NCBI GenBank assembly: GCA_002706365.1
Contig: PALM01000029.1
Location: 1 to 33,373, forward strand
Length of the DNA: 33,373 bases
Source: Flavobacteriales bacterium
Lineage (GTDB): Bacteria > Bacteroidota > Bacteroidia > Flavobacteriales_E > Vicingaceae
Direction of reading: 5' to 3'
Shown: in pieces, positions 1 to 33,373 of the stretch
Layout of the letters: each line of letters opens with the position of its first letter
Position numbering within the stretch: the first letter of the stretch is position 1
Notes under the pieces: model-generated
The model's database searches: none
Seen by the model: the letters and a program-made list of their open reading frames with translations, nothing else
What the model was told of the DNA's origin: nothing
Translations under genes and position numbers: made by a program

Positions 1-484
1 CACAAATTAATACTGGATACTATTCCTTTGTTTAGTTCACCTTCTTACCTTGGTTCTTAGAATTTAACTCCTTAAAAATATACTTTCAAGGTCTAAAGGA
101 CCTTTGTGCAAAGCGAAGCGCCTTTGCGTCCCGACCCAGTCGGGATTGTGGTTAAAACGAATGCTTGTCTCGATACATTTTTGACATTCAGAATATAAAT
201 TCCTTCGGAATATGACATTATACAATCAAAACACTCGACAAGCAGTTTTTTAATGAAAACCTGAGATTTTGAGGAGCGAGTCTGCCGTCCTCAATCTACG
301 TCTTCGATCCTAAAAGATCAGCCACTTTAATCACAAAGACCTGCCTTCGGTATGCAGGCACAAAGTTTGTTCACAAAGTCCAATAAGTTTTTAAGGATTA
401 TACTGCCGACCTCGGTCCTTGGTTCCTGAGCTCTGTCGAAGGACGGACTCGGCCTAGCAACGCAATTTCAATTTTGATTTACCT
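1..484. other. Repeat-rich intergenic region without a recognisable gene
   Basis: No convincing coding frame is visible. The stretch contains several short palindromic or recurring motifs: a perfect 7-bp hairpin (TCCCGAC-CCA-GTCGGGA, 129-145), a 5-bp-arm palindrome (340-358), three copies of the heptamer CACAAAG within about 45 bp (332-338, 359-365, 372-378), and a CTGAGC..TGTCGAAGG element (426-442). Motifs of this kind are, from general recollection, common as dispersed intergenic repeats in Bacteroidota; that they are dispersed in this genome is inference. No clear terminator with a T-tract is seen downstream of the minus-strand operon that ends at 485. Confidence 0.6.
129..145. repeat. 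Small GC-rich palindrome (hairpin)
   Basis: TCCCGAC, a three-base loop CCA, then GTCGGGA: seven perfect base pairs, extendable by one G-T pair. It lacks a following T-run, so it is more likely a dispersed repeat than an intrinsic terminator. A similar GC-rich mini-hairpin sits at 32542-32556. Confidence 0.6.
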
Positions 485-1288
485 TCAGGTAATTTTAAAA
501 TCATCCGCATCCATCCCAAGCGGAAATTTCTTCCGAAAGGCATCTAAAGAATCCTTGTCGATCTCAATCGTAACCGACTCTTCTGTATTGTTTGCTGCTT
601 CCCAAAGTGCATCTCCCTTCGCATCGATCACTGCACTGCCACCGATATAATCGATTTGCTTTTCATCTCTTCCAATTCGATTCACCGCAGCCACATAAAC
701 CTGATTCTCAATGGCGCGAGCCATTAGCAATTTGCTCCAAGCAGTGGCTCTTGGTGATGGCCAATTGGCAATATAGATCAAGAGGTCATAGGATGCATTC
801 GCATAAGTCTTGCGATCGGTATCGTAGGTATTTCTGCTCCAAACAGGGAAACGCAAGTCGTAGCAGATGAGCGGACAGATCTTCCAGCCTTTCAGCTCAA
901 CAATCAACTTTTCATTACCCTGACTGAAGTGCTGATCCTCATCAGCCATGCGAAAGAGATGCCGTTTGTCGTACTGCTCAAATCTGCCATCCGGTCTCAT
1001 CCAGATCAAACGGTTGAAATAATTTCCAGCATCCTCAATGATCAAACTTCCGCATATCACTGCTCCTCTTTTGGCTGCCATTGTTTTCATCCAGCCAATA
1101 CTTTCTCCATCCATCTTTTCAGAGATAGTGGAAGAAGCCATACTGAAGCCAGTGGTGAACATTTCAGGAAGAATAATGAGATCAGTCGGCTCTAGCGCAT
1201 TGATCTTCTTTTCAAATGCCTCGCAATTTGCTTTTGGGTCTTCCCATTGAAGATCAGATTGGAGCAAGCTAATTCTTAAACGACTCAT
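485..1288 (-). CDS. Carbon-nitrogen hydrolase, probable omega-amidase (Nit2/YafV type)
   Basis: A 267-residue nitrilase-superfamily amidase. The catalytic triad is visible: Glu42 in 'LPEMF', Lys108 in 'YDKRH' and Cys142 in 'ICYDLRFPVW'. The Cys context and length match omega-amidases such as YafV/Nit2, which hydrolyse alpha-ketoglutaramate or alpha-ketosuccinamate to the 2-oxoacid and ammonia. It is cytosolic, with no signal peptide. Its ATG overlaps the stop of the upstream aminotransferase by four bases (ATGA), which implies translational coupling. The pairing fits the glutamine transaminase / omega-amidase pathway, where the amidase pulls transamination forward and returns 2-oxoglutarate. 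The exact substrate is inferred from context; another short-chain amidase activity is possible. It is the last gene of the sdh operon; no terminator is clear downstream. Confidence 0.88.
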   Translation of the reverse strand: MSRLRISLLQSDLQWEDPKANCEAFEKKINALEPTDLIILPEMFTTGFSMASSTISEKMDGESIGWMKTMAAKRGAVICGSLIIEDAGNYFNRLIWMRPDGRFEQYDKRHLFRMADEDQHFSQGNEKLIVELKGWKICPLICYDLRFPVWSRNTYDTDRKTYANASYDLLIYIANWPSPRATAWSKLLMARAIENQVYVAAVNRIGRDEKQIDYIGGSAVIDAKGDALWEAANNTEESVTIEIDKDSLDAFRKKFPLGMDADDFKIT

Positions 1289-2442
1289 ATTTTATGCAAG
1301 ATCTCGGCAGCTTGCTCTAAGGTACTATTTTGCTTTGCAAAGCAAAAACGAAGCATTTTGGGATCTACATCCTTATTGTAGAATACCGAGATAGGAATAC
1401 TGGCAATCTTATGCTCTTTGGTGAGCCTAACGGCAAAATCAGTATCGGCTTCATCGCTGATCTTGTCGTATGAAAGCATCTGGAAATACGTGCCCTTGGC
1501 AGGAATGAAATCAAATCGACTACCTTCAATAAGCTTGATGAAAAGATCTCTCTTTTCTTGATAGAAGTCGCTCAATTCTAAATAAGCAGCCTCATTATCT
1601 AAATAATCAGCGTAAGCTTTTTGAATTGGACGGTTCACCGCAAAGACATTATACTGATGTGTCTTTCTGAACTCTTTCATCAGATCCTTTGGTGCCAAGC
1701 AATAACCGATCTTCCAACCTGTGGTATGATAGGTTTTTCCGAAAGAAGAAATAATGAATGATCGCTCAGCCAGATTCTTATTCCTCGCCAAACTCTCATG
1801 TCGCTCCCCATCGAAAACCATATGTTCATAAACCTCATCACTGAGTATCATGATATTCGATCCCTGAGTGATATGGTCTAATTCCAATAGGTCTTTATGA
1901 CTTAGCGTTGCGCCCGTAGGGTTATGAGGAGAGTTGAGGATGATCATCCTGGTCTTCCCATTGATCACCTTTTTTACTTCTTCCCAATTGATCTTGAAAT
2001 CGGGTGCTTTCAATGGTACAAATACCACTTTAGCTCCAACCAATTCTACAGCTGGCTCATAGCAGTCGTAGGCTGGAGTGAATATAATTACCTCATCATC
2101 TTCTTGAAGTGAAGCGAGGATTGCCGTAAAAATAGCTTGAGTTGCTCCGGCAGTGATGGTGATCTCGCTTTCCGGATCGTAAGCAGTGCCGTAGAGTTTT
2201 TCTGTCTTCTCGGCGATCTTCTCCCTTAGGTCCATCAATCCTGCCATTGGAGCATATTGATTCTCTCCAGATTTAAGGGCTTTTGAAACAAGGTCTATAA
2301 GGCCTTTCGGACTATCAAAATCGGGGAAACCCTGAGATAGATTCAAAGCACCTTCATCTGCAGCCAATTTTGACATCACCGTAAAAATGGTAGTGCCTAC
2401 TCTCGGAAGCTTTGAGTTAAGCGAAACTGACGAATCGGGCAT
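1285..2442 (-). CDS. PLP-dependent aminotransferase, methionine/glutamine-transaminase type (YbdL-like)
   Basis: A 385-residue fold-type I, class I/II aminotransferase. The PLP Schiff-base lysine is Lys236 in 'SSFGKTYHTTGWK'. Asn175 in 'NSPHNPTG', the 'SDEVYEH' motif near 201-207 and the carboxylate-binding Arg365 in 'LRFCFAK' are all present. The 'NLSQGFPDF' start (34-42) and 'HHTTGWKIGY'-like segment match YbdL and kynurenine/glutamine transaminase K relatives, which prefer methionine, its keto acid (KMTB), glutamine and aromatic residues. Its start codon shares one base with the sdhB stop (TAATG), and its stop overlaps the omega-amidase start. The likely role is transamination of KMTB with glutamine (methionine salvage), with alpha-ketoglutaramate passed to the neighbouring amidase. 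Specificity is inferred, not read from the sequence. Confidence 0.87.
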   Translation of the reverse strand: MPDSSVSLNSKLPRVGTTIFTVMSKLAADEGALNLSQGFPDFDSPKGLIDLVSKALKSGENQYAPMAGLMDLREKIAEKTEKLYGTAYDPESEITITAGATQAIFTAILASLQEDDEVIIFTPAYDCYEPAVELVGAKVVFVPLKAPDFKINWEEVKKVINGKTRMIILNSPHNPTGATLSHKDLLELDHITQGSNIMILSDEVYEHMVFDGERHESLARNKNLAERSFIISSFGKTYHTTGWKIGYCLAPKDLMKEFRKTHQYNVFAVNRPIQKAYADYLDNEAAYLELSDFYQEKRDLFIKLIEGSRFDFIPAKGTYFQMLSYDKISDEADTDFAVRLTKEHKIASIPISVFYNKDVDPKMLRFCFAKQNSTLEQAAEILHKI

Positions 2443-3206
2443 TACTTGCTAAGACTAGCCGCTAAATATTCGCGGTTCATGCGAGCGATGTTCTCAAGAG
2501 AAATTCCTTTCGGACATTCAACTTCACATGCTCCAGTATTCGAACATGGTCCAAAGCCTTCTTTCTGCGCTTGCTTCACCATATTCAATACTCTGTCTTT
2601 AGCCTCAACTTGTCCTTGAGGTAGAAGAGCATACTGCGATACTTTAGCCGCTACGAACAAGCTAGCTGAAGCATTCTTACATGCAGCTACACAAGCTCCA
2701 CAACCAATACAGGTTGCAGCATCAAATGCCATATCAGCATTGTCTTTTTCAATAGGGATAGCATTCGCATCCTGAGTGTTACCTGAAGTGTTCACAGATA
2801 CGAAACCACCTGCTTGCTGAATTCTATCGAAAGCAGAACGATCAACAACCAAATCCTTGATCACAGGGAAAGCTTTAGCTCTCCATGGCTCCACATAAAT
2901 AGTGTCTCCGTCTTTGAACGATCTCATGTGCAACTGACAAGTAGTGTTCAGACTTGCCGGGCCATGAGGCTGACCGTTAATATACATATTGCAAGAACCG
3001 CAAATTCCTTCTCTACAATCGTGATCGAATTGTACAGGTGAACCACCTTCATTGATCAATTGCTCATTGAGCTGATCCATCATTTCAAGGAAGGAACTGC
3101 TGGTTGAGACTCCATCAAGTTTGTATGTCTCAAGTGCACCTTTGGCATCTGCATTCTTCTGACGCCAAACTTTAAGGGTAATATTGATTGCTTTATCTGC
3201 TGACAT
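2442..3206 (-). CDS. sdhB: Succinate dehydrogenase / fumarate reductase iron-sulfur subunit
   Basis: A 254-residue SdhB/FrdB. All three cluster motifs are intact: [2Fe-2S] Cys64, 69, 72 and 90; [4Fe-4S] Cys166, 169, 172 and 176 ('[11 protein letters not shown]'); [3Fe-4S] with Cys221, 227 and 231 ('[14 protein letters not shown]'). The arrangement and the about 10-residue N-terminal extension match the Bacteroidota/epsilonproteobacterial type that works with menaquinone. The subunit passes electrons from the flavin in SdhA to the haem-bearing SdhC at the inner membrane. The start lies 6 bases after the sdhA stop. Its stop shares a base with the following aminotransferase start, so expression of that gene is probably coupled to sdhB. 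Succinate oxidation versus fumarate reduction cannot be decided from the sequence. Confidence 0.97.
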
Positions 3207-3212
3207 ATGCTC

Positions 3213-5219
3213 TTATTTGTATGAACGAGTCTTTAATTCAATGTTCTCGTAATTCAATTCTTCTTTATGTAGGATAGCTTCTGATGGATTGCCGGTATAT
3301 TCCCAGGCAGCCACATAAGTGAACTCATCATCTCTTCTTAAAGCTTCTCCTTCTTCAGTTTGGTATTCTTCTCTAAAGTGACCTCCACAAGACTCTTCTC
3401 TTTCTAGAGCATCTCTTGCGAATAACTCACCAAGCTCAAGGAAGTCGGCTACTCTACCGGCTTTCTCTAACTCTGCGTTCATTTCATCTCCAGAACCCGG
3501 TACTCTAACATCTTTGTAGAACTGATCTCTCAATTCTGCGATCTCCTTGATAGCTTCCTTAAGGCCTTGCTCATTTCTAGACATACCAACCTTGTTCCAC
3601 ATGATCTGTCCGAGCTTCTTGTGGAAATAATCAACTGACTTGGATCCTTTAATGTTTAGGAAACTGTTGATCTCATCTTTCACCTTCTTCTCGGCTTCAT
3701 CAAATGCCTTTGAATCGGTAGGAATTGGACCCGTACGAATGTCATCTGCAAGGTAATCTCCAATGGTATAAGGAAGCACGAAATATCCATCTGCCAAACC
3801 TTGCATCAATGCAGAAGCTCCCAAACGGTTAGCACCGTGATCAGAGAAGTTAGCTTCTCCTGTGGCGTACAAGCCAGGAACGGTAGTCATCAAGTTGTAA
3901 TCAACCCATATCCCACCCATGGTGTAGTGCACTGCAGGATAAATCCTCATTGGAGTTTCATATGGATCCTCAGCGGTAATGTTCTTATACATATCGAAGA
4001 GGTTGCCGTATTTATTGGCAATCACCTTTTTGCCCATTTCTTTGATCTGGGCATCAGTTGGATTTTCAACCCCTTTCACATTGGCCTCTTCTTTACCATA
4101 TCTGGTAATTGCAGAAGCAAAGTCTAAGAAAACCCCTTCTTTGGTATCGTTATCAACAACCCCATAGCCAGCATCACATCTTTCCTTTGCAGCTCTTGAG
4201 GCCACATCTCTAGGCACCAGGTTACCAAATGAAGGATATCTTCTCTCCAAATAGTAATCTCTGTCTTCTTCTTTAATGTCTGTTGGCTTTAGTGTGCCTT
4301 TGCGTACTGCTTCAGCATCTTCTTTCTTCTTAGGAACCCAAATTCTTCCGTCGTTTCGAAGCGACTCAGACATCAGCGTAAGCTTAGACTGCTGAGCACC
4401 GTGCACAGGAACACATGTTGGGTGGATCTGCGTGAAACATGGGTTAGCGAAGTAAGCTCCTTTCTTGTGAGCCTTCCATGCTGCTGTTACATTGGATCCC
4501 ATAGCATTGGTAGATAAGAAGAATACATTTCCATATCCCCCTGAAGCCAATACCACTGCATGAGCTGAATGTCTTTCGATCTCGCCTGTCACCAAATTCC
4601 TTGCGATGATCCCTCTTGCTTTGCCATCCACGATAACTACATCTAGCATTTCGTGACGGTTATACATCTGGATCTTTCCCTTGGCGATTTGACGGTTCAT
4701 TGCAGAATATGCACCTAGCAACAATTGCTGTCCGGTCTGACCTTTCGCATAGAATGTTCTCGATACCAATACACCTCCAAAAGATCTATTGTCGAGCAAT
4801 CCACCATAATCTCTTGCAAATGGAACTCCTTGAGCTACACACTGATCGATGATGTTAGCAGAGACTTCAGCAAGACGATAAACATTCGCCTCTCTAGAGC
4901 GGTAGTCGCCACCTTTTACTGTATCGTAGAAAAGGCGATAAGTTGAATCACCATCACCTTGATAGTTCTTCGCTGCATTGATTCCACCTTGAGCAGCGAT
5001 AGAGTGTGCTCTACGAGGAGAATCCTGATAACAGAATGCCTTTACATTGTAGCCTAGTTCTGCAAGAGTAGCGGAAGCTGATCCTCCGGCCAATCCTGTG
5101 CCCACCACAATGACATCTATATTTCTTTTGTTCGCCGGGTTAACAAGGCGAATGTTGTTCTTATGATTGGTCCATTTATCTGCTATTGGACCTTCTGGAA
5201 TTTTTGAATCTAAACTCAT
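3213..5219 (-). CDS. sdhA: Succinate dehydrogenase / fumarate reductase flavoprotein subunit
   Basis: A 668-residue SdhA/FrdA. The FAD-binding glycine motif is at 40-45 ('VVGTGLAGG'), and the histidine that carries the covalent FAD is His72 in '[10 protein letters not shown]'. The substrate-binding 'HPT' and '[11 protein letters not shown]' segments and the late '[14 protein letters not shown]' segment are all present. Length and the long C-terminal helical domain fit the Bacteroidota type. It oxidises succinate to fumarate in the TCA cycle, or the reverse with reduced menaquinone, on the cytoplasmic face of the membrane. It sits 30 bases after sdhC and 6 bases before sdhB, within one operon driven from a promoter near 6056. 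Nothing in it looks truncated or altered. Confidence 0.97.
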
Positions 5220-5249
5220 AATACCTTAAATCTTTTCTTGTGGCTTGGC

Positions 5250-6026
5250 TTATTTAACTAGGAATAAGTAAACCGGAATAACGGCAAACAGAAGCGGCAC
5301 CACAATAGCGAATGCATATCCAAGCTTGTCGATCATCGGTCCATACTTGCGGTTCTTAAGTCCAAGCGATTGAAAGCCCGACTGGAATCCATGGATCAAA
5401 TGAAATGCGATAGCGATCATTCCCAAAACATAGAATGCAACTAAAATTGGCTCTTGAAAACTTTCGATAACGATAGCGTAAAGGTCTCTCATGGCCGGAC
5501 CTAAACTTTCGCCAGCCTTGACAACTTCACCATTTTCGATCATTCCTCCATTTACTGATGAACCATCCAATAGCATAGGCGATTGACCGTCTTCCGACAT
5601 CATATAAGGAGTCTCACCAAATTTATACTCATACCAGAAGTTCTGCATATGTACCAAGATGTATACAAAGATCACCGTACCTAGAATCCCCATATTCCTT
5701 GAACTCCATAGAGAATTTGCTGAAGGTTTGGAGTAAGCGTAACCTTCAGGTCTTGCTTTGCGGTTGTTGATGGTGATAACCAATCCATCTACTGCATGGA
5801 AAAGAATACTAAAGTAAGTTACGTATGAGAGGATCTTCACCGCAGGATTAGTCGTCATAAAGACAGCGTACTCGTTGAACTGAAGTCTTCCTTCATAGCC
5901 ATCCAAAAACAATTGAAGATTACCTGCCAGGTGGCCCACCAAAAACAAACAGAGGAAAAGCCCTGTGGCTCCCATCCAATACTTCTTGACGGTATGCGAT
6001 TTGATTAATCCTTTCGCTTCGCTCAT
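5250..6026 (-). CDS. sdhC: Succinate dehydrogenase cytochrome b subunit (five-helix, di-haem type)
   Basis: Membrane anchor of the complex, 258 residues from the chosen start 'MSEAKGLIKSH'. An in-frame ATG 60 bases further upstream exists (6086), but it lies upstream of a good TTG-N20-TAAATTTG promoter at 6056-6086, so the transcript would not contain it. Five hydrophobic helices are visible (about 18-38, 62-88, 110-130, 188-212 and 234-256). Candidate haem-ligand histidines are His32 ('VGHLAGN'), His77 ('FHAVDG'), His126 ('VHMQNF') and His209/His212. A hydrophilic loop (about 133-180) separates helices 3 and 4. One anchor subunit with two haems is the type B architecture used with menaquinone. 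It is the first gene of the sdhCAB-aminotransferase-amidase operon. Confidence 0.93.
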   Translation of the reverse strand: MSEAKGLIKSHTVKKYWMGATGLFLCLFLVGHLAGNLQLFLDGYEGRLQFNEYAVFMTTNPAVKILSYVTYFSILFHAVDGLVITINNRKARPEGYAYSKPSANSLWSSRNMGILGTVIFVYILVHMQNFWYEYKFGETPYMMSEDGQSPMLLDGSSVNGGMIENGEVVKAGESLGPAMRDLYAIVIESFQEPILVAFYVLGMIAIAFHLIHGFQSGFQSLGLKNRKYGPMIDKLGYAFAIVVPLLFAVIPVYLFLVK

Positions 6027-6055
6027 TAGAACAATGTTTAACGTTAAAAGAGTGA

Positions 6056-6086
6056 CAAATTTAAGCCTTGAAAGGCAGCTTAACAA
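6056..6086 (-). promoter_or_regulatory. Promoter of the sdhCAB operon
   Basis: On the minus strand a TTG (6086-6084), a 20-base spacer and TAAATTTG (6063-6056) match the Bacteroidota primary-sigma promoter (TTG/TTTG, 19-21 bases, TAnnTTTG). The expected start of transcription near 6050 gives a leader of roughly 25 bases to the ATG at 6026. This site decides the sdhC start codon. Confidence 0.65.
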
Positions 6087-6194
6087 TCAAGAAGAAGGCA
6101 TGTAACTTATTTAGACTCATTCTTGATAATTAAATGATAAGGTTGGATCATAATAACCACTAAGTATATAAATGGTTTAGTTGAATCAGTGGGT

Positions 6195-6225
6195 TTTGCC
6201 AGTCTTAATAGCCTGCTTACCTTTG
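6195..6225 (+). promoter_or_regulatory. Promoter of pepP
   Basis: TTTG (6195-6198), 19-base spacer, TACCTTTG (6218-6225): a full match to the Bacteroidota consensus. It lies 19 bases before the pepP ATG and is divergent from the sdh promoter; the two cores are about 110 bases apart. Confidence 0.65.
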
Positions 6226-6244
6226 ATTTCTTCAATTAGAAAAT

Positions 6245-7534
6245 ATGAAATACACCCCAATTTCTTCGGAGCTCTTTGTAAAGAATCGCCATAAGCTAGC
6301 TAAGCGTTTGAAAGCGAATTCAATTGCCATTTTTAATTCCAATGATATCATGCCCACGAATGCTGATGGAACCATGCCTTTCCGTCAGAACAACGACCTC
6401 TTCTACTTATCTGGAGTAGATCAGGAAGAATCTATATTGGTGGTATTTCCAGACTGTCCTACCAGCAAGTTCAAAGAGGTTCTATTCCTTAAGAAGACCA
6501 GTGAGGAGATCGCAATTTGGGAAGGAGAAAAGCTCACCAAGGAAAGAGCAACGGAAGTTTCCGGAGTGAAGACCATTATGTGGATAGAGGATTTCGAGAA
6601 GACTCTTCAGTCGATCATCTATGAGGCGGAGCATATCTATTTGAACGACAATGAACATATGCGTGCCAATACCATCGTACAAACTGCTGATGATCGTTTT
6701 AGAGATTGGTGTAAGAAGGAGTTCCCACTTCATGAATATGAAAGAGTGGCACCACTCATGCACGAACTAAGAGCTGTAAAAGAGCCGGAAGAAATTGAGT
6801 TGATGCAGCAAGCCTGTAACATCACCGCCAAGGGAGTGGATCGAATCTTGAAATTCATCAAACCCGGTGTGATGGAATATGAGATCGAAGCTGAACTGAT
6901 GCATGAATTCTTGAGAAATAGATCAAGAGGTTTTGCCTACACGCCTATTATAGCATCTGGATTCAATGCCTGCGTATTACATTATATTGAGAACAATCAG
7001 GAAGTGAAGGATGGAGATATGATCCTAATGGATTTTGGAGCGGAATATGCCAATTATGCTTCAGACCTCACTAGAAGTATTCCTGCAAATGGGAAATTTA
7101 CCCCTCGTCAGAAAGAAGTCTATTCAGCTGTTCTTACAGTGATGAATCAAGCAACTGCTATTCTTCGTCCGGGAATTACCCTTCCCGATTATCATAAGCA
7201 AGTTGGAGAAATGATGACCGAGCAATTACTCAAACTAGGTCTTATCACTGCCGATGATGTGAAGAATCAAGATCCAGATTGGCCTGCTTATAAAAAGTAC
7301 TTCATGCATGGTACCTCGCATTACATTGGTTTGGATGTGCATGATGTGGGAAGCTGGACAAAACCAATTCCCGCGGGAAGCGTCTTCACAGTTGAGCCTG
7401 GAATCTACATCAGAGAGGAGAATCTAGGCATCCGTTTGGAAAACGATATTCTGATCGGTGAAAAGGAAAATATTGACCTTATGGCCAATATTCCACTAGA
7501 GATCGAAGAGATAGAAGCGGCAATGAATGCCTAA
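6245..7534 (+). CDS. pepP: Xaa-Pro aminopeptidase (aminopeptidase P, M24B)
   Basis: A 429-residue two-domain metallopeptidase. The N-terminal aminopeptidase-P domain (about 4-140) contains 'FRQNNDLFYLSGVDQ'. The C-terminal pita-bread domain (about 180-415) carries the five metal ligands: Asp263 ('LMDFGAEYAN'), Asp274 ('SDLTRS'), His359 ('HGTSHYIGLDVHD'), Glu384 ('FTVEPGIYI') and Glu399 ('RLEND'). Length matches E. coli PepP. It removes N-terminal residues before proline in the cytosol, so it supports peptide turnover; no signal peptide is seen. It is transcribed from its own promoter at 6195-6225. Its stop codon overlaps the start of the alpha/beta hydrolase gene (TAATG), so the two probably form a coupled pair. 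Confidence 0.95.
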   Translation: MKYTPISSELFVKNRHKLAKRLKANSIAIFNSNDIMPTNADGTMPFRQNNDLFYLSGVDQEESILVVFPDCPTSKFKEVLFLKKTSEEIAIWEGEKLTKERATEVSGVKTIMWIEDFEKTLQSIIYEAEHIYLNDNEHMRANTIVQTADDRFRDWCKKEFPLHEYERVAPLMHELRAVKEPEEIELMQQACNITAKGVDRILKFIKPGVMEYEIEAELMHEFLRNRSRGFAYTPIIASGFNACVLHYIENNQEVKDGDMILMDFGAEYANYASDLTRSIPANGKFTPRQKEVYSAVLTVMNQATAILRPGITLPDYHKQVGEMMTEQLLKLGLITADDVKNQDPDWPAYKKYFMHGTSHYIGLDVHDVGSWTKPIPAGSVFTVEPGIYIREENLGIRLENDILIGEKENIDLMANIPLEIEEIEAAMNA

Positions 7535-8328
7535 TGAAGAATAACTTCGTTTTTAGAGGAGTTCCCATTTCATATAGAGATGAAGGAAGTGGAAGAGCTT
7601 TAATCCTCTTGCACGGTTTTTTGGCTTCTCACCGATTGTGGGATGATCAATTCGAAGATCTGACGAAACGGTATCGTGTCATTGCTCCGGATCTACCCGG
7701 ACATGGAGATTCTGGAAGTCTGGGTTACTTACATTCCATGGAACTTATGGCTGAGATGGTTCATGCCTTGATCAAACATCTAGGCTTGAGAAAAGTGGTT
7801 CTGCTCGGTCATTCTCTCGGAGGTTATGTGAGTCTGGCTTTCGCCGAAAAATATACTGACAAGCTCAAAGGGCTCATCTTGCTTAATAGCACTGCAGCTG
7901 CTGATACTGCGCAGAGGAAAGTGTCTAGAGACCAATTGATAAAGATGCTTCCAAAAAAGTTCAAGATGGTGATCAGTAGCTTGGTAGAGAGTTTCTTTGT
8001 GATCTATGGTCATCGAAGAATTACTTCATTAAGGAAGTATAAGAGATGGGCTTTGCAATGCGATCCCAAAGGAATAGCTGCCAATGTAAGAGGCATGAAG
8101 GATCGTAAGGAACGTGAGATCATTCTAAAATTTGCACCATACCCTTATTTGATCATCGGAGGAGATGAAGATCCGATTATCAGTATTGAACAATCTGAAG
8201 CAGAAGCTAGATTGAATCCACTAGGAGAATTGATTATGCTAGAAGATTCCGGACATATGACTCCATTGGAAAAACCTTGGTTCTTGAATAAGCTGATCCT
8301 GAACTTCCTAAGAGAGAGGGTGTATTAA
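7534..8328 (+). CDS. Alpha/beta hydrolase, substrate unknown
   Basis: A 264-residue single-domain alpha/beta hydrolase. The oxyanion-hole 'HGF' motif (27-29), the nucleophile elbow 'GHSLGG' with Ser94, an acid in 'GGDEDP' (Asp211 or Asp213) and His241 in 'EDSGHMTPLE' give a complete catalytic triad. 'APDLPGHGDSG' (51-61) is typical of esterases, haloperoxidase-like and MenH-like members. A basic helical cap lies around 128-195. No signal peptide is seen, so it is probably cytosolic. It is translationally coupled to pepP (shared base in TAATG). No menaquinone or other pathway genes adjoin it, so I assign only the fold. Its stop codon overlaps the stop of a degenerate minus-strand frame. Confidence 0.87.
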   Translation: MKNNFVFRGVPISYRDEGSGRALILLHGFLASHRLWDDQFEDLTKRYRVIAPDLPGHGDSGSLGYLHSMELMAEMVHALIKHLGLRKVVLLGHSLGGYVSLAFAEKYTDKLKGLILLNSTAAADTAQRKVSRDQLIKMLPKKFKMVISSLVESFFVIYGHRRITSLRKYKRWALQCDPKGIAANVRGMKDRKEREIILKFAPYPYLIIGGDEDPIISIEQSEAEARLNPLGELIMLEDSGHMTPLEKPWFLNKLILNFLRERVY

Positions 8329-8588
8329 TTGAGATTGATGATCTCTCTCAAAATATCTCCTTCATCGATGATGTAGAGTTGGTATTTCCCTGAATTTAGG
8401 GAACTAAGATCGATCTCGTGATTTCCACCACTGTGAAATCTGCCACTAATACAAATTCTTCCGTCTAGATCGCAGATATCATAGATTGTGTCGCTGTGTT
8501 TTACAGGATAATCTATAAGTAGCTTTGAACCACCCTCTAGTTGTATGTTTAAGGTAGTGTTGATGGTGTTTAAATTGGTCTTATAATA
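8325..8588 (-). pseudogene. Remnant of a type IX secretion (T9SS) cargo protein: C-terminal sorting domain only
   Basis: An open minus-strand frame of 87 codons runs from an in-frame stop (8591-8589) to a TAA at 8327-8325 and has no plausible start codon. Its product reads like a type A T9SS sorting domain: a short beta segment, then 'IYDICDLDGRICISG', 'HEIDLSSLNSGKYQLYII' and a basic-hydrophobic tail ending 'REIINLN'. The pattern (D-x-x-G-R, then IDLSSLxxGxY) is the established signature of the family, in which the domain directs export across the outer membrane. Cargo domains that should precede it are absent, so I read it as the tail of a gene whose body was deleted. Its stop overlaps the stop of the convergent hydrolase gene. 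A short unexpressed fragment is the likely state. Confidence 0.6.
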
Positions 8589-8611
8589 TTAGGACAAAAA
8601 GCGGCTACTTT

Positions 8612-8761
8612 CTAGTAATAGATTGAAAAATAGACTAATCGACTCATCCCGACCACCAATTTTGAAATATCACCTACAAAAAGGGGAATTTCATCGCTCA
8701 TAAACTTTTCAAAAGACTGCTGGTTGTCTGATTGAGTCTCTGTACTTTTGAAAAAATCCAT
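8612..8761 (-). CDS. Possible small protein, 49 residues, unknown
   Basis: A minus-strand frame with ATG at 8761-8759 and TAG at 8614-8612 lies divergent to ispG. The product starts 'MDFFKSTETQSDNQQSFEKF', is acidic and Gln/Ser-rich at first, then turns hydrophobic ('IPLFVGDISKLVVGMSRLVYF'). The composition is more protein-like than a random frame. However, it overlaps the ispG -7 promoter element, has no clear promoter or homologue I can name, and lies just upstream of the T9SS remnant on the same strand. It may be a real small gene, the broken front end of an older gene, or chance. Confidence 0.3.
   Translation of the reverse strand: MDFFKSTETQSDNQQSFEKFMSDEIPLFVGDISKLVVGMSRLVYFSIYY
8743..8750 (+). 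promoter_or_regulatory. -7 promoter element of ispG
   Basis: TACTTTTG matches TAnnTTTG and ends 16 bases before the ispG ATG. The upstream TTG is at a poor distance (16 bases), so only the -7 half is well supported. Confidence 0.5.
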
Positions 8762-8766
8762 TCCGA

Positions 8767-10701
8767 ATGCCGGATTACTGCAATAGCCTTACTAACTACA
8801 GCCGCCGAAAAAGCCGCAAAGTAAAGATCGGTTCCATCGCCCTAGGAGGTGATGAACCCATTCGAATTCAGTCGATGACTACAACAGATACCATGGATAC
8901 AAATGGTACGGTTGAACAATCGATTCGAATGATCGAAGCAGGTTCTGAATTGGTGAGAATCACCGCTCCAAGTAAAAAAGATGCGGAGAATCTTGCTCCT
9001 ATTAAAGAGGAGATAAGAAAGGCAGGCTATGAAACTCCATTGGTTGCCGACATCCATTTCACGCCTAATGCAGCTGAGATTGCGGCTGGAATAGTGGAGA
9101 AAGTAAGGGTGAATCCAGGTAATTATGCCGATAAGAAGAAGTTTGAGGTATTGGAGTATACCGATGAAACCTATCAAGCTGAGCTGGAAAGAATAGAAGA
9201 GCGATTCACTCCATTAGTGAAGTTATGCAAGGAGAATGGCACTGCAATGAGGATTGGAACCAATCACGGTTCTCTTTCAGATCGAATCTTGAGTCGCTAT
9301 GGGGATACCCCTTTGGGCATGGTTGAATCGGCCCTTGAATTCTTGAGAATCTGCAGAAAGCATGATTATCACGAGATCGTCCTTTCAATGAAGGCCAGTA
9401 ATACGATTGTAATGGTTGAGGCCTATAGATTGTTGGTGGCCAAAATGGAAGAAGAGGGAATGGATTACCCCTTGCATTTGGGAGTGACCGAAGCGGGGGA
9501 TGGAGAAGATGGAAGGATTAAGTCGGCCGTTGGAATTGGCACTTTGCTCGAAGATGGATTGGGAGATACGATTCGCGTTTCTCTTACCGAAGAACCAGAG
9601 GCAGAGTTACCTGTAGCCAGAAAGCTTGTCGATAGATACAAGAACAGAAAAGGGCATCCACAAATCCCAGAGATTGAGAATTATCCCATCGATCCTTTCG
9701 AATTTCAGAAAAGACATGCCAATGAGATCCTGAATATCGGGGGAGAACATGTGCCGGTGGTGATAGGAGATCTATCAAGATTAGAGAAGATTTCTCAGGC
9801 TAACTTTTTCCCATTGGGTTATAACTATTCAGTTCCTTTAGACAAATGGAATATTAAAGATCAGGCGGTAGATTATATCTATCTGGGTGATCGATCGATC
9901 GACTTTGAGATATCAGGTACGCTTTCCTTGATCCAGAATTACAACATTTGGAAAGATACTGAGCGAAAGGACCAACGATATCCATTCTTGAAATGGGATG
10001 AAAGAGGAAATTGGAATGATATTGACAGTGCATTGATCTTCCAAGAGTTCGATCTTCAAGAAGCCGGACTAGATGCCCTCAAAGAACTTAAGCCGCTTGA
10101 AGATAAATTGGTTTTGGTAGCAAAAAGCAGCAATCCTCATGCAGTTGCTGAAATTAGGAGAATAGTTGTTGAGTTGATCAATCTAGGGATCAATTGTCCG
10201 GTTTTGGTAAAAAGAAGCTATTCAAACTTGGATGAAGAACAGTTCCAGTTGGATTCAGCGGTTGATTTTGGTGCACTTTTGGTGGATGGTTTGATCGATG
10301 GAGTATGGATAGATGCTCAGAATTGCGGAGGTCAGCAAATGGTGACATCGACAGCTTTCGGAATTCTCCAAGCCAGTAGAAGTAGGATTTCCAAAACTGA
10401 ATATATTTCTTGTCCTTCATGTGGTAGAACTCTCTTCGACCTTCAAGAAACCACTGCTAAGATTAGAAAGGTAACCTCTCATTTGAAAGGAGTGAAGATT
10501 GGGATCATGGGTTGTATAGTGAACGGTCCGGGAGAAATGGCAGATGCACATTATGGTTATGTAGGCACAGGTCCTGGTAAGATTACCTTATACAAAGAAA
10601 AGGAAGTCGTTCGTCGCAACGTTCCCGAAGCAGAAGCAGTAGATGCTTTGATCCAACTGATCGATGAGCATGGGGATTGGATTGATCCAGTTACGGAGTA
10701 A
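8767..10701 (+). CDS. ispG: 4-hydroxy-3-methylbut-2-enyl diphosphate synthase (large form)
   Basis: A 644-residue IspG/GcpE. The N-terminal TIM barrel starts with 'YCNSLTNYSRRKSRKVKIG' and includes 'RIQSMTTTDTMDTNG' and 'VADIHFTPNAAEIAAGIVEKVRVNPGNYADKK'-type segments (described by position about 90-125). A long insertion domain (about 290-500) marks the form shared by Bacteroidota, Chlamydiae and plants. The C-terminal [4Fe-4S] domain supplies Cys549 and Cys552 ('CPSCGRT'), Cys583 ('MGCIVNGPGE') and Glu590. The enzyme reduces methylerythritol cyclodiphosphate to HMBPP in the non-mevalonate isoprenoid pathway. It seems to be a single-gene unit; its TAA stop (10699-10701) forms the edge of the inverted-repeat cassette that follows. 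Confidence 0.97.
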   Translation: MPDYCNSLTNYSRRKSRKVKIGSIALGGDEPIRIQSMTTTDTMDTNGTVEQSIRMIEAGSELVRITAPSKKDAENLAPIKEEIRKAGYETPLVADIHFTPNAAEIAAGIVEKVRVNPGNYADKKKFEVLEYTDETYQAELERIEERFTPLVKLCKENGTAMRIGTNHGSLSDRILSRYGDTPLGMVESALEFLRICRKHDYHEIVLSMKASNTIVMVEAYRLLVAKMEEEGMDYPLHLGVTEAGDGEDGRIKSAVGIGTLLEDGLGDTIRVSLTEEPEAELPVARKLVDRYKNRKGHPQIPEIENYPIDPFEFQKRHANEILNIGGEHVPVVIGDLSRLEKISQANFFPLGYNYSVPLDKWNIKDQAVDYIYLGDRSIDFEISGTLSLIQNYNIWKDTERKDQRYPFLKWDERGNWNDIDSALIFQEFDLQEAGLDALKELKPLEDKLVLVAKSSNPHAVAEIRRIVVELINLGINCPVLVKRSYSNLDEEQFQLDSAVDFGALLVDGLIDGVWIDAQNCGGQQMVTSTAFGILQASRSRISKTEYISCPSCGRTLFDLQETTAKIRKVTSHLKGVKIGIMGCIVNGPGEMADAHYGYVGTGPGKITLYKEKEVVRRNVPEAEAVDALIQLIDEHGDWIDPVTE

Positions 10702-10733
10702 ATCAGAAATCAGAGATCAGAAATCTGAAATTT
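10700..10733. repeat. Left inverted-repeat tract (ATCAGA units)
   Basis: A run of ATCAGA-like hexamers beginning inside the ispG stop codon and ending at the stop codon of the four-helix-bundle gene. Bases 10700-10718 are exactly complementary to 11169-11187. Confidence 0.8.
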
Positions 10734-11075
10734 TTATCTTCGTTTATATAAGGAAACAAAGATGGCAGTGAGTTGATTTGCTTCATCCATTAAGTCCTTT
10801 ATCTCTTTTGAATAGGGAGAGTTATATTCCAATAAAGCTTCCAGCCATAGGACACATTCATCTGACTCTTCAATCACTATTCCTAGCTTAGCGAAATACT
10901 CTTTTCTACTTCTAGCCCTAAACATCGCCCTTGAATTTGCGCTTACAGAGCCACTGCTTCTAACCAACTGTCTTATTATTTCTACAGAAATAACATCTTT
11001 ATTTCTTCTCTTAAGTATCTTCAATACTGAAAAGAAGAACTTTTTTGCTCTTGCTTTAAGATCACTATCACTCAT
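10734..11075 (-). CDS. Four-helix-bundle protein (23S rRNA intervening-sequence protein family)
   Basis: A 113-residue basic, all-helical protein. The family pattern is visible: 'IIRQLVRSSGSVSANSRAM' (about 33-51) in place of the usual R-x-GTS-GAN-x-E-A, followed by 'SRKEYFAKLGIVIEESDECVLWLEALLE' segments (about 56-83) that match the 'F-x-x-K-L-x-I-A-x-K-E-x-x-E-x-x-x-WL' core. Relatives occur in intervening sequences of 23S rRNA and as accessory (Avd-like) proteins of diversity-generating retroelements; they form pentamers that bind nucleic acid. No reverse transcriptase or rRNA is present here. The gene fills the inverted-repeat cassette between ispG and the DUF3109 gene. Function is unknown; the family call is firm. 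Confidence 0.82.
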   Translation of the reverse strand: MSDSDLKARAKKFFFSVLKILKRRNKDVISVEIIRQLVRSSGSVSANSRAMFRARSRKEYFAKLGIVIEESDECVLWLEALLEYNSPYSKEIKDLMDEANQLTAIFVSLYKRR

Positions 11076-11154
11076 ATCAAACTATAAGTTAGTGCAATTT
11101 TCTTAATTCAGGAAATTTCTCAGAGAAACGTAGATCTCTTTAGAATACCAATTA

Positions 11155-11205
11155 CATTTCTGATTTCAGATCTCTGATTTCTGATTTCAAATCTCTGATT
11201 TCAAA
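11155..11205. repeat. Right inverted-repeat tract (TCTGATTTC units)
   Basis: Repeated TGATTTC/TCTGATT units, complementary to the tract at 10700-10733, with 19 bases perfect at 11169-11187. The tract runs into the 3' end of the DUF3109 gene, so the last residues of that protein (LKSEI) are encoded by repeat units. Confidence 0.8.
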
Positions 11206-11759
11206 CGATCTGCCTCTTCCATCTTCTCATAAAACTCTTCCCCATAAGCCCCAATAATCGCACCTTTTAGAAATCGGAATACTTTGACTTTTAGCTTGCT
11301 TCCGCATTCACATGCAGGAGCGCAAATTTGCCATTTGTGATAATTCAAAGCTTCGTGGAATTTTCCTTTATGCACACGGATGGGGTAAAGGTGACAGGAA
11401 ATGGGTTTGTGGAAGTCGGTCTTTCCTTCTAGAAAAGCTTGCTCTATGCCACATTTGGCTATTCCCTTCTCATCGAAAATGGTGAATGCACATTCTTTTC
11501 CATCGTTCAAGGGAGTGACGAACTCTCCATCTACATCTACTACAAATGCCCCTTCTTTTTCTATCGAGGCCTTGCCTTTCTCACTCAAGTATGGCAAGAT
11601 CTGAGGAAGGTCAGCTTCCAATTGATCGATCTCTTCCATCTCTAAAGGTGCTCCTGCATCTCCTTCAATACAGCAAGCACCCTTGCATGCACTTAAGTCA
11701 CATACAAAATGCTCAGTAAAAAGATCATCGCTTAAAAGCTTGTCATCAATTTGAATCAT
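11187..11759 (-). CDS. DUF3109 family protein (YkgJ-like cysteine cluster)
   Basis: A 190-residue cytosolic protein with ten cysteines: Cys20, 25, 29 and 30 in 'FVCDLSACKGACC', then Cys90, 103, 122, 146, 150 and 152 ('CAPACECG'). The 'ACKGACCIEGDAGAPL' opening and 'SCHLYPIRV' segment are typical of the Bacteroidota DUF3109 family, related to YkgJ proteins, which probably bind metal or an Fe-S cluster. The biochemical role is not known. The C-terminal five or six residues are encoded by the right arm of the repeat cassette, so the natural C-terminus may have been altered by that tract. A promoter -7 box ends only four bases before the ATG, which suggests a leaderless mRNA. Confidence 0.85.
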   Translation of the reverse strand: MIQIDDKLLSDDLFTEHFVCDLSACKGACCIEGDAGAPLEMEEIDQLEADLPQILPYLSEKGKASIEKEGAFVVDVDGEFVTPLNDGKECAFTIFDEKGIAKCGIEQAFLEGKTDFHKPISCHLYPIRVHKGKFHEALNYHKWQICAPACECGSKLKVKVFRFLKGAIIGAYGEEFYEKMEEADRLKSEI

Positions 11760-11763
11760 GGGA

Positions 11764-11771
11764 CAAAGTTA
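11764..11771 (-). promoter_or_regulatory. -7 promoter element of the DUF3109 gene, leaderless geometry
   Basis: TAACTTTG on the minus strand, followed by TCCC and the ATG. With transcription starting a few bases after the box, the mRNA would begin at or within a base or two of the start codon. A CTTTAG sits about 18 bases upstream as a weak -33 candidate. Confidence 0.5.
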
Positions 11772-11995
11772 TTGATTAGTGAATGGGCTAAAGTATGCAC
11801 TCACCTTCCTTCATGCTTATTTAGAATTATTCCAAATTGAGCAAGTGGTTATGGCAAAAATTAGATCGACGAATAGATGATAGCTGTCGCTAAAATCCCT
11901 GAATAGACTGATGAAAATCAAAGTGTTTATCTACTCTTTCAAGCTGAAAAATAGCGTTTAGCTTGTTTGGTTTCACCCACGATCATATGCTTGGA

Positions 11996-12044
11996 TTATG
12001 GAAATGATTAAAAATTTTCACTAGGTTTGGGACAGTATTAATTT
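11996..12044 (+). promoter_or_regulatory. Promoter block of the first barrel gene, shared with the second
   Basis: The block contains TTATGG at 11996-12001, then ACTAGGTTTGG (12020-12030) with TAGGTTTG (12022-12029) as a -7 element, then CAGT-ATTAATT. The same series, with the same spacing to within one or two bases, precedes the paralogous gene at 19993. The predicted leader is about 35-40 bases. The remainder of the 11760-12069 gap shows no gene or terminator that I can support. Confidence 0.6.
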
Positions 12045-12069
12045 TCAATAGCTAACCAAATACTTTAAA

Positions 12070-12933
12070 ATGAAACGGATAAGTACTTATTTAGGACTAT
12101 TGTTGCTTGCCTCCTTAATTACATTTGATGCAGAGGCGCAATTGTCTGAAAGAATCAACAACCCTAGCTCTTTAAGAATTGGCACTAGACCAGTTGAAGG
12201 AAATTTTGGTTTCTTCATTGCGGTTGAATTGGACCAGTTCGAAGACCTTTTTGATGAAAAAACAACGGTTGAAGAAGCAATTCCACTTATTAATGTGAGA
12301 TATTATATGAGGGATGATCTAGCACTTAGAGTAGGCCTCTCAAGTTGGAAGAAGTCTAGAACCCTAGAAGGGGAAATTGATAACGTTACTGACCCAAATG
12401 ATCCAAATCCAGGACCACAAGGTGTTGGTGATTACACTAATATCAAAGAGGTTGATGCATATACCCTTTTACATCTGGGAATAGAGAAGCACTTCAAAGC
12501 GTCAAATCTTCTCGATGGTTATATAGGGCTTAGTCTACCACTTGGGTATACCAGAGGTTCCGCTTTTATTAGTCAGGGTGTAGATGGAGCGAATCCAGAT
12601 TATGAGAATATCGAGGTTAGTAGATTTAGCTTTGTTTATGGAGCTGAATTATTCGTAGGAACAAATGCATTTATTGCAGACCTTCCATTGGCAGTAGGTG
12701 TTGAACTTGGTCTTAAAGGGCTGGGTATTCGCGGAGATAAGTTTAAAACCGAATATGAAGGTAGATCTGGTGGTGTAGATTATTCAGGTGAATATTTTAC
12801 CAACAATATTGATGATTTTGATGATCCTTTCTTCCAAGCTGAAGCAGACCGTCTAGAGTTTTCTTCTTTGAAGGCTAGAAGTTTTGATACTCAAGCATTG
12901 ATCAGATTTTCAATCAGTTACTTTTTCAAATAA
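12070..12933 (+). CDS. Outer-membrane beta-barrel protein
   Basis: A 287-residue exported protein with signal peptide 'MKRISTYLGLLLLASLITFD' and cleavage predicted after Ala23 (AEA-Q). The mature part alternates polar and hydrophobic residues in short strands separated by acidic loops, and ends 'LIRFSISYFFK', close to the usual aromatic barrel-assembly signal. The segment 'INVRYYMRDDLALRVGLS' matches 'LRLRYFSSSDMAFRVGLS' in the protein at 19993, so the two are paralogues of the small OmpW/OprF-like barrel type. Seven bases separate it from the lipoprotein gene at 12941, so the pair is one transcription unit. A specific cargo or role cannot be assigned. Confidence 0.75.
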   Translation: MKRISTYLGLLLLASLITFDAEAQLSERINNPSSLRIGTRPVEGNFGFFIAVELDQFEDLFDEKTTVEEAIPLINVRYYMRDDLALRVGLSSWKKSRTLEGEIDNVTDPNDPNPGPQGVGDYTNIKEVDAYTLLHLGIEKHFKASNLLDGYIGLSLPLGYTRGSAFISQGVDGANPDYENIEVSRFSFVYGAELFVGTNAFIADLPLAVGVELGLKGLGIRGDKFKTEYEGRSGGVDYSGEYFTNNIDDFDDPFFQAEADRLEFSSLKARSFDTQALIRFSISYFFK

Positions 12934-12940
12934 ATAAGAC

Positions 12941-13390
12941 ATGACAAATAAGAAATATATATTTCTGTCACTTGCGACTCTCTTTTTATTGTTATCGTCA
13001 TGTAGATTAAATACCACTTCTAATCTGAGGTCGGGGACTACTATGCCAGATGTGGTATGGCTCAAAATGACCCTCGATGATTACGAATTCCTCGGTGACG
13101 TAGAGATTGAAGTTGAATTCCATCGTTATTTCGGTGTCTTCAAATATGTGAATACAATCAATGGAGAACCTGTTTCGATAAGCAATAGGAACTATGTAAG
13201 ATTGCAAGGCAGAACACCAATTCGATTAAATCCACCTGTACTTGATAGAGCGCTTTACAAGGCCTATCAAGAATATCCAGAAGCTGATTTTCTTATGCCA
13301 GTTATGACAACTACAGAAGTGCAGCAATTATTCCTCGGACGAAAGGTGACGGCAAAAGCCAAAATTAAAATGTATAAGATCAAGAAATAA
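12941..13390 (+). CDS. Small lipoprotein of unknown function
   Basis: A 149-residue protein with an N-terminal signal of lipoprotein type: 'LFLLLSSC' puts the acylated Cys at position 21. The mature part is a compact mixed fold without cysteines. Its last third holds 'LYKAYQEYPEADFLMPV' and 'FLGRKVTAKAKIKMYKIKK', a pattern that looks like a dimeric beta-alpha-beta unit used in several Bacteroidota envelope lipoproteins, but I cannot name the family. It follows the barrel gene by 7 bases and is closed by a strong intrinsic terminator at 13418, so barrel plus lipoprotein is a two-gene operon. Location is probably the periplasmic or outer face of the outer membrane. Confidence 0.72.
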   Translation: MTNKKYIFLSLATLFLLLSSCRLNTTSNLRSGTTMPDVVWLKMTLDDYEFLGDVEIEVEFHRYFGVFKYVNTINGEPVSISNRNYVRLQGRTPIRLNPPVLDRALYKAYQEYPEADFLMPVMTTTEVQQLFLGRKVTAKAKIKMYKIKK

Positions 13391-13417
13391 TAATTCGCTT
13401 ATACTATTCATTGTTAG

Positions 13418-13447
13418 AAAGTGCCTTCTTGAAGGCACTTTTTTTTT
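13418..13447 (+). terminator. Intrinsic terminator after the barrel-lipoprotein pair
   Basis: AAAGTGCCTTC and GAAGGCACTTT form a perfect 11-bp arm pair around TT (in practice a four-base loop), followed by a run of T to 13447. The T-run merges directly into the -7 box of the next gene. Confidence 0.88.
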
Positions 13448-13454
13448 AAATTTG
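13447..13454 (+). promoter_or_regulatory. -7 promoter element of the caspase operon
   Basis: TAAATTTG, ending 22 bases before the ATG at 13477 and overlapping the T-tail of the terminator. The nearest upstream TTG (13429-13431) lies inside the terminator loop at a short 15-base spacing, so the -33 part is weak. Confidence 0.45.
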
Positions 13455-13476
13455 ATAGCGATCATAGCTAAATCAC

Positions 13477-14283
13477 ATGAATTTCTTTAAGTATCTAATT
13501 TGCCTTAGTGCAATTGTTGTATTGTTCTCTTGTAATGATTCTGATGACGATGAAGGTTTCGGAATTGAAATATCTCCAGAAGCCAATAGATTGAACAGAG
13601 AAGGGGGTAGTGTAGTCAACTTTGTGGTATCAATCCAGTCAACTGAAGATCTAAGAAGATATAGGGTGAGTGAGAATATCGACAATGGTGGGTTTAATTT
13701 GCTAAAAGAAGCAGATATAAGCGGTAAGTTCTACTCTGACTTTTTTGATTATACCGTACCCGACACTTTTGACTTTGGTCTGCACGAGATCGTGATCAAA
13801 TTCTCTACACTTGACGTAAGAGGGAATTTGATGGAGCGTGCAAAAGTGATCAATGTGAATGTTACGGAAAGAACGTTGACTGAATACGGGGGAAATACCA
13901 TGTACTCCAATCTTAGTAGTCAGCCTGATGCCTTTGATCTGCTAAATGGCAGTTCTAAATACAGCTCAGATACACTTGCACATATCAGGGACTTCACCCT
14001 TGCTAATCCAAATGATAGCTTAGGTAAGGCTTGGACATCTCCAATGCCTGGTATAAGTTTTGTTAGAATTGGAAGTGGAGGCTTTGATTACGGAAATGCT
14101 ACAGATCAAAATGTAATGACCTCTTATGAAGCTGGTGTTAAGAACGACACTATTCGTAATTTAAAGGCTGAAGATGTCATCCTTACAAAGATCAATGACA
14201 CTTATGTAGCTGTGAAGTTGGTACTTGTAATTGATGAGGCAGGAACAACGAATGACCGCTACTTTTTTAGCATAAAGCGATAA
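13477..14283 (+). CDS. Lipoprotein of unknown function, first gene of the caspase operon
   Basis: A 268-residue protein with a lipoprotein signal: 'AIVVLFSC' places the acylated Cys at 19, followed by the acidic stretch 'NDSDDDEG', common at the start of surface-retained Bacteroidota lipoproteins. Residues about 30-135 look like an Ig-like or cadherin-like beta domain ('GSVVNFVVSIQSTEDLRRYRV', 'DFGLHEIVIKFSTLD', ending 'AKVINVNVTE'). The remainder (about 140-268) carries a second beta-rich domain with 'PDAFDLLNGSSKY' and 'YFFSIKR' at the end. It has no enzyme motif. The next gene (propeller-caspase) starts 11 bases downstream, so the two are co-transcribed and may act together at the envelope. 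A family cannot be named. Confidence 0.72.
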   Translation: MNFFKYLICLSAIVVLFSCNDSDDDEGFGIEISPEANRLNREGGSVVNFVVSIQSTEDLRRYRVSENIDNGGFNLLKEADISGKFYSDFFDYTVPDTFDFGLHEIVIKFSTLDVRGNLMERAKVINVNVTERTLTEYGGNTMYSNLSSQPDAFDLLNGSSKYSSDTLAHIRDFTLANPNDSLGKAWTSPMPGISFVRIGSGGFDYGNATDQNVMTSYEAGVKNDTIRNLKAEDVILTKINDTYVAVKLVLVIDEAGTTNDRYFFSIKR

Positions 14284-14294
14284 AAACCAAGGCT

Positions 14295-16361
14295 ATGAGA
14301 AGACTAAGTCTACTACTACCATTATTCTTTTCTCTCTGTTTTTTTGAATTGAATGCTCAAAAGCTGCTAAATGTTTCCTTTAGCAAAGAGTTTAATGAGC
14401 AGAACGATAATCATATCAATGCCGCGATCAAGACAACTGATGGCTATTATTTGGTTACAGGTTACACTTTGAATAATAGTGCCGGTGGTAGAGACATCTG
14501 GGTTGCTAAAATGACTGTCTCAGGTGAGATCATCTGGCAAGAGGCATTAGGAGATATTAATAATGATGAAGGAACAGCATTGGTTGAAAACGATAAAGGG
14601 GAGTATGCCATTGTTGGACATTCAATTAGTCCTACTGCAGGATATACAGAAGGCTGGTTCTTGAAATTCAGCGATAAAGGCAAACTGAAGAAGAAAACGA
14701 TATTCAACCTATCGCCATACATCAAGCTATATGATATAGAATTGATCGGAGGTTCCGACTTTGCTGTTGCAGGTGTATGGAAGGTGTCTGGTGATAATGA
14801 TGAGAACCTTCTTATCATGAAGTTGAATTCAAATGGCGTAAAACTGTGGAATCAGCAATTGGGTACAAAATACTTCCCCGATGAAGGTCTTTGTCTTCAT
14901 GTGACCGATCAAGATGAGATCATTGCTGGAGGCTTTACTACACTGAATTCACAAAAAAGAAGGCTCTTTTTAATAAAAACTGATTCTTACGGGAAGGTTT
15001 TATTTAAAGAAGAGATCGGTGATGAAGGAATGAATGCCATCCAATCGATTGCTGAAACTCCCGATGGGAAGATCATTCTGGCAGGTTACTCTTCAGTGAA
15101 TTCGAATGGAGAAGAAGATGCGATGGTCATGATCTTCGATAGCTATAAGAAGATCATCTCTCAAAAGACTTTTGGAAGAGGTTCTTCAGACAAGTTGAAT
15201 GCGATCAAACCATACAAAGGAGGCTATCTAGTTATCGGAACCAGCAATTCGCTCAAAGATGATGGTTCTAGAATGTATATCGCCAAGCTAGATAAGGATC
15301 TTGAAGTTTTGTGGGAGCGTGTTTATGAAACCGAGAAGAACTCTTTTGGCTCTGATTTGATCATCAATCTAGATGGTTTCACAGCCTTCGGTTCTGTTGA
15401 ACAGGATAAGACTGTGAACTCGGTGATCATTACTTATGAGGATAATACCAACACCATTCTTGCGGGAATCTCCGATGAAAAGGCCAAAGAAGATACACTG
15501 AAAAAATATGCTGTTCTGGATGGAATGACCCTTTTGGAAAATGTAGTGAATGAAGAGTTCGCCGATGTTACCTTCAGGGGAAGTGGGGATCCATTGAAAG
15601 GACTTAATGTCTCTCGTACTTTGGATGACCTTAAAGTGGGAGATTATTATGCGCTTATCATCGGGATCGATAAGTACAGTGGTTCGTGGAAGGCTTTGAA
15701 CAATGCAGTTAATGATGCAAAGGCGGTAGAAAGTCTACTGAAATCCAAGTATCGATTCACTCAGTTCAAAACCTTGTACAATGAACAAGCAAGCCGTACA
15801 AATATTATTGCCGCATTGGAATGGTTAGTGGAGAATGTACGACCAGAAGACAATGTCTTTATCTATTATTCCGGACATGGTGAATTCAAGAAAGAGCTGA
15901 ATAAAGGCTACTGGGTGCCTTATGGTGCTACTACAATGTCTACCAGCAATTACATTTCGAATAGCGACATCCAGACATTCATCAAAGGGATACAGTCAAA
16001 TCACACTTTGCTGGTTGCAGATGCCTGCTTTAGTGGAGATATCTTTAGAGGTAATACCATGTCGGTACCTTTCGAAAACTCTCCAAAATACTACAAAAAG
16101 GTACATAGCTTGAAATCTCGCCAGGCAATGACATCAGGTGGCTTGGAGCCTGTAATGGATGGCGGACAAGACGGTCATTCCGTGTTTGCTTATTACCTTT
16201 TGAAAGCACTTAGAGAGAATGAATCCAAAATGATGGATGCCAGTCAGATCTTCGATAAACTCAAGATCCCGGTATACAATAACTCAGATCAGTCGCCCGA
16301 CTTCAAACCAATTGGTAAATCGGGTGATGAAGGTGGACAGTTTATCTTCATGAAGAAGTAA
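14295..16361 (+). CDS. Exported propeller-caspase fusion (peptidase C14 / metacaspase-like)
   Basis: A 688-residue protein with signal peptide 'MRRLSLLLPLFFSLCFFELN' cut after Ala21. Residues about 42-382 form seven related units of roughly 50 residues, each with a 'DGYYLVTGYT...DIWVAKM...GEIIWQEALG' pattern, so a seven-bladed beta-propeller is likely. Residues about 450-688 are a caspase-like p20 domain: 'YYALIIGIDKYSGSWKALNN' (451-470), catalytic His528 in 'YYSGHGE' and catalytic Cys578 in 'VADACFSGD', both intact. C14 peptidases cleave after basic or acidic residues and often need a trigger; the substrate is not known. The signal peptide puts the enzyme in the periplasm or on the surface. 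It sits 11 bases after a lipoprotein gene and 12 bases before the phosphatase receptor gene, in one operon. Confidence 0.87.
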   Translation: MRRLSLLLPLFFSLCFFELNAQKLLNVSFSKEFNEQNDNHINAAIKTTDGYYLVTGYTLNNSAGGRDIWVAKMTVSGEIIWQEALGDINNDEGTALVENDKGEYAIVGHSISPTAGYTEGWFLKFSDKGKLKKKTIFNLSPYIKLYDIELIGGSDFAVAGVWKVSGDNDENLLIMKLNSNGVKLWNQQLGTKYFPDEGLCLHVTDQDEIIAGGFTTLNSQKRRLFLIKTDSYGKVLFKEEIGDEGMNAIQSIAETPDGKIILAGYSSVNSNGEEDAMVMIFDSYKKIISQKTFGRGSSDKLNAIKPYKGGYLVIGTSNSLKDDGSRMYIAKLDKDLEVLWERVYETEKNSFGSDLIINLDGFTAFGSVEQDKTVNSVIITYEDNTNTILAGISDEKAKEDTLKKYAVLDGMTLLENVVNEEFADVTFRGSGDPLKGLNVSRTLDDLKVGDYYALIIGIDKYSGSWKALNNAVNDAKAVESLLKSKYRFTQFKTLYNEQASRTNIIAALEWLVENVRPEDNVFIYYSGHGEFKKELNKGYWVPYGATTMSTSNYISNSDIQTFIKGIQSNHTLLVADACFSGDIFRGNTMSVPFENSPKYYKKVHSLKSRQAMTSGGLEPVMDGGQDGHSVFAYYLLKALRENESKMMDASQIFDKLKIPVYNNSDQSPDFKPIGKSGDEGGQFIFMKK

Positions 16362-16373
16362 TCCGTTCCTAGA

Positions 16374-19300
16374 ATGAGATTTCGACTTCTATTTCTCGCA
16401 TCACTATTACTCTATTCCCTAGGATCCTATAGCCAGAAGAATAATTTTACTGCATACACAGTAAGGAATGGTTTACCGCAGAACACGGTCTACGAGATCT
16501 TTCAAGACTCAAAAGGCTATCTATGGCTTTGCACGGATGGTGGTGGAGTATCCAGGTTCGATGGAAGAACACATACCTACTTTAAGAAAAGTGATGGTCT
16601 GGCTAGTAATGTGGTCCGCAATGTACTGGAGGATAGCAAAGGGAATTTTTGGTTTGCCACCAATGAAGGGGTGAGTTTCTACGACGGACGCAATTTTACC
16701 ACCATCTCTGAAGATGAAGGCTTGATCAGCAATACCGTGGTTGAGATATTCGAAGATTCTAAAGGAAGGATCTGGGTGGGTTCTACGGGAGGTCTGAGTT
16801 ACATTTCAATTGAGGAGAACGTATCAGTTCAAAATTTCACAGTTTCAGAAGGGCTTTCAAGCAATAATGTATTTGCCATCCTAGAAGATGACTTCAATAG
16901 ACTTTGGTTGGGATATATTGGTGGGGCTCCCCAAATGATTGACCTATCAGATGGAAAATTAAATGTGAGCTCAGTAGCGATCACTCAGAATTATGACCTC
17001 AAGACCATCTACTGTGGAGCCAAAGATGAAGCTGGAAATATTTGGTTTGGCTCCATTCAGAATGGAGTGTTCAAGTTTGAGATCAATAGTGTGGAAGAAC
17101 AGCCTGAAGTCACTAACTACAGTATTCTAACAGGGCTGAAAGACAATTATATTCTAGATATAAAACCGGTCGACTCAGTGATTTGGATCGCCACTAATGA
17201 TGGTGGAGTGAATTATATCATCAATGATCAAGTAAAGACCTTCACAACTGAAGACGGACTCCCCGGAAATCAAATTCTCGACCTCTTCATTGATCAGGAA
17301 AGCAATTTGTGGATTAGCTGTATGGGTGAGGGTATCCTTAAACTGAATGGTTTTGAATTCTCTCATTTTGCAGAACAGGATGGTTTGATCAGCGATCAGA
17401 TCAGTTATATCCGAAAGGATAGTAAATCTTCCAGCCTTTGGCTTGCCACCTTTGATAAAGGTCTTCAGCGTTTTAGGATAGAGGATAATAAAATTCGTAC
17501 TGAAGCTACAGTGCTTAGCGACAATGAGCTTTATAATTCAATTCGCAGCTTCGATTTTGATGCTAACGACAATATCTGGATAGGAACCCAAAATGGTATT
17601 GTGGTTTGGAATGAAGAGATTCTGGCCAAAGTGGGCTCAGAGTGGATAGCAGGAGATCGGATCAACTCAGTTCTATGTGCAAGTTCTGGATGGGTTTGGA
17701 TAGGCACCAGCAGTGGGCTCTCATTCTACAATGGGGAATATGGAGTCTTCAGAGAGGAGGATGGCTTCATCAACAATGAGATCCAAACCATAATAGAGGC
17801 ATCTGATAAAACTATTTGGATCGGTACACTAGGAGGTTTAGCTTCATATAAAGATGAGATCATGGTAACCTACGATGAGGTGGAAGGACTTAATAACCTG
17901 AAAGTGCACTCTTTGATTGAGGCCTCCAATGGAAACATCATCATTGGAACCTATGGTGGGGGACTATTTTCATTGGATAAAGCGAGGGATAGTTTGCAGA
18001 TACTACCTATGCTCAAGAGCGAAGAACTGACCTCTTCTAATGTCTACTCCTTAGCATTTGAAAACGATAGCACCCTGATTGTAGGAACAGATAAGGGGGT
18101 AGATAAAGTGATCATCAATTCAGACTTGTCTGTGAAGTCTGTGCAACACTATAATGAGAACAATGGCTTTCTGGCAATTGAGAATAATATCAATGCCATT
18201 TATTACGACCAAAGTCGTGAGTCGGTGCTTTTTGGTACGGTAAACGGACTTACCTCCTACAGATCAAAACTTGAGAACAAAGAGAGAAACCGTCCATTGA
18301 TCAATTTGGAAGAGATCAAACTTTTCAATCAAGATGTTGACTGGACAGAGTTTGGCGATATTAACGGTAATTACCTTCCTGTAGACTTGGTCTTACCTCA
18401 TGATCAGAATTTTATCTCCTTTATTTTTAGTGGTATTTATTTCAAGAATCCCGAGAACATTAGCTACCGTTATCGCCTACTTGGCCTGAATGATATATGG
18501 TACAAATCCGAAAGTCGGGAGATCGTATTTCAGGGATTAGAGCCTAATGAATATACTATAGAAGTAAAATCAGTTACTGAGAATGATTATGAAAGTGAAG
18601 TCTACTCATTCTCATTCACGGTCAATCCACCTTACTACAAGACTTGGTGGTTTTATACACTTTGTGTGATCTTCATTGCCCTGAGTATAACCATTTACAT
18701 TCGATTAAATCTGAGAAGACTGAGAAGAGAGAAGATCGTACTGGAGAATACCGTAACTGAAAGAACCAAGGAGATCGTCGCTCAAAAAGATATCATCGAA
18801 GAAAAGAATCAAGAGATCCTGGATAGTATCAATTATGCTCAAGGCATTCAACAGGCTATCTTGCCTGATAAGCATAAATTGAATGCCTATTTTGATGACT
18901 ACCTGGTCCTATTCAATCCAAAGGATATTGTAAGTGGCGACTTCTATTGGGCGCATAAGAAGAATGATAAATATTATTTCATGGCTGCGGATTGTACCGG
19001 TCATGGTGTTCCCGGATCCATAATGAGCGTTGTGGGTCACACAAGCTTAGAAACTACACTCAAACACCCTGAAGAATTGAAGGCAGGCGAGTTCTTGGAT
19101 ATGCTCAATCAAAACGTATTGGATATTTTGCTTCAATCAGAAGAGCATAGTGTAAAGGATGGTATGGATGTTGGCCTTTGCATCTACGACCCTAAAACTT
19201 CAAGCCTAGAATTTGCCGGTGCAAACAATCCAATGTATATCGTTAGGAAAAAAGAGTTGGGTTTTACTGAGACTGTTCCGGAAGAAAACTTATCCATATC

Positions 19301-19646
19301 AAACGATAGTTTCAATCTTTTTGAATTCAAAGCCAATAAACAACCAATTGGAGATTACGACCATAGAGTTCCTTTTGATACCCACACCATTAAATTAGAG
19401 CCGAATGATACGGTCTATGTCTTTAGTGATGGATTCCCGGATCAATTTGGGGGGCCATTTGGCAAGAAGTACAAATACCGTCCTTTCAAAAGGTTCTTGC
19501 TAAAGATCCAGAAAGAGAACTTAGGCAATCAGAAGGTGCTCTTGAGCAATGAGTTAGCAGACTGGATGCATCCTGTAGACAGTGAAGAGAATCACGAACA
19601 AATTGATGATATTTTGATATTTGGAGTGCGGTTTAGGAAGCCTTAA
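16374..19646 (+). CDS. Membrane receptor with periplasmic regulator propeller and cytoplasmic SpoIIE/PP2C phosphatase
   Basis: A 1090-residue protein with signal peptide cut near Ser20/Gln21. Residues about 28-635 hold some 13-14 Reg_prop repeats ('IFQDSKGYLWLCTDGGGVSRFDG', 'IWVGSTGGL'), enough for two seven-bladed propellers. A Y_Y_Y domain follows (about 675-750, 'YRYRLLGLNDIWY'), then one membrane helix (757-777), a coiled coil (780-835) and a SpoIIE-type PP2C domain (842-1088). Its metal-binding acids are Asp856 ('SGDFYWA'), Asp873 ('AADCTGHG'), Asp1019 ('FSDGFPDQ') and Asp1078/1079 ('QIDDI'). There is no HisKA or HATPase domain, so it is not a hybrid histidine kinase. Family knowledge points to dephosphorylation of a STAS-type anti-anti-sigma factor, none of which is encoded here. 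It ends the caspase operon. Confidence 0.92.
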   Translation: MRFRLLFLASLLLYSLGSYSQKNNFTAYTVRNGLPQNTVYEIFQDSKGYLWLCTDGGGVSRFDGRTHTYFKKSDGLASNVVRNVLEDSKGNFWFATNEGVSFYDGRNFTTISEDEGLISNTVVEIFEDSKGRIWVGSTGGLSYISIEENVSVQNFTVSEGLSSNNVFAILEDDFNRLWLGYIGGAPQMIDLSDGKLNVSSVAITQNYDLKTIYCGAKDEAGNIWFGSIQNGVFKFEINSVEEQPEVTNYSILTGLKDNYILDIKPVDSVIWIATNDGGVNYIINDQVKTFTTEDGLPGNQILDLFIDQESNLWISCMGEGILKLNGFEFSHFAEQDGLISDQISYIRKDSKSSSLWLATFDKGLQRFRIEDNKIRTEATVLSDNELYNSIRSFDFDANDNIWIGTQNGIVVWNEEILAKVGSEWIAGDRINSVLCASSGWVWIGTSSGLSFYNGEYGVFREEDGFINNEIQTIIEASDKTIWIGTLGGLASYKDEIMVTYDEVEGLNNLKVHSLIEASNGNIIIGTYGGGLFSLDKARDSLQILPMLKSEELTSSNVYSLAFENDSTLIVGTDKGVDKVIINSDLSVKSVQHYNENNGFLAIENNINAIYYDQSRESVLFGTVNGLTSYRSKLENKERNRPLINLEEIKLFNQDVDWTEFGDINGNYLPVDLVLPHDQNFISFIFSGIYFKNPENISYRYRLLGLNDIWYKSESREIVFQGLEPNEYTIEVKSVTENDYESEVYSFSFTVNPPYYKTWWFYTLCVIFIALSITIYIRLNLRRLRREKIVLENTVTERTKEIVAQKDIIEEKNQEILDSINYAQGIQQAILPDKHKLNAYFDDYLVLFNPKDIVSGDFYWAHKKNDKYYFMAADCTGHGVPGSIMSVVGHTSLETTLKHPEELKAGEFLDMLNQNVLDILLQSEEHSVKDGMDVGLCIYDPKTSSLEFAGANNPMYIVRKKELGFTETVPEENLSISNDSFNLFEFKANKQPIGDYDHRVPFDTHTIKLEPNDTVYVFSDGFPDQFGGPFGKKYKYRPFKRFLLKIQKENLGNQKVLLSNELADWMHPVDSEENHEQIDDILIFGVRFRKP

Positions 19647-19992
19647 ATACTCTGATAATCAATTTATTAATTGTGTATTTCAGCATCTTTAGTGCAAAGT
19701 GACCCAATTTGATGATTTTGCCAGTTATATTTTTTGGACTATCAAGAATCACTTTTCAACAAAAAGCATGTTTAAAAATATTCAAATGCCTTCTATGAAT
19801 GCTATTATTGACTCGTTGAATATTAAAAAATGCCTGATAAACAAAGGGATTGAAGGCTATTAGGGGAGTATGTAGATAATTGATTAATTATATGCTTACC
19901 TGTCTGAGTATAAGGCTATTTTATGGTAAGGATTGATTTTTTTACTAGGTTTGGTTCAGTTTAATTAAAACGAAAACCTAAAAATCATTAAA
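19647..19992. other. AT-rich intergenic gap before the second barrel gene
   Basis: No terminator with a strong stem is visible after the phosphatase gene; only a weak CAATT/AATTG hairpin occurs near 19660. A 31-codon frame (19768-19863) is not convincing. The last 70 bases hold the promoter block described separately. Confidence 0.55.
19921..19966 (+). promoter_or_regulatory. Promoter block of the second barrel gene, near copy of 11996-12044
   Basis: TTATGG, an AT-rich spacer, ACTAGGTTTGG with -7 element TAGGTTTG (19946-19953), then CAGT-TTAATT. Order, spacing and the 35-40-base leader match the block before 12070. Both genes also end their leaders with TTAAAATG-AAA at the start codon. Confidence 0.6.
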
Positions 19993-20679
19993 ATGAAAAA
20001 GAAAGTATTCTTTATTGCGGCTTTGGCTGCAGCGGTATTTACTACTAATGATGTAGCTGCTCAAACACCTGAAGGTGGAGAGAAGAACATCGAAGTAAAC
20101 TTCACCCCTCTTGGAGGTGCTCCAATCTCTATTAACAACCTACGTTTACGTTATTTCTCTTCATCAGATATGGCCTTTAGAGTTGGTCTATCTATAGTGT
20201 CTAACTCTTCAACAGATGAAGAAATCGTAAATGCAGGTACTCCAACAGAGCTTACTCTAGAGGATAAGACTAGCACTTTTGGTTTGACAATCAATCCAGG
20301 TATTGAGTTCCACTTCTCTCAAACTGATCGTTTGTCACCTTATTATGGTGCTGAGATTCTATTCTCTACTGTTAGTACAACAGAAACTGATCAATTTGAA
20401 GATCCAGGAAACGCAGGTTCTTCTCTAGAAAGTGAAGTAACTAATCCAAATGGAACGGATGGTACTACTTTCGGATTGAACTTGATCCTTGGTGCAGATT
20501 GGTATTTTAGTGAGCATATCTATATGGGTACTGAAGTTGGATTTGGTTTCTCAACTACTTCATTCAGTGATACTGAATCTACTCCTCCAGCAGGATCTTC
20601 AGTAACAACTCCAAATGGATCTAATTTCAATCTTGGACCAAACTTTAATAGCGCGATCCGTCTTGGATTCTTGTTTTAA
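19993..20679 (+). CDS. Outer-membrane beta-barrel protein, paralogue of the gene at 12070
   Basis: A 228-residue exported barrel with signal peptide 'MKKKVFFIAALAAAVFTTND' cut after Ala23 (VAA-Q). Short amphipathic strands alternate with Thr/Ser/Glu-rich loops, and the chain ends with 'SAIRLGFLF', a terminal Phe typical of barrel-assembly signals. Strand pairs such as 'GLTINPGIEFHFS', 'PYYGAEILFST' and 'LILGADWYFSEHIYMGTEVGFGFS' suggest eight strands, as in OmpW-like or OmpA-like porin folds. It shares 'RYxxxxDxAxRVGLS' with the product of 12070 and the same promoter block. A lipoprotein gene follows 45 bases later. The role is unknown; general envelope porin or adhesion functions are possible. 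Confidence 0.8.
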   Translation: MKKKVFFIAALAAAVFTTNDVAAQTPEGGEKNIEVNFTPLGGAPISINNLRLRYFSSSDMAFRVGLSIVSNSSTDEEIVNAGTPTELTLEDKTSTFGLTINPGIEFHFSQTDRLSPYYGAEILFSTVSTTETDQFEDPGNAGSSLESEVTNPNGTDGTTFGLNLILGADWYFSEHIYMGTEVGFGFSTTSFSDTESTPPAGSSVTTPNGSNFNLGPNFNSAIRLGFLF

Positions 20680-20724
20680 TTGATTAGTTTTAAACTGATT
20701 AATTACTAACACAATTAAAGCGTT

Positions 20725-21555
20725 ATGAAAACATTGAAATACAGATCAGCTTTTGTTGGCATTATGGCAGCAACGCTATCTGTATTTCTTTTCACAGCTT
20801 GTGAAAAGGAATCAGATAGTCCAACTCCCAATTCACCTTCAAAAGCGAGTAAGTTTGATAAATTTAAGAGCCTAGCTTTTAGTGATGCTAATGGTTCAGG
20901 TCCTTCATCTTCTGGTGTTTCAGGTAGTAATATAAACTTCACTCAAGCAGGAGCTAGTAACAACGACTTTGTTTCTCCTTCTGCTGGTGGTGCAGCTTTT
21001 ACTAATCCTCAATCTACCGGTTCTTCTTTTATCGTACCAAACTCTTTCCAAGCAGGTGGTGGTACCATCCAATTTGGAAATAAGTCATTAAATGTGGCTT
21101 TTGGTCTTTGCGCTAGCACTGACATTTTTGGTGAAAGTGGCGTTGAAGAAGGAGCTGACTTTGATGCATTCATTGGTATTGCCGGTGAAAACCTATCTTT
21201 TGATGGTTTGGTTGGAGGTGACCTTGAGGATGCTGGTGTAGAACTAATCCTTTATGTCTTCTCATTTAATGGCGGAACTGCCATTGGTGATCTAGAAGAT
21301 TTCGACTCTGATAATCCGAGAGCTGCCTTTGTGATGGCTTTTGAATTAGATGGAGGAGATCTAGGACAAGAATTTGGCGAAGGTCTTTACTTCGGAACTT
21401 CAGGCTCAGTGAGCTTTGGAGGAAGTAATGTGGCCGTTACAAATGTAAATATGGTTGAACTAACCGAAGATGATGAACTAGGTGATTCATCTAAGAAGTT
21501 AAGTGCAGCCCTTACTTGCGTAAGCTTTGAATCTTTAGGTATTGACCTAGATTAA
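20725..21555 (+). CDS. Lipoprotein with Ser/Gly-rich region, unknown function
   Basis: A 276-residue protein. The signal peptide 'MKTLKYRSAFVGIMAATLSV' continues to the lipobox 'LFTAC', with Cys26 acylated, followed by an acidic, Pro/Ser linker ('EKESDSPTPNSPSKAS'). Residues about 55-115 are rich in Ser, Gly and Asn; the rest is acidic (many Asp/Glu) and Gly-rich with 'FGLCASTDIFGES' and 'ALTCVSFESLGIDLD', giving two cysteines that could form a disulfide. No enzyme motif is seen. It lies 45 bases after the second barrel gene and is closed by a strong terminator, repeating the barrel-plus-lipoprotein order found at 12070-13390, although the two lipoproteins do not look alike. Confidence 0.72.
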   Translation: MKTLKYRSAFVGIMAATLSVFLFTACEKESDSPTPNSPSKASKFDKFKSLAFSDANGSGPSSSGVSGSNINFTQAGASNNDFVSPSAGGAAFTNPQSTGSSFIVPNSFQAGGGTIQFGNKSLNVAFGLCASTDIFGESGVEEGADFDAFIGIAGENLSFDGLVGGDLEDAGVELILYVFSFNGGTAIGDLEDFDSDNPRAAFVMAFELDGGDLGQEFGEGLYFGTSGSVSFGGSNVAVTNVNMVELTEDDELGDSSKKLSAALTCVSFESLGIDLD

Positions 21556-21574
21556 GCCGAAAAATTTTTAATGA

Positions 21575-21608
21575 AGACCCCTTCTGATTTATCAGGAGGG
21601 GTTTTTTT
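21575..21608 (+). terminator. Intrinsic terminator after the second barrel-lipoprotein pair
   Basis: CCCCTTCTGA, loop TTTA, TCAGGAGGGG (ten pairs, one of them G-T), followed by seven T. It closes the envelope island and lies just before the glyS promoter. Confidence 0.9.
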
Positions 21609-21642
21609 ATGCCCTATTTTTTATTCGATTCACTAAAGCAAT

Positions 21643-21650
21643 TACTTTTG
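21643..21650 (+). promoter_or_regulatory. -7 promoter element of glyS, leaderless geometry
   Basis: TACTTTTG followed by CGCC and the ATG: only four bases separate the box from the start codon, as at the DUF3109 gene. A T-run (21617-21622) lies about 20 bases upstream in the -33 position. Confidence 0.55.
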
Positions 21651-21654
21651 CGCC

Positions 21655-23172
21655 ATGCAAAATCAGGAAGATCAGCTCAAGCAAATTATTGCTCACGCTA
21701 AAGAGTACGGCTTTATTTATCCTTCATCAGAGATCTACGATGGTCTTAGTGCTACCTACGACTACGGTCCATTAGGTGTAGAACTAAAGAATCTCATTAA
21801 GGACTATTGGTGGAAATCAATGGTGCAGATGCAGGAGAATATCGTGGGCCTTGATGCGGCCATCTTCATGCATCCAAAAACTTGGGAGGCTTCAGGACAT
21901 ACCACGGCCTTTAACGATCCTATGATCGATAATAAGGATTCTAAAAAGCGCTATAGAGCTGATGTACTTATCGAAGATTGGGCTGCCAAGATCGAAGAGA
22001 AGATCAATAAAGAGGTAGACAAAGCAAAGAAACGCTTTGGTGATGATTTCGATGAGGAGCAGTTCAGATCCACAAACGCTAGAGTGCTAGACCGTCAGAA
22101 AAAGATAGATGCAGCTATGGATGCCTTTAAAACGGCCATGGATGCAGATGATCTGGAAGCTGTGCGTCAGCTCATCTTAGACCTTGATATTGCAGATCCT
22201 GTATCTGGTTCACGCAACTGGACCGATGTGCGTCAGTTCAACTTGATGTTCAGTACTGAAATGGGCTCCACTGCCGAAGGTGCAAGTAAGGTTTACCTTA
22301 GACCTGAAACGGCCCAAGGAATCTTCGTGAACTTCCTAAACGTTCAAAAGACTTCAAGAATGAAGATCCCATTTGGAATTGCCCAAATCGGTAAGGCATT
22401 CAGAAATGAGATCATAGCCCGTCAGTTCATCTTCCGTATGCGTGAATTCGAGCAAATGGAGATGCAGTTCTTCGTTAGACCAGGTGAAGAACTCGAATGG
22501 TACGAGAAGTGGAAGGAGAACCGCATGAAATGGCATGCAGACCTTGGCTTCGATTCAGATTATTATCGTTTTCACGATCATGTAAAATTGGCTCATTACG
22601 CAAATGCCGCTGCCGATATAGAATTCAAATTCCCATTTGGTTTTAAAGAGTTGGAAGGTGTGCACTCACGCACCGATTTCGACCTTAAACAACATGAGGA
22701 ACATTCAGGTAAGAAACTTCAATATTTCGATCCTGAATTGAATAAGAGCTATGTGCCTTATGTGATCGAGACTTCTATTGGATTAGATCGTATGTTCCTG
22801 GCTGTCCTATCTGCATCGCTCAAGCAAGAACAATTGGAGGATGGAAGTGAACGAGTAGTACTCAAACTACCCGCAAAACTCAGTCCTTATCAAGCTGCTA
22901 TCCTGCCATTGGTTAAGAAAGACGGACTACCGGAAAAAGCCAGAGAGGTCTTCGATGAGCTTAAGTCGAGTTTTATGCTGCAATACGATGAGAAGGATTC
23001 CATCGGTAAGCGCTATCGCCGTCAGGATGCAATCGGAACACTATTGTCAATTACCCTTGATCATCAATCATTGGAAGATCAAACGGTGACTGTGAGAGAT
23101 AGAGATAGCATGGAACAATCGCGTATAGCCATTTCTGAGCTGCACTATCATATCCAAGCTCGTTTAAAGTAA
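21655..23172 (+). CDS. glyS: Glycine--tRNA ligase (class II, single-chain dimeric type)
   Basis: A 505-residue class II synthetase of the alpha2 type found in Bacteroidota, Archaea and eukaryotes, not the alpha2beta2 type of proteobacteria. The N-terminus has the typical 'EYGFIYPSSEIYDG' and 'YDYGPLGVELKN' segments. Motif 2 is 'AFRNEI' near residue 250, and motif 3 is 'GLDRMFLAV' with Arg379. An insertion (about 105-190) lies between motif 1 and motif 2. The anticodon-binding domain (about 400-500) has 'YQAAILPLVKKD' and 'GKRYRRQDAIGTLLSITLD'-type segments. It charges tRNA-Gly in the cytosol. It appears to be a single-gene unit between a terminator and a convergent OmpA-like gene, with a promoter that predicts a leaderless message. 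Confidence 0.96.
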   Translation: MQNQEDQLKQIIAHAKEYGFIYPSSEIYDGLSATYDYGPLGVELKNLIKDYWWKSMVQMQENIVGLDAAIFMHPKTWEASGHTTAFNDPMIDNKDSKKRYRADVLIEDWAAKIEEKINKEVDKAKKRFGDDFDEEQFRSTNARVLDRQKKIDAAMDAFKTAMDADDLEAVRQLILDLDIADPVSGSRNWTDVRQFNLMFSTEMGSTAEGASKVYLRPETAQGIFVNFLNVQKTSRMKIPFGIAQIGKAFRNEIIARQFIFRMREFEQMEMQFFVRPGEELEWYEKWKENRMKWHADLGFDSDYYRFHDHVKLAHYANAAADIEFKFPFGFKELEGVHSRTDFDLKQHEEHSGKKLQYFDPELNKSYVPYVIETSIGLDRMFLAVLSASLKQEQLEDGSERVVLKLPAKLSPYQAAILPLVKKDGLPEKAREVFDELKSSFMLQYDEKDSIGKRYRRQDAIGTLLSITLDHQSLEDQTVTVRDRDSMEQSRIAISELHYHIQARLK

Positions 23173-23192
23173 ATCTGGGTAAATCTAAAATC

Positions 23193-24191
23193 TTAGTTTG
23201 ATTCGAGGATCTCGAACAATTCATCCAATTTTGGAGTGAGGATGATCTCAGTTCTACGGTTCTTACTTCGGCCGCCAGCAGTGTCATTGCCCGCAATTGG
23301 GAAATGTTCTCCCTTTCCAGCTGCTGTTAATCGAGATGGATCCAACTTAGAGCCTTCCAAAATGATCTTCACCACAGAAGTAGCCCTGCGCACACTTAAG
23401 TCCCAGTTGTCGTTCAGCTGCCCACTACCGTTGTAGGGTACATTATCAGTATGACCTTCAACCAACACATTCACATCTTGATTCTTTTCCAGAACGCCAC
23501 CTAGCTTTTTTAGCACTGTCTTTCCCTTGGAGTCAACTTGGTAACTTCCCGACTTGAAAAGAAGACTCTCGTCAAGCGAAACATAGACTTTCCCATTCTT
23601 TTGCTCAATAGTAAGCCCGTTGTTCTCAAAGCCCAGTAAGGCGTTCTGAACCTTTGACTTCAATGCATTTACCACTGAATCTTTCTTGTTCAGTATAGCT
23701 TCTAGCTCATCAACCCTTTTTGCTCTTGCATCCAATTGCTCTTGAAGCTCGATTAGTCGATCTTGCTTTTCTTGCAGCACCATACGTGCCATTTCTAGAG
23801 AGTCTGACTGCCTTCTCAATTCTTCTTGAGAGGCTTGTAGATTGTTGAAAAGCTGTTTGGTTTCCCTTTGATTACCAGCGAGAAGTTGCTCGTTCTTTTC
23901 CAAGAGGATCTCATAGGTATCGTTGAGCTTGTCGAAATTCTTGCTAACCAAACGAAGTGAATTGCCCATCATAGTGGTGTCTTCCATCAGGCCCTTCAAA
24001 CGCTTGTTCAGTTTGTCATTCTCCTGATAGAGCTCTTTGAAATTCTCATCCAGTTTGCGATTCTGCTCCTTTAGAGCCATCAACTCCTCTTCACAGATCT
24101 TCCTTTTCTGTTTTACTTCCTCGTATTTTTTGGCTGGAACACAGGCAGAGATAAACATCACTGCTATTACAGCCCAAAGCGCTCTTTTCAT
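23193..24191 (-). CDS. OmpA-family lipoprotein with long coiled coil
   Basis: A 332-residue envelope protein. The lipobox 'VMFISAC' places the acylated Cys at 17. Residues about 20-185 form a heptad-rich, charged coiled coil. Residues about 195-320 are an OmpA/MotB-type peptidoglycan-binding domain: 'NVLVEGHTDNVPYNG' (241-254), 'NDNWDLSVRRATSVV' (260-274), 'RLTAAGKGE' (287-295) and 'SKNRRTEIIL' (309-318), all consensus-like. It probably links the outer membrane to the cell wall. It is convergent with glyS (20 bases apart) and lies downstream of the exonuclease III gene on the other side by 87 bases; a shared transcript is not evident. The exact Bacteroidota name is not certain. Confidence 0.88.
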   Translation of the reverse strand: MKRALWAVIAVMFISACVPAKKYEEVKQKRKICEEELMALKEQNRKLDENFKELYQENDKLNKRLKGLMEDTTMMGNSLRLVSKNFDKLNDTYEILLEKNEQLLAGNQRETKQLFNNLQASQEELRRQSDSLEMARMVLQEKQDRLIELQEQLDARAKRVDELEAILNKKDSVVNALKSKVQNALLGFENNGLTIEQKNGKVYVSLDESLLFKSGSYQVDSKGKTVLKKLGGVLEKNQDVNVLVEGHTDNVPYNGSGQLNDNWDLSVRRATSVVKIILEGSKLDPSRLTAAGKGEHFPIAGNDTAGGRSKNRRTEIILTPKLDELFEILESN

Positions 24192-24278
24192 CTGATTTGA
24201 TTTTACTACAATGGTAAGCGCTTTCTTAACGACTTTATTGCACTTAAGTCTGAACTTTTAAACAGGGAGATATTAATT

Positions 24279-25046
24279 CTAGTCTTCGATCTCTAGCAAT
24301 ACCGGACAATGATCCGAATGCTTGGCTTCTGATAGGATGGTGGCTCTTTTCAAGCGATCTTCCATCGGTTCACTTACCATATTGTAATCGATTCTCCAGC
24401 CCAGGTTCTTTGCTCTGGCATTCGCTCTATAGCTCCACCAGGAATATTGATGTGGCTCCTCATTAAAATGTCGGAATGAATCTATAAAACCACCATCAAC
24501 AAACTTGCTCATCCATTCCCTTTCTTCCGGCTTGAACCCTGAAGTATCCTTATTTCTTTCCGGATTATGGATGTCTATGGGTTTATGGCAGATGTTGTAA
24601 TCACCGGAAATCACCAAATTGGGGATCTCTTTCTTCAAATCTTGCACATAGCTGTAAAAATCATCCAGCCACTGCATTTTAAATGCTTGTCGTTCGTCGC
24701 CACTACTTCCGGAAGGCATATAGACAGAAATCACTGAAAAGTCCTTATAATCGGCTCTAATTACTCTTCCTTCTCTATCGTAGATCTCCATTCCCATTCC
24801 ATATTCCACATGTTTTGGTTCTTCCTTAGACCAAATGGAAACCCCACTATATCCTTTCTTTTCGGCAGGATACCAGTATTTTTTATAATCAAGTGCATCA
24901 AGGTGTTCCGGTTCCAATTGGTCGGCTGTGGCCTTGATCTCTTGAAGGCAGAGGATATCCGCCTTGCTTGCTTCCAGCCACTTCAAAAAATCCTTTCGAA
25001 TTGCCGCTCTTATTCCATTCACATTATAGGAGATGATTCTCTTCAT
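24279..25046 (-). CDS. xth: Exodeoxyribonuclease III (AP endonuclease)
   Basis: A 255-residue endonuclease/exonuclease/phosphatase-fold enzyme from the chosen start 'MKRIISYNVNGIRAA', which is where family members begin; an upstream ATG (25097) would add 17 unconserved residues. Catalytic residues are in place: Asn8 ('YNVNG'), Glu36 ('CLQEIKA'), the 'YMPSGSSGD' and 'VISGDYNICHKPIDI' segments, and His246 in 'SDHCPVLLE'. The segment 'RIDYNMVS' is also typical of the family. It cuts DNA at abasic sites and trims 3' ends in base-excision repair, with Mg2+ in the cytosol. It is divergent from the large barrel gene at 25170. Length is normal. Confidence 0.95.
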   Translation of the reverse strand: MKRIISYNVNGIRAAIRKDFLKWLEASKADILCLQEIKATADQLEPEHLDALDYKKYWYPAEKKGYSGVSIWSKEEPKHVEYGMGMEIYDREGRVIRADYKDFSVISVYMPSGSSGDERQAFKMQWLDDFYSYVQDLKKEIPNLVISGDYNICHKPIDIHNPERNKDTSGFKPEEREWMSKFVDGGFIDSFRHFNEEPHQYSWWSYRANARAKNLGWRIDYNMVSEPMEDRLKRATILSEAKHSDHCPVLLEIED

Positions 25047-25169
25047 TTTCAACTCATTTTTTGAAAGCCTTAAATTTGGGAAGAAAATCAGGAACAATCC
25101 GGAAAAAATCGGCCGAATTTCCCACTAAATGGGCAAAATGAGCGTTAATAACCCCCAATAGAACAACAT

Positions 25170-28100
25170 TTGCTTATCAGGCAGCTCTTAAGTTTTATTC
25201 TACTGTTCGTGCTTTGCTCGCAGATTCAGGCCCAACGCTGGAACAATCTTCGTCAACAGGAACTCCAATTGAACTCAGATAGTATCAAGCTAGATAGTCT
25301 GAGCCTAGTTCCCTCATCCCAAATTTTGAGAGATGGTGAAGGCAAGCTAATTCCCGATTCACTCTATCAGATCGATCATGCGAAGGGTTTATTGATTCCA
25401 GATAAATCCCTAAAGGGAACTCAAGTGCAGATCAGTTATCGAGTGCTGCCGATCGACCTCAGTAAAGAATATTATCACAAAAGCCTGGAAGATATTGAGC
25501 AATCCGATCCGGGTAAATTCGATTACTTCACCATAAAGGAGGATAATAGGGAGAATGAACTTTTCTCCATCAGTGGATTGAATAAAAATGGTAGTATCTC
25601 CAGAGGCGTGAGTTTTGGTAATAACCAAGATCTGGCAGTCAACTCCAATTTGGATCTGCAACTTTCTGGTAGAATTACCGATGAGATCAGCATTCAAGCT
25701 GCTATTAGTGATAATAACCTCCCAATTCAAGCCGAAGGGAATACTCAGCAGCTTCAAGAATTCGACAGGGTGTACATCAAGCTCTTTACCGATAGATCGG
25801 AATTGATCGCGGGTGATTACCTCATCAGCCGTCCTGAAAGTTATTTCATGAACCTCAATAAAAAGGTTCAAGGTGGGGGTTTCTCCACATCCATCATCAC
25901 CAAAGAAACTGCTGAGGACCCTGAGTACGGACAACTATTCACATCTATCAATGCAGCTATTTCAAGAGGTAAGTTCAGCAGGAACGTTATTCCTGGAGTG
26001 GAAGGAAATCAAGGGCCTTATCAACTGCAAGGTGCTGAAGGCGAGTCGTTTGTGATTGTACTTTCAGGTACTGAGAGGGTTTATATCAATGGCAAATTGA
26101 TGAAACGTGGACAGGAGAACGACTATGTGATCGACTACAATACAGCGGAACTCACCTTCACCCCAAATGTGCTGATCACCAAAGACCTTCGAATAGTAGT
26201 CGAATTCCAATACTCAGAGCTAAATTATAGTCGCTCTGTGATCTATTCGGAAAATCAATACAAAGAGGGGAAGTGGCAGATCGACCTGAATCTTTATTCT
26301 GAACAAGACCACAGGAATCAACCGCTTCAGCAAGATCTCAATGAAGAGGATCGTCGGTTGCTTTCTGAAGTTGGGGATGATCTAAATCGGGCCTTTATAA
26401 GCGGAATTGATACAACGGGCTTCATTGATGATCAGGTAAATTATAAGTTGATCGATACCTTGGGTTTTCAAGATGTTTTGATCTACTCCAAGGATCCGGA
26501 TCTTGCCATTTATTCGGCCAGGTTTAGCCAAGTTGGACAGGGAAATGGTAACTATATACAAGTGGCATCTGATGGAAATGGACGAGTGTTCGAATTCGTA
26601 CCTCCGGTGGGCGGAGTTCCCCAGGGTAATTATGAACCCCTAGTGAGATTGATCACACCTAAACGCCGACAAATGTTCACTTTGGGCAATAGCTACCAAT
26701 TTAGCAAGAACACTAAGATCTCTGTTGAAGGTGCTATAAGTCGATTCGATCAAAACACCTTTTCAGATAGGGATTCCGATGATGATGATTCTTATGGTTT
26801 AAGGTTGAATTTCGACCATTCCCAAGCCATAACGGCTCCCGATAGCGGTGTGGAGAGTCGATGGAATAGCAAGCTCTTCTACGAGCAGAGGGGAACTCAT
26901 TTTGAATACATTGAGCGTTACAGAGATGTGGAATTCGATAGAGACTGGAATATTCGAGGCTTGAGTTTAAGTGGCCATGAGTACCTGGTTAGAGCCAGCA
27001 ACGGAGTCTCAAAAGGAAAGAATTTCCTGAACTACGATTTCGACTCCTACATCAAAGGCACAGATTATCAGGGTATTCGAAATGGTTATAGAGGGAATTA
27101 TTCAAAAGGTGGCTTCTCAATTGTCTCTAGAGGATCATACCTAACAGCTGAAGCTGAGGATAATAGTGAGTTCTTAAGACATTATACTACTGTTAGGCAA
27201 AAAGTGCTGGGCTTAACTGTAGGCGGCTATCTAGAGCAAGAGCAGATCCTATTTTATGAAGGTCAGACAGATAGCCTTCAGGCAAGTAGTTTCAATCGTG
27301 TGATCTGGAGAAGTTTCATTGAAAGGGGAGATACCAACTCCGCAAACTTCTATCGCTTATCGTATGGCGAGATCTACGATTACTTCCCCAGGAATGAGCA
27401 ATTGGATTACTCATTGAAGTCGGAGAACTTCGACTTTGATTTCAATCTTGCCAGCAACCCAAACAGTCGCTTGAACGGTAAAGTGAGTTACAGAAAACTA
27501 CTGGTGAAGAATGAAGAGCTAGCTAATCGAGACCCCGAGAATAGCTTAGTTGGTAGATTAGAATACGATCTAAAGGCCTTCAAAGGCTTTATAAGTTCCA
27601 ATACCTTCTATCAAATTGGAAGTGGATTGGAGAATAGAAGGGAGTTTTCATTTTTGCAAGTGAATGATGGACAAGGAACTCATGTCTGGATCGACTTCAA
27701 CGAAAATGGGGTTAGCGAGTTGAATGAATTCGAAATTGCAGGGCCTAACAATCAATTCCAGGCGAATTATATTAAGGTATTTACCCCAACCAATCAGTTT
27801 ATTCGGGTGTTCGACAATCAATTTGCACAAGTGCTGTTCCTCAGGCCCAATGCGCTTTTACAGGGCAAGAAAGGTTTGGCAAAGTTTATTGGACGCTTTT
27901 CAGATAAGGCAGCATATCGCGTTGAGCGAAAAACCGAAGAAGAGGAAAATATTTACAATCCATTCGATACAGAAGTCTCAGATACCAATCTGATCTCTAT
28001 CAATTCATCTTTCTCAAATACCTTTTATTTCAACCGCTTGAACCCCGTATTTGGTATGGAGTTCTTCTTCTTAGATACAAGAGGGAAGAGTTTACTTACC

Positions 28101-28640
28101 AACGGTTTTGAAAGCCGCTCTCAACAACAAAGAGAGCTTAGAGCTAGATACAATATCAGCAGGATCTACTCAATAGAAGCAAGAGCGAGTACCTCAGAAA
28201 GAGCAACAGCCTCTGAATTCTTCAGCAATAGAAACTACATTATCCTAAGTGATGAATTAGAACCCACTTTGATCTATCAGCCTTCTGTGAAATTCAGATG
28301 GAGCTTATCCGGAATCTACGGTGAACGAAGCAATGAATTGGGAGATGAAAGGGTCTTCAACAGGACCTTATCCACCGAAATGAGATTCAATGATGCCGGA
28401 AAAGGAACATTTTCAATGGAGTTGAGCTATATAGAGCTCGACTTCAATAGCTCTGAGAACAGTCCTTTATCATTTGAAATGCTAGACGGCTTGAGTCCGG
28501 GAACCAATATCACATGGACGGTTCTCTGGCAGAGGAATCTCAGCAATAACCTTCAGCTGAATCTGAATTACAGTGGAAGAAAGTCAGAGGATCTTCGAAC
28601 TATTCACACTGGTGGAATGCAGTTGAGAGCCTTCTTTTAA
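25170..28640 (+). CDS. Large putative outer-membrane beta-barrel protein, unknown function
   Basis: A 1156-residue exported protein. The start is a TTG: an in-frame stop lies 19 bases upstream and no ATG precedes the signal peptide 'MLIRQLLSFILLFVLCSQIQ' (cut after Ala21). An N-terminal beta region (about 40-110) is followed by a conserved-looking block 'SISGLNKNGSISRGVSFGNN' and 'LQLSGRITDEISIQAAISDN' (about 130-185). After that, long amphipathic strands continue to the end, and the chain closes with 'GGMQLRAFF', an aromatic barrel signal. The segment 'WIDFNENGVSELNEFEIA' (about 830-850) resembles a calcium-binding loop. The style recalls SprA-type barrels, but it is far shorter and lacks enough shared sequence to assign. 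A TAAATTTG at 25071 could be its promoter. The 3' end abuts a convergent gene with a 3-base gap. Confidence 0.75.
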   Translation: MLIRQLLSFILLFVLCSQIQAQRWNNLRQQELQLNSDSIKLDSLSLVPSSQILRDGEGKLIPDSLYQIDHAKGLLIPDKSLKGTQVQISYRVLPIDLSKEYYHKSLEDIEQSDPGKFDYFTIKEDNRENELFSISGLNKNGSISRGVSFGNNQDLAVNSNLDLQLSGRITDEISIQAAISDNNLPIQAEGNTQQLQEFDRVYIKLFTDRSELIAGDYLISRPESYFMNLNKKVQGGGFSTSIITKETAEDPEYGQLFTSINAAISRGKFSRNVIPGVEGNQGPYQLQGAEGESFVIVLSGTERVYINGKLMKRGQENDYVIDYNTAELTFTPNVLITKDLRIVVEFQYSELNYSRSVIYSENQYKEGKWQIDLNLYSEQDHRNQPLQQDLNEEDRRLLSEVGDDLNRAFISGIDTTGFIDDQVNYKLIDTLGFQDVLIYSKDPDLAIYSARFSQVGQGNGNYIQVASDGNGRVFEFVPPVGGVPQGNYEPLVRLITPKRRQMFTLGNSYQFSKNTKISVEGAISRFDQNTFSDRDSDDDDSYGLRLNFDHSQAITAPDSGVESRWNSKLFYEQRGTHFEYIERYRDVEFDRDWNIRGLSLSGHEYLVRASNGVSKGKNFLNYDFDSYIKGTDYQGIRNGYRGNYSKGGFSIVSRGSYLTAEAEDNSEFLRHYTTVRQKVLGLTVGGYLEQEQILFYEGQTDSLQASSFNRVIWRSFIERGDTNSANFYRLSYGEIYDYFPRNEQLDYSLKSENFDFDFNLASNPNSRLNGKVSYRKLLVKNEELANRDPENSLVGRLEYDLKAFKGFISSNTFYQIGSGLENRREFSFLQVNDGQGTHVWIDFNENGVSELNEFEIAGPNNQFQANYIKVFTPTNQFIRVFDNQFAQVLFLRPNALLQGKKGLAKFIGRFSDKAAYRVERKTEEEENIYNPFDTEVSDTNLISINSSFSNTFYFNRLNPVFGMEFFFLDTRGKSLLTNGFESRSQQQRELRARYNISRIYSIEARASTSERATASEFFSNRNYIILSDELEPTLIYQPSVKFRWSLSGIYGERSNELGDERVFNRTLSTEMRFNDAGKGTFSMELSYIELDFNSSENSPLSFEMLDGLSPGTNITWTVLWQRNLSNNLQLNLNYSGRKSEDLRTIHTGGMQLRAFF

Positions 28641-28643
28641 AGC

Positions 28644-29588
28644 CTATCTCAATTCGTACTTGGTAGAAGCCATTTCATAGTCTTCTGCATAGAGGAATAA
28701 GGTATATGTTCCCTCCATCATTTCGTACTCCTCTGATGGTTTAGACCAGTCGAGGCAATACTCTTTGGCATTTCTATCGTAGTCGATCGTTAGCTTATCA
28801 GAATAATACCCCTTAACTCCGTTGAATTCGAATTTGAATTCTTCGGTTTCACCAGCAGTTAAGATGCTTCCATCCGGGGCTAGCACCCTAAGATAGATGT
28901 CCTTTTTCTCCATTTCCGCTACACGGTTTTCTTCTATGGTAAAGCAAGCTCTGATCTTATCGGTGCGCTTAGCGCGATCGGTTTCTCTACCGGTCATATC
29001 GCGTTTCACTCTAACACCATAGACGGTGACATTACTCACATCCAATCGACTTGCTAAAGCTACCTTACTACTAAGGTTCTGATTGGTTTTTTCAAGTTTT
29101 TGAGTTTTGGTGCGCTCCTGACTCAAGGTTGTACGAACCTCTTCATTTTCCTCTCTCAGGGTGATGTTCAAGGTATTCAATGAGTCAATGGTCACCACAT
29201 AACCCTTCATGATAGTTCTAAGGGTTCGTGTTTCTTTCTTGAGTTTGTAGATGGCGTAGTCCTTATCCTTAACCTTGTCTAGCAGCTCTTGAATCTCGGT
29301 TTTTCTTTGAGCCAGCTCAATTTTCATTGAGTCATTGTCGGTCTCCAGAGTATCCAACTCATTGAGCATATCCTCCAATTCAGACTCCAGCTCTCCTCTT
29401 TCATCACTTAGCAATTCGATCTCATTGCCCTGTTGATCCAAGGTTCTTCTCAGCTCAAAATACTTCCAGAGTGTAACGCCCAAAGCAAGTGAAAGCAGAA
29501 CAAGCAAAAAGACTAGAGCGCGATTTGTGTTACGTGCGTTAGCTACTTTTTCTCGATTTTGATCGTCGGCTGGTGGGATCTGACTCAT
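28644..29588 (-). CDS. Membrane-anchored coiled-coil protein, unknown function
   Basis: A 314-residue protein. A short polar N-terminus precedes one membrane helix (about 24-41, 'ALVFLLVLLSLALGVTLW'). A long heptad-rich coiled coil follows (about 45-175, many Glu, Leu, Lys). The C-terminal part (about 185-314) is beta-rich, with 'VSNVTVYGVRVKRDMTGRET', 'IRACFTIEENRVAEMEKKDI', 'LRVLAPDGSIL' and 'EGTYTLFLYAEDYEMASTKY'. The topology is probably N-in, with the coiled coil and beta domain in the periplasm. I cannot name the family. It is convergent with the large barrel gene, and a -7 box TATATTTG at 29610-29603 lies 14 bases before its ATG. A role as a periplasmic scaffold or chaperone is only a guess. 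Confidence 0.72.
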   Translation of the reverse strand: MSQIPPADDQNREKVANARNTNRALVFLLVLLSLALGVTLWKYFELRRTLDQQGNEIELLSDERGELESELEDMLNELDTLETDNDSMKIELAQRKTEIQELLDKVKDKDYAIYKLKKETRTLRTIMKGYVVTIDSLNTLNITLREENEEVRTTLSQERTKTQKLEKTNQNLSSKVALASRLDVSNVTVYGVRVKRDMTGRETDRAKRTDKIRACFTIEENRVAEMEKKDIYLRVLAPDGSILTAGETEEFKFEFNGVKGYYSDKLTIDYDRNAKEYCLDWSKPSEEYEMMEGTYTLFLYAEDYEMASTKYELR

Positions 29589-29602
29589 GGGTAGATTTTG
29601 TG

Positions 29603-29610
29603 CAAATATA
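29603..29610 (-). promoter_or_regulatory. -7 promoter element of the coiled-coil gene
   Basis: TATATTTG on the minus strand, 14 bases before the ATG at 29588. No good -33 element is visible at the usual distance. Confidence 0.45.
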
Positions 29611-29703
29611 ATTGATTCAATTTTCGGCTACACCTATTGTTGGCTCTTTGTAGTTTCTTAAAATCTTTCGAACTTTAGATAACTGACAGTTTAATCGATT
29701 ATT

Positions 29704-30384
29704 ATGATCAATTTACTGTTAGATATCATTTACCCTCCATCTTGTGAAGCTTGTGGTACATTAATCCCAAGTCGCTCAGAGCTTTTATGTATAAAGTGCA
29801 GGCTGAATCTATCGCGCACAGATTATCACAAATTGCGAAGGAATCCAGTAGCCCAGCATTTTTGGGGTCGCTTGCAGGTCGAAAGGGCTACTTCTTTCCT
29901 ACATTTTCGAGAGCAAAGCATTTGTCAGCAATTGATCCATAAACTCAAATATGAGGGTAGGCCGGATATTGGTGTGGCTCTAGGCCGATTATTAGCTAGC
30001 GAACTTAAGGTCAATGGGTTTTTTGAAGAGATCGATCTAATTCTGCCAATTCCCATGCATAAGGCAAAACAAAAGAAACGAGGATATAATCAAGCAGAGC
30101 GACTGGCATACGGAGTGGCATTGCAAACGAGTATTGAGATATCGACAGATCATCTGCTAAAGGGAATTCACACTGAATCACAGACCAAGAAGGGTCGCGC
30201 TAAGCGCTTTGAGAATGTACGCGACTCTTTCTCACTTCAGAATGAGAGGGATTTGGATTCAAAACATATTCTCCTAATTGACGATGTAATTACAACCGGT
30301 TCTACCCTTGAGGCATGCGGCAGACTGCTAAAGGACAGGCTTGATTGTCGGCTTAGCATACTCACTTTAGCCGCCACAGATTAA
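29704..30384 (+). CDS. comF: ComF family phosphoribosyltransferase-like protein
   Basis: A 226-residue ComF/GntX-family protein. An N-terminal zinc-ribbon with Cys14, Cys17, Cys29 and Cys32 ('CEACGTLIPSRSELLCIKC') precedes a type I phosphoribosyltransferase fold. The family segment 'LPIPMHKAKQKKRGYNQAERLA' is represented near 118-139, and the PRPP-binding loop 'LIDDVITTGSTLEACG' lies near 191-206. In naturally competent bacteria ComF helps handle incoming single-stranded DNA; in others its role is less clear, and no other com genes are seen here. A promoter -7 box for the next gene overlaps the end of this one. Length is normal for the family. Confidence 0.9.
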   Translation: MINLLLDIIYPPSCEACGTLIPSRSELLCIKCRLNLSRTDYHKLRRNPVAQHFWGRLQVERATSFLHFREQSICQQLIHKLKYEGRPDIGVALGRLLASELKVNGFFEEIDLILPIPMHKAKQKKRGYNQAERLAYGVALQTSIEISTDHLLKGIHTESQTKKGRAKRFENVRDSFSLQNERDLDSKHILLIDDVITTGSTLEACGRLLKDRLDCRLSILTLAATD

Positions 30385-30385
30385 T

Positions 30386-30393
30386 TACTTTTG
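30386..30393 (+). promoter_or_regulatory. -7 promoter element of the methionine-sulfoxide reductase gene
   Basis: TACTTTTG directly after the comF stop codon and 8 bases before the ATG at 30402. A CTTTAG lies 15 bases upstream, inside comF. The following two genes may be read from here. Confidence 0.45.
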
Positions 30394-30401
30394 TCGCTGC
30401 T

Positions 30402-30887
30402 ATGGAAGTAGATATACAGTTGTCGTCTGGTATTGATAAGGAGCAGACTTATCAGGAGTTGATCCCTCAACTAGAAGCTTATTTTTCTGGAGAGGACGAT
30501 TTTATCGCCAATTTGGCTAACCTCTCTGCAATACTTCAAGAAGCATTTGACTTTTTGTGGACGGGCTTCTATATCTGGAAGTTTGATGAATTGGTTCTCG
30601 GTCCATTCCAAGGACCAATGGCATGTACTAGAATCCAAAGTGGGAAAGGGGTTTGTGGAACTGCCTTTGAAAAAGGAGAGACCTTAATTGTTCCTGATGT
30701 AGATAAATTCCCTGGTCATATCGCCTGCAGTGTGCTTTCCAGATCAGAGATTGTGGTTCCAATGATCAAGAATGGCGAAGCAATCGGTGTTTTAGATATT
30801 GATAGCAGTGAGTTGGATCATTTCGACGAGATAGATGCAAAATATCTCGAGCAGATTGTGGCTTTACTTCTCAATTCCTCAAATTAG
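30402..30887 (+). CDS. msrC: Free methionine-(R)-sulfoxide reductase (GAF domain, fRMsr)
   Basis: A 161-residue single GAF-domain protein. It carries the three redox cysteines of fRMsr in the family spacing: Cys75 ('MACTRIQSG'), Cys85 ('GVCGTAFE') and Cys109 ('HIACSVLSRSEIVVP'). 'FLWTGFYIW' (51-59) and 'VLDIDSSELDHFDEID' (about 129-144) are also characteristic. The enzyme reduces free methionine-(R)-sulfoxide in the cytosol with thioredoxin. The start follows comF by 17 bases, with its own candidate promoter, and the next gene starts 4 bases after its stop, so the Ig-like lipoprotein gene is probably co-transcribed. A link to the methionine-related aminotransferase elsewhere in the window is only thematic. 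Confidence 0.93.
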   Translation: MEVDIQLSSGIDKEQTYQELIPQLEAYFSGEDDFIANLANLSAILQEAFDFLWTGFYIWKFDELVLGPFQGPMACTRIQSGKGVCGTAFEKGETLIVPDVDKFPGHIACSVLSRSEIVVPMIKNGEAIGVLDIDSSELDHFDEIDAKYLEQIVALLLNSSN

Positions 30888-30891
30888 CCCT

Positions 30892-32472
30892 GTGAAGAGA
30901 ATTCTATTTTTCATAAGTCTGAGCTTTTTATTTGCCTGTGCACAGCAAGTGGCACCAACGGGCGGACTAAAAGACGAGACTCCTCCGGAAATATTGGTAG
31001 AGGTGCCTAAGAGCGAGAGTACAAATTTTGCAGCAAAGCGAATTGAGATCGAATTTGATGAGTTTGTGAAATTGAATCGACTAAATGAGCAGTTGATCAC
31101 TTCTCCACCTTTGAAATACAATCTACAAACCAGCATTCGTGGGAAAACGCTAAGAATAGAGATCGTAGATACCCTTAAAGAGAATACCACTTATATCTTC
31201 AATTTCGGGAATGCAATAGTTGATATTCACGAGAACAATCCCATTGAGAATTATACCTATGTATTCTCCACTGGAGATATGATCGATACCAATCGCATTT
31301 CAGGTATGGTGATAGATGCCTTTAAAGGTGAACCAATAGAGAAAGTCTTGGTCATGGCTTATAAAGCTTCAAATGAATTGTATGATTCATTGCCCTATTT
31401 GCAACGACCAGACTACATAAGCTTGAGTGATAAGGCTGGAAACTTTAGCTTGAATTATATGCAATCGGGCTCCTATAAGATCTTTGCATTGAAAGAGGAT
31501 AACGACAACTATCTTTTCGATCTACTCACAGAGCCAATTGGCTTTAAAGAGGAGCTAATTGAAGCAAATAGTAATTCAGACAGTCTTAAGATCTTCATCT
31601 TTGAAGAGGATCATGAAGTGCAGTATTTAAAAGAGCAAAATGAAGTGGGTCCTTCTACCCAATTGATCTTCAATTTGCCTAATGAGGAATTCTCTTTCTC
31701 TACTGAGCTTGTGGATAGCCTGAATCTGCATCCAAAAGCTGAATATTACAGTGAGAATAGCGATACTGTAGAGATCTGGTGGCCCGAAATGAAGCTCAGA
31801 TTTCCTTTTATAATCCAAGCAGATACTTTAACGGATACTTTGAATCTTGCTATAGACACTTTGAAAAGCGGGAAAAGAAGTCCGCTCAAGGTCAAGGCCA
31901 TTGGTCCATATCACTTTTACGCCGCCCCAAGACTTGAATTCTCTCAGCCGATTGCTTCCGTGGATACCTCACTTTTTTTCTTGCTGAATTCAGATAGTGT
32001 AAAGGTTCCTGTATCAATAGACACAACTGAGAACGATCGAAAATTCACAATTGAATTCGACAGAAAAGAAGGAGAGGTGTTTACACTGGTATTCGATAGT
32101 GCCAGCTTCACGGATATATATGGCTATCACTTAGACTCTATCGCTTATGCCTTTTCATTGGATGAAACAGCCGACTACGGAAGTTTGAAAGTCAATATCA
32201 GTAGCAACTACAGCGATCAACTGATCCTACACCTCCTGGATCAAAGGAAAGAACCACTTCGAAAAGCTGTCCTTGACGGGACCTCCCATACTTTTAAGTA
32301 CCTAAAAAGCGGAGTGTATACCCTTAAGTTGATTATTGATAGCAATGCCAATGGGCAATGGGATACCGGAAACTACCTAGAAGGCATCCAGCCGGAAAAG
32401 GTCATCAATTACGAAGGCGAGATCCGGGTGAGGAGTCGTTGGGATAAGGAGGTGGATTGGATTTTGTTTTAA
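30892..32472 (+). CDS. Ig-like (Big_5) domain lipoprotein
   Basis: A 526-residue lipoprotein. I choose the GTG at 30892 because it begins a lipoprotein signal ('MKRILFFISLSFLFACAQQ', Cys16) and lies 4 bases after the previous stop. The in-frame ATG at 30835 would overlap the upstream gene by 53 bases and bury the signal. The mature start 'CAQQVAPTGGLKDETPPEIL' and the block to about residue 125 ('IEIEFDEFVKLN', 'TYIFNFGNAIVDIHENN', 'YTYVFSTGD') are typical of the Bacteroidota Big_5 Ig-like family. A carboxypeptidase-like or SdrD-like beta unit (about 130-200) and further beta domains follow, with 'LKLIIDSNANGQWDTGNYLE' near the end, a likely calcium-binding loop. It is probably outer-membrane anchored; the function is unknown. 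Confidence 0.85.
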   Translation: MKRILFFISLSFLFACAQQVAPTGGLKDETPPEILVEVPKSESTNFAAKRIEIEFDEFVKLNRLNEQLITSPPLKYNLQTSIRGKTLRIEIVDTLKENTTYIFNFGNAIVDIHENNPIENYTYVFSTGDMIDTNRISGMVIDAFKGEPIEKVLVMAYKASNELYDSLPYLQRPDYISLSDKAGNFSLNYMQSGSYKIFALKEDNDNYLFDLLTEPIGFKEELIEANSNSDSLKIFIFEEDHEVQYLKEQNEVGPSTQLIFNLPNEEFSFSTELVDSLNLHPKAEYYSENSDTVEIWWPEMKLRFPFIIQADTLTDTLNLAIDTLKSGKRSPLKVKAIGPYHFYAAPRLEFSQPIASVDTSLFFLLNSDSVKVPVSIDTTENDRKFTIEFDRKEGEVFTLVFDSASFTDIYGYHLDSIAYAFSLDETADYGSLKVNISSNYSDQLILHLLDQRKEPLRKAVLDGTSHTFKYLKSGVYTLKLIIDSNANGQWDTGNYLEGIQPEKVINYEGEIRVRSRWDKEVDWILF

Positions 32473-32491
32473 GCGCAGCTTAAAACAAAAT
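32461..32491 (+). terminator. Perfect 14-bp inverted repeat across the stop codon, possible terminator
   Basis: ATTTTGTTTTAAGC, loop GCA, then its exact complement. The left arm encodes the last residues and TAA stop of the lipoprotein gene. The arms are AT-rich and no T-run follows, so it is not a textbook intrinsic terminator. Confidence 0.45.
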
Positions 32492-32541
32492 CTAAGTGCC
32501 TAGAGTGCGCTAGAGTTGTTTCTTAAACTCTTCCGTTACCG

Positions 32542-32556
32542 CGCGACTGTGTCGCG
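32542..32556. repeat. Small GC-rich palindrome
   Basis: CGCGAC, loop TGT, GTCGCG: six perfect base pairs. No T-run follows. It resembles the mini-hairpin at 129-145 in form (perfect arms, three-base loop) but not in sequence. Confidence 0.5.
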
Positions 32557-32575
32557 TGTGTTTGATACCAATTCA

Positions 32576-32583
32576 TAAATTTG
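32576..32583 (+). promoter_or_regulatory. -7 promoter element of the small exported-protein gene
   Basis: TAAATTTG, ending 36 bases before the ATG at 32620. Because it covers a possible TTG start at 32581, it argues for the downstream ATG. The -33 region is weak. Confidence 0.45.
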
Positions 32584-32619
32584 GACTCTGTCATCCTCAA
32601 ACTAAGCCACAAACTAGAA

Positions 32620-33159
32620 ATGAGATATGTACTATTAGTTCTTTTCGTTACTACTTTAAGTTTCAGCTTAAAGTCTCAAGAAGTTATTGCAGTTGAATCT
32701 ATTAAAGTCAAGGGTGTTCGATTAATACTAGTAATTGAAGCGGATAAGGATACAACCCTAACTATTCGCATTAGGAACAGAAGATTGTCTCCAATATATT
32801 TTGATACTACATTCTTTGATGTATCGATGTATTCTAATGATAGTTACCGTCTAGTTTATGGGCAAGGTTCAGATGTTCAATCAATATTGCCAATGCAATT
32901 ATTGAAATTGAAGAAACTGGATTTGTTTGAGACAACAATCGAAATACCAAAAGGCAATCTAGATATGGCTCTTATTGGAGAGATTCATTTTTTGACCCCG
33001 AGTGATTTAAGAGAGTTGGAGTTAAATAAGAGCCTAGAGAGTAAGCTTCCAATTTATAGTGGAGAAAATATAGATACTAGACTTTTGAAATTCAAAGCGA
33101 CAATAATATCCTTTGATGGATTGAAGCCAGAGATAAAATGGTCTGGTCGCAATTGGTAA
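32620..33159 (+). CDS. Small exported protein, unknown function
   Basis: A 179-residue protein from the chosen ATG, which begins a clear signal peptide ('MRYVLLVLFVTTLSFSLKSQ', cut before Gln20 or Glu21). A frame extension with TTG at 32581 would add 13 polar residues in front of the signal and overlaps a promoter box. The mature protein reads as one beta-sandwich of about 150 residues: 'VKGVRLILVIEADKDTTLTI', 'IRNRRLSPIYFDTTFF', then 'DLFETTIEIPKGNLDMALIG' and a C-terminal 'IISFDGLKPEIKWSGRNW'. There is no cysteine and no enzyme motif. The style (a beta-sandwich with Asp-Thr and Asn-rich turns) recalls minor periplasmic proteins of Bacteroidota, but I cannot assign a family. It is flanked by repeat DNA on both sides. 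Confidence 0.65.
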   Translation: MRYVLLVLFVTTLSFSLKSQEVIAVESIKVKGVRLILVIEADKDTTLTIRIRNRRLSPIYFDTTFFDVSMYSNDSYRLVYGQGSDVQSILPMQLLKLKKLDLFETTIEIPKGNLDMALIGEIHFLTPSDLRELELNKSLESKLPIYSGENIDTRLLKFKATIISFDGLKPEIKWSGRNW

Positions 33160-33373
33160 GTTTGATTATAAGGGTCTGTACACTGTTTTCTGAGAATCTG
33201 CACTCTTAAAGTTTCTGATTCCTGCCCTTAGCGGAGTCGAAGAGTCAGATTTCTGATTTGGGAAGATCCGTCTTCGTCATCGTCCTCGTCATCAAAAAGA
33301 GCCAGCTGTATTGCCCCTCTTATTTGAAGTTTGAAGACTGAAAATTGAAGATTAAGGATGCCGGACTCGAACC
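33160..33373. other. Repeat-rich intergenic tail reaching the window edge
   Basis: The tract contains a CTTAGCGGAGTCGAAG element (33228-33242) related to the one at 424-443, and TCAGATTTCTGAT (33245-33257), whose complement occurs at 10716-10728 in the left arm of the cassette. It also has TTTGAAG/TTGAAGATTAAGG units near 33330-33358. On the minus strand the last bases read GGTTCGAGTCCGGC, which looks like a tRNA T-arm, but the tRNA body lies outside. A minus-strand frame of about 48 codons with an acidic DDEDDDED run also enters from the edge and stops at a TAA near 33229. None of these is secure. Confidence 0.4.

Follow-up and report, generated by a model that had tools for sequence, protein, structure and literature searches.

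Bacterial caspases have been discussed mostly as cytoplasmic effectors of death or defence, and to our knowledge there are few for which a pathway is known. The characterised metacaspases and other non-metazoan members of peptidase family C14 have acidic pockets and cleave after Arg or Lys (PMC5756287). On the phosphatase side, the closest described system is that of Pseudomonas aeruginosa, where SiaA dephosphorylates SiaC at T68, opposing the kinase SiaB (PMC7647112). The locus analysed here, in which representatives of both protein types are encoded side by side, lies within a stretch of 33,373 nucleotides (the window) from a Flavobacteriales genome.

Three plus-strand open reading frames, separated by 11 and 12 nt, encode a lipoprotein (13477-14283, 268 aa), a caspase (14295-16361, 688 aa) and a receptor phosphatase (16374-19646, 1090 aa), in agreement with the order, coordinates and spacing given in the preliminary description. 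They form the distal part of a five-gene block (12070-19646) that opens with genes for an exported, barrel-like outer-membrane protein (12070-12933, plus strand), which has no significant Pfam match, and a small lipoprotein with an LLLSSC lipobox (12941-13390, plus strand). The same five-gene order recurs in G009, a genome of the same family, and in G075, from another family, with homologues of the first gene (54% and 37% identity, respectively) and of the second (58% and 38%) at the equivalent positions. A strong intrinsic terminator-like hairpin (13416-13443, plus strand; 12 bp stem followed by a T run) parts the trio from the small lipoprotein gene and marks the predicted start of the operon; G009 and G075 both have a hairpin of different sequence, with a T-rich tail, at the equivalent place. 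The proposal that the trio is a single operon is thus supported by this terminator, by the tight spacing and by the synteny. The 268-residue lipoprotein (plus strand, lipobox VLFSCN) belongs to no known family, and its structure, predicted from the single sequence, has a mean pLDDT of 31. Among the caspase-receptor loci compared, homologues upstream of the caspase were seen in G009 (47% identical) and G075 (31%) only. Hence, of the three families suggested to co-occur, the caspase and receptor do so, whereas the lipoprotein falls outside the more widely conserved core and is best regarded as a lineage-specific addition to the pair, common to these two genomes.

The receptor (plus strand) combines a Reg_prop sensor (Pfam, 1.3e-44), a Y_Y_Y domain (18441-18623, 1e-08), a single transmembrane helix identified by eye (about residues 758-779, 18645-18710) and a SpoIIE/PP2C phosphatase domain that is predicted to be cytoplasmic (18963-19634, 1.3e-14). 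Thirteen W-x-G-T units of the Reg_prop type were found by pattern and one more, LWLCTDGGG, by eye, bearing out the earlier estimate of about 14; this number would fit two seven-bladed propellers. The acidic motifs of SpoIIE phosphatases are present (SGDFYW, ADCTGHG, KDGMD, SDGFPDQFGG and IDDILI), and the Asp columns D856, D873, D932, D1019, D1078 and D1079 show no variation among the 12 receptors compared, consistent with the claim that all metal-binding Asp residues are retained. No histidine kinase (HisKA/HATPase) or receiver domain was detected by Pfam, again as first described. The SpoIIE/PP2C domain and its metal-binding Asp residues place the receptor with SiaA-type phosphatases. In fact, SiaA itself (PDB 6k4e, 1.6e-28) is its sole PDB match, and the NCBIfam SiaA model NF038263 matches the C-terminal part only (7.2e-44), at 150 bits against an equivalog cut-off of 700.

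The caspase (plus strand) begins with a signal peptide that was read by eye (residues 1-21, 14295-14357, MRRLSLLLPLFFSLCFFELNAQ, ending at LNA/Q), followed by a beta-propeller of the delta-60/DUF5122 type (residues 38-347, 14406-15335). The Pfam match to the latter is below the cut-off (DUF5122, 9.5e-06); the AlphaFold model, which is usable for the propeller only, the caspase part being of low confidence, shows its strands at a pLDDT of about 60-85, and the best Foldseek matches of the N-terminal part are beta-propellers. The Peptidase_C14 domain (residues 452-668, 2.3e-21) carries the catalytic residues His528 (15876-15878, YYSGHG) and Cys578 (16026-16028, DACFSGD) exactly where the preliminary description had them, intact and invariant across the aligned relatives, so that the p20 domain and dyad expected of family C14 are both in place. 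Ahead of the core lies a linker, RGSGDPLKGLN (residues 428-438, 15576-15608), whose RGxGDPLKGLN pattern is invariant in the aligned sequences of the lineage defined below (lineage I) and in which R428 is a possible site of self-cleavage. Two acidic residues are also invariant in these caspases: D474, whose counterpart in metacaspases is the Asp of their CIND motif, and D576, which falls in the DxC motif. From these positions and the behaviour of the characterised non-metazoan C14 members, a specificity for Arg/Lys is predicted for this putatively periplasmic protease.

A survey of 395 genomes of the class, in which linkage was obtained by joining search coordinates and two receptors were scored per genome, recovered 78 copies of this caspase lineage in 30 genomes and 15 families. 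Lineage I is sharply bounded, most members scoring above 400 bits and the next caspases below 225 bits, and forms one clade on the caspase tree. The caspase domains share about 60-70% identity between distant Bacteroidota, and the parts N-terminal to them vary, comprising the delta-60 propeller, WD40, WG repeats, ankyrin, CsgG, CARDB-like and even Reg_prop; the ankyrin-type copies carry a C-terminal HHH. A signal peptide-like N-terminus is found in 67 of the 74 lineage I copies, but a loose heuristic with a 52% background was used, and by the same measure 29 of 32 control caspases look exported. Since the majority of the other caspases retrieved from this class look exported as well, export alone does not distinguish lineage I and was dropped as a trait setting it apart. 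The signal peptide noted at the outset therefore stands, whereas the surprise attached to it does not, exported caspases being common in Bacteroidota.

What does distinguish these caspases is their genetic partner. A lineage I caspase lies directly upstream of a Reg_prop-SpoIIE receptor, on the same strand, in at least 13 genomes from at least 9 families, with one further case cut by a contig end. Among the fetched loci, the receptor immediately follows the caspase in the window and in L067, L068, L070, L071, L080, L082 (truncated at a contig end), L097, L102, L105, L110, L111, L117 and L123; in L068 a small opposite-strand ORF, observed in the identical locus L052, lies between the two. A second lineage, with TPR and Ig-like parts in front of the caspase (lineage II), is found directly upstream of a homologous receptor, on the same strand, in at least 21 genomes from at least 7 families, plus one cut case. 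The window's genome carries both pairs, the lineage II caspase (L150) being followed by another Reg_prop-SpoIIE receptor, and the lineage II pair also occurs in most other genomes of the window's family and in families f6, f21, f41 and f44; G009 has kept both of its genes about 90 kb apart. No such receptor was found beside any of the roughly 30 control caspases from Bacteroidota that were examined. On the receptor tree the linked receptors group together, those of lineage II in nearly one clade. The genes upstream of the pair vary and are mostly divergent, so that the pair often makes up the entire unit, and therefore the conserved unit is the caspase-receptor pair. Among the matches listed, about 64 of the 78 lineage I copies and about half of those of lineage II have no such receptor adjacent, contig breaks explaining some of these cases; some receptors of the lineage I clade (L190, L191) have no neighbouring caspase. 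The preliminary description had placed caspase and receptor in a shared pathway, a view that would have suffered had the genes rarely been adjacent in relatives and that is supported by the conserved adjacency in two caspase lineages. Its suggestion that a propeller architecture is common to both proteins applies here and to many lineage I pairs, but not to lineage II.

On the cytoplasmic side, the expected partner was a STAS-like protein dephosphorylated by the receptor. The window's genome does encode STAS proteins and one RsbW-like protein, as the proposed search for such genes reveals. It also encodes three SiaC-like and two SiaB-like proteins, all on other contigs than the operon, which itself contains neither siaB nor siaC. 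Because the phosphatase domain most resembles that of SiaA and SiaB/SiaC-like proteins are encoded in the genome, a partner of the SiaC type appears likelier than a classical STAS protein; the expectation thus survives in so far as SiaC has a STAS-like fold. One of the three SiaC sequences reads YFNTSSSK, to be compared with the T68 peptide YLNTSSIK of P. aeruginosa (PMC7647112), and the other two have Ser and Leu at the Thr position. GGDEF is absent from the genome. Elsewhere, a SpoIIE gene lies beside those for SiaB and SiaC in a single case (L175), which supports a probable pairing of SiaB/SiaC with SpoIIE in the phylum. The presence of SiaB/SiaC near caspase-receptor pairs at L160, L175 and L199 was rejected as significant, as three SiaC genes per genome and windows of 20 kb give a few such cases by chance.

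Taken together, we favour, with a probability of about 0.5, the view that the caspase and receptor genes form a conserved module for envelope signalling, joined in this operon by a lipoprotein; a periplasmic caspase would act on the receptor, and the receptor, through its PP2C domain, on a SiaC-type partner. The N-terminal propeller of the caspase (in lineage II, the TPR/Ig part) would sense damage or a partner in the envelope, upon which the caspase would be released or activated, possibly through a self-cut at the invariant Arg428. The active enzyme might then cleave a substrate in the periplasm after Arg/Lys, the simplest candidates being the sensor part of the receptor and a shared ligand, for instance the lipoprotein. 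The receptor would then alter the activity of its own PP2C domain, and the latter would dephosphorylate the SiaC-type partner, a protein of STAS fold, with a SiaB-type kinase working in the opposite direction. The order from caspase to receptor is the least certain step, and the periplasmic location of the caspase is itself deduced from the sequence. More tentatively, and at less than even odds, the caspase may be the signal-activating protease, outside the cytoplasm, of a dedicated transmembrane phosphatase receptor, its caspase module staying nearly invariant while the recognition parts at its N-terminus can be exchanged; such a route from proteolysis to dephosphorylation would be undescribed in bacteria.

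The most serious competitor, possible though distinctly less probable than the signalling module, makes the caspase an output or co-regulated effector, the timing of its production being set by the receptor pathway and its substrates being other envelope or surface proteins. In every pair the caspase gene comes first, in keeping with this view, and the many lineage I copies that stand alone with other N-terminal parts imply that the enzyme can work without the receptor; however, that two caspase lineages are repeatedly paired with one receptor type suggests a tie beyond joint expression.

The barrel and lipoprotein genes that are syntenic upstream in three genomes invite another interpretation, namely envelope maturation or quality control, with lipoproteins or barrels being trimmed by the caspase and the receptor checking the result. 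Enzymes of the C25 gingipain/PorU type trim proteins in type IX secretion, and PorP/SprF-like genes (family assigned by eye) lie near the pair in L050-L052. Such neighbours differ between families, however, and by eye the caspase C-terminus has no recognised sorting domain, so that we regard this interpretation as unlikely.

Cytoplasmic bacterial caspases have been proposed to kill the cell on infection, and a suicide or antiphage role for an envelope caspase would accord with the variable, recognition-like N-termini and with a match to the PADLOC 'caspase' model (8e-20). This model is generic, however; the receptor and lipoprotein have no PADLOC match, the locus lacks a defence-system context and the neighbours are housekeeping genes, which makes such a role very improbable. 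A viral or plasmid origin likewise finds no support, as no lineage I relative was found in viral contigs and all plasmid matches are below 60% identity. Passive adjacency by descent, without functional coupling, can be largely dismissed: kinship within families inflates the counts, but the pairs recur in at least 9 and at least 7 families while other neighbours change, and with some 11 SpoIIE genes in a genome of 3 Mb, any one gene would have such a neighbour by chance in less than about 1% of cases.

Returning to the signalling module, the adjacency of caspase and receptor in many Bacteroidota suggests an undescribed way of carrying an envelope signal inward via a caspase-type protease. Through the conserved partner, two lineages of exported caspases, in many families, acquire a testable pathway, in which a periplasmic protease would be connected with a phosphatase receptor and, probably, with SiaB/SiaC-type switches. 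The pair also provides a defined starting point for the many Reg_prop-SpoIIE receptors that the phylum encodes.

No description of a caspase-SpoIIE pairing in Bacteroidota was found in the open-licence literature. The 2012 survey of prokaryotic caspases (PMC3501461) notes caspases with WD40 or TPR parts as well as possible signal peptides, as seen here; its operon section, however, describes no caspase-SpoIIE receptor pair, and the word SpoIIE is absent from its main text. With metacaspases and orthocaspases (C14), the former providing its best PDB sequence matches, the caspase shares the p20 fold motifs, the His-Cys dyad and the acidic S1 positions, but it is set apart by its predicted export, by the invariant linker RGxGDPLKGLN, by exported N-terminal domains that can be exchanged and by the adjoining receptor. 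The receptor has the periplasmic sensor architecture of the Bacteroidota hybrid two-component sensors (Reg_prop-Y_Y_Y-HisKA), whereas its output is a phosphatase. Its Reg_prop/Y_Y_Y-like propellers also resemble those of PorZ of type IX secretion (NF052228), yet at 81 bits, far under the equivalog cut-off of 260, and with a cytoplasmic phosphatase end in place of a surface protein. The nearest parallel is the SiaABCD biofilm pathway, with which the system shares a membrane receptor whose cytoplasmic PP2C domain belongs to the same SpoIIE subtype, and SiaB/SiaC homologues in the genome; in contrast to SiaABCD, the operon is without SiaB/SiaC and the genome without a GGDEF output, the sensor is of the Reg_prop/Y_Y_Y type, and a caspase adjoins the receptor.

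A caspase of lineage I, the lineage with the invariant RGxGDPLKGLN linker, is fused in a single protein to a Reg_prop propeller of the receptor kind at three loci (L073, L077 and L081), the propeller being detected by the receptor profile in all three and also by Pfam in L073. At the loci of family f24 (L193-L197), a related receptor gene is followed by a separate Reg_prop propeller gene standing alone, and the lineage I caspases of these genomes were detected at different loci. Eight exported caspase genes lie in tandem in a single genome (G186, L134 22-18510).

In the window, a near-identical motif, ACTAGGTTTGG, at 12041-12070 and 19945-19975 precedes two barrel-like genes, one on either side of the operon, and is a putative TAnnTTTG-type Bacteroidota promoter element. 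The exported protein of 1156 aa encoded at 25170-28640 has no Pfam match.

The same genome holds another caspase-receptor pair, TPR-Ig-caspase followed by Reg_prop-SpoIIE (contig C23, L150 7143-12721). Also in this genome, a 1023-aa ABC-ATPase/permease protein (L151 5581-9702) adjoins SiaB-SiaC, and its 1028-aa homologue (L057 12327-15413) adjoins a caspase-receptor pair.
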